From positions 1 through 64,000 of the forward strand of contig NZ_AZEA01000002.1 in NCBI RefSeq assembly GCF_001435575.1: a stretch of 64,000 nucleotides of DNA, in the 5' to 3' direction. The position numbers and the translations under genes are program-made. Below the pieces are notes generated by a model, which did not search any database, was not told the DNA's origin, and was given only the letters and a program-made list of their open reading frames with translations. The DNA comes from Lentilactobacillus sunkii DSM 19904 (lineage in GTDB: Bacteria; Bacillota; Bacilli; Lactobacillales; Lactobacillaceae). Positions 1 through 64,000 of this stretch are shown here, piece by piece. Numbering within the stretch: position 1 is the stretch's first letter; each line of letters opens with the position of its first letter.

Positions 1-7
1 GCGTTAA

Positions 8-25
8 CTGGGACTTTTGTCCCAG
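8..25. other. Short GC hairpin after the FRG gene
   Basis: A perfect 7-bp stem (CTGGGAC/GTCCCAG) around a TTTT loop lies 3' of the FRG gene stop codon. It is framed by two copies of GCGTTAAC (1-8 and 33-40). There is no T-run on the minus strand, so it is a poor intrinsic terminator on its own; the window edge hides the rest. Its sequence resembles the stem of the hairpin at 8204-8245. Confidence 0.4.
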
Positions 26-40
26 CCCCGTCGCGTTAAC

Positions 41-1012
41 TTATTGAAAAGGGAAAAATTCTCCATCCCCAAGATGATCCGTATTTAATCTTAAATCTAT
101 AACGTTTTGATCTCCATTTACCATTTTCAATAAATCATCTTTTGCTATAAAGTTTGAATGAAAAGGAGCGTCTTGATAGGCGATTTCCCAATCTCTCAAA
201 ATATTATAATCTTCTGAAAACTCTATGTTCTTTTTTACACCCTCAAAATCTGGAAATAATTTTGTACTGGTGGCTCCGTTTTCTTTTAAGCATTTTTGTA
301 AGAAATTTCGACCTCTTTGCGGTAGTTTAAAGGTTATTTTTTCTAAAAGAATTTCGTTATTCCATGTGTATTTACCGCCGGATCGCTTCAAAGAATCTTC
401 AGGATTATTAGATCGAAGCCAATCAGCTAATATTTCAATTTGAGAGCTTTGAATTTTAGCCTCATCGTTTACTTTTGTGCTATCTATGCTAGATAGTAGC
501 CCCTGTTGTGATTTCATTCTTTCGTTTTCATGATCTGTATCATATACTATTAGCGGTAATTTAGGATATTGATTCTTTAACTCATCATATAAGGTCTTAT
601 TAAGTCTATATAGGCAATACTGGTGCCTATTGAAGTCGTCTCTAAGACAAAGCATTTTACAATGATTGATATGCTGATCTACAATATTTTCATCAACAAA
701 CTGTTTAATAAAACTGGTAAATGCAAAGTATAAAGCTACATAGACCGAATAACTCCAGTCAAGATAACTAGTGCTGAGTCCATAGTGCTGAGAAAGGCCA
801 TCTGCCAGCCCACTCATACCTACTTCTGAATACCCTCGCTCAGCGGCCTTTTTAACAACGTCAGAATAAATACTATATTGTTCAAAACTGACGTCTTTTT
901 TTAACTTTCTAGCTAGGGTTGGAACTAAATCATATTTTTCAAAGGCACACCCTCGATAAATGAAATTGTTATTATCCTTAGCTTCTGAAATGATTTTTTG
1001 TAACGTAGCCAA
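41..1012 (-). CDS. FRG domain-containing protein
   Basis: A 323-residue soluble protein. The FRG domain is recognised from the eponymous motif, here YRG at residues 19-21, and from the block near residues 75-98 with QHYGLSTSYLDW followed by VALYFAF. FRG is named after Phe-Arg-Gly; its activity is not established for most members, and it often occurs in prophages and genomic islands. No second enzymatic domain is recognised in the C-terminal two thirds. The start is TTG at 1012, supported by AGGAGGA at 1021-1027, 8 nt upstream. It lies beside two transposon/toxin relics, which suggests an acquired segment. A role in phage defence is possible but nothing here shows it. Confidence 0.75.
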   Translation of the reverse strand: MATLQKIISEAKDNNNFIYRGCAFEKYDLVPTLARKLKKDVSFEQYSIYSDVVKKAAERGYSEVGMSGLADGLSQHYGLSTSYLDWSYSVYVALYFAFTSFIKQFVDENIVDQHINHCKMLCLRDDFNRHQYCLYRLNKTLYDELKNQYPKLPLIVYDTDHENERMKSQQGLLSSIDSTKVNDEAKIQSSQIEILADWLRSNNPEDSLKRSGGKYTWNNEILLEKITFKLPQRGRNFLQKCLKENGATSTKLFPDFEGVKKNIEFSEDYNILRDWEIAYQDAPFHSNFIAKDDLLKMVNGDQNVIDLRLNTDHLGDGEFFPFQ

Positions 1013-1137
1013 TATTGTATTCCTCCTGTATTTAAAGTTTGTAGAGAAGTTAATGCGGTTGTTATTTCCGATCAGAGGTGGTGCTTATGATGTTAAACCT
1101 TTAAAGCCCATAAATCCTAACGAAAGGAGTAGCCTAA

Positions 1138-1226
1138 GTGTCCGTTGCAGAAGCATTATAATTAATGCTGGCTTTCGGTACTTTTATTGTAGCCTTAATT
1201 GCATTGATTGTTGCGCTGATCAAAAG
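1138..1226 (+). pseudogene. Holin-like toxin, nonsense-mutated and 3'-truncated
   Basis: Behind a good ribosome binding site (GAAAGGAG) the GTG at 1138 begins MSVAEAL, then meets TAA at 1159-1161, then continues in the same frame with LMLAFGTFIVALIALIVALI. That is the pattern of the small single-span Hol-Tox family (about 35 residues) common in lactobacilli, considered type I toxins. The normal lysine-rich tail and stop are missing: after codon AAA-AGT the frame runs into the reverse complement of a transposase relic and stays open to TGA at 1342. An ATG at 1165 could still start a 20-residue hydrophobic peptide, but it has no ribosome binding site of its own. No antisense antitoxin RNA was identified. 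Confidence 0.6.
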
Positions 1227-1513
1227 TCAGTTAACAGAAAACATATCATCAGCAACCAGATCACTCCACCGTTGGCTTTCGCCGACGGCACAAGTTGGGC
1301 AAAACTTACCTATACATTTGAGAGGAATCAATTTAGTTTCATGACATCTTTCACAGACAAATAGCCGGTAACCCTTACGAATATCACCACAATACTGAGA
1401 TTTCGAACTTCTTTTTTGACAACAGGTCTAACTCCTCGTGAATGATTTTGTAAAAGCTTCTTCCAATTTTGATATTCGTTAAAAAAGATCGTCTGTAGGA
1501 TATTCTTTTCCAT
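1227..1513 (-). pseudogene. IS91-like transposase N-terminal fragment, frameshifted
   Basis: ATG at 1513 opens MEKNILQTIFFNEYQNWKK and RPVVKKEVRN, the usual beginning of the zinc-binding-domain transposases of the IS91-type group. The frame is then lost near 1397. In the -1 frame the match resumes with CGDIRKGYRLFVCERCH and KCIGKFCPTCAVGESQRW, giving the paired Cys motifs of the zinc domain, and ends FSVN-stop at 1227. One missing A in the run at about 1400 explains the shift. Everything C-terminal to the zinc domain, including the catalytic region, is deleted, and the break abuts the toxin relic. It is non-functional. Confidence 0.7.
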
Positions 1514-1545
1514 GTCTTCAGTTTACAAGAAATATAACACGATAA

Positions 1546-1578
1546 AAAGCACAAAATCAAATTTTGATTTTGTGCTTT
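1546..1578 (-). terminator. guaA intrinsic terminator
   Basis: Perfect 16-bp inverted repeat (AAAGCACAAAATCAAA and its complement) followed on the minus strand by TTTTTATC. It lies 20 nt after the guaA stop. Confidence 0.85.
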
Positions 1579-1597
1579 GAATTCATAAATTAATTGA

Positions 1598-3151
1598 TTA
1601 TTCCCACTCAATAGTTGCCGGTGGCTTGCTCGTAATGTCGTACACTACACGATTAATTCCATCAACTTCGTTTACGATACGAGTTGAAACGTTTTGCAAA
1701 ACATCCCAAGGGATCCGTGCAAAGTCAGCTGTCATACCGTCAACGGAGTTCACGCCACGAATAGCAATGGTGTAATCGTAAGTTCGGCCGTCACCCATAA
1801 CACCAACACTTCGGAATCCTGGAAGGACAGTGAAGTATTGCCAAATGTCGCGGTCTAAGCCGGCCTTTTTGATTTCATCACGAAGAACCCAGTCACTGTC
1901 GCGGACAATCCGCAGCTTTTCTGGAGTAACTTCGCCAAGTACCCGGATACCAAGACCTGGACCTGGGAATGGCTGACGCCAAACAAGGTTCTCAGGCATG
2001 CCGAGCTTTTCACCAATCTCACGGGCTTCATCTTTAAACAAAGTGTTCAAAGGCTCGATCAACTTAAATTTCATGTCCTTTGGCAATCCACCAACGTTAT
2101 GATGAGACTTAATTGTCTGAGCGGTATCGGTACCACTTTCAACAACGTCGGTATAAAGGGTTCCCTGGGCAAGAAAATCAATCCCATTAAGCTTCTTGGC
2201 TTCATCGTTAAAGACTTGAATAAATTCGTTACCGATGATCTTCCGTTTCTTTTCAGGATCGGAGACACCCTTTAACTTGGTTAAGAATCGATCTTGAGCA
2301 TCGACTTTAATGATGTTCAGACCAAACTTACCAACCAGGCTGTCCATGACTTCGTCGGCTTCGTTCTTACGAAGCAAACCGTGGTCAACAAAGATACTTG
2401 TGAGTTGAGTTCCGATTGCTTTATGCAAAAGAACACCAACAACACTGGAGTCAACGCCACCGGAAAGGCCCAAGAGGACCTTCTTGTCGCCAACTTCTTT
2501 TCTAATATGTTCAATCTGTAAATCAATGAAATCATCCATCGACCAGTTTGCTTCTGCGTGGCAGACATTGAAGGCAAAATTCTTCAAAATTTCGTTACCA
2601 TACTTGGTATTACGAACTTCTGCATGGAATTGGATTCCATAGAAATTGCGGTCAGTATCCTGCATAGCAGAAATAGGACAATTACGGCTGGTTGCCACTG
2701 ATGTAAATCCGGCTGGAACTTCGTTAACCAGATCACCATGGCTCATCCATACCGGCTGCTCTCTTGGCAAACCTTTAAACAAAACGGCATCATCTGAAGT
2801 GATTTGAATATCTGCATGACCGTATTCCGAGTCATCAGCCTTCTCCACTTCCCCGTCAAGGGTATATGCCATAATCTGCATGCCATAACAAATTCCCAAA
2901 ATCGGAATGCCCAACTTAAAGATGTCTGGATCAACCTTCAAAGCGCCATCTTCATACACACTATTTGGACCGCCAGAGAAAATGATTCCCTTGGGGTTCA
3001 TGTCTTTGATCTGTTTTGCGGACAATGCATGCGATTTAAGTTCTGAATATACGCCTAAATCACGGATTCGCCTTGTAATCAGTTGGTTATACTGACTACC
3101 GAAATCCAGCACCAAAATCTTATCGAAGCTTGATAAGTCAACGTTTGCCAA
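1598..3151 (-). CDS. guaA: GMP synthase (glutamine-hydrolysing)
   Basis: Converts XMP, ATP and glutamine to GMP in the cytosol, the last step of de novo guanine nucleotide synthesis. The N-terminal class I GATase domain has its nucleophile in GICYGMQ (about residue 88) and the His/Glu pair in QFHAEV; the ATP-pyrophosphatase domain has the P-loop [10 protein letters not shown] near residue 225. Full family length (517 residues). A GTG at 3160 is also in frame, but it touches GAAAGG with no spacing; TTG at 3151 lies 9 nt from GAAAGG and gives the usual N-terminus [11 protein letters not shown], so I place the start there. It has its own promoter and terminator. Confidence 0.95.
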
Positions 3152-3181
3152 ATCATACACCCTTTCAAAGTTCTTACATAA

Positions 3182-3211
3182 ATAATAAACGATTCAACTA
3201 GGTTTGGTCAA
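3182..3211 (-). promoter_or_regulatory. Putative guaA promoter
   Basis: On the minus strand TTGACC, an 18-nt spacer and TATTAT lie between coaA and guaA. No guanine riboswitch fold fits in the short leader. Confidence 0.5.
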
Positions 3212-3233
3212 CATTATTCTGAAAATCCAAACA

Positions 3234-4163
3234 TTAATATTTTCTCAGGTACAATCGATCGATTAAATGATTGTCCGTCTTGTGCATTATCATATCAGCT
3301 CGTGACCGGGTTGGCAGGATATTTGCTCGGAGGTTGGGCAAATCAATCGTGTCCCAAACTCTGCGGGCCATATCAAAAGCCTCCTCGCGGTCACCTTGGG
3401 CATAGTCATAATAATAGTTCTCCGGATCCTGAAAAGCCGTGTCCATGAGTCGGCCAAATCGTTCCAGATACCACTTTTCAATCAAATGAACATCGGCGTC
3501 CATATAAATTGAAAAGTCGGTAAAGTCACTGATATAAATTTGCTCGTTGCTTGGCAGCTGAAGGGTATTAATTCCTTCAATGATTAAGACATCCGGTCGA
3601 TCAACCAAATCAAAACGATTGGGAATGATGTCATAACTTTGATGAGAATAAACCGGTGACTTGGTAACCGGCACGCCGGACTTAACCTCATTCAAAAAGG
3701 CAATCAGCTTTCTCATATCATAACTTTCGGGGAAGCCCTTCTTGTTATAGATCCCGCGCTGTTTTAATTCGGCGTTGGAATACAGAAATCCATCGGTCGT
3801 AATCAGCTTGACGGATTCACCGGTGAAGTAGTTGGACAGCAGCTCTTCAAGCACCCGCGCAGTCGTTGATTTACCGACGGCGACACTTCCGGAAATTCCA
3901 ATAATAAACGGAACTGTACGCACCCGCTTATGCAGAAATCTGGCTTTTTTGGTCTGCCACTGATCAAAATTATTCTTTTGCAGACGAACCATATGCACCA
4001 GCGGCTTATAAATGTCGGCAACATCCTGCAAAGATATTTGATCATTGAAAGCCTTGATATGCCGAAGCTCGTTGGAAGTCAAAGGCAAATCAATTTCGCT
4101 TTCATTATTAAAATGTTTCCACTCATCTTTAGTGAATGAATAATAGTTTATTAAGTCATCCAT
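3234..4163 (-). CDS. coaA: Type I pantothenate kinase
   Basis: Phosphorylates pantothenate with ATP, the first and usually rate-limiting step of coenzyme A synthesis. The 309 residues match the bacterial type I (CoaA/PanK-I) family: P-loop GSVAVGKST at 92-100, and the TTDGFLYSN segment near 122 and IIEGINTLQ near 193, both characteristic of this family. The ATG at 4163 is preceded by GGAGAAAT. It is co-directional with guaA, but guaA has a separate promoter in the gap. Confidence 0.95.
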   Translation of the reverse strand: MDDLINYYSFTKDEWKHFNNESEIDLPLTSNELRHIKAFNDQISLQDVADIYKPLVHMVRLQKNNFDQWQTKKARFLHKRVRTVPFIIGISGSVAVGKSTTARVLEELLSNYFTGESVKLITTDGFLYSNAELKQRGIYNKKGFPESYDMRKLIAFLNEVKSGVPVTKSPVYSHQSYDIIPNRFDLVDRPDVLIIEGINTLQLPSNEQIYISDFTDFSIYMDADVHLIEKWYLERFGRLMDTAFQDPENYYYDYAQGDREEAFDMARRVWDTIDLPNLRANILPTRSRADMIMHKTDNHLIDRLYLRKY

Positions 4164-4252
4164 GATATTTCTCCGATTAGTCTTTACTCAACCCAACAAG
4201 TATAACATTTACTTTCCTTTCAATGTTGCCTGGAATTTACAAATTGATGACA

Positions 4253-4283
4253 AAGAGGTCGGACCATTGTGATCCGACCTCTT
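4253..4283 (-). terminator. Hairpin downstream of helD
   Basis: Perfect 11-bp stem AAGAGGTCGGA/TCCGACCTCTT. It lies beyond the palindromic repeat that follows helD. The T-tract is weak on the minus strand (CTCTTTG) and better on the plus strand (TTATTTTTAT), so direction is uncertain. Confidence 0.5.
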
Positions 4284-4329
4284 GGTGCTTATTTTTATAT
4301 GGCATTTCTCGTTCTGTTATTTTGCTGAA

Positions 4330-4441
4330 ACGTGTTCGGACGGCTCAGATGCTTACTTCTAAGGCTGGTTTGTTTCAAGCCCAAACCCCGGCTTCAAACA
4401 AACCAGCCTTAGAAACCGCATCTACCGAGCCTTCTCGCACT
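4330..4441 (-). repeat. Stop-adjacent palindromic repeat, copy A (helD)
   Basis: Begins directly after the helD TAG with AGTGCGAG and ends at CGAACACGTTT (minus-strand reading). The core is a perfect 14-bp stem, CTAAGGCTGGTTTG at 4359-4372 with its complement at 4399-4412, plus an inner AAGCC/GGCTT stem. Outer stems GATGC/GCATC and GGCTC/GAGCC are separated by internal loops. It shares its ends and the GGTTTCTAAG/CTTAGAAGTAAG internal-loop sequence with copy C at 31759-31876, while the paired bases differ. Confidence 0.7.
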
Positions 4442-6736
4442 CTAATCTAACTCATATTCATCCTTCGGCACCGTCTCAAAAATCGGTGACAGTTCCTTAA
4501 TTGCAACCACGGTCAAGCGATGCATAGCCCGGGTACAAATCGTGTACACCAATTGGCGGTCACTTTCATCAGGATAACAAGCCTTCGATGCATCCCACAT
4601 AATCACACTATCGAATTCCAGTCCTTTGGCAAGGTATGATGGCACAATGATAATCCCCTTGACCAAACGCTGATTCTCAGTTCGAATCAAAGTTGACTTA
4701 ATGCCGAGCTCAGACAATTTACCGCTGAGTTCTTGACACTCTTTAAGGGTTTTGCCGATGATGGCGGTCGTCTCGTGATCAGCCAGGTTCAATTCAGACT
4801 GCTGCTTGACTTGCTCCACGCCCGCATCCATTCCGTCCTTCACGTAAATGTGTGGCAAATCGCCTTGACGGTTGAATGGAATGATATCCTGGCCGTTGGT
4901 CAACAGATTCTTCGTGAAGTTGGTAATCTGTTCGGTTGAACGATAAGATTTGGTTAATTGAACAACCCGCGTCTTATCTTCAGGGAACATGCTCCCCAAC
5001 TCACCCAATAACTTCCGGCTGTTTTCGTGGGTGAAAATTGCCTGGTTCAAATCCCCAAGCAAGGTAAATCTTGCTCTTGGGAAACTGAACTTCAAGAATG
5101 CCAGCTGGAAAGCCGAGTAATCCTGAACCTCATCGATAAAGAGGTAACGGATATCCTTGTCACCGCGTTTACCTGTCATCAAGTCATACAGGTAAATGTA
5201 GGAAGAGGCATCTGCCAGTGACAGTTTCCCCTTCTTCAAGCGACCAACTGTTGCTTTAATTTCTTCCTGCCACATTTCATTGGTCACATCAAAATTGTTT
5301 AACTTGATGATTTGTGGAATGGCCCGCAGCATATGAATAAATTGATTGTTAATGCTCAACCAGTGGTTTCTTGAAATCTGCCGTTGAAGCTTTCGGAATG
5401 ATTTAACAACAATTCGTCGGGCAAGAAATTTGAATTCTTTATCGGAATTCAAAATTTCTTCTTCGCCCTCTTTGTGGAACTGTTGAATTTCTTCACGCGA
5501 AAGGTTTTGAACGGCTTCTTCAACCCACTTCTTCTTCATTTCAACGTGGATCTTCCGATTCAAAATCTTCATTAATTCATCTTTGGTGGATTCAATTCGG
5601 TTGCGCAGATTGTAATTCTCGTTAAAGCCGTAATAGATTTCGGCGATTTTTTCTTTGGGGATCAACACTTCGCCATTAAACATTAAGTTTCTAAAGCGCA
5701 TATCTTCTTTATTCAAATGATTGGCGTAAGCGCTGACCGCCCGGAAGTAATCCAGACTCCCTTTGATATCAGTGAGCTTTTGCGCTTTTTTATCAAGCTG
5801 CTCTGTAAACCGTTCGGACAATGTCTCCACCTGAACGCTTGGCAGTCGGTGGGAGCTATATTGATAGAAGGTCATTTGAACCATGTTCTGCTCGCCCAGT
5901 TCAGGCAGTACTTGGTTGATGTAATCATTAAATAGTTGATTAGGTGAAAACAGAATAATCTGACCAGAATGCAAATTACCACGATATTGGTAGAGCAGAA
6001 AAGCAACCCGCTGAAGAACGGCCGCAGTTTTTCCTGAACCGGCAGATCCCTGAACGAACAGGAGGTCTGAGGTGGTATCCCGGATAATCTGGTTTTGTTC
6101 CTTCTGAATGGTAGTGACAATACTCTTCATCTTGGTATCGGAGCGGTTGCTTAACGCATCCAAGAGCATTTGGTCCCCTACAACTTCCTCGGTATCAAAG
6201 ACCGTTTTAATCTTGGAATTTTCAATTTGGAATTGACGTTTTAACTTGACATCAACGGTCTGTTCACCATCGGGGGTCATGTATGTGACATCCCCGATGC
6301 CGCCGTTATAATAAATACTTGAAATAGGGGCCCGCCAGTCATAGATCAGGTAATGGTCCGGCTGATCGGTAAAAGAAGCCATTCCGATATAAATCGTTTC
6401 GTCGCGCTTCTCATCACCTTCCCGAAAATCAATCCGCGCAAAATAAGGGTTCTTCTCAAGCTTATTGAGAGTCCCAAGTTCACGGGCAGCGTGCTCCTGG
6501 CGGTTCTCACGCTCGGATAGCATCTGCTGTTGCTGCCGAATCGACATGGCAGTTTCCATCATTCCACTATAAGTTTCAGTTTTGAGCCGGACATCGTTGT
6601 TGAAATTACGATTAATATCTTTAACATCCCGCTTGGTTGCCTTGATCTTTTTCTCAAGGTCCTTTTGGGAAATGTGAATCTCATCGATGACATGGTCCAA
6701 ATGGTGTTGTTCTTGTGTTTTGATATTATCGGCCAT
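4442..6736 (-). CDS. helD: HelD-like superfamily 1 helicase, RNA polymerase recycling factor
   Basis: 764 residues with a UvrD/Rep-type motor: Walker A GSAGSGKTAAV at about 231-241, Walker B LFIDEVQD in the second half, and C-terminal motifs including KSYRST. The N-terminal 100 residues are charged and predicted coiled coil, as in HelD proteins, which insert this arm into RNA polymerase and use ATP to remove stalled polymerase from DNA. A DNA-repair UvrD role is less likely because of the N-terminal arm. The ATG at 6736 follows GGGGG. Monocistronic; its stop codon abuts palindromic repeat copy A. Confidence 0.85.
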   Translation of the reverse strand: MADNIKTQEQHHLDHVIDEIHISQKDLEKKIKATKRDVKDINRNFNNDVRLKTETYSGMMETAMSIRQQQQMLSERENRQEHAARELGTLNKLEKNPYFARIDFREGDEKRDETIYIGMASFTDQPDHYLIYDWRAPISSIYYNGGIGDVTYMTPDGEQTVDVKLKRQFQIENSKIKTVFDTEEVVGDQMLLDALSNRSDTKMKSIVTTIQKEQNQIIRDTTSDLLFVQGSAGSGKTAAVLQRVAFLLYQYRGNLHSGQIILFSPNQLFNDYINQVLPELGEQNMVQMTFYQYSSHRLPSVQVETLSERFTEQLDKKAQKLTDIKGSLDYFRAVSAYANHLNKEDMRFRNLMFNGEVLIPKEKIAEIYYGFNENYNLRNRIESTKDELMKILNRKIHVEMKKKWVEEAVQNLSREEIQQFHKEGEEEILNSDKEFKFLARRIVVKSFRKLQRQISRNHWLSINNQFIHMLRAIPQIIKLNNFDVTNEMWQEEIKATVGRLKKGKLSLADASSYIYLYDLMTGKRGDKDIRYLFIDEVQDYSAFQLAFLKFSFPRARFTLLGDLNQAIFTHENSRKLLGELGSMFPEDKTRVVQLTKSYRSTEQITNFTKNLLTNGQDIIPFNRQGDLPHIYVKDGMDAGVEQVKQQSELNLADHETTAIIGKTLKECQELSGKLSELGIKSTLIRTENQRLVKGIIIVPSYLAKGLEFDSVIMWDASKACYPDESDRQLVYTICTRAMHRLTVVAIKELSPIFETVPKDEYELD

Positions 6737-6925
6737 TAATTTACCCCCTATAACTTGACTTAATAGTTTAGCATAAAACCGTTATCAATTCAAAAAACAT
6801 TATCCTTTTGCCTGATAAAAGAACTGAATATGCTTAATCTTTATAATTGGTATACCTGTATATATGACGATATGATATGATATAATTTAGATGTTTTAAA
6901 TAATTGTATACACAGGAGGACACAT

Positions 6926-7579
6926 ATGACTATCTCACTATATTTCGTTCGACATGGCCAGACATATTTAAACAAATACCACCGGATTCAGGGTGTAATT
7001 GATTCGCCATTGACCGATAAGGGAATCGAAGACGCAATTGATGCCGGTAAGCGACTGAAGAAGATTCCATTTGATGCCGCATATAGTAGTGACACCTCCA
7101 GAGCAATGAAAACTGGAACCCTCATCTTAAAAGAAAACCCATCTCAAGTAAACGATCCTGTACCGGTAGCCGCTTTTCGTGAATTAAACTTCGGCTACTA
7201 TGAAGGTGAAGACGATGTCAAGACCTGGCATACCATTGGCGGTCCGATCGGCATTAATTCATTCCATGGCCTGATTGCCGAATTTGGTATCAGCAAGGCC
7301 GAGGACATGATTGCGGCTGCGGATCCATATAAAGACGCCGAGAGTGGCGACGCATTCTGGAAACGGCTTAAACCAGCCATTGATGAAGTCGTTGCAAAGG
7401 CAAAAGATGGTGACAAGATCCTGTTAGCCACCCATGGCACTCTAATTCGAAACGTCGTATCCAAATGGAGTGATATCCCGGTTGACGTTTCAACCAAGAA
7501 CGGCAGTGTGACCAAGGTTAATTGGGATGGCAAGAATTATTCCGTTGAATACTTTAATAATGTGAGTGAAGACTTGTAA
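6926..7579 (+). CDS. Histidine phosphatase family protein (phosphoglycerate mutase-like)
   Basis: 217 residues with the branch signature FVRHGQT (catalytic His10), an acidic partner in FRELNFG near residue 88 and the second His in LLATHGTLIRN near 172. These residues form the phospho-histidine pocket of the family. The sequence lacks the length expected for glycolytic dPGM (about 230-250), so a broad-specificity phosphatase is more likely than the glycolytic enzyme. Strong AGGAGG 6 nt before ATG; a TATAAT box lies at about 6878. Confidence 0.85.
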   Translation: MTISLYFVRHGQTYLNKYHRIQGVIDSPLTDKGIEDAIDAGKRLKKIPFDAAYSSDTSRAMKTGTLILKENPSQVNDPVPVAAFRELNFGYYEGEDDVKTWHTIGGPIGINSFHGLIAEFGISKAEDMIAAADPYKDAESGDAFWKRLKPAIDEVVAKAKDGDKILLATHGTLIRNVVSKWSDIPVDVSTKNGSVTKVNWDGKNYSVEYFNNVSEDL

Positions 7580-7587
7580 AACTAACG

Positions 7588-7633
7588 ATATGTGTTCACA
7601 ATTGTGTACACATATCTTTTTTTAAGATATAAT
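7588..7633 (+). promoter_or_regulatory. yefM-yoeB operator and promoter
   Basis: A 28-bp near-perfect palindrome (7588-7615; one mismatched pair) with ATATGTG arms contains TGTACA at 7605-7610. TGTACA also fits as the -35 box, 17 nt before TATAAT at 7628-7633. YefM-family antitoxins are known to bind palindromes with a TGTACA core, so this fits autorepression by the antitoxin/toxin complex. Confidence 0.7.
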
Positions 7634-7651
7634 GTTGTCGAGGTGATAAAT

Positions 7652-7939
7652 ATGCCAACAATAAAAGCAACCACAACCCGTGACATCCGCAAAAACTTTA
7701 AGCAATATGCTGACGATGTTGCAGACTATGACGATGCAGTGATCGTTACCAGGCCTGATAATAAAAACGTTGTGATGATCTCGGAAGCTGAATATAATTC
7801 CTGGCAGGAAACAAATTATTTATTAAAAACTGACGCTAATCGAAAGGCGATAAGAGAATCCCTATCACAGTTGGACGATAACAATAGCAAGGTACTCACT
7901 CCTGAAGATTGGGCAAAGATGGTAAGTCAGCATGAATAA
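7652..7939 (+). CDS. yefM: YefM-family (Phd/YefM) antitoxin
   Basis: 95 residues. The N-terminal part (KATTTRDIRKNFKQYADDV) is the Phd/YefM DNA-binding fold; the C-terminal part is acidic and probably wraps the toxin. An upstream in-frame start at 7592 would add 20 residues but lies inside the operator; ATG at 7652 sits 7 nt after GAGG and after the -10 box, so it is chosen. It overlaps the toxin gene by 8 nt, the normal arrangement for translational coupling. Confidence 0.9.
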   Translation: MPTIKATTTRDIRKNFKQYADDVADYDDAVIVTRPDNKNVVMISEAEYNSWQETNYLLKTDANRKAIRESLSQLDDNNSKVLTPEDWAKMVSQHE

Positions 7940-8195
7940 TTGTTCCTTGGAGTTCTCCCAGAAAGCATGGGGCGAGTATGTCTCTTGGGAAACCGAGGAC
8001 AAGGAAACCCTCAAACGTATCAATAGTTTGATCAACGAAATCTTACGCCACCCTTTTGATGGTGCAGGAAAGCCTGAGCCACTGCAGCATGAGCTTTCAG
8101 GGATGTGGTCAAGAAGAATTAATAAACGTGACCGCCTTATTTATCGCGTATTCTCAGATAAAGTTCAAATTATTCAATTAAAGTACCACTATTAG
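7932..8195 (+). CDS. yoeB: YoeB-family mRNA interferase toxin
   Basis: 87 residues of the RelE/YoeB fold. Residues matching the E. coli YoeB active site are visible: Glu49 in GKPEPL, Arg68 and Arg72 in the RDRLIYR block, His86 and the C-terminal Tyr87 (KYHY). YoeB cleaves mRNA in the ribosomal A site when freed from YefM. All catalytic positions are present, so the toxin looks active and not decayed. Confidence 0.92.
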   Translation: MNNCSLEFSQKAWGEYVSWETEDKETLKRINSLINEILRHPFDGAGKPEPLQHELSGMWSRRINKRDRLIYRVFSDKVQIIQLKYHY

Positions 8196-8203
8196 CATTT
8201 AAA

Positions 8204-8245
8204 AAGAGGCTGGGACAAAAGTGTAAACTTTTGCCTCAGCCTCTT
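8204..8245 (+). terminator. Terminator after yoeB
   Basis: Long stem AAGAGGCTG...CAAAAGT / ACTTTTG...CAGCCTCTT with a GTAA-type loop, then TTCTTT. It may serve both directions because the MazG-like gene converges on it. Confidence 0.7.
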
Positions 8246-8274
8246 CTTTGGTGGTGTCATTCTTACTTAGCAAA

Positions 8275-8393
8275 AACGTGCTCAAATCGGCTGATCCCGG
8301 CCATTTAAGGGAATACATCAACCATTCCAGAACCGGGAATAATTGATGTATTCCCTTAAATTCTGGGATCAAATCGCCTATTTTCCCACTCTC
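8275..8393 (-). repeat. Stop-adjacent palindromic repeat, copy B (mazG-like)
   Basis: Follows the TAA of the MazG-like gene as GAGAGTGGGAAAA and ends GAGCACGTTT (minus reading). The core is an 18-bp perfect stem (8304-8321 with 8343-8360), with a lower stem GATCCC/GGGATC and CGATTT repeated on both sides. Its bases are unrelated to copies A, C, D and E although layout and ends match. Confidence 0.65.
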
Positions 8394-8711
8394 TTATTTT
8401 TCATTAAATCGTTTCTTCAATTTCTTTTCACTGAACGCCATCAAACTATCAGGATCAACCTCATACTTATCACAAAGAATTAAGACCTGATCCATTACGT
8501 CTGCCAATTCTTCATGGAGATTGTACTCACGCTCACCCTTAGTTTCATGTTCCCCAGGGTGGTCACGACCAATTTCAATTGCGCGGATTGCCCGAGACAG
8601 TTCACCGACTTCTTCAGTTAAAAAGTTCAGCCGAATAAACGACGAGTATTTGTACCAATCGCGTTTTTTGTAAAAATCGACCAGCCATTCTTGATGTTGC
8701 TTTAAATTCAT
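8394..8711 (-). CDS. MazG-like nucleotide pyrophosphohydrolase
   Basis: 105 residues of the all-alpha NTP pyrophosphatase superfamily. The metal-binding acidic pairs are visible in TEEVGEL (about residue 30) and HEELADVMDQ (about residue 65). Such small MazG-like proteins are thought to hydrolyse non-canonical or excess NTPs; the substrate cannot be inferred. A GTG at 8720 sits inside GGAGTGG with no spacing, so ATG at 8711 (8 nt from GGAG) is preferred. Confidence 0.8.
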   Translation of the reverse strand: MNLKQHQEWLVDFYKKRDWYKYSSFIRLNFLTEEVGELSRAIRAIEIGRDHPGEHETKGEREYNLHEELADVMDQVLILCDKYEVDPDSLMAFSEKKLKKRFNEK

Positions 8712-8795
8712 TTTGTCCACTCCAATATTAAAAGCTCGTTATGTATTAAACATAAAAAAGTATACCCACTCATTTTGGCAGAATTCAAGTGAAAA

Positions 8796-8990
8796 TCAGT
8801 GCTTCCGTTTCCAGCCAATCCAAAAAATTGCAGAACAGATAATACTTGGGATTAAGAATCCCGCGACAAATACATCACCAAAGCGGCCGGAACCTAATAC
8901 AGCCCATACCACGAGACTAACAAGATACACAAGTTCAAGAGTTCCCCACGCTGCTACATATGGATGTTGTGTAAACAACTTGTCCAACAT
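8796..8990 (-). CDS. Small two-span membrane protein
   Basis: 64 residues. Two hydrophobic stretches (about 22-34 and 39-58) are separated by SGRFGDV, and the tail is basic (WKRKH). GGAGGTGATTGA before ATG is an excellent ribosome binding site, which supports a real gene. No family is recognised; it stands alone between divergent genes. Confidence 0.65.
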   Translation of the reverse strand: MLDKLFTQHPYVAAWGTLELVYLVSLVVWAVLGSGRFGDVFVAGFLIPSIICSAIFWIGWKRKH

Positions 8991-9073
8991 TCAATCACCT
9001 CCACATTTAATTACTTTTATTGAACCACAAAAATTTGAAGAAATTGTGAACGCTTGTAACTGCCAAGCTCTGG

Positions 9074-9079
9074 TATAAT
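9074..9079 (+). promoter_or_regulatory. Extended -10 promoter of the lipoprotein gene
   Basis: TGGTATAATG is an extended -10 box 24 nt before the start codon. No good -35 hexamer is present at 17 nt. Confidence 0.5.
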
Positions 9080-9102
9080 GAAGGCGACAGGGGGTCCACA
9101 TC

Positions 9103-10290
9103 ATGAAGAAAATGATACCTATGATTGGTGTTGGTCTGGCCGGCGTTCTTTTACTCGCAGGCTGCGGCCACAAACAATCCAATGCGGAAGATGCATCGAC
9201 TGCACCCGCTAATTCTACAAAATTAAATAATCTACTCTCACCCGCCAAGGTGAAGGTCCCGGAGGATTCGCAAAATTCCAACGGGGATCAGGTATATTCT
9301 CAGTTTTATAAAAAAGGCGGCCAGTGGTACTGGAAGCTGACATCTCAGCAGGACGGCACCATTGACAACAGTCAGATTAAATCAATGAAATCAACTGATC
9401 AAAATGATGTTTACAATTTCTCAATGGTTAGCAATAAGAATAAATCTTACAATATGAAATTCAACTGGATTAATGGCGGACATCAGGCATATACGGTCAA
9501 TGCCGCCTACCACAACGTCAACAGCGACTTTATCCTTGCTGACGCCAAGGTTGCAGGCCAGTGGCAGACCGGCGCTCCTCAAGCTGTTCAAGGTACTTGG
9601 GCAACCGACTTTACCGAGAATTCCGGAAACGACGCGCAGAAGCTGCCATTTACCAAGCAATTCCTGAATATCACGAGCAGTGCAACCAGTAGTTTTGTGA
9701 ATGAATACGACAGCAATCATCGTTTGTACAACTCAGAAACCGCCAATAAGACGTCAAACGTTTCATACAAACAAAACGGCGACAGTTATATCGTCAAATC
9801 TTATAACAGTGATGAAACACCGGTTGTTTACAGCATCTCGCTTATCAGTAATAACCAAATTAAAGTTGACGGTTTAACATCGTCTGATCTGACAATGTCG
9901 AAATCCGCAACGAGTCCAACGACCTCCTCATCACAGTCGTCTGCAACCTCGCAATCGGGTTCAGCGGTTAATGGATCGACAGCGGCTGCGACGAGCAGTC
10001 ACTTAACCGATCAGCAGGTTGTCAACTGGATCTGGCCGTATGTCAAAGCAAAGTATCCTAATATGAACGTTGCCTCGACAGACTTCACTTATATGCCACA
10101 GATGCGAAATGGTCAGATGTATGTCAACGTTCTTGAAAATCACAGTGCTGCTGTCTTTAAGAACAGCGGTGTTGATACGGGCACTAATCCGCAGGTTGCC
10201 AGCTTCCGAGTAACATCTGACGGTGCGTTGGAACAAATGGATGCCACTACAGGTGATTGGAGCGTTGTTTCCAGCGGGTACAATGGCTAA
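9103..10290 (+). CDS. Secreted lipoprotein, function unknown
   Basis: 395 residues. A lipoprotein signal peptide ends in the lipobox LLAGC (Cys21 region), so the mature protein should be tethered to the outer face of the membrane. Residues about 30-265 form one domain rich in Asn/Tyr/Ser, a Ser/Thr/Ala linker follows (about 268-300), and a C-terminal domain begins at LTDQQVVNWIWPYVKAKYP. This architecture recalls cell-envelope lipoproteins of lactobacilli, but no enzymatic motif is visible. Monocistronic, with its own promoter and terminator. Confidence 0.8.
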   Translation: MKKMIPMIGVGLAGVLLLAGCGHKQSNAEDASTAPANSTKLNNLLSPAKVKVPEDSQNSNGDQVYSQFYKKGGQWYWKLTSQQDGTIDNSQIKSMKSTDQNDVYNFSMVSNKNKSYNMKFNWINGGHQAYTVNAAYHNVNSDFILADAKVAGQWQTGAPQAVQGTWATDFTENSGNDAQKLPFTKQFLNITSSATSSFVNEYDSNHRLYNSETANKTSNVSYKQNGDSYIVKSYNSDETPVVYSISLISNNQIKVDGLTSSDLTMSKSATSPTTSSSQSSATSQSGSAVNGSTAAATSSHLTDQQVVNWIWPYVKAKYPNMNVASTDFTYMPQMRNGQMYVNVLENHSAAVFKNSGVDTGTNPQVASFRVTSDGALEQMDATTGDWSVVSSGYNG

Positions 10291-10337
10291 CTATTTGCTT
10301 CTGCAAAGCAATGACCATTCCAAATAAATACAAATTC

Positions 10338-10397
10338 AAAATGCATTGGATTGATTTAAGGATTCATTTATCCGTAAATCGACTCAATGCATTTTTA
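10338..10397 (+). terminator. Terminator after the lipoprotein gene
   Basis: Inverted repeat around AAAATGCATTG...GATTTA / TAAATC...CAATGCATTTTTAT. The T-rich end favours plus-strand termination; it may also serve the convergent gene at 10409. Confidence 0.7.
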
Positions 10398-10408
10398 TAT
10401 CAAATTAT

Positions 10409-10669
10409 TTAGTTTTCTTCTGCCGGTACCTGCCAGCCATTATCCAACATCTGATGGTACTTTCGGCCGATCGGGACCCATATTTTTGATCGTAAAATCA
10501 ACTTCATTGATTCCCAAAACAGCGGATCTTGTTTTTCCTTTGTCGATATATTCATATGCATATATCGTCCATCTTCAGTATGAACCAGGATAAATGGGTA
10601 AAATACTCGAGCAAGTTGCGCAGGCACAATATTATTAATCATTTTAGTATCATCAATTAAAGTGGGCAT
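10409..10669 (-). CDS. Hypothetical protein (86 aa)
   Basis: Soluble, no signal or membrane segment. It contains HTEDGRYMHMNISTKEKQ and a Trp-rich C-terminal half. GAAAGGAAG lies 9 nt before ATG, so it is likely expressed. No family is recognised. It converges with the lipoprotein gene. Confidence 0.6.
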   Translation of the reverse strand: MPTLIDDTKMINNIVPAQLARVFYPFILVHTEDGRYMHMNISTKEKQDPLFWESMKLILRSKIWVPIGRKYHQMLDNGWQVPAEEN

Positions 10670-10785
10670 GATTCAAAACTTCCTTTCAACATTTGAATAC
10701 AAGAAGCATACCCACTTCAACTTAAAGCCAACTTAAAAGCCACTTGATTGTTAGCAAGAATGTTGAATTTTTCAATCACTGACTG

Positions 10786-11166
10786 TTAATGCACACCCAT
10801 TTTTCCTTTGTAATCCTTATCAATCTTCTCATAATGTTCAGCTTTATACTTCAACTTGTTGTAAGACTTTTGCATCTTAAAGAGCCGTTCTCCAACCATT
10901 TCCAACTGATCGTTCAGCAAATCTTTTCGTGCTTGAACCGTATGGCTACCCTGCCTAAATAATGAAATATAATCAATCAAATACTCCACACTGACGCCGG
11001 CATCCCGCATGGACATGGCAAATGATACCCAGTTCAAGTCCTCTTCATCGTAGTCCCGATAATCAGCAGAATCCCGGGAAACTGCAGGAATGGCACCGAC
11101 TCTTTCCCAATAGCGAAGGGTATCTGACGCAATCTGATACTTCTTGGAAACTTCATTAATTTTCAT
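10786..11166 (-). CDS. MerR family transcriptional regulator
   Basis: 126 residues: an N-terminal winged helix-turn-helix (KINEVSKKYQIASDTLRYWE, then YRDYDEEDLNWV) and a coiled-coil dimerisation helix from about residue 75. No cysteine pair is present in the effector region, which argues against metal sensing. GAGGTGACACG precedes ATG. No divergent partner gene lies next to it, so autoregulation through the 19-bp-spacer promoter upstream is the most direct reading. Confidence 0.85.
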   Translation of the reverse strand: MKINEVSKKYQIASDTLRYWERVGAIPAVSRDSADYRDYDEEDLNWVSFAMSMRDAGVSVEYLIDYISLFRQGSHTVQARKDLLNDQLEMVGERLFKMQKSYNKLKYKAEHYEKIDKDYKGKMGVH

Positions 11167-11191
11167 CGTGTCACCTCATTTATTGCTACTT

Positions 11192-11222
11192 ATCATAAAC
11201 CTTCGAGTCGACTTTAAGGCAA
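11192..11222 (-). promoter_or_regulatory. MerR-type promoter (19-bp spacer) of merR 10786
   Basis: TTGCCT and TATGAT on the minus strand are 19 nt apart, the over-long spacing that MerR-family activators correct by untwisting DNA. The spacer holds a CCTT-AAA-GTCGAC-TCG-AAGG dyad. Confidence 0.65.
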
Positions 11223-11278
11223 GTGATTTAGATCAAAAAATAAAGAACCAACCGTTCAAGTCAGTTCCTTATTTATTT

Positions 11279-11845
11279 TTATTCAGCAATTGGTCTGAGT
11301 TTCTTGATCACTTTGGCAGGAACGCCACCAACCATTGAATTATCAGGTACATCATTGGTAACAACCGCTCCGCCGGCAATCACAACATTACTTCCAATTG
11401 TAACCCCGGGCATAATTGAAGCCTTACCGCCAATCCAGACATCATTACCAATGGTAACTGGAAATCCCTGAGCCATGTATTTGCGTCGCTGCAAGGCGTC
11501 CACTGGATGATTGACCGTGTAGATATCCACGTTGGGACCGATCATGACGTTATGTCCCATAGTAACAGGCGCAATATCCAAAATGGTCAGATTATAGTTG
11601 CTCAAAAAATCTTCGCCAACTGAAATATTCTTGCCGTTATCGCAATTGAACGTGGACTGAACAGATACCCGTTCACCGGTTTTCCCAAAGATTTGTTTAA
11701 TCTTGGCCGTCTGCTTTTCTGGTTCCGTCGCGGGAATTTCATTGAATTCCTGACATAGCTTGGCAGCATTGGCTTTTCGAGCAGCCACCTCATCATCTAA
11801 GAAATAGTATGGCTTGCCTGCATCTAATTTTTCTAATTCTGTCAA
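11279..11845 (-). CDS. Sugar O-acetyltransferase (maltose/galactoside acetyltransferase family)
   Basis: 188 residues. An N-terminal Mac domain ([18 protein letters not shown]) is followed by hexapeptide repeats forming a left-handed beta helix. The catalytic His is in YTVNHPVD; the [16 protein letters not shown] block and VVGGVPAKV tail are typical. It transfers acetyl from acetyl-CoA to a sugar hydroxyl; the physiological substrate of these enzymes is rarely known. The start is TTG behind AAAGGGGAAC. It is 22 nt behind the SDR gene and very likely co-transcribed with it. Confidence 0.88.
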
Positions 11846-11867
11846 TCAAAGTTCCCCTTTCAAAAAA

Positions 11868-12707
11868 TCATTGTTGATCTGCGGATGAAGACAGATCATG
11901 AAGCTTTTCAAAATTCTCGAGATCCTGCTTGTACTTTGCAATCGCTGTATCACTGGAGAATTTCCCGAGTGGCAGCCGTAATGGTAATTCATCAGCATGA
12001 TTGGTGACCTGATCATAAATAATTTGAGCAGCTTTGTCGGGATCTCCTGCTTCATGATGAGCTCCTTTGGCATTGCTTTCAATCATTTCACCAAACTGCT
12101 TATAATCATCAATCTTAGGCATAACTTTCTTTGAAGATCGGCCAGCCCAATCTGTTCTGAAACCGCTAGGCTCAATTAACATTACCTTAATGCCCAAGTC
12201 CTTGACTTCTTTTGCCAAAGATTCGCTAATTCCTTCGACTGCATATTTTGTTCCATGGTAGAACGCCAGAGTTGGAAATGAATACAACCCGCCAATTGAA
12301 GAAAAGTTGACAATCACGCCTGAATGGTGTTTCCGCATAGTTGGCAGGACGGCTCTTGTCATATCGACCAATCCCCAGACATTAACGTCAAACATATATT
12401 TTGCATCATCCAGATCGCTTTCCTCAAAAGTGGCAAAGTATCCTAATCCTGCATTATTGACCAATACATCAATTGTACCAAATTTTGACGTAGCAGCTTC
12501 GACAGCCTGCTTAATTTCTTGCTGATTGGTCACATCCAATGTTTGTTTAAGAATTTGACCGTGATCATACTTGTCAAGATAGCCCAGCTGATCAGTGTGA
12601 CGGGCTGTTGCGACCACATTAGTATTTCCCTGCTGAACCAAATAGGTGGCCAAAGAACGACCAAATCCGGTAGAAGTCCCAGTTATGAACCATGTTTTAT
12701 TTGCCAT
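11868..12707 (-). CDS. SDR family NAD(P)-dependent oxidoreductase
   Basis: 279 residues, classical short-chain dehydrogenase. Nucleotide-binding TGTSTGFG at 10-17, NNAG near 87, the catalytic Ser region (VNFSSIGG) and YHGTK with Tyr and Lys. Members reduce carbonyls or oxidise alcohols; substrate unknown. First gene of an operon with the acetyltransferase, divergent from a MerR gene and driven by a MerR-type promoter, so it is probably induced by a small reactive or toxic compound (inference). Confidence 0.88.
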   Translation of the reverse strand: MANKTWFITGTSTGFGRSLATYLVQQGNTNVVATARHTDQLGYLDKYDHGQILKQTLDVTNQQEIKQAVEAATSKFGTIDVLVNNAGLGYFATFEESDLDDAKYMFDVNVWGLVDMTRAVLPTMRKHHSGVIVNFSSIGGLYSFPTLAFYHGTKYAVEGISESLAKEVKDLGIKVMLIEPSGFRTDWAGRSSKKVMPKIDDYKQFGEMIESNAKGAHHEAGDPDKAAQIIYDQVTNHADELPLRLPLGKFSSDTAIAKYKQDLENFEKLHDLSSSADQQ

Positions 12708-12743
12708 TATATATCTACTCCTTTTTGATTAACGGATAATTTT

Positions 12744-12774
12744 ATGGTACAACTTAAACCAAGGTTCAAGTCAA
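12744..12774 (-). promoter_or_regulatory. MerR-controlled promoter of the SDR operon
   Basis: TTGACT and TACCAT lie 19 nt apart on the minus strand. The spacer holds ACTTAAACC-AA-GGTTCAAGT (12752-12771), a dyad with one mismatched pair. This is the textbook geometry for a MerR activator, and the divergent gene at 12799 encodes one. Confidence 0.8.
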
Positions 12775-12798
12775 CACAAAAGAGAAATGAGGTAAAAT

Positions 12799-13284
12799 AT
12801 GTATTCAATTGGTGATGTAGCAGAAAAAATGGGAATCAGCACTTCGGCAATCCGCTTTTATGATAGAAAAGGACTTCTCCCATTTGTCGAAAGAGACAAT
12901 GCTGGTCGCAGAAAATTTAAGCAAAACGACTTAAATTTTCTTGAAGTGATTAATTGCCTGAAAAAAAGTGGTGTGCCTATCAAAGATATCGCCCACTTTA
13001 TTGACCTCTGTATGCAGGGTGACGGCACTCTTCGAGAACGCTATGACTACCTTGATCACGAAGAAGCTGCGCTTGAACAACGAATAAAAAAGATGAAAGA
13101 TCAGCTCGACTTTCTCCGATTCAAAAAGTGGTATTATAAAACTTCTGTTGAAGCCGGGACGGAAAAGATCCATTTCACACCTGGAACTAACGTGGTAAAT
13201 CCAGGCACCAAGCACCAATATCAAACAGCTTTGAAGAATGCAAATGATCTTTATAGTTTGACTAATCTCAATTCTAAAAAATAA
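12799..13284 (+). CDS. MerR family transcriptional regulator (divergent from SDR operon)
   Basis: 161 residues: HTH YSIGDVAEKMGISTSAIRFYD at the N-terminus, DRKGLLPFVERDNAGRR wing, and a long coiled coil at about 85-115. The effector part has no Cys cluster, so an organic signal fits better than a metal; aldehyde-responsive AdhR-like regulators have similar context. ATGAGG lies 6 nt before ATG. It most likely activates the divergent SDR/acetyltransferase operon through the site at 12752-12771. Confidence 0.88.
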   Translation: MYSIGDVAEKMGISTSAIRFYDRKGLLPFVERDNAGRRKFKQNDLNFLEVINCLKKSGVPIKDIAHFIDLCMQGDGTLRERYDYLDHEEAALEQRIKKMKDQLDFLRFKKWYYKTSVEAGTEKIHFTPGTNVVNPGTKHQYQTALKNANDLYSLTNLNSKK

Positions 13285-13331
13285 CAAATAAACGCTGTCC
13301 GAGTATGAAAAACTTGGATGGCGTTTATTTG
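13285..13331 (+). terminator. Terminator after merR
   Basis: CAAATAAACGC...GCGTTTATTTG stem (11 bp) with a second inner stem TCC-AGT/ACT-GGA directly after the stop codon; GTTGATATTGTTTTT follows. Confidence 0.75.
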
Positions 13332-13360
13332 TTGATATTGTTTTTAGTTTTATTCTGACT

Positions 13361-13448
13361 ACCTAGCCGAATTGTGCTCCACCAAGCAAGGGCTTGCATC
13401 TAAAAGGCCCCAAGTAAAAATCAAACTCGATTTTCACTTGGGGCCCTC
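13361..13448 (-). repeat. Partial palindromic repeat, copy D' (tandem to D)
   Basis: Repeats the distal arm and apical hairpin of copy D (same 13361-13386 and 13458-13483 sequence) but lacks the gene-proximal arm. Its apical stem is GGCCCCAAGT/ACTTGGGGCC (13406-13415 with 13436-13445), whereas D has a different stem around the same 19-nt loop segment. The loss of one arm means it cannot form the full fold. Confidence 0.65.
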
Positions 13449-13457
13449 TCCACTTCT

Positions 13458-13581
13458 ACCTAGCCGAATTGTGCTCCACCAAGCAGAGACTTGCATCTAA
13501 CAGGGGCCGACCAAAAATCAAACTCGATTTTCGGTCGGCCCCTGTTAGATTTCAGTCTCTAAACGCTTGGTTCCGCACACT
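13458..13581 (-). repeat. Stop-adjacent palindromic repeat, copy D (oppF)
   Basis: Starts at the oppF TAG (AGTGTGCGGAACC) and ends TGGAGCACAATTCGGC on the minus strand. An 18-bp perfect apical stem (13495-13512 with 13533-13550) and lower stems AGAGAC/GTCTCT and CCAAGC/GCTTGG are separated by internal loops. Same architecture as copies A, B, C and E. Confidence 0.7.
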
Positions 13582-14544
13582 CTATTTTTTTAACCGTGAA
13601 TCTTCCTGTGCGCGCTTTTTATACATAGGTATTTCATCTTCGCTGGCCCGTACCCAGTGATGCGGTACGATTTCCACTAATGAACGTTCCTTGCCGTCAA
13701 ATTCTTGGCTGGCATCATATGGAATTTGCACACGTGCCCGCTCGTACTCTGGATCCGGCACTGGGACCGCCGACAGTAGACTTGCCGTATAATCGTGCAG
13801 TGGATGAGCATAAATCTCATCCGAACTGGCAATTTCCAGCATTCTGCCGTAATGCATAACCCCAATCCGATCACTGATGTACTTAACCATTGAAAGGTCA
13901 TGAGCGATGAACAGATAGGTCAAATTTCGTTCACGCTGCAGCTTCTTCAACAGGTTAACTACTTGGGCCTGAATCGAAACATCCAACGCTGAGATTGGCT
14001 CATCAGCGATAATAAACTCTGGTTGAACCGCCAATGCTCTGGCAATCCCAATCCGTTGACGTTGACCACCTGAAAATTCATGTGGGTAACGACTGGAATG
14101 GTCTTTATTCAAACCAACAGTTTCCAGCAAATCTTCAACCTGCTTGGAACGATCAGCATCGTCCTTTGCCAAATGGTTAATGTCAATTCCTTCAGCAACG
14201 ATATCTTTAACTTTCATTCGTGGGTTCAATGAGGCATAAGGATCTTGGAAGATCATCTGCATATCACGTCTGAAAGTCTGCTTTTGCTTCTTGGAATCAA
14301 GTTTTGAAACATCTTGCCCATTGAAGATAATCTTACCGGACGTTGGTTCGTACAAATGAATGATTGCCCGTCCAGTCGTGGTTTTACCAGAACCGGATTC
14401 ACCAACCAATCCAAATGTTTCACCACGATAAACATCAAAGGTAATGTCGTCAACCGCACGAACCTCGTTGGCTTTACCAATGTTGAAGTATTGTTTCAGG
14501 TGTTCAACTTGTAATATTTTATTTTCATCTGAATAATCGATCAC
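13582..14544 (-). CDS. oppF: Oligopeptide ABC transporter ATP-binding protein OppF
   Basis: 320 residues. Walker A GESGSGKTT near 51, signature SGGQRQRIGIARALA, Walker B FIIADEP, and the C-terminal extension typical of Opp/Dpp ATPases (YAHPLHDYTASLLSAVP). With OppD it forms the ATPase pair that powers peptide uptake. The start is GTG, overlapping the oppD TGA (GTGA), with AGGAGG 7 nt upstream; expression is therefore coupled to oppD. Last gene of oppA-B-C-D-F. Confidence 0.93.
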   Translation of the reverse strand: MIDYSDENKILQVEHLKQYFNIGKANEVRAVDDITFDVYRGETFGLVGESGSGKTTTGRAIIHLYEPTSGKIIFNGQDVSKLDSKKQKQTFRRDMQMIFQDPYASLNPRMKVKDIVAEGIDINHLAKDDADRSKQVEDLLETVGLNKDHSSRYPHEFSGGQRQRIGIARALAVQPEFIIADEPISALDVSIQAQVVNLLKKLQRERNLTYLFIAHDLSMVKYISDRIGVMHYGRMLEIASSDEIYAHPLHDYTASLLSAVPVPDPEYERARVQIPYDASQEFDGKERSLVEIVPHHWVRASEDEIPMYKKRAQEDSRLKK

Positions 14545-15638
14545 AGTTGTTCCTCCTGTTCTTCAACATGATTACCCTTGCTCTTGTTCAGTTCCTCATG
14601 AACAAGTTCAGCATAGTGTTTTTGACGTTCAATGATTGGTGCTGGTGGGGTCACTTTAGGCGCTCTTGGATCTAATAACCAAGTTGCCGCATAGTGTGTA
14701 TCAGACACCTTGAAGAATGGCGGCTGCTTTTCAGTATCAATTTTAAGTGCATATTTATTACGGGCAGCAAATGCATCCCCAACTGGTGGATCCAACAAGT
14801 CGGGTGGTGTTCCTGGAATTGAAGGCAATTCAGTACCACTTGTATCCATCGTCGGCATTGAGTTCAACAGTCCCCAAGTATATGGGTGCTTTGGATTATA
14901 GAAGATTTCATCAACTGTTCCATATTCCACGATCTTACCGGCATACATAACGGCAACCCGATCAGCCATTCCGGCAACAACTCCCAAATCATGGGTGATG
15001 AAAATGATCGAGGTGTTGGTCTTAGCCTGTAATTCCTTCATCAAGTCCAAAATCTGAGCTTGAATGGTCACATCCAAAGCCGTTGTTGGCTCATCGGCAA
15101 TCAGAATTTCCGGGTAGTTGACCAAAGCAATCGCAATCACGATTCGTTGTCTCATACCACCTGAAAATTGGTGAGGATAGTTGTTGATCCGCTGTTCGGC
15201 GTTTTCAATTCCAACTAATTTCATCATTTCCAATGCCTGGGCATAGGCTTTTTCACGTTTCATACCCTTATGAATAATGAGGGGTTCGGCAATTTGCTTA
15301 CCGATCTTCATGGTCGGATCCAGTGAAGTCATTGGGTCCTGGAAGATTTCGGCAATATCTCGGCCACGAATCTGATCCATTTGCTTTCTTGACTTCTTTA
15401 ATAAATCCTGACCTTTGAACATAATTGTTCCACTGTCGATCACAGCGTTGGGTGAATTTAACCCCATAATACTTCTTGTGGTAACAGTTTTTCCTGAACC
15501 GGATTCCCCAACAATCGCAAGGGTTTCACCTTTTCTCAGGTCAAAGCTGACATCTCGAATCGCTTTAACAGTACCGGCATAAGTATTGAAGTTGATTTTG
15601 AGATTTCTTACCTCAAGAACATCTTTATCGTTTTCCAT
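14541..15638 (-). CDS. oppD: Oligopeptide ABC transporter ATP-binding protein OppD
   Basis: 365 residues from ATG 15638. Walker A GESGSGKTV, signature SGGMRQRIVIAIAL, Walker B ILIADEP and the C-terminal oligopeptide-transporter extension with NPKHPYTWGLL. An earlier in-frame start at 15710 would overlap oppC by over 60 nt and has no ribosome binding site; the ATG at 15638 is 10 nt after the oppC stop and follows TAGGTG. Partner of OppF. Confidence 0.93.
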   Translation of the reverse strand: MENDKDVLEVRNLKINFNTYAGTVKAIRDVSFDLRKGETLAIVGESGSGKTVTTRSIMGLNSPNAVIDSGTIMFKGQDLLKKSRKQMDQIRGRDIAEIFQDPMTSLDPTMKIGKQIAEPLIIHKGMKREKAYAQALEMMKLVGIENAEQRINNYPHQFSGGMRQRIVIAIALVNYPEILIADEPTTALDVTIQAQILDLMKELQAKTNTSIIFITHDLGVVAGMADRVAVMYAGKIVEYGTVDEIFYNPKHPYTWGLLNSMPTMDTSGTELPSIPGTPPDLLDPPVGDAFAARNKYALKIDTEKQPPFFKVSDTHYAATWLLDPRAPKVTPPAPIIERQKHYAELVHEELNKSKGNHVEEQEEQL

Positions 15639-15648
15639 CTCAAAACAC

Positions 15649-16677
15649 CTACTCTCTACTCTTTGGATCAAGGGCATCACGAAGCCCGTCACCCAAGATA
15701 TTAAATGCAATCATTAATACTGAAAGAACGATTGCTGGATACCACATCTGATATGGCAAGAACTGGAAGTTCTTCTGCCCATCGTTGATCAAAGTACCAA
15801 GTGATGCTTGTGGTGCACTGATACCTATACCAATGTACGACAGGAAGGCTTCAAAGAAGATCGCCGTTGGGATGGTGAACATCAAGTTAATGATGATGAC
15901 ACTACTCAAGTTCGGCAATAAATGCTTGAAGGCAATCTTCCAAGAACTTTCACCCAGCGTTCGAGCCGCCAGGATAAATTCCTGATTCTTTAGTTCCAGA
16001 GTTTGCGCCCGGACCAGCCGGGCCATGTTAATCCAACTGGTAATCGCAATTGAAAGGATAATTGCGGTCATACCTGGTTTCAATACCAGGATTAACAGAA
16101 CCATAACAACCAAGTTAGGAATTGACAGCATGATTTCAATGATTCGTTGCATCAAAGTATCAACTCTGCCGCCGATCCAACCTGAAGTGATTCCGTAAAC
16201 AACACCGAATGCCAAATCGAAGAAACTGGCAATCAAGGCAATTTCAAGTGAAATTCGAGTACCATATAAAATTCTTGAGAACAGGTCTCGACCAAGGTAA
16301 TCGGTCCCTAAGATATAGAAATGGTTCCCAGCATGAGCTTGCGCATATGCGTTGATCCGTTCACCGGATTGCTCGATAGTTCCATTAAATCCGTTAATAT
16401 CAATGCCCGGAATCTTGGGTGGTAAGTTCGCCAAGTTCGGGTTGGTTGCATTTGGATTATGTGTTTCAAAAATAAATGAGAAAAACGCTAGGATGAACAG
16501 AATAATCAACAGGACTAAAGCGATCATAGCTGCTTTATTTTTTCTCAATCGACGCCACGAGTCTTGTAAGAAAGTTAAAGATGGCGTTGCGATTTTTTCG
16601 TCGTCCAGCTTGGCACGATCAGCACCGGCAATTGGTGTGAAATCGTCAGCTGAAGTTTGTTTTGCATTGTCTGCCAT
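15649..16677 (-). CDS. oppC: Oligopeptide ABC transporter permease OppC
   Basis: 342 residues. The long cytosolic N-terminus (about 45 residues) and six membrane spans, with a periplasmic-type loop between spans 1 and 2, are typical of OppC. The EAA loop that docks the ATPase is AARTLGESSWKIAFKHLLPN. GGAGGGAGAATAATA precedes ATG. It pairs with OppB to form the pore. Confidence 0.92.
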   Translation of the reverse strand: MADNAKQTSADDFTPIAGADRAKLDDEKIATPSLTFLQDSWRRLRKNKAAMIALVLLIILFILAFFSFIFETHNPNATNPNLANLPPKIPGIDINGFNGTIEQSGERINAYAQAHAGNHFYILGTDYLGRDLFSRILYGTRISLEIALIASFFDLAFGVVYGITSGWIGGRVDTLMQRIIEIMLSIPNLVVMVLLILVLKPGMTAIILSIAITSWINMARLVRAQTLELKNQEFILAARTLGESSWKIAFKHLLPNLSSVIIINLMFTIPTAIFFEAFLSYIGIGISAPQASLGTLINDGQKNFQFLPYQMWYPAIVLSVLMIAFNILGDGLRDALDPKSRE

Positions 16678-16691
16678 TATTATTCTCCCTC

Positions 16692-17612
16692 CTACTTATT
16701 AATTCTGATTCGTGGATCAATCAATCCATAAACGATGTCAGTAATTAACAGCACAACACAAAGCATCGCACTATAGACAATTGTCAGTCCCATGATAGTT
16801 GGGTAATCGTTGGTCAAGATTGACTTAACGAATTGTTCACCAATACCAGGAATCGAGAAGATGTTTTCAACAACCATTGAACCGGTCATGATGTTAACGG
16901 CCAAAGGTCCAATAATGGTAACAACTGGAATTAAACTGTTACGCAAAGCATGGTGGTAAATAATTCCAACTTTGTTGAGCCCCTTGGCTTTCGCAAGCTC
17001 GATATAATCCGAGCTGAGCACGTCCACCATTTCCGTCCGCATGAATCGGGCGGTTTCAGCTAACGGCGACGCGGCCAACGCCAAGGTCGGCAGGACGGTA
17101 TACATAAACCCGCCCCAATCGGCAATTGGGAATAACCTCAGCTTCAAGCCCAGGTAATACTGCAACAGTACCGCCAAAACGAATGAAGGAATTGAGATAA
17201 ACAGAATTGAAATGATGGTAGCTGAAGTATCAACCCAGGTATTAGCCTTGATTGCACCAACAGCTCCAACGATTAATCCTGCAAGAACCCCGAGGACCAT
17301 TCCTTGGCCACCAATAATCAATGATGGTCCAAGACGGCTGGAAATCAGATATGAAACCGGCTGGTTACTGAACTGGAATGAAGTACCGAAGTTACCATGA
17401 ATCACTCCGCCCAGATATACCAGGTATTGCTGCCAGACGGGTTTATCCAACCCATACTGCTTATAAATCTGATGAATCTGTGTCGGTGTCAGCTTGGCTT
17501 GATTGGTCAATGGAGTACCTGGCATTAATTTCATCAAGAAAAAGGTGATTGTAGTGACGATAAACAAGGTCAGAATAATATAAAATATTCGTTTTCCCAA
17601 GTATTTTGCCAT
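16692..17612 (-). CDS. oppB: Oligopeptide ABC transporter permease OppB
   Basis: 306 residues, six membrane spans. N-terminal MAKYLGKRIFYIILTLFIV and the EAA-type loop AKAKGLNKVGIIYHHALRN identify OppB. The in-frame ATG at 17627 is replaced by ATG 17612, which has GAGAGGAACACTT upstream. 14 nt separates it from oppC. A weak hairpin between oppA and oppB would let oppA be made in excess of the membrane components. Confidence 0.92.
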   Translation of the reverse strand: MAKYLGKRIFYIILTLFIVTTITFFLMKLMPGTPLTNQAKLTPTQIHQIYKQYGLDKPVWQQYLVYLGGVIHGNFGTSFQFSNQPVSYLISSRLGPSLIIGGQGMVLGVLAGLIVGAVGAIKANTWVDTSATIISILFISIPSFVLAVLLQYYLGLKLRLFPIADWGGFMYTVLPTLALAASPLAETARFMRTEMVDVLSSDYIELAKAKGLNKVGIIYHHALRNSLIPVVTIIGPLAVNIMTGSMVVENIFSIPGIGEQFVKSILTNDYPTIMGLTIVYSAMLCVVLLITDIVYGLIDPRIRINK

Positions 17613-17677
17613 AAGTGTTCCTCTCATTTCTAATTATGTTGTAACTATTTTTTCATAAACCCCATAATAATGTAAAA

Positions 17678-17703
17678 GAGGCCGGATTTCAATAACCAGC
17701 CTC
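17678..17703 (-). terminator. Partial terminator between oppA and oppB
   Basis: GAGGC-C-GG / CC-A-GCCTC stem, with TTTTACATTATTATGG behind it on the minus strand. It probably allows read-through to oppBCDF. Confidence 0.55.
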
Positions 17704-17730
17704 AAATACATTGAACTGTTCATTTAATAA

Positions 17731-19347
17731 TTACTTAACGTAAGCCTTACTAAAGTCATACTGTGGTGATGTTGTAAAGGCTTGAACACCCTTAACAGAT
17801 GAACGTACCAAAGCGGCTTGTCCTTGTTGATAAAGTGGAACAATTCCTTGATCCTGCATCAAGATCTTTTCAGCAGCGACCATATCGTTCCAACGAGCAG
17901 TTTCATTGTTGGCATCTGTAGATTCAGATTTCTTGATCAAAGCATCGTATTGCTTGTTTGACCATTTTCCATCGTTATATGAATTGTTTGATGTCATCAA
18001 GTCCAAGAAGTTACTTGGATCTGGATAATCGGCAATCCATGCAGATGTAACCAAATCAAATTGTTGACTTTCTGAACGAGACAATTTTGACTTAAATGGA
18101 ATGCTTTGAACGGTAATCTTCAAACCAGGTAATTTTTCAAGTTGACTTTGGATAAATTCGCTTGATCGCTTACTATCATCGTCATCGGAGCCCAACAAGC
18201 TCAAGCTCAATGACTTCTTGCCCTCTTGTTTCAAACCTTTTGCGAATAAGGCCTTAGCTTCTTTCAGATCATAGTCGGTACCAGCCTTCACATAAGCTTG
18301 GGAAGCAAAGTCTTTACCGTTATGCTTAGCCATGCTTGCAGGAACAAATCCTTTAGGAGTGATATCCCCACCCTGCATAACTTTATTAACCATTTGTTTC
18401 TTGTCAATTGCCAATGCCATCGCTTTACGAATATTAACATTTCTTAAAGCTTTGATCTTCTTTTGGTTGAATTCCAAATAAGAAGTTGATGCTTGTGGGA
18501 ACACCGTGTATGCTTTGTTCTTCTTATTGTTGGCAGCCAGAGTACCACTTAAAGTGGTGTAATCAAGCTTGTTACTGTTGAAACTGTTCAAACCAGTTGA
18601 TGGTGTCTTAACAGCTTGGAAGTTGATCGTCTTAACTTTAACATCTTTGGCATTCCAATACTTGGTATTCTTTACAAGCTTCCAAGTATCGTTGGTACCA
18701 TTCCAACCTTTAAGAATAAATGGGCCATTATAGCTATTCTTTGTGGAATTAGTTGCATAGTCATTACCATATTTGGAAACTGTCTTAGAATTCTGGGGGA
18801 AGAATTCGGGTTGGGTAACCATATATTTAAAGTAACTTTGCGCCTTATTAAGCGTAACAACGAACTTGTAGTTACCTTCAGCCTTAACCCCAAGTTTAGA
18901 AGGTGACATCTTACCAGCGTTGATCTTTGCTGCATTCTTAATATTGGCAAATATGTATGCATATTGTGAAGCCGTCTTTGGCTTAACGGTTCTTTGCCAT
19001 GAGAATACGAAGTCTTTGGCGGTAACAGGATCTCCGTTGTTCCACTTAGAATGACGCAGATTAAATGTCCATGTTAACCCATCCTTGGACACGCTATAAC
19101 TTTTGGCAACCCCCGGATTGGCCTTGTTGTTTTTAGCCATTCGAAGAAGTCCTTCGTTTGTACCATTGGCAACTTGTGCTGAATACAAATCAATCATCTT
19201 TGAAGTATCCATAGTTGAAATTGCTGCCGGAGTACTCCAATTGATCTCCTGTTTCTTAGATTGTGAAGACTTGCTCCCACACCCTGCGAGGATAAGTCCA
19301 GTAACGAGGACAACCCCACCGAGTTTCGCTAATGAATTAATTTTCAT
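17731..19347 (-). CDS. oppA: Oligopeptide-binding lipoprotein OppA (proximal copy)
   Basis: 538 residues, SBP family 5. Lipoprotein signal with lipobox LILAGC; then NWSTPAAISTMDTSKMID, WTFNLRHSKWNNGDPVTAKD and the C-terminal AWIADYPDPSNFLDLMTSNN block that line the peptide pocket in this family. It captures extracellular peptides for OppBCDF and heads the same operon. It is clearly paralogous to the distal oppA at 20075, with many identical segments, including WKLVKN-KYWNAK. Confidence 0.92.
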   Translation of the reverse strand: MKINSLAKLGGVVLVTGLILAGCGSKSSQSKKQEINWSTPAAISTMDTSKMIDLYSAQVANGTNEGLLRMAKNNKANPGVAKSYSVSKDGLTWTFNLRHSKWNNGDPVTAKDFVFSWQRTVKPKTASQYAYIFANIKNAAKINAGKMSPSKLGVKAEGNYKFVVTLNKAQSYFKYMVTQPEFFPQNSKTVSKYGNDYATNSTKNSYNGPFILKGWNGTNDTWKLVKNTKYWNAKDVKVKTINFQAVKTPSTGLNSFNSNKLDYTTLSGTLAANNKKNKAYTVFPQASTSYLEFNQKKIKALRNVNIRKAMALAIDKKQMVNKVMQGGDITPKGFVPASMAKHNGKDFASQAYVKAGTDYDLKEAKALFAKGLKQEGKKSLSLSLLGSDDDDSKRSSEFIQSQLEKLPGLKITVQSIPFKSKLSRSESQQFDLVTSAWIADYPDPSNFLDLMTSNNSYNDGKWSNKQYDALIKKSESTDANNETARWNDMVAAEKILMQDQGIVPLYQQGQAALVRSSVKGVQAFTTSPQYDFSKAYVK

Positions 19348-19397
19348 GTTGCGATACTTCCCTTCTTGATATGAAATATAAATTTTGTGATGCCCTT

Positions 19398-19426
19398 ATT
19401 TTAAATTAAAATTTGATTAAAAGCAA
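19398..19426 (-). promoter_or_regulatory. Promoter of proximal oppA
   Basis: TTGCTT, 17-nt spacer, TAAAAT on the minus strand, 51 nt before the start codon. A 25-nt block (19398-19422) covering the -10 box and spacer is identical to the one before the distal oppA (21745-21769). Confidence 0.65.
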
Positions 19427-19794
19427 ACCAAATCCTGCTTTTTATTCAATATGCCTATTACAAAATTGGTATAGCAGGGTATTTGTGAAATCACAATTGC
19501 CATATTGACGGTGGTTTATACGTTCTGTTTCACTTATAAATAAATAGTGAAATGATTGGTCGAAATGATTTTCCGGGTAAAATACCAACCAATTATGACA
19601 ATGGACCGCACAAGGTGTAAATCGATTCACAGATTCAATCAATCCTTTACTCACAATATGAGGAGGGAGTGCAAATGTGGGATATGCAAGAATTGTGTAT
19701 AAAAGGAGCGGATTTATCCCAAATGTGACATCGTTGTGATAGTTGGGTGTGCGTTTTATGGCTTAGTTATTCGGCGGTGTTGCCGGCTAAAAGA
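19427..19794. other. Intergenic DNA with one possible 17-codon ORF
   Basis: No family-level gene is seen between the proximal oppA promoter and repeat copy E'. One feature stands out: AGGAGGGAG followed by ATG at 19675 and 17 sense codons to TGA at 19726-19728 (plus strand). The site is strong for lactobacilli, but the peptide has no recognisable character. The rest is AT-rich and holds short dyads without T-tracts. Confidence 0.35.
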
Positions 19795-19868
19795 CTGCCT
19801 GGCCTACTTGGTACTGTACAAGGAAAAGCAGTCAACGATGAACACGAAACGTTCATCATTGACTGCTT
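19795..19868 (-). repeat. Partial palindromic repeat, copy E' (tandem to E)
   Basis: Carries the distal arm and the apical stem-loop of copy E almost unchanged (GTACAAG...GCAGTCAACGATGAAC with complement) but stops at GACTGCTT, so the gene-proximal arm is missing. About 82 nt of unrelated sequence separates it from E. The high identity suggests a recent duplication. Confidence 0.65.
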
Positions 19869-19950
19869 GGGTTTGTGCTCGCATTGGTCATTTGTTTTGA
19901 GGCTGCGGGATTTGTGTTTGTTATTTTATTTACTGCTCCCTTCGGCCTTT

Positions 19951-20074
19951 GAGCTATGCTCCGACGACCCAGGGGCCTACTGTACAAGAAAAAGCAGTCA
20001 ACGATGAACACGAAACGTTCATCATTGACTGCTTTTCCTTGTACTCCGGTCCCTAAACGGGTCTCGTCGCACAC
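19951..20074 (-). repeat. Stop-adjacent palindromic repeat, copy E (distal oppA)
   Basis: Begins right after the TAA of the distal oppA with GTGTGCGACGAGACCC and ends GGGTCGTCGGAGCATAG (minus reading). The apical stem is about 28 bp with two small mismatches (19982-20009 with 20017-20044), and the lower stem is CGACGAGACCC with GGGTCGTCG. Confidence 0.7.
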
Positions 20075-21697
20075 TTATTTCACACTAATCTTACTCCAAT
20101 TCCACTGTGGTGCTGTTGGGAAGAATTCCACGCCTTGAATCTTTGGCTTCATCAATGTTGAAATTGCTGGTTGATACAATGGAACGATTCCTTGATCATT
20201 CATCAGAACCTTTTCTGCTTCAACCATGTCTTTCCAACGAGCGCCTTCATTGGCAGCATCTGTTCCTTCAGACTTCTTAACCAACGCATCATACTTGGCG
20301 TTGCCCCACTTACCATTGTTGTATGCATTCTTGGAAGTCATGATATCCAAGAAGTTGCTTGGATCTGGATAATCAGCGTTCCATGCACTAATAACCAAAT
20401 CAAATTGGCCGCTTGCAGAACGTGCCAGACGGGTCTTATATGGTACGTTTTGGTTGGTAATCTTAACACCAGGGAGTTTTGTCAACTGACTCTGGATAAA
20501 CTCAGTTGAACGTTTGGCAACATCAGTATCATCTGAGAGTAACGTCAGGTTAACCGACTTCTTGCCGGTTTCCTTCAATCCCTTTGCCCAATACTTCTTG
20601 GCTTCGTTCAGGTTATATGAAACGGCACTCTTAACGTATGATTCATCCGCAAAGTCTTTACCGTTACGTTGTGACATATCATCTGAAACAAATCCCTTAG
20701 GTGCCTGTGAACCATCAGCGAGCACTTTGTTGGCAAGTTGTTTCTTATCAATTGCAAGTGAGAATGCTTTCCGGATGTTCTTGTTCTTAAACATTGGGAA
20801 TTTCTTCTCGTTCATTTCCAGGTAATAGATAGAAGCTTGTTTGTACAAGTGATAGTTCTTATCGTTCTTATACTGTTTAACTTGCGTTCCACTTAATGTC
20901 GTGAAGTCCAGCTTGCCGCTTTGATACCCATTCAAAGCAGTGTTTGGATCCTTGATTGCTTGGATGTTCAAAGTATTAAGCTTAATTGACTTAGCATTCC
21001 AGTACTTAGGATTCTTGACCAGTTTCCAATTATCATTGGTACCGTTCCAACCCTTTAATACAAATGGACCATTGTAACCATTCTTTTGAGCATCAGTTCC
21101 GTAAGCGGAGCCATACTTTTTAACGACAGAAGTTTCTTCAGGGAAATAGTAACTTTGAGCAACCATGTACTTGAAGTAACTTTGTGGCTTAATTAAGTGA
21201 ACAACCAGTTTGTAGTTACCTTCCGCCTTAACACCAAGTTTCGACAAAGGCATTTTGCCGGCATTGATTTTTTCGGCATTTGGAATGTTATTGAAGATAT
21301 ACGCATACTGTGAAGCGGTCTTTGGATTAACAGTTCGTCGCCATGAATTGACAAAGTCACTTGCAACAACCGGCTTGCCGTCATTCCACTTCGAATGACG
21401 AAGATTAAATGTCCAAGTTTTACCATCCTTTGAAACGGTATAATTTTTGGCAACTCCAGGAACAACTGAATTGTTCTTGGACATTCTCAAAAGGCCTTCA
21501 TTAGTTGCGTTAATGTTTTGACTCGAAATCAAATCGGTCATCTTTGACGCATCCATAGTATTGATGTTAGCAGCCACCATCCAATTGGCAGATTGCTTTT
21601 TGCTGCCTGAATCGGAAGACTTACTGCCACACCCCGCTAAAACAAGAGCGGTGAGTAGTCCAACGCCACCGATCTTTAATAATGATTTTGTTCTCAT
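20075..21697 (-). CDS. oppA: Oligopeptide-binding lipoprotein OppA (distal copy)
   Basis: 540 residues, SBP family 5, lipobox LVLAGC. It has the same landmark segments as the proximal paralogue (NTMDASKMTD, WTFNLRHSKWNDGKPV, SAWNADYPDPSNFLDIM). It is separated from the rest of the operon by about 730 nt that includes the E/E' repeats, and has its own promoter, so it is probably an independently transcribed second receptor with different peptide preference feeding the same OppBCDF pore. Confidence 0.92.
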   Translation of the reverse strand: MRTKSLLKIGGVGLLTALVLAGCGSKSSDSGSKKQSANWMVAANINTMDASKMTDLISSQNINATNEGLLRMSKNNSVVPGVAKNYTVSKDGKTWTFNLRHSKWNDGKPVVASDFVNSWRRTVNPKTASQYAYIFNNIPNAEKINAGKMPLSKLGVKAEGNYKLVVHLIKPQSYFKYMVAQSYYFPEETSVVKKYGSAYGTDAQKNGYNGPFVLKGWNGTNDNWKLVKNPKYWNAKSIKLNTLNIQAIKDPNTALNGYQSGKLDFTTLSGTQVKQYKNDKNYHLYKQASIYYLEMNEKKFPMFKNKNIRKAFSLAIDKKQLANKVLADGSQAPKGFVSDDMSQRNGKDFADESYVKSAVSYNLNEAKKYWAKGLKETGKKSVNLTLLSDDTDVAKRSTEFIQSQLTKLPGVKITNQNVPYKTRLARSASGQFDLVISAWNADYPDPSNFLDIMTSKNAYNNGKWGNAKYDALVKKSEGTDAANEGARWKDMVEAEKVLMNDQGIVPLYQPAISTLMKPKIQGVEFFPTAPQWNWSKISVK

Positions 21698-21744
21698 AAA
21701 TATGAAACTTCCCTTCTGTTTATGTATTATCTGTGAACTTATTC

Positions 21745-21773
21745 ATTTTAAATTAAAATTTGATTAAAATCAA
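21745..21773 (-). promoter_or_regulatory. Promoter of distal oppA
   Basis: TTGATT, 17-nt spacer, TAAAAT on the minus strand, 48 nt before the start. It shares a 25-nt identical block with the proximal oppA promoter, implying a common regulator or a recent gene duplication that kept the promoter. Confidence 0.65.
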
Positions 21774-21993
21774 TGCCAATTTTACAAATTCGGCAATTCT
21801 TTATTACCAATGGATGCAACGTATACAATTAGATTGGTTGCTGTAATAACAGCCAATTCATAACATTCGATCACATTTTCTCTAATAATTGTGAAAAGGG
21901 GATTGTTTCATCTCCATGTCATCCACACTTTGTCTACGAATTAATTACATTTGTGTGTTATACTTGAACACATAATTTATTAGGAGGCACCAC

Positions 21994-23280
21994 ATGGATT
22001 TACAAGAAAGCTTAACTCCTGTAGTAACGATTGGACTCAATCGAAGTTCAAGCAGCTTTGATTATTCAATGACAGAATTGAATAACCTGGCTGAAGCAAA
22101 TAATATGAAGGTTGTTGAAACCCTGGTCCAAAAATTGGACAAACCAGATCCCGCCACCTACTTCGGTAAAGGCAAGATTGAAGAGCTGACACAAGTCATC
22201 ATTGATGATGGTGTTGACACCGTCGTGGCAAATGATGAATTGTCACCCAGCCAGATTCGAAATATCGAAAAGAACACCCATGCACGAATCATCGATCGAA
22301 CCGGCCTGATTCTTGAAATTTTCGCCAACCGGGCACAATCCCGGGAAGCCAAACTTCAAGTTGAACTTGCCAAATTAAAATACCAGCTGCCACGTTTGCA
22401 TACCAGTGCCAGCCAGCGTTTGGACCAGCAAACCGGTACCAGCAGTGGTGCTGGTGGGGCCACCAACCGTGGTGCCGGTGAATCACAATATGAATTAAAC
22501 CGCCGGACCCTTGAAAAACGAATTACCCATGTTAACCAGGAACTTAAAGAAACAGCCAAGGCGGATCAGACCAAGCGCAAGCAGCGTGACCGCAGTGAAA
22601 TGCCGACCGTTGCCCTTGTCGGGTATACCAACGCCGGCAAGTCAACCGTTATGAACGGCATGATCAACCTCTTTGGTGAAAATGAAGACAAACAGGTTAT
22701 GGTTAAGAACATGTTGTTTGCCACATTGGACACATCAGTCCGAAAGCTGACCCTTCCGGATCAAAAACGTTTCCTATTAAGTGACACCGTTGGGTTCGTC
22801 AGTCAACTGCCTCACCAATTGGTTCAAGCTTTTAAGTCCACCCTTTCCGAAGCAGCTAACGCTGACCTGTTAGTTCAGGTTGTCGATTATTCCGATCCCC
22901 ATCGTGAATTGATGATGAAGACCACCGAAGATACTTTGAATGAAATCGGCGTCACCGGGGTTCCAATGATTGTCGCTTTGAACAAAGCCGATAAGATGGA
23001 AGTCACCTTCCCATCAAGAGAGGGCGATAACCTGATCATGTCAGCAATGGACGAAAAATCACTGCAGGAATTAACCACAATGATTAAAGAAAAGATCTTT
23101 AAGAACTATCAGAAGCTGACACTCCTGATTCCATTTAGTGCCGGCGACATTGTTTCCTATTTAAATGAAAACACCAATATCGAGAAAACCGACTACCGCG
23201 ATGATGGCACAGTCATCACGGCGGAGTTAAACGATGTTGATGCCAAACGATTTGAAAAGTACGTCTTACCAGCTGAGTAA
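21994..23280 (+). CDS. hflX: GTPase HflX, ribosome-splitting factor
   Basis: 428 residues. The HflX N-terminal domain (GKGKIEEL and ANDELSPSQIRNIE) is followed by a Gly-rich loop (SSGAGGATNRGAGESQ, about 150-165), a coiled coil and the G domain: G1 GYTNAGKST at 210-218, G3 DTVGF, G4 NKAD. HflX binds the large subunit and splits stalled or hibernating ribosomes. AGGAGGCACCAC precedes ATG; an extended -10 (TGTTATACT) lies at about 21956-21964. Divergent from the distal oppA. Confidence 0.93.
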   Translation: MDLQESLTPVVTIGLNRSSSSFDYSMTELNNLAEANNMKVVETLVQKLDKPDPATYFGKGKIEELTQVIIDDGVDTVVANDELSPSQIRNIEKNTHARIIDRTGLILEIFANRAQSREAKLQVELAKLKYQLPRLHTSASQRLDQQTGTSSGAGGATNRGAGESQYELNRRTLEKRITHVNQELKETAKADQTKRKQRDRSEMPTVALVGYTNAGKSTVMNGMINLFGENEDKQVMVKNMLFATLDTSVRKLTLPDQKRFLLSDTVGFVSQLPHQLVQAFKSTLSEAANADLLVQVVDYSDPHRELMMKTTEDTLNEIGVTGVPMIVALNKADKMEVTFPSREGDNLIMSAMDEKSLQELTTMIKEKIFKNYQKLTLLIPFSAGDIVSYLNENTNIEKTDYRDDGTVITAELNDVDAKRFEKYVLPAE

Positions 23281-23354
23281 GTAACTGGTTAAGAACAATT
23301 TTGAGGTTTATTTATTTTCGTAATTTTTGAGATGAGAAGAGAGGAAGAACAACC

Positions 23355-24719
23355 ATGAAAGAACAAAAGGAAGTCACGTTGGACAGAGACCTTGGCCTCT
23401 GGTCAGCGCTATCACTTGTGATTGGAACAATTATCGGTGCCGGTGTTTTCGTCCGTCAATCAGCCGTATTAGACGACGCCGGCTCAACATCAATGGCCCT
23501 GTTTGCTTGGCTTGCCGGTGGTATTTTGACTATCACCGCTGGATTGACAATTGCTGAAATTGCTTCGCAAATGCCTGAAACCGGTGGCCTGTACGTCTAT
23601 ATGGAGCGGATTTATGGTAAGCTTTGGGGCTTTTTGTCCGGCTGGATGCAGATCATTATCTATGGCCCGGCAATGATTGCTTCGCTTGGCGCCTACCTTG
23701 CGATTTTGCTATCCGATTTCTTTGGCTTCCCAAGTAAGTACAATGCCATTCTTGCCATTGTCACAATTATCTTAGTCGGTATTTTAAATTTATTCTCTAA
23801 CCGTTATGGTGCTACTTTTGCTATTATTACGACCGTCTGCAAATTGGTTCCAGTTGCAGCTTTGATTATCTTCGGCCTCTTCTTCGGTAACGAAAACGCC
23901 TTTGGTCAAAGCCTGGTTCATGTTCATCAATCCGCCGGCAACTTTGGGGTTGCCATCTTAGCTACTTTATTCGCTTTTGACGGATGGATTTTGGTTGCCA
24001 ACCTGGGTGGTGAAATTAAGAACCCTCGTAAATTACTGCCACAAGCCATTACCCTTGGCATCTTAGCCGTCCTTGTCATTTACCTGTTGGTTTCCTATGG
24101 TGTTTACCGTTCAGTTCCAGCAGAACAGATTCACCGTTTGGGCACTAGTGCCATCCCTTACATTGCCAACCAGGCATTTGGTGAAGTTGGTGGAAAAATT
24201 CTCAGTATCGGAATCATCATTTCAATCGTTGGCTGTATGAACGGTAAGGTCATGACTTTCCCACGGATTATGTACGCAATGGCAAAACGTGGCCAGCTGC
24301 CATTCTCAAAGACTTTGTCATACCTGCACCCAAAGTCGCATACACCAATTTTTTCAACGATCGCAGAATTGATCATCGTTACGATCATGATCATCTTCTC
24401 TAACGCTGACCGTCTTTCAGAATTATGTATCTTCACTGTGTACTGCTTCTATGTCATGGCATTCGTTGGTGTCTTCTTGTTAAGAAAACGCAACCCCAAC
24501 CAGCACCGGGTATTCTCAACACCCTTGTTCCCAATCACACCGATCCTGGCGATTGGTGGATCTCTATTCGTGATTGTCAGTGAAATCATGTCGGATCTTC
24601 CGGGTGTTTTAACGTCATTCATCTTTGTCGCAGTTGGAATCCCCGTATTCTACTATGAAAGTAAAAAATATCGTGAACGTGAAGCTGCAAAAAGCGCATC
24701 GATCGATAATGAAGATTAA
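23355..24719 (+). CDS. APC superfamily amino acid permease
   Basis: 454 residues with about 12 membrane spans. The first span holds VIGTIIGAGVFVRQ, the backbone-binding GxG motif of amino acid transporters; FAFDGWILVANLGGEIKNP (span 6 and following) is typical of L-type/SteT-like exchangers, so neutral amino acid exchange is possible. The substrate cannot be told from sequence. GAGAGGAAGAACAACC precedes ATG; a terminator follows at once. Confidence 0.88.
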   Translation: MKEQKEVTLDRDLGLWSALSLVIGTIIGAGVFVRQSAVLDDAGSTSMALFAWLAGGILTITAGLTIAEIASQMPETGGLYVYMERIYGKLWGFLSGWMQIIIYGPAMIASLGAYLAILLSDFFGFPSKYNAILAIVTIILVGILNLFSNRYGATFAIITTVCKLVPVAALIIFGLFFGNENAFGQSLVHVHQSAGNFGVAILATLFAFDGWILVANLGGEIKNPRKLLPQAITLGILAVLVIYLLVSYGVYRSVPAEQIHRLGTSAIPYIANQAFGEVGGKILSIGIIISIVGCMNGKVMTFPRIMYAMAKRGQLPFSKTLSYLHPKSHTPIFSTIAELIIVTIMIIFSNADRLSELCIFTVYCFYVMAFVGVFLLRKRNPNQHRVFSTPLFPITPILAIGGSLFVIVSEIMSDLPGVLTSFIFVAVGIPVFYYESKKYREREAAKSASIDNED

Positions 24720-24732
24720 TCATTGAACCATT

Positions 24733-24765
24733 AAAGCCCACAAACAACCTGCTTGTGGGCTTTTT
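24733..24765 (+). terminator. Terminator after the permease gene
   Basis: AAAGCCCACAA/TTGTGGGCTTT stem followed by TTTTT. Confidence 0.9.
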
Positions 24766-24777
24766 GAATGCGTTCAT

Positions 24778-25728
24778 TTAAAGTATCACAACTGCTTTTC
24801 CAAAACTATCATGACTGTCAAGATAAGCTTGAGCATCAGCAGTATGCTTCAGATCAAACGTTTTGGTTGGTGCCACATCAATTTGATTATCATTAATGAT
24901 ATCGAACAAATCATCGAACTTCTGTTGGTTAAGGGCTCCTGATTCAAAGCTGGTTAAATAACCACCATTCAGTTGAGAAATGGGTTCAAAATGAGTGAGA
25001 TCCCATACACCACCGAGTTCACCGGTGACACAGGTAATGCCCTCATTCTTAATGAATTGCATTGAATTCGGCAATGAGAGGGCACCAACCAGTTCAAGAA
25101 TCCGATCGTATTTCTTATCAGTCTGGAGTTGATTGTCTTTATCGAGGACAACTTCATCAAAGCCGACTTTCTTAAGTTCGTCCGCTTTTTCCAAATGCCT
25201 TGTTGAACCTACCAACTTAATCGACGGTGCCATCGCCCGAGCCAATTTTCCGGCTGCCACCCCAACCCCGCTGGTTGCACCACGAATAAGCAGCGAATCA
25301 GCATCATCAAGGCGCAATTTAAGTAAGGAACCATACGCTGTCCCATATGTTTCCGGAACGGCTGCCAGGTCCTGAACATCGAGTTGGGTATCAACTGAGT
25401 AGATGTGGTTATTTGGCAATAATGTATATTCTGCATAACTACCGTTAAATGCACGCCCCATGCCACCCATGACAGAAACCACAATTTGACCTTTTTGAAG
25501 TCGTTTTGGATCAGTTGTCTCAACAACCTCCCCCACACATTCAATGCCAAGGATCCGCGGCAATTTAACCGACGGGGACCAGCCATTTCTGGTAAAGATT
25601 TCCGAGCGGTTAATTCCAAATCCTTTCACTTTCAGCAATGTCCACCCATCTTTAATCTCAGGCATTGGTACATCTTCATAAGATAAGGCGGTCGGTCCAC
25701 CCGGGTGTCGTAATACGACTGCTTTCAT
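24778..25728 (-). CDS. Zinc-type alcohol dehydrogenase-like oxidoreductase (MDR, quinone-reductase type)
   Basis: 316 residues. GroES-like N-terminal domain (NRSEIFTRNGWSPSVKLPRILG) and a Rossmann domain with RGATSGVGVAAGKLA near 148. The catalytic and structural zinc ligands of true alcohol dehydrogenases are absent, as in NADPH:quinone or enone reductases. It is just downstream of the broken LacI gene; the gap is only 12 nt, so the two may have been one operon. Confidence 0.85.
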   Translation of the reverse strand: MKAVVLRHPGGPTALSYEDVPMPEIKDGWTLLKVKGFGINRSEIFTRNGWSPSVKLPRILGIECVGEVVETTDPKRLQKGQIVVSVMGGMGRAFNGSYAEYTLLPNNHIYSVDTQLDVQDLAAVPETYGTAYGSLLKLRLDDADSLLIRGATSGVGVAAGKLARAMAPSIKLVGSTRHLEKADELKKVGFDEVVLDKDNQLQTDKKYDRILELVGALSLPNSMQFIKNEGITCVTGELGGVWDLTHFEPISQLNGGYLTSFESGALNQQKFDDLFDIINDNQIDVAPTKTFDLKHTADAQAYLDSHDSFGKAVVIL

Positions 25729-25740
25729 ATTGATTGCCTC

Positions 25741-26727
25741 CTAGACACTTTCACGTTCAGTAATTTTGATTGGCGTATACATCGAATAGAAGTCTTTGAA
25801 CGACTCACTGACCAACATGTCCATCCCCTTGGCGCCCATCTCAAAGAAAGATTGGGTAAGGCTTGTCAGCTTCGGTCGGACAATATCACAAAGATAAGTG
25901 CCATCAACTACAAGAATGGCCAATCTGTCTGGGACCTTCATGCCATAACTCATCGCCTGATTGAGGATGCCAATTCCAGCGAGGTCACTGGAAGCAATCA
26001 TTGCGGTAAGTTCTGTGTCTTTTCCATAGTGCTTCATGGCACTGACCCCGTCAGAATAAGTAAAATGGCCGTGGCGCACCCAGTCCTCGTTGAATTCGAG
26101 TTGGTTGTCACGCATCGCATCCCGATAGCCCTCATACCGTAAATTACCGATAAACGAGTGCAGATCAGTGGCAATGAAGCCGATCTTACGATGGCCCTTA
26201 TTAATTAAATACTTGGTGGCCTGGTAGCCAATATCAAAATCATTTGACGAAATAAAAGGAAATTCGCTGTTTTTCAACGTCATTGATATGAATAGAAATG
26301 GGATATTGGCACTTTCCAATAAGGTTTCATTTGCGGGATCCAAATCAATTGCGACCAGTAGAATTCCCATAACCGATCGTTCAATCACTGTCTGAATTGC
26401 TTTTGCTTGGACGGCTGCATCCCCTTCACCGGCAAATATGATCATGACACTCAGCCCACGGACAAGGGCCTGCTGCTGAATCCCTTTCAAAATCTGATCG
26501 GAAAAGTTTGTCTCCGTTTAGCTGACCAGCACGGCAATCACATTGCTGCGCCGGGTAACCAGCTCAACCGCGTTTTTATTCCGTTGGTAACCCAACTTTT
26601 TGGCAACCTCGCGGACCTTTTTTGCGGTCTTTTCCGAGTAAAAATCTTTTTGATTGGATAGGACTCTTGATACTGTTGCCGGTGAAACACCTGAAATCCG
26701 GGCAATATCTTTGATTGTTGCAGCCAT
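25741..26727 (-). pseudogene. LacI family regulator interrupted by an in-frame stop
   Basis: ATG 26727 starts a LacI helix-turn-helix (IKDIARISGVSPATVSRVLSN) that reads to TAA at 26518-26520 after VIAVLVS. The next codon continues in the same frame with TETNFSDQILKGIQQQALVRG and a complete sugar-binding domain to 25741. A single substitution accounts for the stop, which falls at residue 70, between DNA-binding and effector domains. It may be a real null allele or a sequencing error; read-through or a free 69-residue DNA-binding fragment is possible. Divergent from the alpha-glucosidase gene, which it would be expected to regulate. Confidence 0.85.
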
Positions 26728-26809
26728 TTAATCACCTCTCAACCCACATTATCTTCGGCTAATTCTCTGCTGACAATTATACCATATGGGGTTATCCTTG
26801 TTTTTTACT

Positions 26810-26819
26810 CAAACGTTTG
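26810..26819. promoter_or_regulatory. LacI-type operator upstream of the alpha-glucosidase
   Basis: CAAACGTTTG is a perfect 10-bp palindrome with the central CG of LacI/GalR operators, located between the divergent lacI-like pseudogene and the alpha-glucosidase. Confidence 0.6.
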
Positions 26820-26922
26820 TGATACGATGATATAGGGATTGCAAACACACATCACTGATGTTAATATCAACGAAACAGGCCATCTAATTCAGTGGCCGAC
26901 TTTAATGGAGGTACATATACTA

Positions 26923-28590
26923 ATGACACACAAATGTTGGCAAAATGCCGTTGTTTATCAGATTTATCCACAAAGTTTTCAAGACAGCAACCATGATGGT
27001 ATCGGCGATCTGCCGGGCATCGTCAGCCGGCTGCCGTATCTGCAAAAATTAGGTGTTGATGTCTTGTGGCTCAACCCAATTTACGACTCACCCTTAAAAG
27101 ACAACGGTTATGACATCGCCGACTATGAAAAGGTTTTGCCAACTTATGGCTCAATGGCGGACTTTGATCAGATGCTTAAAGAAATCCATCATCACGGCAT
27201 GAAGCTCTTAATGGACCTGGTGGTGAACCACACGTCCGACAAGCATCGTTGGTTTCAAGAAAGCAAACAATCAAAGAATAACAAGTATGCCGACTATTAT
27301 ATTTGGCGTGACCCGGTAGACGGCCATGCACCCAATAACTGGAGTGCTGCTTTTGGCGGACCGGCTTGGACCTATGTGCCTGAGCGTGGGCAATACTATC
27401 TCCATTTATTCTCTCCCGGCCAACCTGATTTGAATTGGGAGAATCCCCAGGTCCGCGAATCGGTTTGGAACATCATGCGGTTCTGGCTGGACAAAGGCGT
27501 CGATGGTTTTAGAATGGACGTTATCAACTTGATTTCAAAGCCGGCTGGATTACCCGACGCACCGGAACCTGCCACTTACGGGATTGTCGAAGACTTAGTG
27601 GCTGATGGTCCTAAATTAAACGATTATCTGCATGAAATGAATGACAAGGTTCTCTCGCACTATGATGTCATGACGGTTGGTGAAATGCCCGGCTCAACCC
27701 CCAAGGACGCAATTGCATATACGGGCTTGGATAGTCATGAATTGAACATGGTCTTCCAGTTCGAGCATGTTCACTTATCACCGAATCCAGATCCACGTTT
27801 GGGTAAATGGGACGATACCCCGGTCAAGTTAACCGAGTTAAAGCAGGCACTGTCACGTTGGCAAAAAGCGCTTGATGGCAAAGGTTGGAATAGTCTGTAT
27901 TGGAACAACCACGACCAGCCGCGAGCCGTCTCAAGGTTTGCCACCGATGATCCAAAATATCGGGTACGAGCAGCCAAAATGCTCGGCACCACCCTTCACA
28001 TGATGCAGGGAACGCCGTTTGTATATGAAGGCGAAGAACTGGGTATGACCAACGTTCAATACACCAGCCTGGATCAATATGAAGATCTGGAAGCCCTCAA
28101 TTCCTGGCATGAGTTGGTTGATCAGGAAAAGCTTGTCGATCCGCAAACGATGCTGAAATACCTCAACAGCCGCTCACGTGATCATGCCAGAACACCGATG
28201 CAGTGGGATGACAGCAAAAATGCCGGTTTCACTGACGTTAAGCCATGGTTCGCACTAAATCCCAACTACAAGGATATTAATGCCAAAGAAGCTGTTGAAG
28301 ATAAACAATCAGTTTTCTATCATTACCAAAAACTAATCGAGTTGCGTCATGATTCTGATTTAGTGAAATTCGGTACTTATGAAGAACTCGACCCTGATGA
28401 TGACCTGGTATTCGCCTACCGACGCCATTATGAAGGTAAAACGCTGTTGGTCATCAGTAACTTCACGGATCAGACTGTTACACGGGACTATGATCAAGGT
28501 AAGGCATCAAAGTTGGTCATCAGTAATTATGATGATGATAAGGGTGCTGAAATTCGGCCTTATGAAAGTAAAGTTTATTTATTTGGATAA
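26923..28590 (+). CDS. GH13 alpha-glucosidase (oligo-1,6-glucosidase type)
   Basis: 555 residues. All four GH13 conserved regions are present: DLVVNHTSD, GFRMDVINL (nucleophile Asp199), TVGEMPG (acid/base Glu254) and NNHDQPR (Asp331). The overall pattern (YQIYPQSFQDSNHDGIGDL at the start) is that of subfamily GH13_31, which hydrolyses alpha-1,6- or short alpha-1,4-glucosides in the cytosol. The ORF is open from 26839, but ATG 26923 has GGAGG upstream and the normal N-terminus. It is paralogous to the enzyme at 57502. Confidence 0.92.
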   Translation: MTHKCWQNAVVYQIYPQSFQDSNHDGIGDLPGIVSRLPYLQKLGVDVLWLNPIYDSPLKDNGYDIADYEKVLPTYGSMADFDQMLKEIHHHGMKLLMDLVVNHTSDKHRWFQESKQSKNNKYADYYIWRDPVDGHAPNNWSAAFGGPAWTYVPERGQYYLHLFSPGQPDLNWENPQVRESVWNIMRFWLDKGVDGFRMDVINLISKPAGLPDAPEPATYGIVEDLVADGPKLNDYLHEMNDKVLSHYDVMTVGEMPGSTPKDAIAYTGLDSHELNMVFQFEHVHLSPNPDPRLGKWDDTPVKLTELKQALSRWQKALDGKGWNSLYWNNHDQPRAVSRFATDDPKYRVRAAKMLGTTLHMMQGTPFVYEGEELGMTNVQYTSLDQYEDLEALNSWHELVDQEKLVDPQTMLKYLNSRSRDHARTPMQWDDSKNAGFTDVKPWFALNPNYKDINAKEAVEDKQSVFYHYQKLIELRHDSDLVKFGTYEELDPDDDLVFAYRRHYEGKTLLVISNFTDQTVTRDYDQGKASKLVISNYDDDKGAEIRPYESKVYLFG

Positions 28591-28605
28591 TTGAACATCT
28601 ATGGT

Positions 28606-28652
28606 AAATCCCTGTTATGTGTGCGCATCTGCACATTCAACAGGGATTTTTT
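28606..28652 (+). terminator. Terminator after the alpha-glucosidase
   Basis: AAATCCCTGTT...AACAGGGATTT stem with inner GTG/CAC pairing, followed by TTTT. Confidence 0.85.
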
Positions 28653-28785
28653 GACGTTATCAGCAAAACAAAACGGCGAGCAAAACGTAATACATAAATA
28701 GTTATGGATGCTATAATGAAACCGAAAAGTTTAGGCCGTTGATTTTATTGACCTGAACTCGTCATTAGAACAAGGGGGAATAATT

Positions 28786-31491
28786 ATGTTCTATTCTAGA
28801 AAAAAGTTGCACGCTGTATCTGACATGTGTTTATTTGGGATATCAACTGCAGCAGCGCTACTTATGTTGAGTTGGAGTCCTAGTTGTTCAGTCCGTGCAA
28901 GCGCCCCACCTTTACCCGAGAATGACATTCAGTTAACCGCCAACCAGTCGTTGAGCAATAACTTAAAAGGTGGAAACTTTCTAAGCAACTTGGTTCAGCC
29001 CATGTCCGTGAAAGCCGACGATTCTGACCAAACAGGAACTAATGGGAGTTGCAAATGGACATACAATGCGTCAAGTAAGACATTGACCATTAGTCCTAAG
29101 GGCACGACAGGAACACTCCAAGGCGGAGTGGCATGGCCCGTACAACAAAACGCAGCAATTATCATAATCGAACCAGGGGTATATGCAGATGCAGATTCAC
29201 AACAAGAATTCGGCTTCTTCCCTGAATTGACGGAAGTCAAAGGTGCTCAAAACTTAAACGTCAGCAAAGTTAAAAACATGCGGACTATGTTTTCCGGAGA
29301 TAATAACTTGGTTTCCATAGACGTTTCTAACTGGGACACAGGTAATGTTACCAATATGGACAGCATGTTTCATGATGATTCCAAACTAACAGCGTTAAAT
29401 GTTGCAAAATGGGATACAAGTAAAGTTAAAAATATGGAAAGTCTGTTTGACAATGATCTGAGCTTAGCAAGCTTGGACGTTTCTCATTGGAAGACCGGTA
29501 ATGTTACCAATATGAGCAGTGTCTTTTATGCTGACAAAGCATTAAAAACACTAGATGTCTCCAACTGGGACACAAGCAACGTTGAAAAGCTATTTTATAC
29601 CTTCGGAGCATGCAATTCATTAACTGAGCTAGATGTTTCGAAATGGAATACTCCTAACGTAACCAACATGAATGCTACATTTGTGGGTGACAGCTCCTTA
29701 CCGAGTCTTAATGTTTCACATTTTGATACCAGTAAAGTAACAGATATGGAGCTGATGTTTGGCGGATGCAGTTCTTTGGAAAAGTTAGACGTTTCAAACT
29801 TTGTTACTGATAATGTTACAAACATGTCGAATATGTTTGGTTCCGATTCAAACTTAACTGCGCTTAATCTGAGCAACTTTAATACTGATAAGGTCACAAA
29901 TATGAAGCAGATGTTTCTTGAAGATACCAATCTTCAACAATTAAACCTCAGTAGCTTCAATACTAAACTAGTAACGAGATGGGATGGACTCTTCTGGGAT
30001 TGTCCTAATTTATGGAAACTGACACTTGGAAAAGATTTTGCCGTAGACGCAAGTGTTCGTTTAAGCGACGTTCCAGGTGATAACCGCATCATCCCTGATT
30101 CCGATCCAAATGGAGCACAATACAAAAACACAGCACCGTTCTGGGTACCAGTTGAAACTGGGACGGACCATCAACCAGCCGGAAAAGAAAACTACTGGAC
30201 TAGCAATAAGTTGATGACAGAACGTCCTGCGATAACTGAAACCTACGTTTGGCAGCAGTCACCCGTCAAAGATTTAACAGATGTAAAAGTCCAACCACAA
30301 ATCAATCTACCGATTAATGGTACTTGGACACCTGAGTCTGCATTTATTTCAGCTACGGATGCCAATGGAAATCCAGTTACGTTCAACAAGATTACTGTCG
30401 GCGGTGATCAGGTCAATACAAGGAAACCTGGGCAATACAACGTTTCATATACGTACGGTTCCAAGACAGTCTGGACAAAAGTTGTTGTCAGTCCAGACGC
30501 AACCAGCATTAAAGTCAACCCAGAAGTTGATTTGACCGTTGGTGAGAGTTGGAGTCCAACAATGGGATTCATTTCTGCAACTGATGCCCAAGGTAAACCA
30601 GTATCGTTTAGTAACATTCGAGTGGGCGGCGATTATGTCGACACGACCAAAGCTGGAACCTACTATGTTACCTATACTAACGGCAAAATGTCTGCAACAA
30701 CCAAAGTCGTTGTCAAAGCAAAAACAACTCCGTCAACACCTACTCCACAGCCGACACCTGGAAACAATGGAAATGGTAACGCCGGTGAAAATGGGCAACA
30801 GAATGTTCAAAAGAACACCGTTGTTTATGGCATTAACAAGCTTTATCTATACAAACACGTCAACTTCAACAAATCACAACGAATCATGAAATACGTTCAA
30901 AAGCCACGAATCAATCGGCCAATGTTTGTTGTCCTAGGAGATTATCATGATTCAAATGGTCAGCTCCGATTCAAAGTCAGAGATGTCAACCATCACAGCA
31001 AGTCTGACGGAAAGATCGGTTATATTACCGGATCGTGGAATTACGTTCGTCCGGTATACTACCAAAGCGATCACAAGACTTTGACTGTGATTAATCCAAC
31101 TGGTGTGAATGCATACAGGAACAAGAACCTGACTGGCAAGACAAGGAATATCAAACAAGGTACTAAAGTGAAAGTCGTCAAGTTTGTTCGTCACAACTTA
31201 ACCACCCGGTATGTATTGACCAACGGCATGTATATCACTGGTAATCGGAAATTGGTAAAATTTGGTAATGTAAAATTTACCAAACATATCAAAGTAAAGA
31301 AGACCATTTACCGTTACCGAGATGCAAACTTAGCTAAGAAGAATGGTACTATCAGAAAAGGCTCAATTCTCAAAGTTAAGAAAACTGCATACTCACAAAA
31401 GTACAATCCAAATAAGTATGGCAGCCTGCGTTATCAAGTTAGCGGTGGCTGGATAACCGGTAACGGTCGTTACGTCAAAGCGTTTAAGTAA
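28786..31491 (+). CDS. BspA-type leucine-rich repeat surface protein
   Basis: 901 residues, exported. Signal peptide to about residue 38. About ten BspA-type (DUF285) repeats run from about 155 to 400 with the pattern LDVSNWDTSNVTNMxxMF. Two tandem Ig-like domains (about 493-645) carry FISATDA-G-PV twice, then a Pro/Asn/Gly linker, then a basic C-terminal region (from about 678) with three related modules ending GYITGSWNYVRPVYY, MYITGNRKLVKF and GWITGNGRYVKAF, probably cell-wall binding. No LPXTG is present, so attachment is likely non-covalent. Role in adhesion is inferred from the family. Confidence 0.88.
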   Translation: MFYSRKKLHAVSDMCLFGISTAAALLMLSWSPSCSVRASAPPLPENDIQLTANQSLSNNLKGGNFLSNLVQPMSVKADDSDQTGTNGSCKWTYNASSKTLTISPKGTTGTLQGGVAWPVQQNAAIIIIEPGVYADADSQQEFGFFPELTEVKGAQNLNVSKVKNMRTMFSGDNNLVSIDVSNWDTGNVTNMDSMFHDDSKLTALNVAKWDTSKVKNMESLFDNDLSLASLDVSHWKTGNVTNMSSVFYADKALKTLDVSNWDTSNVEKLFYTFGACNSLTELDVSKWNTPNVTNMNATFVGDSSLPSLNVSHFDTSKVTDMELMFGGCSSLEKLDVSNFVTDNVTNMSNMFGSDSNLTALNLSNFNTDKVTNMKQMFLEDTNLQQLNLSSFNTKLVTRWDGLFWDCPNLWKLTLGKDFAVDASVRLSDVPGDNRIIPDSDPNGAQYKNTAPFWVPVETGTDHQPAGKENYWTSNKLMTERPAITETYVWQQSPVKDLTDVKVQPQINLPINGTWTPESAFISATDANGNPVTFNKITVGGDQVNTRKPGQYNVSYTYGSKTVWTKVVVSPDATSIKVNPEVDLTVGESWSPTMGFISATDAQGKPVSFSNIRVGGDYVDTTKAGTYYVTYTNGKMSATTKVVVKAKTTPSTPTPQPTPGNNGNGNAGENGQQNVQKNTVVYGINKLYLYKHVNFNKSQRIMKYVQKPRINRPMFVVLGDYHDSNGQLRFKVRDVNHHSKSDGKIGYITGSWNYVRPVYYQSDHKTLTVINPTGVNAYRNKNLTGKTRNIKQGTKVKVVKFVRHNLTTRYVLTNGMYITGNRKLVKFGNVKFTKHIKVKKTIYRYRDANLAKKNGTIRKGSILKVKKTAYSQKYNPNKYGSLRYQVSGGWITGNGRYVKAFK

Positions 31492-31508
31492 TTCAGCTGA
31501 ATAAGTTA

Positions 31509-31540
31509 AAGCAGGGCCTCAGTTTTCTGGGGCCCTGCTT
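31509..31540 (+). terminator. Terminator after the BspA-type gene
   Basis: AAGCAGGGCC/GGCCCTGCTT, 10-bp GC-rich stem. It has no long T-tract (TTGTGTCTT). Confidence 0.7.
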
Positions 31541-31624
31541 GTGTCTTGGAGTCAAAATATGGGAAGGGTCCTTAAAATTTAAAAAGGCAAATTCAAGCCT
31601 CTCATGTATTAATTAAAGTATACA

Positions 31625-31667
31625 AAAACCCGATTCAACTTACCTCATGATAGTTGACTCGGGTTTT
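31625..31667 (-). terminator. Terminator of the glutamine-type ABC operon
   Basis: AAAACCCGA-TCAACT / AGTTGA-TCGGGTTTT stem; on the minus strand it is followed by TTTTTG. It lies beyond repeat copy C. Confidence 0.7.
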
Positions 31668-31758
31668 GATTAATATTTGTGAATAATGTTTTGCTATCCT
31701 ATTTCGAAGGGTAAATTTTAATTTTGTTTTTGGTGGTTGGTTCACTGTTATTTGGATA

Positions 31759-31876
31759 AAACGTGTTCCGACGCAACTGAGGCTAACTTCTAAGTGCACT
31801 TTGATTAAAGTCCCAAACCCAGGACTTCAATCAAAGTACCCTTAGAAACCGCCTCACCCGTTGCTCGTCACACTCT
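31759..31876 (-). repeat. Stop-adjacent palindromic repeat, copy C (ABC permease)
   Basis: Begins at the permease stop TAG with AGAGTGTGACGAGCAAC and ends GTTGCGTCGGAACACG (minus reading). Stems from outside inward: GTGT/ACAC, GCAAC/GTTGC, GAGGC/GCCTC, CTAAG/CTTAG, ACTTTGAT/ATCAAAGT, AGTCC/GGACT. Loop sequences match copy A, the stems do not. Confidence 0.7.
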
Positions 31877-32581
31877 CTACCTTTCCGCACTCTGGACAAC
31901 TTCCTCCACTTCGCCCGACTTCTTGGCTGTTCCCAGTCTGTGGTCGAGGTACTGTGAAAGCAGTGACAGTGAGTAACATACGATGAAGTACATGACGGCT
32001 AACGCCAAGAACATTGGAATTGTGTAGTTGGTGTTTTGCCCGTAAATGATTTGCGCATGGTTCATCAAATCCGGCAGCACAATGATTGTGGCCAATGAAG
32101 TATCCTTAACCAAGGAAATAAATTGACTAACAATGGCTGGAATCATGTTCTTGATGGCTTGCGGCAGGATAATATATCTCAACGCCTGCCAATAAGACAT
32201 TCCTGTTGACCGGGCACCTTCCATTTGCCCGGTTGGAATTGAGACAATTCCGGCACGGACAATTTCGGCCACCATCGCCGATTCAAAGATCGCCATGGCA
32301 ATCACCGAGGCCCAGATTGGATCCGGCTTAAAGCCGATATTTGGTAATCCAAAATAGGTAAAGAAGATAATCAGGATCAATGGTAAGTTACGGATGATAT
32401 CAATCACGAACCCGACGATCGCTGATAAATATTTAATTTGAACATATCTGATAATTCCTAAGATAACACCGAAGATGTAACTCAGAATAATCGAACAAAC
32501 GGAAACCAGGATCGTAACCCAAGCCCCTTCAAGAAGGAACCTGATGTTAATCCATGAATACGCACCTAAGACTGTTAACAT
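31877..32581 (-). CDS. Glutamine-type amino acid ABC transporter permease (second)
   Basis: 234 residues, HisM/GlnP type with about five spans. The cytosolic EAA loop is EGARSTGMSYWQALRYIILPQA. Partner of the permease at 32597; the two form a heterodimeric pore for a polar amino acid. 15 nt separates the genes. The last 15 residues are acidic and Ser-rich; the stop codon abuts repeat copy C, so the C-terminus may have been reshaped by it. Confidence 0.9.
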   Translation of the reverse strand: MLTVLGAYSWINIRFLLEGAWVTILVSVCSIILSYIFGVILGIIRYVQIKYLSAIVGFVIDIIRNLPLILIIFFTYFGLPNIGFKPDPIWASVIAMAIFESAMVAEIVRAGIVSIPTGQMEGARSTGMSYWQALRYIILPQAIKNMIPAIVSQFISLVKDTSLATIIVLPDLMNHAQIIYGQNTNYTIPMFLALAVMYFIVCYSLSLLSQYLDHRLGTAKKSGEVEEVVQSAER

Positions 32582-32596
32582 ATCTCGATTCCTCCT

Positions 32597-33235
32597 TTAT
32601 GCCAATTTCTTTTCAAGATAACGCATGTAATAACTCAACGGCAAAGTCAAAATCAGATACAGAACACCGACACAAAGGTAAGTGCTCATACTTTGCAGTG
32701 AGTCAGAAGCAATCACGTTACCTTGATACATCAAATCAAACCCGGCAACAAAGGCTAGGACTGAAGAGTTCTTAACCAAGTTAATGAACTGGTTGCCCAG
32801 TGGTGGAATAACGTATCTAAATGCCTGTGGTAAGACAATGTAACGCATCCCCTGCCAGAAGCTCAATCCATTGGCACGGGCACCTTCCATCTGTCCTGGA
32901 TCAACAGATTGGATACCTGAACGAACCGTTTCGGCGATAAATGCTGAGGAATAAAGAATCAGTCCAATGGTACCGGAAACAAACCCACTGATCTCAACAA
33001 TATACATTGGAATAACAACGTAGAAGAACATTGTGATAACCAGTAATGGAATGTTCCGGAATACTTCGATATAAATTTTTGCAATGATTCGTAAGAACTT
33101 GTTGGGGACAACTTCCAAAATGGCGAATCCGGAACCTATGATCAATGCGAAAATCAATGCAATAATACTGCAGAGAAGTGTTTGACCCAAACCATAAAGC
33201 AGGGCACCACCATAATTTTGAAAAATACTTATCAT
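32597..33235 (-). CDS. Glutamine-type amino acid ABC transporter permease (first)
   Basis: 212 residues, about five spans, EAA loop EGARANGLSFWQGMRYIVLPQA. Its ATG overlaps the stop of the binding-protein gene (ATGA), so the two are translationally coupled. Confidence 0.9.
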   Translation of the reverse strand: MISIFQNYGGALLYGLGQTLLCSIIALIFALIIGSGFAILEVVPNKFLRIIAKIYIEVFRNIPLLVITMFFYVVIPMYIVEISGFVSGTIGLILYSSAFIAETVRSGIQSVDPGQMEGARANGLSFWQGMRYIVLPQAFRYVIPPLGNQFINLVKNSSVLAFVAGFDLMYQGNVIASDSLQSMSTYLCVGVLYLILTLPLSYYMRYLEKKLA

Positions 33236-34062
33236 CGTTCTGCCCCCCTAAAATCAAATCCTTTAACCTTGTGGAACCACTTGTAAAGGAGCTTGTTGTA
33301 TTGGCCGTTGTTTTCAACTTTGGTCAACGCGCTGTTCATAGCATCCCTCATCTGGCCTTGGCCTTTATCAACAGCGATACCATATGGTTCTTTGGTAAAT
33401 GTCCCGCCGACAACCGAATATCCTGGGTTTTCAATTGACATACCATAAAGAATACCGTTATCAGTGGTTAATGCATCACCCTGACCGGACTTCAAGGCAG
33501 TCAATGCTTGAGAATAATCTGACAGTTGAAGAACTTTAGCCTTTGGCGCGAACTTTTTAATATTTTGAACAGAATTTGAACCCACAACACCAAGAACAAC
33601 GGCGCCGTTATGGTTCAGATCCTTCACGTTCTTGATTGGACTACCATTCTTAACGAGGATGGCTTGCCCAGCATCAAAGTATGAACGGGAAAAGTCAACT
33701 TGTTTAGCCCGTTCAGGGGTAATTGTCATGGTTGCCATAATGGCGTCAATGTTACCATTTCGAAGTAACGGCATCCGGGTTTGACTGGTAACTTGAATGA
33801 ATCTTGCTTTACCATCTTTGCCCAGAATTTGTTTGGTCATGGCTTTGGCCAAATCAATTTCAAATCCCTTGATCTGGTTGTCTCGAACATCCATGAGCCC
33901 AAACAGCTTGGTATCAGCTTTAACACCCCAAGTGATCGTCTTAGTCTGCTTATCATCCTTCAACACATTCTTTTGTGATGCCGAACTTGAACAGGCACTT
34001 AACGAGACGACCATTAAGAGGAGGGTTAATAACAACCCAATTCTTGATATGATCTTTTTCAT
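33232..34062 (-). CDS. Amino acid ABC transporter substrate-binding lipoprotein
   Basis: 276 residues from ATG 34062 (GGGAGG 7 nt upstream; an upstream in-frame start at 34077 lies over the ribosome binding site). Signal peptide with lipobox VVSLSAC. SBP family 3 features: GVKADTKLFGLMDVRDNQIKG (first lobe) and FEIDLAKAMTKQIL, typical of glutamate/glutamine/aspartate receptors. The substrate within that group is inferred from family only. Confidence 0.9.
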   Translation of the reverse strand: MKKIISRIGLLLTLLLMVVSLSACSSSASQKNVLKDDKQTKTITWGVKADTKLFGLMDVRDNQIKGFEIDLAKAMTKQILGKDGKARFIQVTSQTRMPLLRNGNIDAIMATMTITPERAKQVDFSRSYFDAGQAILVKNGSPIKNVKDLNHNGAVVLGVVGSNSVQNIKKFAPKAKVLQLSDYSQALTALKSGQGDALTTDNGILYGMSIENPGYSVVGGTFTKEPYGIAVDKGQGQMRDAMNSALTKVENNGQYNKLLYKWFHKVKGFDFRGAER

Positions 34063-34088
34063 GATGCAACCTCCCAATAATGAAATTT

Positions 34089-34829
34089 TTAATGCGTAAT
34101 AATTTTTCCAAGAAATTGTCGTGCACGTTCATTGGAGGGTTCACCATCAAAGAATTTATCACTTGTGTCATCTTCCAAAATCCGACCGTCATCCATAAAG
34201 ATAACCCGGTTGGCAACTTCACGAGCAAATCCCATTTCGTGGGTAACAACCAACATTGTCATGTCGGAATCTTGGGCAATCTCTTTCATAACGTTCAAAA
34301 CATCATCGATCATTTCAGGATCCAACGCACTGGTTGGCTCATCAAACAAGAGGCACTTGGGTCTCATTGCAAGTGATCGGGCAATTGCGATACGCTGTGC
34401 CTGACCACCGGATAATTGGGCAGGCAGCTTGTTAGCTTGGCTTTGAAGGCCAACTTGATCCAGCAGCTGCATTGCCAATTCTTTGTTTTCCTTTTCCGGC
34501 CGTTTCAACACAATTCTGGGTGCCAACATGATGTTTTCAAGCACCGTCTTGTTCGCATACAAATTAAAATGCTGGAACACCATGCCGACATTCTTGCGAA
34601 TCCGGTTAACATCCGTTTTCTTATTGGCCAAATCCTGACCATTAACAATCAATTTACCTTCCTGAATGGGTTCAAGACCATTAACTGTCCGAATCAAAGT
34701 TGACTTACCAGAACCTGAGGGACCGATTAAAACAACGGTTTCACCTGCTTCAATCTTTAAATTGATATCCTTTAAAGCATGGAAATCGCCATAATACTTT
34801 TGTACATCTTTAAACTCGATCATTGCCAT
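34089..34829 (-). CDS. glnQ: Polar amino acid ABC transporter ATP-binding protein
   Basis: 246 residues. Walker A GPSGSGKST near 34, Q-loop MVFQHFNLY, signature LSGGQAQRIAIARSLA, Walker B CLLFDEPTSALDPE, H-loop VVTHE. Closest in pattern to GlnQ/HisP. A TTG at 34844 is in frame, but GGAGG overlaps it; ATG 34829 lies 8 nt from GGAGG. First gene of the operon glnQ-SBP-permease-permease. Confidence 0.92.
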   Translation of the reverse strand: MAMIEFKDVQKYYGDFHALKDINLKIEAGETVVLIGPSGSGKSTLIRTVNGLEPIQEGKLIVNGQDLANKKTDVNRIRKNVGMVFQHFNLYANKTVLENIMLAPRIVLKRPEKENKELAMQLLDQVGLQSQANKLPAQLSGGQAQRIAIARSLAMRPKCLLFDEPTSALDPEMIDDVLNVMKEIAQDSDMTMLVVTHEMGFAREVANRVIFMDDGRILEDDTSDKFFDGEPSNERARQFLGKIITH

Positions 34830-34891
34830 GTCATTTTCCTCCAATGCTTTCAGGCTGATTATTAAAATCGCCTAAGAATGATACTACTTCC

Positions 34892-34920
34892 ATAATATGT
34901 TAAAAAATTTGATTGGTCAA
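34892..34920 (-). promoter_or_regulatory. Promoter of the glnQ operon
   Basis: TTGACC, 17-nt spacer, TATTAT on the minus strand, about 60 nt before the start. The adjoining 34921-35130 segment is AT-rich; nothing else is seen there. Confidence 0.7.
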
Positions 34921-35136
34921 AAAAATGTTTCAAAAATTTTACTATCATGTTACATTTCCTGCCAACCGCCTAATGAAGCGATAAGCAAATCGTCATTCAC
35001 AACAAATATGGATGCATAATTTTGGGTAATTATCTAATTATAATTCACAATAAGTGAAAAGGGAAACCTTTATTTGCATAAACTTTAATCTAATGCTCAT
35101 ATTATGTATGAAAAATGAGAGATTAGAGTAATCAAA

Positions 35137-35184
35137 AATCAGGCCCCATCCGCAACCGAAACGATTGCAGGATTAAGCCTGATT
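35137..35184 (-). terminator. Terminator of the GATase gene
   Basis: AATCAGGC...GCCTGATT with inner ATCC/GGAT and CAA-CG/CG-TTG pairing; TTTTTGATTAC follows on the minus strand. Confidence 0.85.
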
Positions 35185-35193
35185 GAGTTTAAA

Positions 35194-35865
35194 TTATTGA
35201 TTTTCTGAAATATAATCAAGAATCTGAAACATCACATTCTTATTTTCGGCCGGCACCTGTCGGGCCAAGATTTCGTCAGCCGTCTGATTTAATACCGATC
35301 CTTCAATATAAGGAAAATCATTAACGACCATTTCACGGACGTTGTCTTCCTTTGGTTCAAAATGGAACTGTAAGCCAACCACGTGATGATTCAATACGAA
35401 TCCCTGGTTTTCAAGATCGTCACTTGAGAACAACAAATCGGCACCATCAGGAATTTCAAACATCTCTTCATGCCAGTGTAACGCGGTCAGCTGGCTTGGC
35501 AGCCCGGGGATTACTTCCGACTTTCGATAAACCGACGCCCAGCCGACTTCCTTTGCAGGCCCTTTGGTAACTTGATACCCAAGCGTTTTAACAATCTGCT
35601 GGGCACCAAAGCATGCCCCAAAGATTGGGGTATTGTTCGCCAGTAACTGCTTAATCAGGTCCCGTTCCTGCTTGATCCATGGTAAATCATCGTTAGGACT
35701 CATGGGTCCGCCAAGGATGACCAGCATATCGGTTTCATCGGCGCTTGGAAAATGGCCAAACTGATACGGATGATAAATATACATCTGGTGACCCTTTGCG
35801 TGTGCCCAGTCTTGAATTGATCCCGGCCCCTCGTTTGGGGTGTGCTGTAAAACGTTGATTCTCAT
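35194..35865 (-). CDS. Type 1 glutamine amidotransferase (GMP synthase-like GATase)
   Basis: 223 residues. Nucleophile Cys in GACFGAQQ near 94, His/Glu in LQFHFE near 170, substrate-side LGGPMSPND near 52. Stand-alone class I GATase of the GuaA-N type, like YfeJ and plant gamma-glutamyl peptidases; the amide acceptor is unknown, and hydrolysis of gamma-glutamyl compounds is as likely as amidotransfer. It is not adjacent to a synthase partner. Confidence 0.85.
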   Translation of the reverse strand: MRINVLQHTPNEGPGSIQDWAHAKGHQMYIYHPYQFGHFPSADETDMLVILGGPMSPNDDLPWIKQERDLIKQLLANNTPIFGACFGAQQIVKTLGYQVTKGPAKEVGWASVYRKSEVIPGLPSQLTALHWHEEMFEIPDGADLLFSSDDLENQGFVLNHHVVGLQFHFEPKEDNVREMVVNDFPYIEGSVLNQTADEILARQVPAENKNVMFQILDYISENQ

Positions 35866-35881
35866 GATTGATTCCTCTCAT

Positions 35882-36706
35882 TTACAGTTTCTTATATGCA
35901 ACCATTGCTCTTAACGTATAATCTTGAGGTGCTTCGATGACACCAGCCCGACCAATTTGCTTGTATGGTCCGCCAACGAGTGTCACTGACGCCAAATACA
36001 ACTTAACGTGAGTCAGGTCCAAAGAACTAACAGACTGAAGCCCGACTCGTCTAATCTCGCCGACCGGATAGATTTCCGACTGGTTTAACCCACAATAGAT
36101 GACCAAAGCCGATCCTTGCTTGCGCATCTCGAAATAAGGCATCAAAACACCTTTGCCGATTGCGTAGACCGGCTTGCTGTTAACCTTCAACAGCTCAAAA
36201 ATCTTGCGATCGTTCATGCCATTATAGTCTGCTTGAAACAGCTGCTGACGTTCCATTTGAGCAACTAACCGGTCGATGTTGGCCTGTTGGATGGGACTCA
36301 CTTCAACCTTAGCTGGAAGCAGATGCTGATCATCAAACAGTCCATTCGCTGGAACGTTCCGTTCTTCTGAGATCACGGTTGTGCCCATCTTGGATTCAAC
36401 CTGAGTTTCTCGAGGATGCTCCTGAATGTGTAACACTTTGGCCAGCTTGGGTGAAATATCAAACCACGGCTGCCTCTTGGTAAAGTAATAGAAGAAGTTG
36501 CAGGCTGTGAAGTACATCAAAATAATGGCAACCAGAAGCAATAGAATGCCCTTGGTAAACATTTGATTTTGAAGGAATCTAAAGCTGATGTAAAACAGAT
36601 AAATATCGCCAAAGAATCCAAGGACCGTATAGATCCGACTTTTAAGAGTCACGTTAATATTAAAGTAACCCAGGTAGTGGTTAACCATGTCCAAAAAACT
36701 AAACAT
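35882..36706 (-). CDS. Conserved two-span membrane protein, function unknown
   Basis: 274 residues. Two hydrophobic segments (about 28-46 and 52-75) are followed by a soluble cytosolic domain of about 200 residues with PVYAIGKGVLMPYFEMRKQG and NQSEIYPVGEIRRVGL. No known catalytic motif. Its ATG overlaps the stop of the low-complexity gene upstream (TAATG), so the two are coupled and probably act together. Confidence 0.75.
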   Translation of the reverse strand: MFSFLDMVNHYLGYFNINVTLKSRIYTVLGFFGDIYLFYISFRFLQNQMFTKGILLLLVAIILMYFTACNFFYYFTKRQPWFDISPKLAKVLHIQEHPRETQVESKMGTTVISEERNVPANGLFDDQHLLPAKVEVSPIQQANIDRLVAQMERQQLFQADYNGMNDRKIFELLKVNSKPVYAIGKGVLMPYFEMRKQGSALVIYCGLNQSEIYPVGEIRRVGLQSVSSLDLTHVKLYLASVTLVGGPYKQIGRAGVIEAPQDYTLRAMVAYKKL

Positions 36707-37308
36707 TAGTTGCCTCCCTCCCCTGTGTTGCCGGTTGTAATATTGGCGTTGGCATCATTATTATTCTGTGTCGTTGTTCCGGTTGTCCCAGCACTACTGG
36801 ATGAGGCATCGGAATCATTGTTTTTGGTTTGAGTGTTGGTTCCATTTGTATTGGTATTGGAATTATCAGTCCCGCCGCCAGTAGTTGTTCCTTTATTGGT
36901 AGTTGTACCCTTGTTGGTTGTCCCACCAGTAGTTGTGGACTTATTGGTATCCGTATTATTATTCGTTGTTGTATCATTAGTCGTTTGATCATCTGATGAG
37001 CTGGCATTCTTTTCACTTTCTGCCTTTTCAGATGATGCTTTGGCCGCAGAAGATTCCTCTGCCGCCTTTTTCTTCTCTGCTTCTTCTTTTGCCTTTTCCG
37101 CTTTAGTTTTGGCATCGGAATCGTCAGTCTTTTTCTTCTTGCCGTAGATTGAATCTGAAATTTTCTTTTGATTGGTCGTTTGAGTGGTTCTAGGGGTTCC
37201 TTCATTTGTGGACGTGACATTGTTGACCACAACGTTGGTAGCGCCAAGTGCCAAAGAAATAGACAGAATGGCAAACGGCGTAATTAATGGTGGAATTCTG
37301 TTATCCAT
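36706..37308 (-). CDS. Low-complexity Thr/Asn/Gly-rich protein with N-terminal anchor
   Basis: 200 residues. An N-terminal hydrophobic segment (about 9-24) could be an uncleaved signal anchor; then a Lys/Glu/Ala-rich helix (about 57-100) and a Thr/Asn/Gly tail to the end. No folded domain is evident. The composition fits an extracellular or wall-spanning stalk. Coupled with the membrane protein downstream. Tandem-like codon runs make this region prone to length variation. Confidence 0.7.
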   Translation of the reverse strand: MDNRIPPLITPFAILSISLALGATNVVVNNVTSTNEGTPRTTQTTNQKKISDSIYGKKKKTDDSDAKTKAEKAKEEAEKKKAAEESSAAKASSEKAESEKNASSSDDQTTNDTTTNNNTDTNKSTTTGGTTNKGTTTNKGTTTGGGTDNSNTNTNGTNTQTKNNDSDASSSSAGTTGTTTQNNNDANANITTGNTGEGGN

Positions 37309-37381
37309 TCAAAAAACTTCCTTACTAAATTTTGTAGCCTCAATTATCGCACATTAATCTGAACGAATCCTAAATAATTAG

Positions 37382-37825
37382 TTAATTATTCATTAAGTTG
37401 ACGCAATCAGGGCACAAACCGTAGATCTGGAACAGATGGCCGGTGACTTCGCAGCCATCCAATTGAGATGTGATCTCCGGACTCAGTGGACAATCTTTTA
37501 ATTCAATCACTTTACCGCAGTTACTACATATAAAGTGGTGGTGATGTTCGTGTTGGAAATCACACTGAAATTTGACTGATGCCCGGTCGCCCTGGACCTG
37601 ACGTTCAACGATCCCTAAGTTGGCAAACTCGGAAATGTTGCGGTAAATCGTGTTGTGACTCATATTCGGAAAAGTTTTGCGCATGAAATCATCGATGCTG
37701 GTGACTTCGACAAATTTATGTGTCGCTGTTCCCACTAAAAACTCAATCATTGCACGGCGTTGTTTGGTCATCTTAAAATTATTTTCTTTTAAAACCTTGG
37801 TTGCTTGTTCGATAGATGCAGGCAT
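37382..37825 (-). CDS. Fur family metalloregulator (Fur/PerR/Zur)
   Basis: 147 residues. N-terminal winged helix (TKQRRAMIEFL, SHNTIYRNISEFANLGIV), His-rich metal site HEHHHHF and two structural-zinc CxxC motifs, CSNC and CPDC. Which metal or peroxide it senses cannot be assigned. A GTG at 37834 overlaps the ribosome binding site; ATG 37825 is 8 nt from GAGG. A dyad just upstream suggests autoregulation. Confidence 0.9.
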   Translation of the reverse strand: MPASIEQATKVLKENNFKMTKQRRAMIEFLVGTATHKFVEVTSIDDFMRKTFPNMSHNTIYRNISEFANLGIVERQVQGDRASVKFQCDFQHEHHHHFICSNCGKVIELKDCPLSPEITSQLDGCEVTGHLFQIYGLCPDCVNLMNN

Positions 37826-37842
37826 GCCATTCACCTCTAATA

Positions 37843-37855
37843 AGTAATTATTACT
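37843..37855. promoter_or_regulatory. Fur/PerR/Zur-box-like dyad
   Basis: AGTAATTATTACT is a perfect 6-1-6 dyad (7-1-7 with one mismatch), 18 nt before the fur-like start, in the general form of Fur-family boxes. Confidence 0.55.
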
Positions 37856-37905
37856 GTTTATTGCATACTACCATAATCCCTGACCAGCAACAACTATCCC
37901 GACAG

Positions 37906-38466
37906 CTAGCCACGGTATTTCTCAACAATCTCATCAATTTGACTGCGAGTCTGTTCCCAATCATGGTTCACTACTTTGTAGGCTTTGCCCTGTAATTCGT
38001 AAGGCATCTCGAGATCCCGGTTGTACTCCTTGCTGCTGACGCGTTTGGCGACCATTTCGGCATTATCGCCACGGCCCTGCATTCGACGTTGAAGCTCGTT
38101 GGTATCACCGACCTGCAGAAAAATAATCACAGCCTTTTCGCCCAACTTTTCCTTATATGTAATGGCACCGGCTGTATCCAGCACAATTGTCGCCAGCGGG
38201 GACTTCTCCCAGGCATTTTCCAACCCCTCATAAGATGAACCATAGTACTGTCCTGCATAGTGAACCGATTCCAAAAAATGATTTTCAAAAAAAGAATGCT
38301 CATCTTCAAAATAGTAGTCGACACCGTCACGTTCATAGTCCCGGGGCGGTCTGGTGGTGTGGGTGATCACCCGCGCCATTTTATATTGATCATGTAAGTA
38401 GTCCCGAACAGTGGTCTTGCCGCTGCCGGCAGCTCCTGTAATGACAAATACGCGATTTTCCATCAT
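37906..38466 (-). CDS. Guanylate kinase-like P-loop protein
   Basis: 186 residues. P-loop GAAGSGKTT at 11-19, THTTRPPRDYERDGVDYYF (the GMP-binding arm of guanylate kinases) and QRRMQGRGD (lid). Typical Gmk is about 200 residues; this one is shorter and sits outside the usual rpoZ neighbourhood, so it may be a paralogue with another nucleotide or signalling role. Start directly follows the Nudix gene stop (TAG-ATG), with GAGG upstream. Confidence 0.85.
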   Translation of the reverse strand: MMENRVFVITGAAGSGKTTVRDYLHDQYKMARVITHTTRPPRDYERDGVDYYFEDEHSFFENHFLESVHYAGQYYGSSYEGLENAWEKSPLATIVLDTAGAITYKEKLGEKAVIIFLQVGDTNELQRRMQGRGDNAEMVAKRVSSKEYNRDLEMPYELQGKAYKVVNHDWEQTRSQIDEIVEKYRG

Positions 38467-38895
38467 CTAGTCCTCGATATTTTCTTTATTGCGGATATAT
38501 GCTTCGGCACTTTTAAGCAACTGACGTAAATTATCATAGGTCAGCTTCTCGTAGGCATCTTCATAGTCAAACCAGCCAAACGAATTAATTTCTTCATCCT
38601 GCTTGCGGACTTTGACTTCCGGTGCAACCCGGCTGACAAAGAAAGTGACGTCTTTGTGATGGCCGTTATTCATATCATATTCAACTTTTTGCTTAAAATT
38701 AGAATCAATCTGAGTCTTCAAATTGGTTTCTTCGCGGATTTCTCTCACAGCCGTCTGAATCAGATTTTCATTCGGTTCGACGTGACCTTTTGGCAGACCC
38801 CAGAAGTCAGAAGTGGCACTTTGCAGTAGCAGGTACCATATTTTGCCGTCTCTTATTTGATAAACAACTGCTCCACTTGCATATTCAGTAACCAT
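38467..38895 (-). CDS. Nudix hydrolase (diadenosine tetraphosphatase type)
   Basis: 142 residues. The Nudix box GHVEPNENLIQTAVREIREE (then TNL) sits at about 37-59 with all Mg-binding Glu residues. WGLPKGHVE and the early Tyr/Leu pattern resemble asymmetrical Ap4A hydrolases, which degrade dinucleoside polyphosphates. Forms a two-gene unit with the guanylate kinase-like gene. Confidence 0.85.
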   Translation of the reverse strand: MVTEYASGAVVYQIRDGKIWYLLLQSATSDFWGLPKGHVEPNENLIQTAVREIREETNLKTQIDSNFKQKVEYDMNNGHHKDVTFFVSRVAPEVKVRKQDEEINSFGWFDYEDAYEKLTYDNLRQLLKSAEAYIRNKENIED

Positions 38896-38908
38896 AATTT
38901 ATCTCCTT

Positions 38909-40048
38909 TTATACCTTCATCGTCTTTTTAAGCAGCATTGGCGCCACAATCGTCGACAACACAATGACAATGATAATCTCTGAATAAAGATTCTTCGCCA
39001 TCAAATTGGCAGACAGCCCAATCTGGGCAATAATCAGCGCCATCTCACCTCGAGAGACCATTCCTGATCCGACGATAAACGCACTGCTCCAGTTCATTTT
39101 GGTCAACCACGCTCCAACCGCGCCACCAAATAGTTTGGTAATAATTGCCAGTAAAGTCATGATAACGATGAATCCCAGGTTTTTAATGACGTTGTTGAAT
39201 TCCATGTCCAACCCGATGCTGACAAAGAAGATTGGAATAAAGAATGTGTAGCCGACTGAACTGACACTGCTGGAAATTTCGTCTTGAAATTTGGTTTGAG
39301 ATACCGCTACCCCGGCGAAGAACGCCCCAACGACGGAACTCAGACCCAAGGCATCTGCGGACCAGGCCATGGCCAAACAGATGACCAATGACGTAATCGC
39401 AACCGAACCATGGACCGGCAGCCGCTCTGCCAGGCGTAAAACCACCGGCGCAACCCACTTGACCAGGACAATTACACCTAAAAAATAAACCAATTGATAG
39501 ATAGTTGCAACCAGTAAATTAGCAGAACCTCCGCCGCCGACGCCAAATGAACTAACGAAGATACTCAACAGGATAACGGCAATAATATCGTCAACCACCG
39601 CCGCCCCCAGGATCGTGGCACCTTCTTTGGTGTTGAGCTTTTTGAATTCCCGGAGGACCTCAACGCTGATTGAGACCGATGTTGCGGCAAAGATGACGCC
39701 CCAGAAAATGGAACGTTCGAAGCCCTGCCCCATGATTTGGCCGTAGATGTAAAAGACCACCATCGGGAACAGGACGCCGATCGCCGCGACGCTCATTGCC
39801 GGTTTGAAATACTTCTTCAACAGGTCCAAATCACTTTCGATTCCGGCAATAAACATCAGGATGATGACGCCAATTTCAGCTCCGGCATGCATCAATTCGG
39901 TATTTTGGAGCACGCCTAAAATTCCGGGACCCAGAATCACCCCGGCGATCAACTGACCAATCACGGCAGGCATCCCCAACCGTTGACTAATCGCTGCTGC
40001 TAATAAAGTTGCAATTAAAATGAGTGCAATTTGACCCACAAACGCCAT
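38909..40048 (-). CDS. CPA2-family cation/proton antiporter
   Basis: 379 residues, about 12-13 membrane spans, no cytosolic RCK domain. The paired aspartates VVDDIIAV (about 152-158) are the ion-binding site of electrogenic Na+/H+ antiporters such as NapA. It should exchange Na+ or K+ for protons at the membrane and contribute to pH and salt homeostasis. GAAAGGG lies before ATG. Upstream of it is the pnt operon, another proton-coupled system. Confidence 0.88.
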   Translation of the reverse strand: MAFVGQIALILIATLLAAAISQRLGMPAVIGQLIAGVILGPGILGVLQNTELMHAGAEIGVIILMFIAGIESDLDLLKKYFKPAMSVAAIGVLFPMVVFYIYGQIMGQGFERSIFWGVIFAATSVSISVEVLREFKKLNTKEGATILGAAVVDDIIAVILLSIFVSSFGVGGGGSANLLVATIYQLVYFLGVIVLVKWVAPVVLRLAERLPVHGSVAITSLVICLAMAWSADALGLSSVVGAFFAGVAVSQTKFQDEISSSVSSVGYTFFIPIFFVSIGLDMEFNNVIKNLGFIVIMTLLAIITKLFGGAVGAWLTKMNWSSAFIVGSGMVSRGEMALIIAQIGLSANLMAKNLYSEIIIVIVLSTIVAPMLLKKTMKV

Positions 40049-40163
40049 GTAAAAACCCTTTCTTCTTTCAAAACCCGGTCTTGTTCTATTGATATTAGTT
40101 TAACATACCAATTGACCGGGTTCATGCCGTGGAATCGGTATTTTTTTGGTGTTAAATCCAATC

Positions 40164-40201
40164 AAAAAGACCTTTGGCAATTTTCAGCCGAAGATCTTTT
40201 T
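40164..40201 (-). terminator. Terminator of the pnt operon
   Basis: AAAAAGA-CTT-GGC / GCC-AAG-TCTTTTT stem; TTTTTGATTGG follows on the minus strand. Confidence 0.8.
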
Positions 40202-40220
40202 AATTTCTACATTATAATCA

Positions 40221-41639
40221 TTAATCCAAATACCCTTTGGTAGCCGCAATAATCTCCTGGAGCCCCTTCTTGGCATCCGAGAACATCATGCTTGTCTGGT
40301 CTTCACTGAACAATGGGTTTTGAACTCCGGCATAACCGGTACTCATTGAACGCTTGATGACGACAACTGATTTCGATTTATCAACATCCAGAATTGGCAT
40401 CCCGGAAATCGCATTGCCCTTTTCCCGAGCTAATGGATTTGTAACATCGTTAGCACCGATAACCAGTGAAACATCGGTGTTTTCAAACATTGAGTTGGCT
40501 TCATCGAGTTGCTTCATTTGATCATAAGGCACGTTAACATCGGCTAACAAAACGTTCATGTGGCCAGGCATCCGGCCGGCAACTGGGTGAATTGCGTAAT
40601 TGACGTTAATCCCAGCGTCGGTCAACAATTTGGCCAACTCGGCAACTTCGTGTTGAGCTTGGGCTGCGGCAAGACCATAACCAGGAACGATCATGACATT
40701 ATGCGCATAAGCCAGCTGCATCCCGACATCATCAGGTGTTGTCTTCTTGATGTTGGTTGGCACTTCGGCACCGGCGCCGGTACTTGTATCGGAATCACCA
40801 CTACCAAAGCCGCCGGCAATGATATTGGCAACTGACCGGTTCATTGCTTCGGCCATTTGTAAGGTCAAAATTGTTCCGGCCGCTCCAACCAAAGCACCAG
40901 CGATAATTAAGACTTGATTATCAATAACGAATCCGGCAAAGGCAACGGCTAAACCGGTAAAGGCGTTCAAAAGCGAAACCACAACCGGCATGTCGGCACC
41001 ACCAATTGGTAAGGTCATCAACAGTCCAAAAATCAAGCTGGCAGCCAACGCCAAGATCATTGGCCAATATGCGGAAGGAAAACCAATCATCCAAATCCCG
41101 GCAACAATAATTGCAAGTACGGCGATACCATTGATCAATTTATCTCCAGGAAATGAAATTGGCTTGCCGGCAACATGTCCAGACAATTTTCCAGTGGCAA
41201 TCAATGAACCTGAGAAGGTAATCCCACCAATAATAATATCAAGTAAAACTGGAATTGAGAAAGCCAAGCTCAGTGAGGTTCCCAAAGCCTCGTGAGTATA
41301 GTCAAAGATACCAATTGTCGCAGCGGCACCACCACCAACGGCGTTAAACAACGATACCAATTGAGGCACGTCGGTCATTGGCACTTTACGAGCTTTAATG
41401 ACACCATATAGGATTCCGATTAACAAGCCGGCAAACAAGACACCCCAGCCGATCAAAGTAATCTGTCCTTTGGCAACAATTTCAATTAAAATCATGACAA
41501 CTGCCATGGCCATCCCTAAACCGGACAGCAGGTTACCATTTCTGGCAGTCTTTGGTGAACGCATCATATGAACACCCATGACGTAGCAGACCGCAGACAG
41601 CAAATAAATCAATGATGCGATCGTTTTAAGCATTGACAT
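40221..41639 (-). CDS. pntB: Proton-translocating NAD(P) transhydrogenase beta subunit
   Basis: 472 residues: about nine membrane spans, then the NADP(H)-binding domain III (from about 300) with VPGYGLAAAQAQH, HPVAGRMPGHMNVLLA, GANDVTNP and KRSMSTGYAGVQN. It moves hydride between NAD(H) and NADP(H) coupled to proton flow. The ATG overlaps the pntA2 stop by one base. Full length, no missing motif. Confidence 0.95.
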   Translation of the reverse strand: MSMLKTIASLIYLLSAVCYVMGVHMMRSPKTARNGNLLSGLGMAMAVVMILIEIVAKGQITLIGWGVLFAGLLIGILYGVIKARKVPMTDVPQLVSLFNAVGGGAAATIGIFDYTHEALGTSLSLAFSIPVLLDIIIGGITFSGSLIATGKLSGHVAGKPISFPGDKLINGIAVLAIIVAGIWMIGFPSAYWPMILALAASLIFGLLMTLPIGGADMPVVVSLLNAFTGLAVAFAGFVIDNQVLIIAGALVGAAGTILTLQMAEAMNRSVANIIAGGFGSGDSDTSTGAGAEVPTNIKKTTPDDVGMQLAYAHNVMIVPGYGLAAAQAQHEVAELAKLLTDAGINVNYAIHPVAGRMPGHMNVLLADVNVPYDQMKQLDEANSMFENTDVSLVIGANDVTNPLAREKGNAISGMPILDVDKSKSVVVIKRSMSTGYAGVQNPLFSEDQTSMMFSDAKKGLQEIIAATKGYLD

Positions 41640-41959
41640 TATTTGTCGCCTCCCTTGTCAGAAGGGTTCGGTTGTTTCTTGGGACGGTTAAACATCCCAA
41701 GCATTCGGTCAGTAACCGTATAACCACCGGCAACGTTGACGGCGGCGAAGAAAGCGGCCAAGAATGCCAACAAGTAGAAATACCAATTGTCGGCTTCAGC
41801 AGCAATCACAAACGCCCCGACGACAACGACCCCATGAATCGCGTTGGCGCCTGACATCATAGGGGTCTGTAAGGTCGAAGGAATTTTACTCATAACTTCA
41901 AACCCGACAAGCAGGCTTAAAACAAAGATCGCTAAATTTGTATACAACTCTTGACTCAT
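41639..41959 (-). CDS. pntA2: Transhydrogenase alpha subunit, membrane part (PntA2)
   Basis: 106 residues with three to four spans (FVLSLLVGFEVMSKIPS, VVVVGAFVIAA, FFAAVNVAGGYTVTDRML). It corresponds to the C-terminal membrane domain of E. coli PntA; here the alpha subunit is split in two, as in Rhodospirillum and many Gram-positives. Starts 2 nt from the pntA1 stop. Confidence 0.93.
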   Translation of the reverse strand: MSQELYTNLAIFVLSLLVGFEVMSKIPSTLQTPMMSGANAIHGVVVVGAFVIAAEADNWYFYLLAFLAAFFAAVNVAGGYTVTDRMLGMFNRPKKQPNPSDKGGDK

Positions 41960-41961
41960 GA

Positions 41962-43173
41962 CTATTGATCCCCCTTTTCAGCAGGCTTTTCATCTGTATC
42001 GGCCGGCACGGTTTCAGCTTTTACAGGCTGCTTGTCCGGCAGATTCAGAGCTTTTCGAACCCGATCGGAAATAATCTCACCATGATCGGTGGCAACCAGC
42101 TGACTCATCACATCGTCTTCAAGATCAATCTTAATTTGGGCATCCTTATCGGAAACATCGTTAATAACTGCCTGGACGTTCTTTGAGAACATTTCAGATG
42201 CAGATGTGGCCATTTCACTGGCTAAATTACCAGCACCGATAATTTGGACACCGGAATCCGTAACCACCGTCTGATCGGGCTTTGATCCGGCAACGTTCCC
42301 GCCGAGATCACTGGCTGCCAAATCAACGAAGACACTACCCGGCTTGGCGTTATCAATTGCTTCTTGGGGAACCAACAGCGGTGGCTTTCTCCCAGGAACT
42401 TGAGCAGTGGTAATTACAATATCATTTTGTTTGATAAACCCAATCAATTCAGTCTGCTGCTGTTTAATTTCATCCGCTGACAATTGACGGGCATATCCGC
42501 CTTCACCAACGGCACTGACTGAACTGGTCAAAAATTGTGCGCCCAGTGATTCAACTTCACCTCGAGAGGCGGGTCGAACATCATAGCCGGATACAATCGC
42601 ACCCAGACGCTTAGCTGTTCCGATTGCTTGTAAGCCGGCCACACCAGTTCCCAATACCAACACCTTAGCTGGCTTGGCGGTTCCGGCAGCGGTAATCATC
42701 ATTGGAAAGTATCGGGCGAATTTGTCTGCGGCCACCAAAGCGGCCTTGTAACCGGCGATTGAAGCTTGTGAGCTCAAAACGTCCATCCCTTGAGCCCGTG
42801 AAATCGTCCGTGGCAGCAGTTCAAACGAAAGGGCCGTGACCTTCTGCTTGGCAAGCTGTTGGATACCGTCCAAATCAGTCAATGCTTTCAGCAAACCAAT
42901 GAGGATTTGTCCCTCATGAAGCTTGCCTAAAGTCTCTGAATCAGGCTGATCAACGACGGCAATTAAATTTGCCTTGCTGACGGCGTCATCTCTGCTGACA
43001 ATCTTTGCGCCGGCATCTTCGTATGCTTGATCGGCAAAATAAGCATTCTGCCCAGCGCCCTTTTCAATCAAGACTTCAAATTGATTGTGAACTAATTTTG
43101 CTGCAACGTCCGGGGTGATCGCGACACGGTTCTCATCACCGGATTCCTTCAAAGTAGAAATAATCGTAGACAT
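41962..43173 (-). CDS. pntA1: Transhydrogenase alpha subunit, NAD-binding part (PntA1)
   Basis: 403 residues. Soluble domain I related to alanine dehydrogenase: ESGDENRVAITPD at the start, NAD-binding GTGVAGLQAIGTAKRLGA near 173, RQLSADEIKQQQTELIGFIK. The start at 43173 has AAGGAGG 8 nt upstream; an in-frame start at 43191 lacks one. First gene of pntA1-pntA2-pntB. Confidence 0.93.
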   Translation of the reverse strand: MSTIISTLKESGDENRVAITPDVAAKLVHNQFEVLIEKGAGQNAYFADQAYEDAGAKIVSRDDAVSKANLIAVVDQPDSETLGKLHEGQILIGLLKALTDLDGIQQLAKQKVTALSFELLPRTISRAQGMDVLSSQASIAGYKAALVAADKFARYFPMMITAAGTAKPAKVLVLGTGVAGLQAIGTAKRLGAIVSGYDVRPASRGEVESLGAQFLTSSVSAVGEGGYARQLSADEIKQQQTELIGFIKQNDIVITTAQVPGRKPPLLVPQEAIDNAKPGSVFVDLAASDLGGNVAGSKPDQTVVTDSGVQIIGAGNLASEMATSASEMFSKNVQAVINDVSDKDAQIKIDLEDDVMSQLVATDHGEIISDRVRKALNLPDKQPVKAETVPADTDEKPAEKGDQ

Positions 43174-43198
43174 TAAAGCTACCTCCTTCACATGTGTG

Positions 43199-43212
43199 TG
43201 GAAACGCTTAAT
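43199..43212. promoter_or_regulatory. Weak cre-like site before pntA1
   Basis: TGGAAACGCTTAAT resembles a CcpA cre box in the core but departs at the right end. Confidence 0.3.
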
Positions 43213-43280
43213 ACAGCATTAAGGCTAGTCTTCTTAGCTTAAAAATGCAACGATTTGTGACCGTGCTTACAAGCATAAAA

Positions 43281-43312
43281 AAACGAACTAAAAAGACATT
43301 TTTAGTTCGTTT
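43281..43312 (-). terminator. Terminator of the beta-glucuronidase gene
   Basis: Perfect 14-bp stem AAACGAACTAAAAA with GACA loop, then TTTTTTT on the minus strand. Confidence 0.9.
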
Positions 43313-43370
43313 CCTGTTTATTTCATGCATGGCTTGTGAATTTTTCAATGAATGTTTGAGTCAGGATGTT

Positions 43371-45182
43371 TTATTTTTTGTAGCCAAAATCCGGAATGTT
43401 AGTCCACCGATTCTTCAGATAACGCACAACCATTTTTGGTTCACGGGAACGGGTAAAGATCCCCTTCTTGTTACCTTGAACCCGTTGAATCCCAAACTTG
43501 GTCTGGAAGTCCGCAAAGTTCCACAGCTGTTCGCCGACAAAGTGTGGAAATTCATCGAAGACTTTGCTGGTCATTCGATAATAATCTTCCTGGAACTCTT
43601 CGGAGAACGGCTCATCGTAATTACTATGAAGGCCGGGAATCGTGTCGGCACCATATTCGGTATACATAATCGGCTTATCTGGGAACTTTTCAGAATATTC
43701 TTTTAATTCGTTCCGGGTTGCTTTTTCGGCAGTCTCCAGGTCGCCGTTACCAACATACCAGCCGTAATAACGATTCAGTGCAATGACATCAACCAACGAA
43801 ACACAGTTATCGGTCTTAGGATTGGCCATCATGATACTTGTGTACGTGCATGGCCGTTGTTGAGGATCCAATTGACGGGCTTCATCGAATAACGGCTTGA
43901 AGTATTCATATGCCCCCTTGGAATAAGTTGCTGCCTCATTGGCAATTGACCACATTGCGACACAGGCGTGATTTTTATCTCGGTCGATGATTTCTTTAAT
44001 GACTTGTTTATGCGCATCGGCCGTCTTCAGCTTCGTCCAGGTATCATCTTGATAATCGTCACTTTCAAGCATCGAAACATCGAAGCCAAAGTTAACCAGC
44101 AGGCCGACAGCCGGGGTTTCATCGATGACCACAATTCCTTCACGGTCACATAAACGCATCATTTCTTCCGAATATGGATAGTGGGAAGTCCGAAATGAGT
44201 TGGCTCCCATGTCTTTCATCAAATGGATATCCAGTACATTGACCGGCTCATTAAACCCACGACCGTGGACGTAAGAATCCTCATGTTTGCCAAATCCTTT
44301 AAAGTAAAACGGCTGCCCATTGATCAAAAATTGGGCGTTCTTAACTTCAATTTTGCGGACACCAAATTCTTCCGTGTATGAATCAATCGCTTCACCGTTT
44401 CGAATTGCTTCAACCTTGGCGGTATACAAATATGCGTGACGAGGCTGCCACAAGTGCACGTCTTTGATTTGTAAGGTTTGATCCGTAGATTCGCCACTGA
44501 CAACCGGATGACCATCCTGGTCCAAGAGCGTGACTTTCACCTGATCAAAGTCACCAACAGTTGCGACTTTAACATGGACGTCAGCACTGCCGTTTTCCAA
44601 ATCAACGTCAGGCACCACAGTGATATCACTGATGTAGGCAGTCGGTGTTGAATAGATTTTGACGGGTCGTTGAAGGCCTGCGTAATTGAAAAAGTCAAAG
44701 TTTTCGTCAACGTGGCGGTGCTTGTGGCCTGCTTCATCAGTGGTCTCAGAATAATTTCCAACCGGAAGAGTCGAATAATCGAGAATGTTGCTCAACTTGA
44801 CCGTCAGGCGGTTATCACTGTCGTTAAGATATTGATTAATTTCAACTTCAAATGGTGTGAAGCCACCCTTATGATGGGTAATTTCATGGCCGTTGAGATA
44901 TACCCAGGCTTCATGAGTAGCTGAACCAAAGCGCAGAACCAAGCGTTGGGAACGCAGCGGCTTGGCAATATCAAAATGCGTTTCGTACCAGACAAAGCCG
45001 TTGTGTTCCCGAATTTTCTTTGAGGCCGTTTGATCATTAAATGATGCCGGAACAGCGATAACGTCGTCTGTTGGTAGTGGCTTTGCAGGATCAATGGGCG
45101 TTATTTCTTCATCGATCATAAATTTCCAAAGTCCTGATAGGTCTAAGAGCGTCCTGCTTGGTGTTGTGAGTGGGTATAGCAT
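43371..45182 (-). CDS. uidA: Beta-glucuronidase (GH2)
   Basis: 603 residues. Sugar-binding, immunoglobulin-like and TIM-barrel domains of GH2. Acid/base Glu416 in SIANEA and nucleophile Glu509 in YTEYGAD; GNKKG in the C-terminal part is the NxK motif that recognises the glucuronate carboxylate and separates GUS from beta-galactosidases. It would release glucuronic acid from conjugates in the cytosol. TTGGAGGAATTAA precedes ATG. Divergent from an AraC regulator; no glucuronate transporter is adjacent, though a GPH transporter lies 7.6 kb away. Confidence 0.93.
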   Translation of the reverse strand: MLYPLTTPSRTLLDLSGLWKFMIDEEITPIDPAKPLPTDDVIAVPASFNDQTASKKIREHNGFVWYETHFDIAKPLRSQRLVLRFGSATHEAWVYLNGHEITHHKGGFTPFEVEINQYLNDSDNRLTVKLSNILDYSTLPVGNYSETTDEAGHKHRHVDENFDFFNYAGLQRPVKIYSTPTAYISDITVVPDVDLENGSADVHVKVATVGDFDQVKVTLLDQDGHPVVSGESTDQTLQIKDVHLWQPRHAYLYTAKVEAIRNGEAIDSYTEEFGVRKIEVKNAQFLINGQPFYFKGFGKHEDSYVHGRGFNEPVNVLDIHLMKDMGANSFRTSHYPYSEEMMRLCDREGIVVIDETPAVGLLVNFGFDVSMLESDDYQDDTWTKLKTADAHKQVIKEIIDRDKNHACVAMWSIANEAATYSKGAYEYFKPLFDEARQLDPQQRPCTYTSIMMANPKTDNCVSLVDVIALNRYYGWYVGNGDLETAEKATRNELKEYSEKFPDKPIMYTEYGADTIPGLHSNYDEPFSEEFQEDYYRMTSKVFDEFPHFVGEQLWNFADFQTKFGIQRVQGNKKGIFTRSREPKMVVRYLKNRWTNIPDFGYKK

Positions 45183-45326
45183 AAATTAATTCCTCCAATC
45201 AATCATATTAATTGTCGATTTTCCTGTTTAATGTCCTCACTATAAGCTAAAATTTAAACAGATACTTGTCATATTTTTACTTTTATAGCATTTTAATGAC
45301 TTTTATGTAATCGCTAACAAAAGGAG

Positions 45327-46556
45327 TTGTTGCTTATCATCGTTGATTATCGTTCAATCGCTGGAATCATTCATTCGCTCACCAAGCTGGGGGTCTCCAT
45401 TTATGATTCGAGTGGCAAACCAGTTGGGCAATTTCAGGACAATCCAGTCGCCAGTTTTGAACGAGTCTCTCCCGTGGCAGAAATATTACGGGAAGTCAAA
45501 AATTTTCAGCAGACCGACTATTTATCGTACGTTGACCCGGCAAGGCTTTCCTATGTCGCTGTCAGGCTGTCGACACCGGCTGACGGTGCGGTTGTTGTGG
45601 GACCGTTCCTAACAAATTCACAAACAACAGATGAAATCAGCACCATCATGATTCAAAATTCTTTCAAAATCAGCGATCGCAATCAGCTGGAACAGTTTTA
45701 TCAAAGCCTGCCGATCCTGTCACCAGACCAGCTGACCGATGTGGGTGTTCTCCTGGTTAATCTTTTCATCAAGTCGCCGGTTAACGCCCAGCAGGGAGCA
45801 CAAATCACCCGGAGCATTCAACCAAGGGAGAAATCGGTGGTTGTCGTCAACTCGGAACATCGTAACCAAATTGAACAAAACTACTCGAATGAGGACAAAA
45901 TCACCCATGCAATTGCGACTGGCAACGAGGTGGCCGTCAATGAACTGAATCAAACCATGGGCAGACTCTTTGACTCTTTCTCCAATCGAATCCCCAATAA
46001 ACCGCTTCGTTCATCCAAAAATATTTGTTTCGTATTCAATACCATCTGCAGGATTGCTGCTCATAAGGGCGGTGTGCACCCAGTATATCTCGACGATATG
46101 TCTGAAAAGTACGCTCTGCTCATCGAACGGCAAATCTCAATAGCGGGCCTGCATAAGCTGGTCAACTCGATGACTGAAGATTACTGTCAACTGGTTCAAT
46201 CCACGTCAACGCCGGGCTTTTCCCCAATTGTTCGACGGGCAGCAGACTATGTCTTGCTTAATTTGGGCGATCCATTATCACTATCGGAGACCGCACAGGA
46301 GATCGGTGTCAATGCATCCTTTCTCTCCCGAAGATTTAAGAATGAAATCGGCATCACCTTCACTGATTACGTTAATTTAAAGCGGGTTCAACAGGCAAAA
46401 TATTTTCTGAGCAGCCAAACGTCAACCATCACCGATGTCGCATTAATGACGGGATTTTCAACCATCAATTATTTCACCAAAGTCTTTAAAAAAGTCACTG
46501 GTGAAACGCCAAAAGAATTTCGAATGAAAACGGCCGTCTCGCACGCTTCAAAGTAA
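45327..46556 (+). CDS. AraC family regulator, divergent from uidA
   Basis: About 409 residues. The C-terminal 100 residues hold two AraC helix-turn-helix motifs (SLSETAQEIGVNASFLSRRF and ITDVALMTGFSTINYFTKVF). The N-terminal 300 residues form a sensory domain I do not recognise, with a GAVVVGPFLT strand. No ATG is in frame at the start: AAGGAG (45321-45326) is followed by TTG-TTG-CTT-ATC, so the true first codon is uncertain and could be TTG 45327/45330 or a rare start nearby. Likely activator of uidA. Confidence 0.85.
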   Translation: MLLIIVDYRSIAGIIHSLTKLGVSIYDSSGKPVGQFQDNPVASFERVSPVAEILREVKNFQQTDYLSYVDPARLSYVAVRLSTPADGAVVVGPFLTNSQTTDEISTIMIQNSFKISDRNQLEQFYQSLPILSPDQLTDVGVLLVNLFIKSPVNAQQGAQITRSIQPREKSVVVVNSEHRNQIEQNYSNEDKITHAIATGNEVAVNELNQTMGRLFDSFSNRIPNKPLRSSKNICFVFNTICRIAAHKGGVHPVYLDDMSEKYALLIERQISIAGLHKLVNSMTEDYCQLVQSTSTPGFSPIVRRAADYVLLNLGDPLSLSETAQEIGVNASFLSRRFKNEIGITFTDYVNLKRVQQAKYFLSSQTSTITDVALMTGFSTINYFTKVFKKVTGETPKEFRMKTAVSHASK

Positions 46557-46596
46557 GGTATAATGGCGATAACAAACATTTTCTGGAGGCAATTAT

Positions 46597-49032
46597 ATGA
46601 AAATCAATCAGTTTGCATACGTTCCAACCAGCCATGACAAAATCGTCCAGGAACTCGCAGATATTCACTTTCTGACATCCAGAACAAAAAAGATGGCTGA
46701 CCCGGTTATGCTTTACCGGCAATTATTACTCAAGTTCTTCATTGAAAAGCAAAGTTTGGCAACCCGGGTCCAAAAAGTTTCCAACTTGATGGCAACACCA
46801 AAGCTCAACGCCTATGAATACACCACGAATTCCGATTCGGTCACAAAACTCGCCTTCTATAATGTCGGCCTCCAGTTATTGGGATTTGAAGTCGGTTTGG
46901 ACTTTGAACTCACCGATCCATTCAAGGCCATGAAGGAATATCGAATTCCAGCTGCCATCGTTGACGATACGCTGAACCGCAACCAAGTGATTGATGCATG
47001 GTACAAATTATTGAATACCCGCACCAAATTTGGCCAAACGCTGATCGATTATTTAGCCAGTCAAGGTTACTATCATCAATTCTTTGGAACCGATGATTTA
47101 AAACGGCCGTTAATCTTCAACGGCAAGTCTCAAGCAGTATTTGATACCAGTAAATTGATTCATGACGTCGTTTACGTTGAAGCCCCGCTGGATAACGATC
47201 ATGACGGTAAACGCGACCTCCTGAAAGCTGAAATAATCCGTCCGGCCGATACCGAAAACGGCTTAAAAGTTCCGATTGTCTTCACAGAAAGCCCATATGA
47301 TCAGGGAACCAATGACAAGCAGGCTGATGCACTGACCCATGATGTCAATCAAGAAAAAATCACCCGTAAGCAGCCCAACAATTTAACCTATGACGATATC
47401 AAAGTTGATTATGACAACTCAAACCTCCCTGCCCCACGGCAAGTCAAAGCGACCAGCAAAGTCGCTGAAGAATCGTTTGTCAAAACCTGGACTTACGCAT
47501 TAAATGATTACTTTCTGGCCCGCGGCTTCGCGGTAGTCTATTCTTCGGGCGTTGGGACAAAAGATTCTGACGGTGTTCGGACAACCGGAACCCCTGATGA
47601 AACACTGAGTGCCACTGCAATTATCGAATGGCTGCATGGCGATCGAACCGCGTTTACCAACCGGAACGATCAAGTCGGTATCAAGGCTTGGTGGTCAAAC
47701 GGCAGTGTCGGTATGACCGGCCGCTCATATCTTGGAACCCTTTCAACAGCCGCAGCGATGACCGGAGTTGATGGTTTGAAAACTGCCGTCGTCGAAGCCG
47801 GTATTTCCAATTACTACGACTACTACCGCGAAAACGGCTTGGTCGTTGCCCCTGGTGGATTCCAAGGTGAGGATGCCGACGTGCTCGGCGAGTTGACGTT
47901 CAGTCGTGAGCAGTCGGCTGCCGACTATCTCAAAATTAAGGACACATGGCTTGATCAGCTCAAAAAGCTGACCAACGGCCAGGATCGAACAACCGGCAGT
48001 TACAACAGTTTTTGGGACAACCGGAATTTGTTGAAGAATGTCAATATCAAAGCGGACATGCTGCTGGTTCACGGCCTCAACGACTGGAACGTCAAGCTGT
48101 CACACGTTTACAATCTTCGTCAAACTTTGAAGAATGAAAACATTACTCAAAAGTTGGTCCTCCATCAAGGCCAGCATGAATACTTAAATAACTTCCGTTC
48201 CGTTGATTTTACGGATATGGTCAATCTCTGGCTGACCAACAAGTTATTGGACGTCGATAACCAAGCCAATAAAATCCTGCCTGATGTTTTGGTTCAGGAT
48301 AATGCCGAACCGGAAACTTGGACAACTTACAAAGATTGGGGTGGTGACGCTAACGTCGAAACCATTTCATTGGACAATGGCCGCCTGACCAATCTCAACG
48401 AAAATCACGTATTCAGTGATAAATTGCCGGATGATCTATTCAAAGAATATATTGCCAACACCAAGAAATGGCAAAAAGCGTTGTTCACAAAGACTCACTC
48501 CAAGCTGAATAAACATGCCATTAAATTGGTTTCGGAACCGCTTGACCACGACATGACCGTTGACGGCCAGGTGAAGATTACTTTACGGGCAACCAGCAGC
48601 GCAGATCTTGGCCTACTGAGTGTCGCTTTGGTCGATTATGGCAATGCCCATCGGCTAACTGCCGTTCCCCAAGTCCTTTCCGCCCAAAAAATTCTTACCG
48701 GATACCACTGGCGAAAGGATGATCTAAAAGAATTTCTGCCTGAGAAAAAAGAAACGGCCTATAAGAAATTTACCGATGCGCATATGAACATGCAAAACCG
48801 GACCAATAATTATAAATCAGATGATCTCAAGCCAGGCCAGTATTATGATTTCACGATGCCTTTCCAGCCAACGTTCTGGCGTCTGCTTAAAGGGCATCAA
48901 CTTGGGATTATTATTTACGCAACCGACATGGATTACACAATCCGCAGTAACCAGGACATCTCGTACACGATTGATCTGGGTGCCTCAAAGATTGAGCTTC
49001 CGTTGCTTCCTACCGATGATAATCAACAGTAA
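46597..49032 (+). CDS. pepX: Xaa-Pro dipeptidyl-peptidase
   Basis: 811 residues, S15 family, cytosolic. Catalytic Ser377 in GMTGRSYLG, Asp in LNDWNVKLSH near 490 and His in HQGQHEY near 527; N-terminal helical dimerisation domain and C-terminal jelly roll as in lactobacillar PepX. It removes X-Pro dipeptides from peptides imported by Opp-type systems. CTGGAGG precedes ATG. The proline iminopeptidase follows after 44 nt. Confidence 0.95.
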   Translation: MKINQFAYVPTSHDKIVQELADIHFLTSRTKKMADPVMLYRQLLLKFFIEKQSLATRVQKVSNLMATPKLNAYEYTTNSDSVTKLAFYNVGLQLLGFEVGLDFELTDPFKAMKEYRIPAAIVDDTLNRNQVIDAWYKLLNTRTKFGQTLIDYLASQGYYHQFFGTDDLKRPLIFNGKSQAVFDTSKLIHDVVYVEAPLDNDHDGKRDLLKAEIIRPADTENGLKVPIVFTESPYDQGTNDKQADALTHDVNQEKITRKQPNNLTYDDIKVDYDNSNLPAPRQVKATSKVAEESFVKTWTYALNDYFLARGFAVVYSSGVGTKDSDGVRTTGTPDETLSATAIIEWLHGDRTAFTNRNDQVGIKAWWSNGSVGMTGRSYLGTLSTAAAMTGVDGLKTAVVEAGISNYYDYYRENGLVVAPGGFQGEDADVLGELTFSREQSAADYLKIKDTWLDQLKKLTNGQDRTTGSYNSFWDNRNLLKNVNIKADMLLVHGLNDWNVKLSHVYNLRQTLKNENITQKLVLHQGQHEYLNNFRSVDFTDMVNLWLTNKLLDVDNQANKILPDVLVQDNAEPETWTTYKDWGGDANVETISLDNGRLTNLNENHVFSDKLPDDLFKEYIANTKKWQKALFTKTHSKLNKHAIKLVSEPLDHDMTVDGQVKITLRATSSADLGLLSVALVDYGNAHRLTAVPQVLSAQKILTGYHWRKDDLKEFLPEKKETAYKKFTDAHMNMQNRTNNYKSDDLKPGQYYDFTMPFQPTFWRLLKGHQLGIIIYATDMDYTIRSNQDISYTIDLGASKIELPLLPTDDNQQ

Positions 49033-49076
49033 ATGTGATATGATTTTTATAAATACGAATAAGGATAGGTGATTTT

Positions 49077-49988
49077 ATGAAACAGGGAACAAAGATCATT
49101 ACTTTGGATAATGGCTATCACTTATGGACCAACACGCAAGGTACCGGTGACATTCATTTGTTGGCATTACACGGTGGCCCTGGTGGTGAACATGAATATT
49201 GGGAAGACGCTGCCAAGCAGTTAAAGAAACAAGGCTTGGACGTTCAGGTTACCATGTACGATCAATTGGGATCATGGTACTCAGACAGTCCTGACTTCAG
49301 CGATCCTAAGAACCGCAAGGACATTTTGAACTATGATTACTTCTTAAACGAAGTCGATGAAGTTCGCGACAAGCTCGGCTTGGATAACTTCTACCTCATC
49401 GGCCAATCATGGGGTGGTTTACTGGTTCAAGAATATGCAGCTAAATTCGGTCAGCACTTAAAGGGTGCCATCATTTCTTCAATGGTTGACCGGATCGACG
49501 ACTACACTGAGCATTTGGAACAAGTTCGTGAAAAAGCCTTGACCCCTGATCAAGTTGCCTACATGAAGGAATGCGAAGCCAAGAACGACTATGACAACGA
49601 CAAGTATCAATCATACGTTGATATCTTAAACAAGGGTTACATCGACCGTAAGCAGCCTTCAAAGCTGTCACATTTGATTGATGTTACCAACACCGATATC
49701 TACGGTGCCTTCCAAGGTGACAATGAATTCGTTGTGACTGGAAAGTTGGCTGAATGGAACTTCACTGATCAATTAAAGAACATTAAAGTGCCGACTTTGG
49801 TTACCTTTGGCGAACATGAAACCATGCCGATCGCAACTGGTAAACGGATGGCCAAGATGATTCCAAATGCCAAATTTGTATCAACTCCTGAAGGCGGTCA
49901 CCATCATATGATCGACAACCCGGATGTTTATTATGATCATCTGGCAACCTTTATCCGCGAAGTTGAATCTGATACTTTTAACAAATAA
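49077..49988 (+). CDS. pepI: Proline iminopeptidase
   Basis: 303 residues, alpha/beta hydrolase S33. HGGPGGEHEYW oxyanion motif, nucleophile in GQSWGGLLVQ near 113, His in EGGHHHMID near the end. It releases N-terminal proline, completing breakdown of the dipeptides produced by PepX; the pair forms a proline-peptide unit. AGGATAGGTG precedes ATG. Confidence 0.93.
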   Translation: MKQGTKIITLDNGYHLWTNTQGTGDIHLLALHGGPGGEHEYWEDAAKQLKKQGLDVQVTMYDQLGSWYSDSPDFSDPKNRKDILNYDYFLNEVDEVRDKLGLDNFYLIGQSWGGLLVQEYAAKFGQHLKGAIISSMVDRIDDYTEHLEQVREKALTPDQVAYMKECEAKNDYDNDKYQSYVDILNKGYIDRKQPSKLSHLIDVTNTDIYGAFQGDNEFVVTGKLAEWNFTDQLKNIKVPTLVTFGEHETMPIATGKRMAKMIPNAKFVSTPEGGHHHMIDNPDVYYDHLATFIREVESDTFNK

Positions 49989-50006
49989 TATGTACCGGTA
50001 AAATTC

Positions 50007-50056
50007 AAGAAGCAGGCACGATGAACGGCAATTGTTCATCGTACCTGCTTCTTTTT
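50007..50056 (+). terminator. Terminator after pepI
   Basis: Twenty-bp stem with one mismatch, AAGAAGCAGG-ACGATGAAC and complement, then TTTTT. Confidence 0.9.
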
Positions 50057-50077
50057 GGTTATTCAAGGGTAAAAAAA

Positions 50078-50105
50078 GGAACTGTCAAATATTGCTTTGA
50101 CAGTC
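50078..50105 (-). terminator. Terminator of the lacI gene
   Basis: GGA-CTGTCAAA / TTTGACAG-TCC stem, then CTTTTTTT on the minus strand. Confidence 0.85.
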
Positions 50106-50112
50106 CAAATGA

Positions 50113-51099
50113 TTACAGACTACTCTCACGCTGAATTAACTTTGTCCCAACAATCACCAACTTGGGAATCAGAGATTGATCTTTGGGGTGGTCAAAAAGC
50201 ATCTGTAAAGCCTGTTCAACCATTGACTCATTGTGAACCCTAATCGTTGAAAGAGCCGGTTGCGTATACTTTGCGATGTCAATATCATCAGTCCCGACCA
50301 GGCTGACTCGTTGAGGAACCTTGATTTTACTTTGCTTTAATGCGCGTAATGCACCTATCGCCATAGAATCATCCCATACCAGGAAAACATGCGGCAAGTT
50401 GTCACCGCAAGCTTCGATTGCCTGATTCATGAGATCAAATCCGGCTTCAGGACCATAAGAGCCACAAAAGATTCGATCTTTGGAATAAATTCCCCCGCGT
50501 CTCAAGTGTTTTAAAACTGCTCGCGTCCACGGATCGTCCAAGCCGTCACTGTCTTTGACGTTTTCATGTCTAGCAAGAATGCCAATGTCGTCCTGGCCGG
50601 TTTTCCGAAAATGATCGATCGCTTGGGCAACCGGCGTGTCCAGGTCGGAGATAATGCTGTCAATCCCGCTGGAAAACAAGTTCTCCCCAACGGAAACAAC
50701 CGGAACCTCACTATCGATCAGATACTGAATCTGCTGGTCGGTAAAATGCCCCAACGCAAGAATCCCGTCAAATCCGGATAACCTTGGCTGAGTATTGCTC
50801 TTAAAAACCACTGTCTGAGCAGTGATCCCCATTGAGGTGGCGACTGTTTCGATCATTGAACGAAGAGCTTGGTAATGGTAATCACTTTTAGCACGAAATA
50901 TTTCAATCGATGAAATGATTGCATACCGCTGCGGTGATTGACTGGATTTTCTGCGATATTTGAGAAGTTTGGCCACCCCAAGGACCCGTTGTCTGGTCGT
51001 CTCGGATACAGACAGCGTTGTGTCATTATTCAAAATTTTGGAGACGGTTGAAATTGAAACCCCAGCTGTATCAGCAACATCTTGTAATTTTACCATCAT
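50113..51099 (-). CDS. LacI family transcriptional regulator
   Basis: 328 residues. HTH KLQDVADTAGVSISTVSKIL, hinge with LKYRRK, then a periplasmic-binding-protein-like effector domain (FDGILALGHF, DIGILARHEN). GAGGGGG lies 6 nt before the first of two ATGs. Neighbouring MFS and GPH transporter genes are possible targets; both have sugar or metabolite transport roles. Confidence 0.9.
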   Translation of the reverse strand: MMVKLQDVADTAGVSISTVSKILNNDTTLSVSETTRQRVLGVAKLLKYRRKSSQSPQRYAIISSIEIFRAKSDYHYQALRSMIETVATSMGITAQTVVFKSNTQPRLSGFDGILALGHFTDQQIQYLIDSEVPVVSVGENLFSSGIDSIISDLDTPVAQAIDHFRKTGQDDIGILARHENVKDSDGLDDPWTRAVLKHLRRGGIYSKDRIFCGSYGPEAGFDLMNQAIEACGDNLPHVFLVWDDSMAIGALRALKQSKIKVPQRVSLVGTDDIDIAKYTQPALSTIRVHNESMVEQALQMLFDHPKDQSLIPKLVIVGTKLIQRESSL

Positions 51100-51146
51100 T
51101 TTTATCCCCCTCGAATGATTTCAAAATGATAACGATAGATGCATTC

Positions 51147-52304
51147 TCAATGCGAAAGTTTGAATGCATGAACCAATTCCCACGCTGCAAGCACCGTTAG
51201 CAAAATTCCAAATCGTAAGAACAATATGCGGGCATCATTGCTTGAATCAATGACTTTGTCGACATACGGACATAAGAAATTTGCCATATTTGAGCCAATT
51301 AGTAAGACCGTTGATGCGCCATTTGAATAACGTGGCGGCATTGTTGACAAGGCCCGTGAAAAAATAGCAGGAACATATAATCCAAAACAGTAGCCGATAA
51401 TGAAGATTCCCAAGAATGCTGAAAAGACAGAGCTTGCTCCAGACAATATGTACATTGCGGTAAACATCAGTCCCACGCTTACAAAGAGTGTGTATTGCCT
51501 GGTGATCTTCACAAGTGGTCCATACATCAGACCGCCAAAGATTGTTCCCACCGACATGACGACAACTGACAAGGATCCCATTGACGCATTGCCAATCCCG
51601 CTATCAGCAATAAATGACGGTGATTTAATATTGATTGTCATATACGCCAGCATCAATACAAACAACAAAACAAAGTAGTACCCGAATTTCTTCAGGCCTG
51701 AATTCGATAGCTTTCCGGCAACTGTGTCATCGGTCTGACCCTTTTTGAAATTCACATTAGGCGTATACATCATATCCAATATAAAGATCGGGACACTGAT
51801 CAAATAAATCAAGAATGCCATGCGCCAATTGAAAGCCATCAAGATGAGGCTGACCAGGAGTGCTCCGGTTGTCGCACCAATCCCTTGAAAAGTATTCTGA
51901 TAACCAAGCAGCTTTTCTCGGAGCGATCCGTTATATAGAAAATCTATCATGCTGACGGCCAATGAATTGAACAAACCAATTCCCGCCCCCAGCAACGCCC
52001 GTGAAAAGAGCAGGAATGTGATTGATGGTGAAACCAGCGACATCACTGTAGATATGATGACCAGAGACAATCCGACCAAAGTGATCTTTCGGGTCTCGAT
52101 GATTGAATCCAAAAATTTGCTGACAATCACAAAGATTGCCATTGTGATGGATGGAATTGTCACGGTTAATTCAATCGTCGCTCTTGAAACGTTTGGAAAT
52201 TCGGCTGCAATTTCCGGAATTGTGGCTGCAGTTGCACCAATCGACATCGTTAACAGTGAAAGACACAAGATCGAAAGGACTGTTAATTTATTTTCTACCC
52301 TCAT
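51147..52304 (-). CDS. MFS transporter
   Basis: 385 residues from ATG 52304 (AAAGG about 9 nt upstream); longer in-frame starts at 52367 or 52322 lack a clear site. About 12 membrane spans. The first repeat has IPEIAAEFPNVS and, after span 4, ALLGAGIGLFNSLAVSMI. It resembles drug or metabolite efflux pumps more than sugar symporters; no substrate can be named. Confidence 0.8.
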   Translation of the reverse strand: MRVENKLTVLSILCLSLLTMSIGATAATIPEIAAEFPNVSRATIELTVTIPSITMAIFVIVSKFLDSIIETRKITLVGLSLVIISTVMSLVSPSITFLLFSRALLGAGIGLFNSLAVSMIDFLYNGSLREKLLGYQNTFQGIGATTGALLVSLILMAFNWRMAFLIYLISVPIFILDMMYTPNVNFKKGQTDDTVAGKLSNSGLKKFGYYFVLLFVLMLAYMTINIKSPSFIADSGIGNASMGSLSVVVMSVGTIFGGLMYGPLVKITRQYTLFVSVGLMFTAMYILSGASSVFSAFLGIFIIGYCFGLYVPAIFSRALSTMPPRYSNGASTVLLIGSNMANFLCPYVDKVIDSSNDARILFLRFGILLTVLAAWELVHAFKLSH

Positions 52305-52665
52305 GGTTGTTTTACCTTTCATTTTTAATACCTGAATACAACAATATTGCGAAATTAAAATGTTCATTGAATTAAATTAGTCTGGCTGAATATTGGACAT
52401 CTGGCCCTATCAACCGTTTTCGCTCACAAATCATGATTCATTCTACTATGGGAATAATCATAGTCAATGCTTTTAGTAAAACTTATTTAATTTTTGCCCA
52501 CAATTTTTAGATAGTAATTATTTTTTCTCATTTATTAGCCATAATATATGCATATATTGCTTTCAAAACGCTTGTGGCAACAATATTAATCTATTTGCCA
52601 TTCTTTTTACTAAAATGCTGTAAAAACTCATTGACTTCTCAAAGAAAAAGAAGTTAAATAATACC
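52305..52665. other. AT-rich divergent intergenic region
   Basis: Between the MFS gene and the cre sites. Very AT-rich around 52480-52560 with runs of T. One near-cre sequence (TTCAAAACGCTTGTGG, about 52562-52577) was seen. No coding region is recognised. Confidence 0.5.
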
Positions 52666-52699
52666 TGTAAGCGGTTACGTAACCCTGCGAACGTTTTCA
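52666..52699. promoter_or_regulatory. Two cre-like sites before the GPH transporter
   Basis: TGTAAGCGGTTACG (52666-52679) matches the CcpA cre consensus at 13 of 14 positions; TGCGAACGTTTTCA (52686-52699) is a second site on the other strand with one mismatch. Carbon catabolite control of the downstream gene is likely. Confidence 0.65.
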
Positions 52700-52759
52700 T
52701 CACATACATTGATTAACGAGAAATTTCTCAATTTTCTCAACTTTAAGGAGGAAAGCATT

Positions 52760-54274
52760 TTGAAACGAAAAGTTACTTGGCGCAACATAGTTGGTTATGG
52801 TGCCGCCGATTTATTCGGAAACGGTGCGATGTCCGTTGCTTCTACTTGGATCCTGTTCTTCTATACAGCATTTGGTGGTTTGTCACCAGTCCTTGCCGGA
52901 ACGATTTTAGCCATCGCCCGTGTTGCCGATTCATTTATCAGTCCACTGATGGGCTACATGACCGATCACTTTGGTGCCACTAAGCTTGGTCGCAAATTTG
53001 GTCGTCGTCGATTCTTCTTGCTTATTGCTATTCCATTGATGTTCTTATACATTATCATTTGGGTAGCTCACATGGGATTCTGGTACTACCTTGCAACATA
53101 CCTATTAATGGAAGCCTTTACAGCCTTGGTTATGATCCCTTATGAAACTTTGGCTGCTGAAATGACCGATAGTTATGACATGAAGTCGAAATTATCAAGT
53201 TCCCGTATGTTATGGTCAGCACTGGCAACCTTCCTGGCATCATGGTTACCTGGCCGAGTATTTGCCGTTATGGGTAAGAACAACCCTAATGCATTCTTAA
53301 CTGTTGGTATCATTCTTGCCGTTGTATTCTGCTTGGCAATTGGATTAACTTACTTCTCAACCTTTGAACGTGAAACTTCAGGTTCACCTGAAGAAATTGC
53401 TTCAATCGTTAATGAAAGTGCTGCAAAGACAGGCAATCCACTTCTTGCCCTTTGGAACATGATCAAAGACATGGGTTCAGTATTTAGAATCAAGTCTTAC
53501 GCATTGCATTTAGCTATTTATCTTTGCTCATTCACCGCTCGTGATATTATCGGTGCTACTTACGTCTTCTACATCGTGTACGCAATGAAGAGCAACCCTA
53601 CAGAAGCATCAAACATTTTGACCTTTGGATCAATCATTGGTATTCCATGTAACTTGGTATGGCCAAAAATTATGAGTAAACTTGGACCTTCCAAGTTACT
53701 TCGAATCATGTACCTTATGATGTTCTTCACCGTTGCCTGCTACGCTGCCCTCTTCTACGGCCAAGCTGCAGGAACAAGTTGGGGAATCATGGCCCTCTAT
53801 GCATTACAGGTTACTTGGGGCGTTTCAAACTCCGGTACCGGTTATGTTCCTTGGACTGTTTATACCTTTATTCCTGATGTTGATGAAATCGTTACGAAAC
53901 AACGTCGTGAAGGTGTCTTTGCTGGTATCATGACCTTCGCCCGTAAGACAACTTCAGCTCTTGCACCATTCTTAACTGGTATCGTTCTTTCCGCATTTGG
54001 ATTCAGCGAAACTGCTAAGACTCAAAGTGCAACTGCTATGAATGGTTTGATTATCTGGATGGTTCTTGGTTCAGGTGTCATGCTTCTTGCAGCCCACGTT
54101 ATCACTTACTTCTTCCACTTGGATCGTCAGCATCATGGTATCCTCCGTGCTGAAATCGATCGACTTAAAGCCGGTGGCAAGATGTCAGATGTTGATCCTG
54201 AAACAAAGAAAGTTGTTGAAAGCTTGACTGGATTCAAGTACGAACAACTTTGGGGTCACAATAATATCGTTTAA
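52760..54274 (+). CDS. GPH family sugar/glycoside:cation symporter
   Basis: 504 residues, 12 spans. RADSFISPLMGYMTDHF-type motif near the N-terminus (ARVADSFISPLMG) and GRKFGRRRFF after span 2 are typical of glycoside-pentoside-hexuronide symporters. The start is TTG 52760 with AAGGAGG 8 nt upstream; the ORF is open further upstream to 52709 without a ribosome binding site. Given uidA 7.6 kb away, a glucuronide or pentoside is possible, but the substrate is unknown. cre sites upstream. Confidence 0.87.
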   Translation: MKRKVTWRNIVGYGAADLFGNGAMSVASTWILFFYTAFGGLSPVLAGTILAIARVADSFISPLMGYMTDHFGATKLGRKFGRRRFFLLIAIPLMFLYIIIWVAHMGFWYYLATYLLMEAFTALVMIPYETLAAEMTDSYDMKSKLSSSRMLWSALATFLASWLPGRVFAVMGKNNPNAFLTVGIILAVVFCLAIGLTYFSTFERETSGSPEEIASIVNESAAKTGNPLLALWNMIKDMGSVFRIKSYALHLAIYLCSFTARDIIGATYVFYIVYAMKSNPTEASNILTFGSIIGIPCNLVWPKIMSKLGPSKLLRIMYLMMFFTVACYAALFYGQAAGTSWGIMALYALQVTWGVSNSGTGYVPWTVYTFIPDVDEIVTKQRREGVFAGIMTFARKTTSALAPFLTGIVLSAFGFSETAKTQSATAMNGLIIWMVLGSGVMLLAAHVITYFFHLDRQHHGILRAEIDRLKAGGKMSDVDPETKKVVESLTGFKYEQLWGHNNIV

Positions 54275-54318
54275 TAATTAACCACTACCAATGGACTAGT
54301 TATTATCGACGAAACTCA

Positions 54319-54360
54319 AATGGGAACCGACGAATTGCTTGATTCGTAGGTTCCCATTTT
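54319..54360 (+). terminator. Terminator after the GPH gene
   Basis: AAATGGGAACC-ACGAAT / ATTCGT-GGTTCCCATTT stem, then TTCATG. Confidence 0.85.
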
Positions 54361-54543
54361 CATGTCCTGAAGATTTGGACGCACTACAGTCGTTTGTAAC
54401 GCCTTTTGTACTGCTGATGAATTTGGCATCGTGGAGTGTTCTTTGGGGCGTTATATCGCAATTATCAAAGTCCTGTAACTGTGGTCCCCAATTCCACAAG
54501 CGATGATAGATCAACCACGCCTTCTTCAGAGCCCCGAAACTAA
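54361..54543. other. Unexplained intergenic segment
   Basis: 183 nt between two terminators. It can be read on the minus strand as an open frame (54296-54514) without a ribosome binding site or recognisable motif. It does not start at a stop codon and lacks the ends of the palindromic repeats. I cannot say what it is; a degraded repeat or gene relic is possible. Confidence 0.3.
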
Positions 54544-54579
54544 AAAGCAGGAAATCATCTTTCGACGACCTCCTGCTTT
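54544..54579 (-). terminator. Terminator of the araC-like gene
   Basis: AAAGCAGGA...TCCTGCTTT stem with TTTTTAG behind it on the minus strand. Confidence 0.8.
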
Positions 54580-54598
54580 CCTGTGTGTAATTAATGAT

Positions 54599-55453
54599 TT
54601 ATTGGGAACGGATATTTCGATATTTATCAGGTGTTATGTTGAATCGTTTCTTAAACGCTCTGATAAACCCGCTGCTATTGTTGTAACCAACTCTTTCACT
54701 GATTGCATCAATACTGTCATCCGTTGACTTCAACAGCTTTTTAGCTTGAAACAGCCTGTACGAAATCAGGTACTCGTACGGTGTTACACCAGTAATGTCT
54801 CTAAATACTTTTATCAGATAAAATTTGGATAAATTTGCTGCCTGACTGATGTCATCAATTGAAATATCCTCGCTATAATGTTGATGAATATAGTCCAACA
54901 CCCGATCGCTGTAACTGTCATTTACTGGAGTTGCTTCCCGATGCATCTTTCGTGAAATCAGCTTCATATAAATGCCATCCAATAAAGCGCTGTTGATCAA
55001 ATCATTTTCTTTGAGAGGTTTTTCAAGGTTGTCGACAATCTGCTTAAGGTCCTTGGCAACAGGGTTGTCCGATCCCAGTTCAATCGGGCGAAATGGCTCT
55101 TCAATGAGTTGCTTATTAAATCCATCCCCATAACTGGATAAAAAGTTCAGCCAGGTGAACTGCCAGGTTTTGGAAGATGCTGATGCATAGCTTTGAGGAA
55201 TTTGCGGATCCAAAATAACCAACGAACCTTTTTTTAATGAATATTCCCGATTCTGATACGTCAATTTGCCAACACCCGAAACAGTATACATCATGCTAAA
55301 GAATGAATGGCCGGCTCGATTGGTATAAAAAGTGGGATTTGCAAAAAATTCACCCGCTTCCACCACCAGAAATGGAACTGACTTCATATCATCATAATTT
55401 TGGTTGGTATACCAAAGAGACTGCTTTTGAATATCCAATTTATAATTTAACAT
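54599..55453 (-). CDS. AraC family regulator (cupin sensor)
   Basis: 284 residues from ATG 55453 (GAGGTGCAGC upstream). N-terminal cupin-like AraC_binding domain (FFSMMYTVSGVGKLTYQNREY, KKGSLVILDPQIPQSY) and C-terminal double HTH (DISIDDISQAANLSKFYLIKVF, SIDAISERVGYNNSSGFIRAF). Such regulators sense sugars. It converges on the GPH gene and may control it. Confidence 0.9.
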   Translation of the reverse strand: MLNYKLDIQKQSLWYTNQNYDDMKSVPFLVVEAGEFFANPTFYTNRAGHSFFSMMYTVSGVGKLTYQNREYSLKKGSLVILDPQIPQSYASASSKTWQFTWLNFLSSYGDGFNKQLIEEPFRPIELGSDNPVAKDLKQIVDNLEKPLKENDLINSALLDGIYMKLISRKMHREATPVNDSYSDRVLDYIHQHYSEDISIDDISQAANLSKFYLIKVFRDITGVTPYEYLISYRLFQAKKLLKSTDDSIDAISERVGYNNSSGFIRAFKKRFNITPDKYRNIRSQ

Positions 55454-55614
55454 GCTGCACCTCACAAGGAATTAGAATGAGCTCATGAAATCCTCAAAAA
55501 GAGAAGAACAGTGTATTTTCTCTTCCAATATTCAGATCTACAATTAATCATACATTGTACCCGTTGTTAATCCAAGAGCTTATGCGGTTGTATAATACGC
55601 AAATATTCAAAAAA

Positions 55615-55642
55615 AGCGTGTTGCCATCAACGGCAACACGCT
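55615..55642 (-). terminator. Terminator of the 126-aa gene
   Basis: AGCGTGTTGCC/GGCAACACGCT 11-bp stem, TTTTTTT on the minus strand. Confidence 0.9.
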
Positions 55643-55685
55643 ATCAATCCTTAGACAACACGAAGTTATTTTTCTAATCTATCCG

Positions 55686-56066
55686 TTACTTCTTTGAGTC
55701 ATCCTTCGAATCATTATTAGCGCTTGGAATTCCAGCAACTGTCTGGAATACGTCAGCTAATGTCTGACTTTGATCGGCAAACTTTTTGTGCAAAATCAAC
55801 TTACGAAAATCTTCAATCGAGATAACTTCCTTTTGCTTGAAAGGAAGGGGTAAGTTTGACTCGCCGCCGGTTGCTTGAACGCCGGTTACAAGAGTAATGA
55901 TGATCCCTTTATGACTGTCCAGACGAACCGTGTAATGTTCATAATATGAAGGAATATCATACGAACCGGTCAGTTCTTCATGATCCTTAAAATAATTAGT
56001 GATATAGTCTCTGAATTCAGATTCAGATTTTAATGCTTCTTTCCAAGCATTGTTATCTTCTGCCAT
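55686..56066 (-). CDS. Hypothetical protein (126 aa)
   Basis: Soluble, acidic, no signal peptide. N-terminal helix-rich part (EFRDYITNYFKDHEEL), then VRLDSHKGIIITLVTGVQATGG, Ser/Asp/Lys tail. Some resemblance in composition to small heat- or stress-related lactobacillar proteins, but no family is recognised. AGAAAGGAGC lies before ATG and a strong terminator follows, so it is a real single-gene unit. Confidence 0.65.
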   Translation of the reverse strand: MAEDNNAWKEALKSESEFRDYITNYFKDHEELTGSYDIPSYYEHYTVRLDSHKGIIITLVTGVQATGGESNLPLPFKQKEVISIEDFRKLILHKKFADQSQTLADVFQTVAGIPSANNDSKDDSKK

Positions 56067-56257
56067 AGTAAAGCTCCTTTCTGTTTAGTAAAATAAACTT
56101 TTCCAAAAAAATCAGACAAAACTCTCTTTTGATTAACCACTACCATCTATATAATGGTCTTAAAAGTAAGCGCTGTCAATACTTATGTTGCTGAATTCTT
56201 TAATCAATGCAACTTTTTTCGTTCAGATTTTCAGTCGACAAAATGAGTGCAAAAGAA

Positions 56258-56290
56258 AAACAGTCATTTCCATGGTAATAATGACTGTTT
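56258..56290 (-). terminator. Terminator of the sucrose-operon lacI gene
   Basis: AAACAGTCATT/AATGACTGTTT stem, then TTCTTTTGC on the minus strand. Confidence 0.8.
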
Positions 56291-56360
56291 GAATGCGGTA
56301 AATAGATAAATATTATATTTTTTAGTAAATCATGAAAACCTTTAAAGTGAAAAATCCCAG

Positions 56361-57347
56361 TTAGTTCCTCAGTGAGTCCCTCTGCAGTAACTTAATCGGC
56401 AATACATAATTATCCAACAACTGATCTTCATTTTTTTGAAGTCGATTAAACAAAATGCGGACCAGCAAATCGGCAATGTCACTAACCGGCTGAACGATCG
56501 TACTCAATTCAGGATGATATTCTTGAACATAATTTGAGCCATCATATCCAATCACCTGAACATCTTCCGGCACCCGCATCCCCAATTTCTTCGCTTCTTG
56601 GATACATAACAGCGCCGTTTGATCGTCAGTACAAAAGACGCCATCAGGCTGATAGGCACCAAGCTTTTCTCTCAGTGTTGCCCGGCGGATGGTCGGCGTC
56701 GCATTAAACGGAAATTCAACCACGCTAACAGGCAGTTGATGGGCTTTGGCGATTTCCTCAAATCCGGTTATCCGACTATTGTTGGGGGCCCGTTTTTCCA
56801 AGCTCCCTGATACTAGCATCAACTTCTTGGACCCCTTTTCAATCATTGTCCGAGCAGCTAACTCTCCGCCGGCTTGGTTGTCGCTACTAACAGTGGGAAT
56901 TTTGTTTTGGAAATACCGATCATAGGAAACAATTGGTAGCCCTGACATTTTGTACTCCTTGATCCCCTCATTATGGGAACCGGTGATAATCCCATCCACC
57001 TGATTCGCCATCAGCATTTTCAGATACTGTTGTTCTTTTTCGGGATTGTCCATACTGTTACAGATAATCGCCTTATATCCGTGACTAAACAGATTATTTT
57101 CGATTTCTTCAACAACTTGGGCAATTAATGGATTCTCCAAGCTGGCAAAGATCAAACCAACTAATTTAAACTGCTTTCCTTGAAGCACGCGGGCCGCCAA
57201 GCTGGGCTGGTAATTGAGCTGCTGCATTGCCGAAAACACTTTTTCTTTGGTCTCTGCCGATAGGTACCCCCGCTCATTAATCACTCGGGAAACAGTTGTC
57301 ACAGAAACCCCGGCCAACTTTGCCACGTCAGCTAATTTGGGTTGCAT
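56361..57347 (-). CDS. LacI family repressor of the sucrose phosphorylase operon
   Basis: 328 residues. HTH LADVAKLAGVSVTTVSRVIN, hinge LNYQPSLAARVLQG, sugar-binding domain with GLIFASLENPLIAQVVEEIE and VIGYDGSNYVQ. The pattern is that of ScrR-type regulators. Divergent from the alpha-glucosidase/sucrose phosphorylase/GPH operon with an operator over the -35 box, so it most likely represses that operon. Confidence 0.9.
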   Translation of the reverse strand: MQPKLADVAKLAGVSVTTVSRVINERGYLSAETKEKVFSAMQQLNYQPSLAARVLQGKQFKLVGLIFASLENPLIAQVVEEIENNLFSHGYKAIICNSMDNPEKEQQYLKMLMANQVDGIITGSHNEGIKEYKMSGLPIVSYDRYFQNKIPTVSSDNQAGGELAARTMIEKGSKKLMLVSGSLEKRAPNNSRITGFEEIAKAHQLPVSVVEFPFNATPTIRRATLREKLGAYQPDGVFCTDDQTALLCIQEAKKLGMRVPEDVQVIGYDGSNYVQEYHPELSTIVQPVSDIADLLVRILFNRLQKNEDQLLDNYVLPIKLLQRDSLRN

Positions 57348-57417
57348 CGGATCACCTTCTTATCGCGTTTTATTAGTATCAGTATAGCATATCAGAAAAA
57401 TTCTTTATGTTATTTTA

Positions 57418-57457
57418 TGTCAAACGATTGACATATTGTGATGTAAGCGTGTATCAT
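57418..57457 (+). promoter_or_regulatory. LacI operator and promoter of the sucrose operon
   Basis: TGTCAAACGATTGACA (57418-57433) is a near-perfect dyad with central CG; its right half is the -35 TTGACA (57428-57433), 18 nt before TATCAT (57452-57457). Repressor binding would block the -35 box. A TGTAAGCG half-cre lies in the spacer. Confidence 0.75.
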
Positions 57458-57501
57458 GTGTTTTGTGAAAGGGGTTTCAAAAATCATGAGAGGTGAGCAA
57501 A

Positions 57502-59163
57502 TTGATTAATAATCAACAGAATCCAGCCTGGTGGAAGAACGCAGTTGGCTATCAAATCTATCCTAAAAGCTTTTATGACAGTAACAATGATGGCATTGGC
57601 GATCTTCAGGGAATTATTCAAAAGATTCCATATATCAAGTCACTGGGCGTCAACTTTGTTTGGCTGTCACCGTTCTTTGCTTCTCCAAACATCGATAACG
57701 GTTATGACGTATCAGACTACCAAGATATTGACCCACAATATGGCACGCTGGATGACACATTTGAGATGATCAGAAAATTCCATGAAAATGACATTCGTGT
57801 CGTCTTCGATCTGGTCATCAACCACACCTCGGATCAACATCACTGGTTCAAAGAGGCTCAGAAATCAGTCGATAACCCCTACCATGATTTCTATATCTGG
57901 CAAAAGCCAAAAAATGGCAGGGAGCCCAATAATTGGGTATCACTATTCGGGGGCTCGGCCTGGGAATATAATCCGGCAACCGATGAATATTACTACCATC
58001 TTTTTGCCAAGCAGCCTGACCTCAACTGGGAAAATCCCAAGGTTCATGATGCCGTTTCACAGATTATTGATTGGTGGACTAAACATGGCGTTGACGGCTT
58101 CCGATTGGATGCCATCTCCCACTTAAAGAAAAATCAGTCCTTTAGTGACGTGACTGACCAAGAGGCTGCCATGAATAACGTTCCCGGCATCGATAAATTC
58201 CTGAGCGAACTCAGCGATGACTTCAAACGTAACCATTTGATGACCGTTGGTGAAGCCGGTGGCGTACCCGTCACCCGAGCACAGCAATGGGTTGATTCCA
58301 AAGATGGTTACTTCGATATGATCTTCCAATTCGACCACGTCAGCTTCTGGGAAAAGTTCGCGGTGGGTAAAGTCGATGTCGCCATGCTGCGAAAGGCGTT
58401 AACCAATTGGCAAAACGGCTTGGAAGGCATTGGCTGGAACGCCCTATTCCTTGAAAATCATGATTTACCAAGGGCCGTTTCGTACTTTGGCAATGACCGG
58501 GACATGCGCCGGCAAAGTGCCACCGCCCTTGCCATGATGTACTTCTTAATGAAGGGGACCCCATTTATCTATCAAGGTCAGGAGTTGGGCATGACCAACG
58601 TTGACTTTGACAGCATCGATGAATATCGCGACCTTGATTCCAGACGTTTCTATCAAGAAGAGTTGGCTAAGGGAGCTACCAAAGCAGAAACTTTATTTAA
58701 GCTCCGAAGCAAGAGTCGGGATAATGCCCGCACCCCAATGCAATGGACTTCAGCGGGTGGTTTCAGCAACCACGAACCTTGGATTGAAATGAACCCGAAC
58801 CACAAGATGATTAACGTTCAAGACGAAAAGCAGAATTCTCAATCGGTCATGAACTTTTACAAAAAGTTGACCGAGCTTCGACTGACAGACCCGATTCTTC
58901 TAAACGGCAAGTATCATCTAATCGATACACATGACCATCAAACGTATGTATATACGCGAGAGTCCGGCAGTACCGGCTATATGATCATCACGAATCTCAG
59001 TGATGAACCAGCCGGTTATCATGTCCCAATCGAGTATCAAAACCTCAAATTAATTTTAACCAATCAACCAGACCTCCAAGACACAAGAGCCATGAAGCTT
59101 CAGCCATGGTCAGCCTATTTATACAAATACGAAAGGACAACCTCCCATGAAATTAACGAATAA
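57502..59163 (+). CDS. GH13 alpha-glucosidase (oligo-1,6-glucosidase/sucrose-active type)
   Basis: 553 residues. Catalytic Asp203 in GFRLDAISH, Glu251 in TVGEAGG, Asp321 in [17 protein letters not shown] also present. GH13_31. TTG 57502 has AGAGGTG 6 nt upstream; the in-frame GTG at 57493 overlaps that site. It overlaps the next gene by 17 nt. Related to the 26923 enzyme but with different neighbours; here isomaltose-type disaccharides or sucrose are likely substrates (inference). Confidence 0.9.
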
Positions 59164-60625
59164 AGCAATGCTTATCACTTACCCCGACAGTTTGGGGAAC
59201 AACCTCAAAGACCTCCAGAAGGTATTACAAACCCACCTTGATGGTGTCGTTGGTGGTGTTCATTTACTTCCATTCTTCCCATCATCCGGTGACCGCGGCT
59301 TTGCCCCAATGGATTACACCAAAGTTGACGAAAAATTTGGTAACTGGGACGATGTTAAAAAATTATCTGAATCCTACTACCTGATGTTTGACTTCATGGT
59401 CAACCATATTTCCAAGCAATCAAAATACTTTAAAGACTTCCAGCAAAATCACAATGAATCAGCCTACCGCGATCTGTTCATTCACTGGGATGAATTTTGG
59501 CCAAAAGGTCGTCCAACCCAAGAAGACATTGACTTGATTTATAAACGCAAGCCAAAAGCGCCGGTTCAAACAGTCAAATTTGCTGACGGACAAAAAGAAG
59601 AGGTCTGGAACACCTTTGGCGAAGATCAGATTGATATGGATGTCACCAAAGAAGTGACCAAGAAGTTCATTAAAAATACCCTGAACTTTTTAATCGACCA
59701 CGGTGCCTCAATTATTCGATTGGACGCTTTTGCCTACGCCGTTAAAAAATTAGGCACCAATGATTTCTTCGTAGAACCTGAGATTTGGGATCTGCTCAAA
59801 GAGATCAGTGGGATCACGGAACCTCGTGATACAACCCTGTTGCCTGAAATCCACGAGAATTATCATATCGTTCGAAAGATTACCGACCATGACTACTTCA
59901 GCTACGACTTTGCTTTACCAATCGTGACCCTGTACAGTCTATATTCAGGTAAGGCCGATCGTTTGGCCAAATGGTTGAAGAGCAGCCCTATGAAGCAATT
60001 CACCACCCTGGATACCCATGATGGCATCGGCGTTGTGGATGCCAAAGACATTTTGACCGATGACGAGCTTGACTACACCAAAGCAGAAATGTACAAGGTC
60101 GGCGCCAACGTCAAAAAGGTTTACTCCAGCACCGCTTACCACAATTTAGACGTCTATCAAATCAACACAACTTACTACTCTGCACTTGGTGATAACGACC
60201 AGGCCTATCTGATGGCAAGAGCCATTCAAGTATTTGCTCCTGGGATTCCCCAAATCTACTACGTTGGTTTATTAGCCGGTAAAAATGATTTGGACCTATT
60301 GGAAAAGACCAAAGAAGGTCGAAACATCAATCGTCATTACTATTCAATGGATGAAATCGATCAAGAAACCCAACGCCCAGTTGTAAAAGCACTCTTTGAT
60401 CTCTTAAAGTTCAGAAATAAGAGTCAGGCATTTGATCTTAACGGTTCAATTGATGTTCAGCAGCCTAGCGACAATGAAATTGTTGTTACCAGACAATCAG
60501 CAGATGGTAAAGTTGCAGCAACCCTTTCTGCCAATCTGAAAACTCAACAGTTCACAATTACCGAGACGACTTCTGACGGTCAAACCAACGAAGTGTTAAC
60601 CAGTAATTTAGCAATCGTTAAATAA
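59147..60625 (+). CDS. gtfA: Sucrose phosphorylase (GH13_18)
   Basis: 492 residues. N-terminus [16 protein letters not shown] and [19 protein letters not shown] are diagnostic for sucrose phosphorylases; nucleophile Asp193 (IRLDAFAYA), acid/base Glu234 (LPEIHENYH) and stabiliser Asp292 ([10 protein letters not shown]). It splits sucrose with phosphate into glucose-1-phosphate and fructose, saving ATP. Sucrose-6'-phosphate or glucosylglycerol-type specificity cannot be excluded. GAAAGGACAACC precedes ATG. Confidence 0.93.
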
Positions 60626-60654
60626 GCTGCACAAATATGAAAAGAGGATTAAAA

Positions 60655-62040
60655 ATGAAAATGACACAAACATTGCCTGCGGGTTCCGACGCCGTTACAA
60701 ATACGGAAAATATTACCAACAAAGAACGACTCAGCTATGGTGCTTCCGACTTTGCCTGCAACATTGCCAACGGAATGGTTGGAACCTACCTGATGTATTA
60801 CTACACCGATGTCTTCGGCTTAGCTGCCGGCGCAATCGGAACCCTGTTCTTTATTGCCAGAATCGTTGATGCTGTCTCTGGTCCAACTTGGGGAATCATG
60901 ATTGATAGAACCCATACCCGTTGGGGAAAGAGCCGACCGTTCTTCTTATGGTTCTCCATCCCCTACGCCATCTTCTTTATCTTGGCATTCTCCTCGGTTC
61001 CACTTGGACCGTTGGGAAAGCTGGTCTGGGCATACGTGACCTACATTGCAATTGATATTTTATATTTGGGAATCAATATTCCCATTACGTCAATGCTGCC
61101 CAGCATCACTGCCTATCCACAAGAACGGGTCCGATTCAGTACAGTGCGTCAAGTATTGGCCACAACTGGTGCGACTCTGATCTCAATCATGGTTTTGCCG
61201 GCTGTATCCTTCCTTGGCCAAGGCAATGATAAGAAGGGATTCTTCATCACTGCTGTCCTGGTCTCAATTGTGACCGCATTCTTACTGCTGTTAACATTTA
61301 AAAATACCCGTGAACGTGTCCATCCCGCCCATCAAGAGAAACTTTCTCTCAAAGAATCCGCTCGAGCCCTCAAAGGCAACTGGCCTTGGATGATCATTTC
61401 CTTGATGTATTTCTTCTTCTGGATTGGAATGCAAACCAAACTCCAAGTCACGGTTTACTTCTTCAAGTACAACATGCACAACGCCGATTTGGCCTCATTC
61501 ATGCTTGGTCTACAAGCGTTGTCACTGGTTGTCATCGTCTTTACACCGTTCCTGACGCGCCACTTCGGTAAAAAGGGCACCATGGTCATCGGCCTTGGTC
61601 TCTGTGTCATTAGCCAGCTGGTCCTGGGTGTCGGTGCCAAAATGATGAACGTACCAATCTTGGCCGGTGCTACGATCCTCGGCTACTTTGGAAATGGCTT
61701 CTTTGCCGGCCTGCTCCCCGTTATGTTAGCCGACACCGTTGATTACGGTGAGTGGAAGAACGGGGTCCGAGCTGAAGGACTTGTTACTTCATTCTCCGGA
61801 ATTGCTTCCAACCTCGGAATGGGAATGGGTGGTGTTGTCACCGGGTTCCTGCTGAGTATGAACGGCTATGTTGCCAACCATGCTCAAACTCCTCAAGCAT
61901 TGAACGCAATTGAAATGAACTTCGTTTGGGTCCCATTCATCGGCTTTGGTATCGGGTTAATCCTGATGTACTTCTACAAGTTCGATAAAATGCAGCCCAA
62001 GATTGAAGCAGACTTGAAAGCCCGCCATCAAGCCGCATAA
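60655..62040 (+). CDS. GPH family disaccharide:cation symporter
   Basis: 461 residues, 12 spans; ARIVDAVSGPTWGIMIDRT and RWGKSRPFFLW motifs of GPH symporters. ATG 60655 follows AGAGG by 7 nt; the ATG at 60637 lies before that site. As the third gene of the sucrose phosphorylase operon it probably imports sucrose or another glucoside unphosphorylated, which the phosphorylase requires. No IIA-type regulatory tail is present. Confidence 0.88.
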   Translation: MKMTQTLPAGSDAVTNTENITNKERLSYGASDFACNIANGMVGTYLMYYYTDVFGLAAGAIGTLFFIARIVDAVSGPTWGIMIDRTHTRWGKSRPFFLWFSIPYAIFFILAFSSVPLGPLGKLVWAYVTYIAIDILYLGINIPITSMLPSITAYPQERVRFSTVRQVLATTGATLISIMVLPAVSFLGQGNDKKGFFITAVLVSIVTAFLLLLTFKNTRERVHPAHQEKLSLKESARALKGNWPWMIISLMYFFFWIGMQTKLQVTVYFFKYNMHNADLASFMLGLQALSLVVIVFTPFLTRHFGKKGTMVIGLGLCVISQLVLGVGAKMMNVPILAGATILGYFGNGFFAGLLPVMLADTVDYGEWKNGVRAEGLVTSFSGIASNLGMGMGGVVTGFLLSMNGYVANHAQTPQALNAIEMNFVWVPFIGFGIGLILMYFYKFDKMQPKIEADLKARHQAA

Positions 62041-62055
62041 AACCCATCTCATAAT

Positions 62056-62118
62056 AGGATTAAGCCAACCGGAAACTGCTATCAAATCAGTTTTTGGAGG
62101 CCTTAATCCTATTTTTTT
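62056..62118 (+). terminator. Terminator of the sucrose operon
   Basis: AGGATTAAG...CTTAATCCT with inner AACTG/CAGTT pairing, then TTTTTTT. Confidence 0.9.
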
Positions 62119-62128
62119 GATTTTTAAG

Positions 62129-62183
62129 TTGACAGATGTAAACTTCAGCGATAAGATAGAAACAGTTAAAGTTTACGGATGTA
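62129..62183 (+). promoter_or_regulatory. Copper operon promoter with two cop-box-like sites
   Basis: TTGACA (62129-62134), 17-nt spacer, TAAGAT (62152-62157). GACAGATGTA (62131-62140) overlaps the -35 box and TACGGATGTA (62174-62183) follows the -10 box; each differs by one base from the CopY consensus TACANNTGTA. A CopY-type repressor is expected; its gene is not in the window. Confidence 0.7.
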
Positions 62184-62211
62184 GACTTAAAGAAGAAATG
62201 GAGATGGCGTT

Positions 62212-62580
62212 TTGAAATTAATTGTCTTAGTGATTGGCCTTGGAATTATCGGCTTTATTGGTTGGTGGTTCTTCGCTAAGCATCAAGTTGCTGAAGAAAG
62301 TGCCGCAGTTGCCGATGATCAACAAGTTGTCGACGTTGAGGTCAAAGGTGGGTATTCACCAGAAGTTGTTATCTTGAAAAAAGGTGTTCCCGCAATCCTC
62401 AACTTTACCCGTACGGATTCATCATCATGTTTGGATCGGGTTATATTTTCAGATTTTGGGATTAATCAAGAACTTCCCCAAAACGAAAAAGAGTCAATCC
62501 AAATCGATACCGACAAAGCTGGGGAATATGCCTGGCAATGCGGCATGGATATGTTCCACGGTAAATTAGTCATTAAATAA
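62212..62580 (+). CDS. Membrane-anchored cupredoxin-domain protein
   Basis: 122 residues. One N-terminal span (residues 3-20) puts the C-terminal domain outside. The domain follows a cupredoxin-like pattern: VVDVEVKGGYSPEVVILKKG strands, Cys in SSCLDRVIF, and CGMDMFHGKL with Cys, Met and His near the end, all plausible copper ligands. It starts with TTG after GGAG. First gene of the copper operon; 15 nt from the next start. Confidence 0.8.
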   Translation: MKLIVLVIGLGIIGFIGWWFFAKHQVAEESAAVADDQQVVDVEVKGGYSPEVVILKKGVPAILNFTRTDSSSCLDRVIFSDFGINQELPQNEKESIQIDTDKAGEYAWQCGMDMFHGKLVIK

Positions 62581-62595
62581 ATGGAGGAATTAATT

Positions 62596-62868
62596 ATGAG
62601 TGAAAACAAACAGACAGTTAATGTAACAGTTGCAGGCGGATACGAACCATCAGTCATTAAGTTGAAGAAAGGTATCCCTGCCGAAATTAACTTCAAGCGG
62701 ACAAACGATCAAGGATGTTTAGACGTTGTCCATTCCAATGAATTAGGCTTCTCAGAAAAGCTCCCCATCAACGTCACCAAAACCGTTCAGGTACCAACTG
62801 ACAAATCAGGTGAATTTGGCTTCAGCTGTGGCATGGACATGTTCAAAGGAAAAGTCGAGGTGGAATAA
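62596..62868 (+). CDS. Small soluble cupredoxin-domain protein
   Basis: 90 residues, no signal: [19 protein letters not shown], then QGCLDVVHS and [10 protein letters not shown]. It is clearly homologous to the C-terminal domain of the preceding gene and lacks the anchor, so it probably stays in the cytosol. GGAGGAATTAATT precedes ATG 62596. A copper chaperone handing ions to the ATPase is a reasonable inference. Confidence 0.8.
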
Positions 62869-64000
62869 TGAGCATTACAAAAAGATTTTGGATCTCTTTA
62901 ATATTCTCTCTGCCGATGTTGGTTGAAATGATTCTTAAGCCCTTCGGCTGGATGATGCCGGGTGGTGAATGGACCATGTTTACCCTAACGACCGTTGTCA
63001 TGGTGGTCGCAGCCGGACCGTTTATTCAAAGCGCCTGGTCATCATTTAAAAAGCACCACTCCAATATGGATACTTTGGTTGCCATCGGAACAACAACCGC
63101 CTATGTTTACAGCATCTACGCAATGGCGACAAATCAACCAGTGTTCTTCGAGAGTGCCGCATTTGTAACAACCTTTGTCCTGCTTGGCCAAGTATTCGAA
63201 GAACGGATGCGCAATAATGCGTCAAACGCCGTGGAAAAATTAGTCAACTTACAGGCCAAAGATGCCGAAGTTATCCGTGACGGCAAAGCTGTCAAAGTGC
63301 CGGTATCTGAGATTGTGGTTGGTGACATCATTAAAGTTCGTCCCGGCGAAAAGATTGCCGTGGATGGCCAGATTGTTACCGGTTCATCAACGATTGATGA
63401 ATCGATGATTACCGGTGAAAGTATGCCGGTTGAAAAGAAGATCGGTGATTCCGTTGTTGGCGCGACCGTCAACGGATCTGGGGCGTTCACATTTAAAGCT
63501 GGCAAAGTTGGTAAAAATACCATGCTGGCCCAAATTGTTGAGCTGGTTAAAAAAGCTCAGAACAGTCATGCACCAATTCAGGGATTAACTGATAAGGTTT
63601 CTGAAATCTTCGTTCCCCTTGTTTTGATCATTGCCATTTTAACTTTCTTGATTTGGTACGTCTTCATCGGTGCCAGCGTCGCCAGTTCATTAATCTTTGC
63701 CGTATCAGTTGTTGTGATCGCCTGCCCATGTGCCCTTGGTCTGGCAACCCCAACTGCATTAATGGTTGGAACCGGCCGCAGTGCTCGAATGGGAATCCTC
63801 ATCAAAAATGGTGAAGTTCTGGAAGCCGTTAATGACGTCAAAACTGTTATTTTCGATAAAACAGGAACAATCACCGTTGGTAAGCCTCAAGTAACTGATG
63901 TAATTGGTAATTCAGATAAAGTATTAAGCATCGCCGCAAGTTTGGAACAGTCATCCGAACATCCTTTGGCAACCGCAATTCTCAAAAAGGCCAAAGAAGC
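62868..64000 (+). CDS. Copper-type P1B ATPase (5' part, runs off the window)
   Basis: 377 residues are visible from ATG 62868, which overlaps the stop of the cupredoxin gene (TAATG). Ion site CPC at 286-288 ([14 protein letters not shown]), actuator TGES, phosphorylated Asp330 in DKTGTIT, and SEHPLA of the N domain. The protein begins at the first membrane span: there is no N-terminal HMA (CxxC) domain and no His-rich tail. Direction of transport is export for most P1B-1 enzymes. The C-terminus is not available. Confidence 0.93.

Follow-up and report, generated by a model that had tools for sequence, protein, structure and literature searches.

A Dispersed Family of Hairpins at Lactobacillaceae Gene Ends

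Two neighboring hairpins of Lentilactobacillus sunkii DSM 19904, here called D and D′, are members of a large, dispersed and apparently undescribed hairpin family of the Lactobacillaceae that is built on a unit of ~120 letters. About seven in ten of the copies behind an ORF of the same strand stand in sense orientation directly at the stop codon. Judged from the sequences of the copies, the helices of the family covary, and selection acts on the fold of one strand, that of the element. The D/D′ pair, found in a window of 64,000 nt (the whole stretch of DNA analyzed), is one instance of this much bigger pattern.

Structure of D and D′

D is a full-length element (AGAGTG...CACAATTCGGCTAGGTA), a hairpin of ~127 nt at 13457..13583 on the minus strand, which the covariance model of the family matches at C12:13462-13581:- with 110 bits. 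In element orientation, from 13583 to 13457, it consists of AGAGTG, a basal helix, helix I, a one-sided GTTT bulge, helix II, a GAA/GCA internal loop, the 18-bp helix III, the constant apical hairpin, and a return arm to GCACAATTCGGCTAGGTA. Directly upstream lies an oppF-like ABC ATPase ORF (13582..14544, minus strand), which has orthologs of its own and for which the best named matches are those of L. parakefiri (97%) and L. parabuchneri (95%). The AG of its TAG stop codon (13584-13582) is supplied by the first bases of D; the distance of 0 between D and oppF refers to the model match, which starts two bases inside AGAGTG. D′ (13360..13455, minus strand) is a satellite copy, 5′-truncated in element orientation, with a partial model match (13391-13460:-, 35 bits). 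It retains the apical hairpin, a 10-bp inner stem (GGCCCCAAGT/ACTTGGGGCC, with the constant apical segment at 13406..13445; inverted repeat I4) and the 3′ arm, and carries a short linker (13446-13455) in place of the 5′ arm. D folds at -69.3 (plus strand) or -79.2 (minus strand) kcal/mol, with z about -12; the values for D′ are -32.9 with z -4.6 (plus strand) and -44.4 with z -5.2 (minus strand).

A preliminary description of this DNA had reported the same distal arm and loop segment in both copies, a perfect apical stem in each, and the absence of the proximal arm from D′, and all three statements hold. The two are direct copies 97 bp apart with 88% identity over 77 nt; the constant apical segment AAAAATCAAACTCGATTTT (13513..13531 in D) occurs twice in the window, exactly in both cases in a search allowing <=3 mismatches (0.08 expected by shuffling), and a distal-arm 20-mer likewise occurs twice (0.01 expected). 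The perfect stem spans 10 bp in D′ (13406-13415/13436-13445) and 18 bp in D (13495-13512/13533-13550 on the plus strand; inverted repeat I1). The apical stems had also been called unrelated, which is true of the inner 10-12 bp of helix III; the outer ATCTAA/TTAGAT part is common to D and D′, being present in the surviving arm of the latter. Sequencing error, considered as a source of the arrangement, is unlikely because two other assemblies show the same layout here, with truncated copies behind a full one. A search for genomic positions from which the D′ stem could derive, proposed as a check, returned at <=2 mismatches no match besides the two arms of D′ itself; at three mismatches there were 28 matches in the genome against 19 for the reversed control.

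The window holds two other family members at stop codons, each of a subfamily other than that of D and on the minus strand: 4323..4443 (L084, distance -2) and 31754..31876 (L121, distance 0). At about 8199-8404 it also contains a different repeat of ~200 bp, several copies of which occur in the window's own genome (G000) and in G022, G008, and G009 at 73-96% identity. No tRNA genes were found in the window.

Distribution of the Hairpin Family

The family unit measures about 120-128 nt, has the ends AGAGTG...CACGTTT followed by a tail near CGGCTAGGTA, and shows a recurring bulge and internal loop; the lengths of its helices are nearly fixed, and their sequence is largely free. In the window's own genome the apical motif has 17 matches at <=2 mismatches (reversed control, 0), of which, besides D and D′, 11 read as hairpins and at least three of the other four lie in sequence without a hairpin. 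A covariance model built on 10 complete copies from this genome gives 85 matches in it, both strands counted. It also finds matches in 17 of the 24 genomes of the genus, in 1 of 17 other genomes, and, in a sample of the Lactobacillaceae for which about 12 candidates were scored per genome, in 130 of 301 genomes and 22 of 40 genera. Seven genomes of the genus (G001, G002, G007, G015, G018, G021, and G023; 1.2-2.1 Mb) have no family match; the carriers measure 2.0-3.3 Mb.

In a search of the whole window against Rfam 15, D and D′ were unmatched, and eight element loci gave six matches among them, every one below the gathering score. The only window match to reach the gathering score is a Listeria sRNA, rli28, at 1017-1204 on the plus strand (51.9 bits; gathering score 45); lying far from D, it does not provide an identity for the element. 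Carriage by plasmids or phages was considered and found no backing, as one R1-type copy had no match in either collection. We found no description of the family in the literature, as judged from titles and the beginnings of abstracts; this coverage mostly excluded subscription papers, so an earlier description is possible.

Several further features were seen among the copies. An exact 120-nt head-to-tail array of five family members lies at L104 1141-1740. At five loci (L144, L142, L074, L293 7644-7764, and L315 11774-11893) a module like CCAAGTAGGCTAGGC...GCCGTCG occurs within or behind elements, and it may represent another mini-repeat, one nested within the hairpin family. Eight contigs of the window's own genome (C5, C6, C14, C21, C26, C27, C48, and C49) start or end in or near a family member; the repeats seem to break this assembly. 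A CA-rich tail behind the elements, suspected at single loci, is weak in the composition profile past the first 20-30 nt.

Position at Stop Codons

We placed 112 distinct copies from the window's own genome and its relatives with respect to neighboring ORFs, which were called by a simple script and not taken from annotation. Eighty-one copies lie behind an ORF on the same strand, 23 behind a gene on the opposite strand, and 8 have no upstream ORF. Among the 81, 56 start within -9 to +8 nt of the stop codon and 25 lie elsewhere; copies placed uniformly in the spacer would give 8.7, and 2000 simulations reached at most 18. The most frequent distance is -2 (19 copies), at which a T and the AG of the element together make TAG, and TAG accounts for 39 of the 56 stop codons. 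As controls, the stop codon of a convergent downstream gene is contacted in 0 of 38 cases, and a divergent upstream gene in 1 of 23. Docking is also present in other genera, oppF loci among them; in one genus (L244, L246-L248, and L251) no copy was read at a stop codon. A mini-version of ~51 nt, comprising the ends and basal helices only, was observed at an oppF stop codon in Levilactobacillus parabrevis (L162 3962-4012).

Strong hairpins at gene ends could be transcription terminators or attenuators, an explanation that we consider distinctly improbable here. A terminator scan of 13150-13800, in which D and D′ were the elements covered, reports a single terminator-like hairpin that lies beyond D′ and outside the element (13285..13331, plus strand), and none at D or D′; D is no plain intrinsic terminator. 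A role linked to Rho finds no backing either, as the Rho score in this genome is far below the curated cut-off (37.1 vs. 509 bits). Inspection by eye of an orthologous site that is empty in G009 (site A below) shows a short gap between a stop codon and a GGAGG-ATG start, so that copies filling this site would be intra-operon.

Selection on the Fold

The preliminary description had taken the differing and fully paired stems of D and D′ as direct evidence of compensatory replacement. As evidence this pair is weaker than claimed because D′ is a truncated satellite, the inner stem of which may be merely inherited. Compensatory replacement itself is strongly supported for the family, by covariation and an excess of G.U pairs, and for D across three species. 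In the 10 copies from the window's own genome, 97.7% of the cells pair and 25 of 44 pairs have changed on both sides, against 14.2 in shuffled and 6-8 in slid controls. For 39 places taken from other Lactobacillaceae genomes (L236-L257) the paired share is 96.9%, and both sides have changed in 38 of the 44 pairs, in an alignment that was fitted to the same covariance model and leans toward it; the shuffle and slide controls for this set were run on 49 rows, including 10 opposite-strand matches. Three orthologs of D (in G000, G008, and G022) pair in all 135 cells (100%), with 10 of 45 pairs changed on both sides.

The direction of the mispairs names the strand. With arms aligned such that G.U and A.C were treated alike, isolated mispairs were counted at a G.U:A.C ratio of 75:3 in 64 copies of the window's own genome and 81:5 in 86 others (156 vs. 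8 in 150 copies), and at 28:3 in 39 further copies; the copies are related, and these counts are not independent and carry no formal probability. Since a G.U on one strand is an A.C on the other, the asymmetry identifies the element strand as the one on which the fold matters, and at docked copies the upstream gene lies on this strand. Part of the excess could come from strand-biased mutation. The remaining isolated mispairs, chiefly G.G and A.G (27, 28, and 30 in the three sets), may be fixed non-canonical positions.

Template switching during replication (quasipalindrome correction) would produce paired arms in another way, by copying one arm into the other, and selection on the fold would be unneeded. 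Such copying, which the preliminary description had offered as the second possible mechanism, is suggested in a few copies. In D of G022 (L296) the former internal loop is now paired, the 5′ arm AGGGACTTGCATCTAA being the exact complement of the 3′ arm in a perfect run of 28 bp, a sign that one arm may have served as the template for the other; L097 contains a perfect run of 35 bp, and with L254 these make 3 of 189 copies with a fully complementary internal loop. In the D orthologs change is concentrated in helix III, where an 11-bp block holds nine of the ten altered pairs; the apex and helices I and II hardly vary. Furthermore, D′ of the window is alone among three counterparts in having paired arms (z -5.18), those in G008 and G022 folding like shuffles (z -0.66 and 0.09); re-copying could explain this as well as decay elsewhere could, and both readings of the D′ stem, as a survivor or as re-copied, fit the three sequences. 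Against template switching as a general account, the internal loop is not fully complementary in 186 of the 189 copies, and D of G000 and D of G008 differ by two isolated double changes, both from G-C to A-U. Because G.U outnumbers A.C by about 20 to 1, arm copying is unlikely to be the main driver, and as an explanation of the whole pattern we regard it as improbable.

Turnover of the Occupants

The stop codon of oppF is occupied differently in different species. In G008 and G022 the occupant is D, with truncated copies behind it, and in G008 a third truncated copy repeats the 3′ arm of D; no element was found behind oppF in G005 and G006, and other subfamilies sit at the same stop codon in G009 and G004, where the site sequences are those of an L. 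parabuchneri record (L157) and an L. kisonensis record (L159), respectively. The satellite arrangement is also not particular to this locus: of 107 copies, 22 have the 3′ half repeated behind them, against 1 in the upstream control, and in 11 of these 22 the repeat stands too close behind for a full unit, the other 11 leaving room for one. With truncated followers in 11 of 107 copies, the layout of D and D′ recurs.

To this we added a comparison of two further blocks of about 19 kb in six genomes, in which the sites are common to the genomes and the occupants often differ. Three of the six sites (B, C, and E) have different occupants in different species: site-mates are 60-77% identical (one pair 89%), compared with a mean of 65 and a 95th percentile of 76 for random pairs, the left flanks are 78-90% identical, and each occupant has a relative off the site at 82-90%. 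Site D of this comparison looks vertically inherited on the evidence of its identities (81-96% on-site vs. 77-79% off-site), site F shows a weak contrast (78% vs. 75-76%), and site A is mixed, with G000, G008, and G022 at 86-90% and a G005 occupant that is closest (94%) to a copy elsewhere. Conversion between copies and renewed insertion at the same site would both account for these identities, and equally so. The single candidate empty site that was examined closely (G006 L310:369) is not a clean one; it is the rearranged neighborhood of site E, part of a larger rearrangement.

Presence or absence at orthologous sites and many dispersed noncoding copies were both found, as in MITE-like families; no recurrent target-site duplication was visible by eye in the junctions inspected. 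A purely selfish DNA element would account for much of this: it would move through a folded single-stranded DNA intermediate with the help of an HUH/Y1 (RAYT-like) or other recombinase, and the fold would be kept for mobility. G.T is also well tolerated in DNA, and dispersed copies, presence and absence between species, tandem arrays, and the one-sided bulge all agree with such an element. In the case of GTAG REPs, moreover, the TAG stop codon of an adjoining ORF is reported to come often from the terminus of the repeat (PMC3733652). However, Y1_Tnp (PF01797) at E 0.001 is without a match in the window's own genome or in eight element-rich genomes (G003, G004, G006, G008, G009, G014, G019, and G022), and Y1/RAYT mobilization is not supported; the domain is present in 7 of the 24 genomes of the genus. 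A 5′-terminal GTAG is present in only 30 of 181 copies, and docking at stop codons is no obvious outcome of such a mechanism. We regard a purely selfish DNA element as possible and rather doubtful.

A folded recombination site of the attC type, with a conserved shape behind a stop codon and the capacity to move gene cassettes, is very unlikely indeed. Integron attC sites do conserve folded shape over sequence and are located behind stop codons, and the one-sided bulge would also agree; yet the flanks of the hairpins stay put while the hairpin changes, and the ends AGAGTG/CACGTTT do not fit the attC core.

A Putative 3′-UTR Element with Renewable Occupants

On balance we lean toward a noncoding, probably non-autonomous mobile hairpin family whose fold would act as RNA in the 3′-UTR, whose members would diverge by drift and by exchange of occupants, and of which D′ would be a satellite; the case is drawn from comparison of genomes. 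The function is probably that of a 3′-UTR RNA element carried on a MITE-like unit. Transcription would place the unit first in the 3′-UTR, where its fold would act at the RNA level; most likely it would form a barrier or a processing site and so determine how stable the upstream message is, a role proposed by analogy with other bacterial repeats. The inner helix would drift through G.U pairs by compensatory changes, one arm being rewritten on rare occasions from its partner, and entire occupants would be exchanged via conversion between copies or re-insertion. D′ would have arisen as a 5′-truncated satellite by partial tandem duplication, and it possibly carries the inner stem of an earlier occupant.

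We also put forward, as a fairly unlikely extension, that the whole family is a mobile structured RNA targeted to stop codons, where an arrival can replace an older occupant, and that a trans-acting machinery recognizes the folded unit together with the end of a translated message. If this is true, hairpins of one fixed shape and changing identity persist at a given set of gene ends. A gene-end hairpin replaced where it stands would have no described counterpart in the passages covered (PMC2267715, PMC8632094, PMC2864571, PMC3733652, and PMC3446304). Dozens of copies per genome at gene ends would be a widespread and overlooked layer of 3′-end RNA structure in food-related Lactobacillaceae. With their single shape and largely free helix sequence, the many paralogs lend themselves to weighing G.U-mediated compensation against template switching in helix evolution, and the turnover at fixed stop codons brings the spread of small bacterial hairpins within reach of direct tests.

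Comparison with Known Systems

In kind, the family is closest to MITE- or REP-like repeats such as bcr1, EFAR, and the GTAG REPs, the likeness to bcr1 and EFAR being one of description only, and it fails the REP/RAYT features that were tested. Integron attC sites differ in their cassette movement, none of which was seen for the lactobacillus hairpins. The enterococcal repeat Efa-1 is, we presume, the same element as EFAR. Among the repeats of Firmicutes, these share the stem-loop character of our family; Efa-1 is described (PMC2267715) as a 163-nt repeat with 65 copies that forms a pair of adjacent hairpins, whereas the lactobacillus element is one interrupted hairpin. EFAR is named among the MITEs in PMC3733652.

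The repeats bcr1-bcr3 of the Bacillus cereus group are MITE-like and often lie in UTRs or operon spacers, and only bcr3 was correlated with decay (PMC3446304); bcr1 is a 167-nt family with a conserved fold (PMC2267715). The lactobacillus hairpins resemble them as MITE-like repeats with a conserved fold, probably also located in UTRs. They differ in host group, and neither docking nor the replacement of occupants at fixed sites forms part of the description of bcr1-bcr3 in the passages covered. Among the REPs and BIMEs of the GTAG class, the REPs are smaller, measuring 20-40 bp compared with about 120 nt for the lactobacillus unit; they have the GTAG foot that most of our copies lack, and their REP/RAYT system uses the Y1 (IS200/IS605-type) transposase that has no match in the window's own genome. 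They are nevertheless palindromic repeats near genes, and it is their termini that, like the AG of the lactobacillus element, are reported to provide a TAG stop codon often (PMC3733652).
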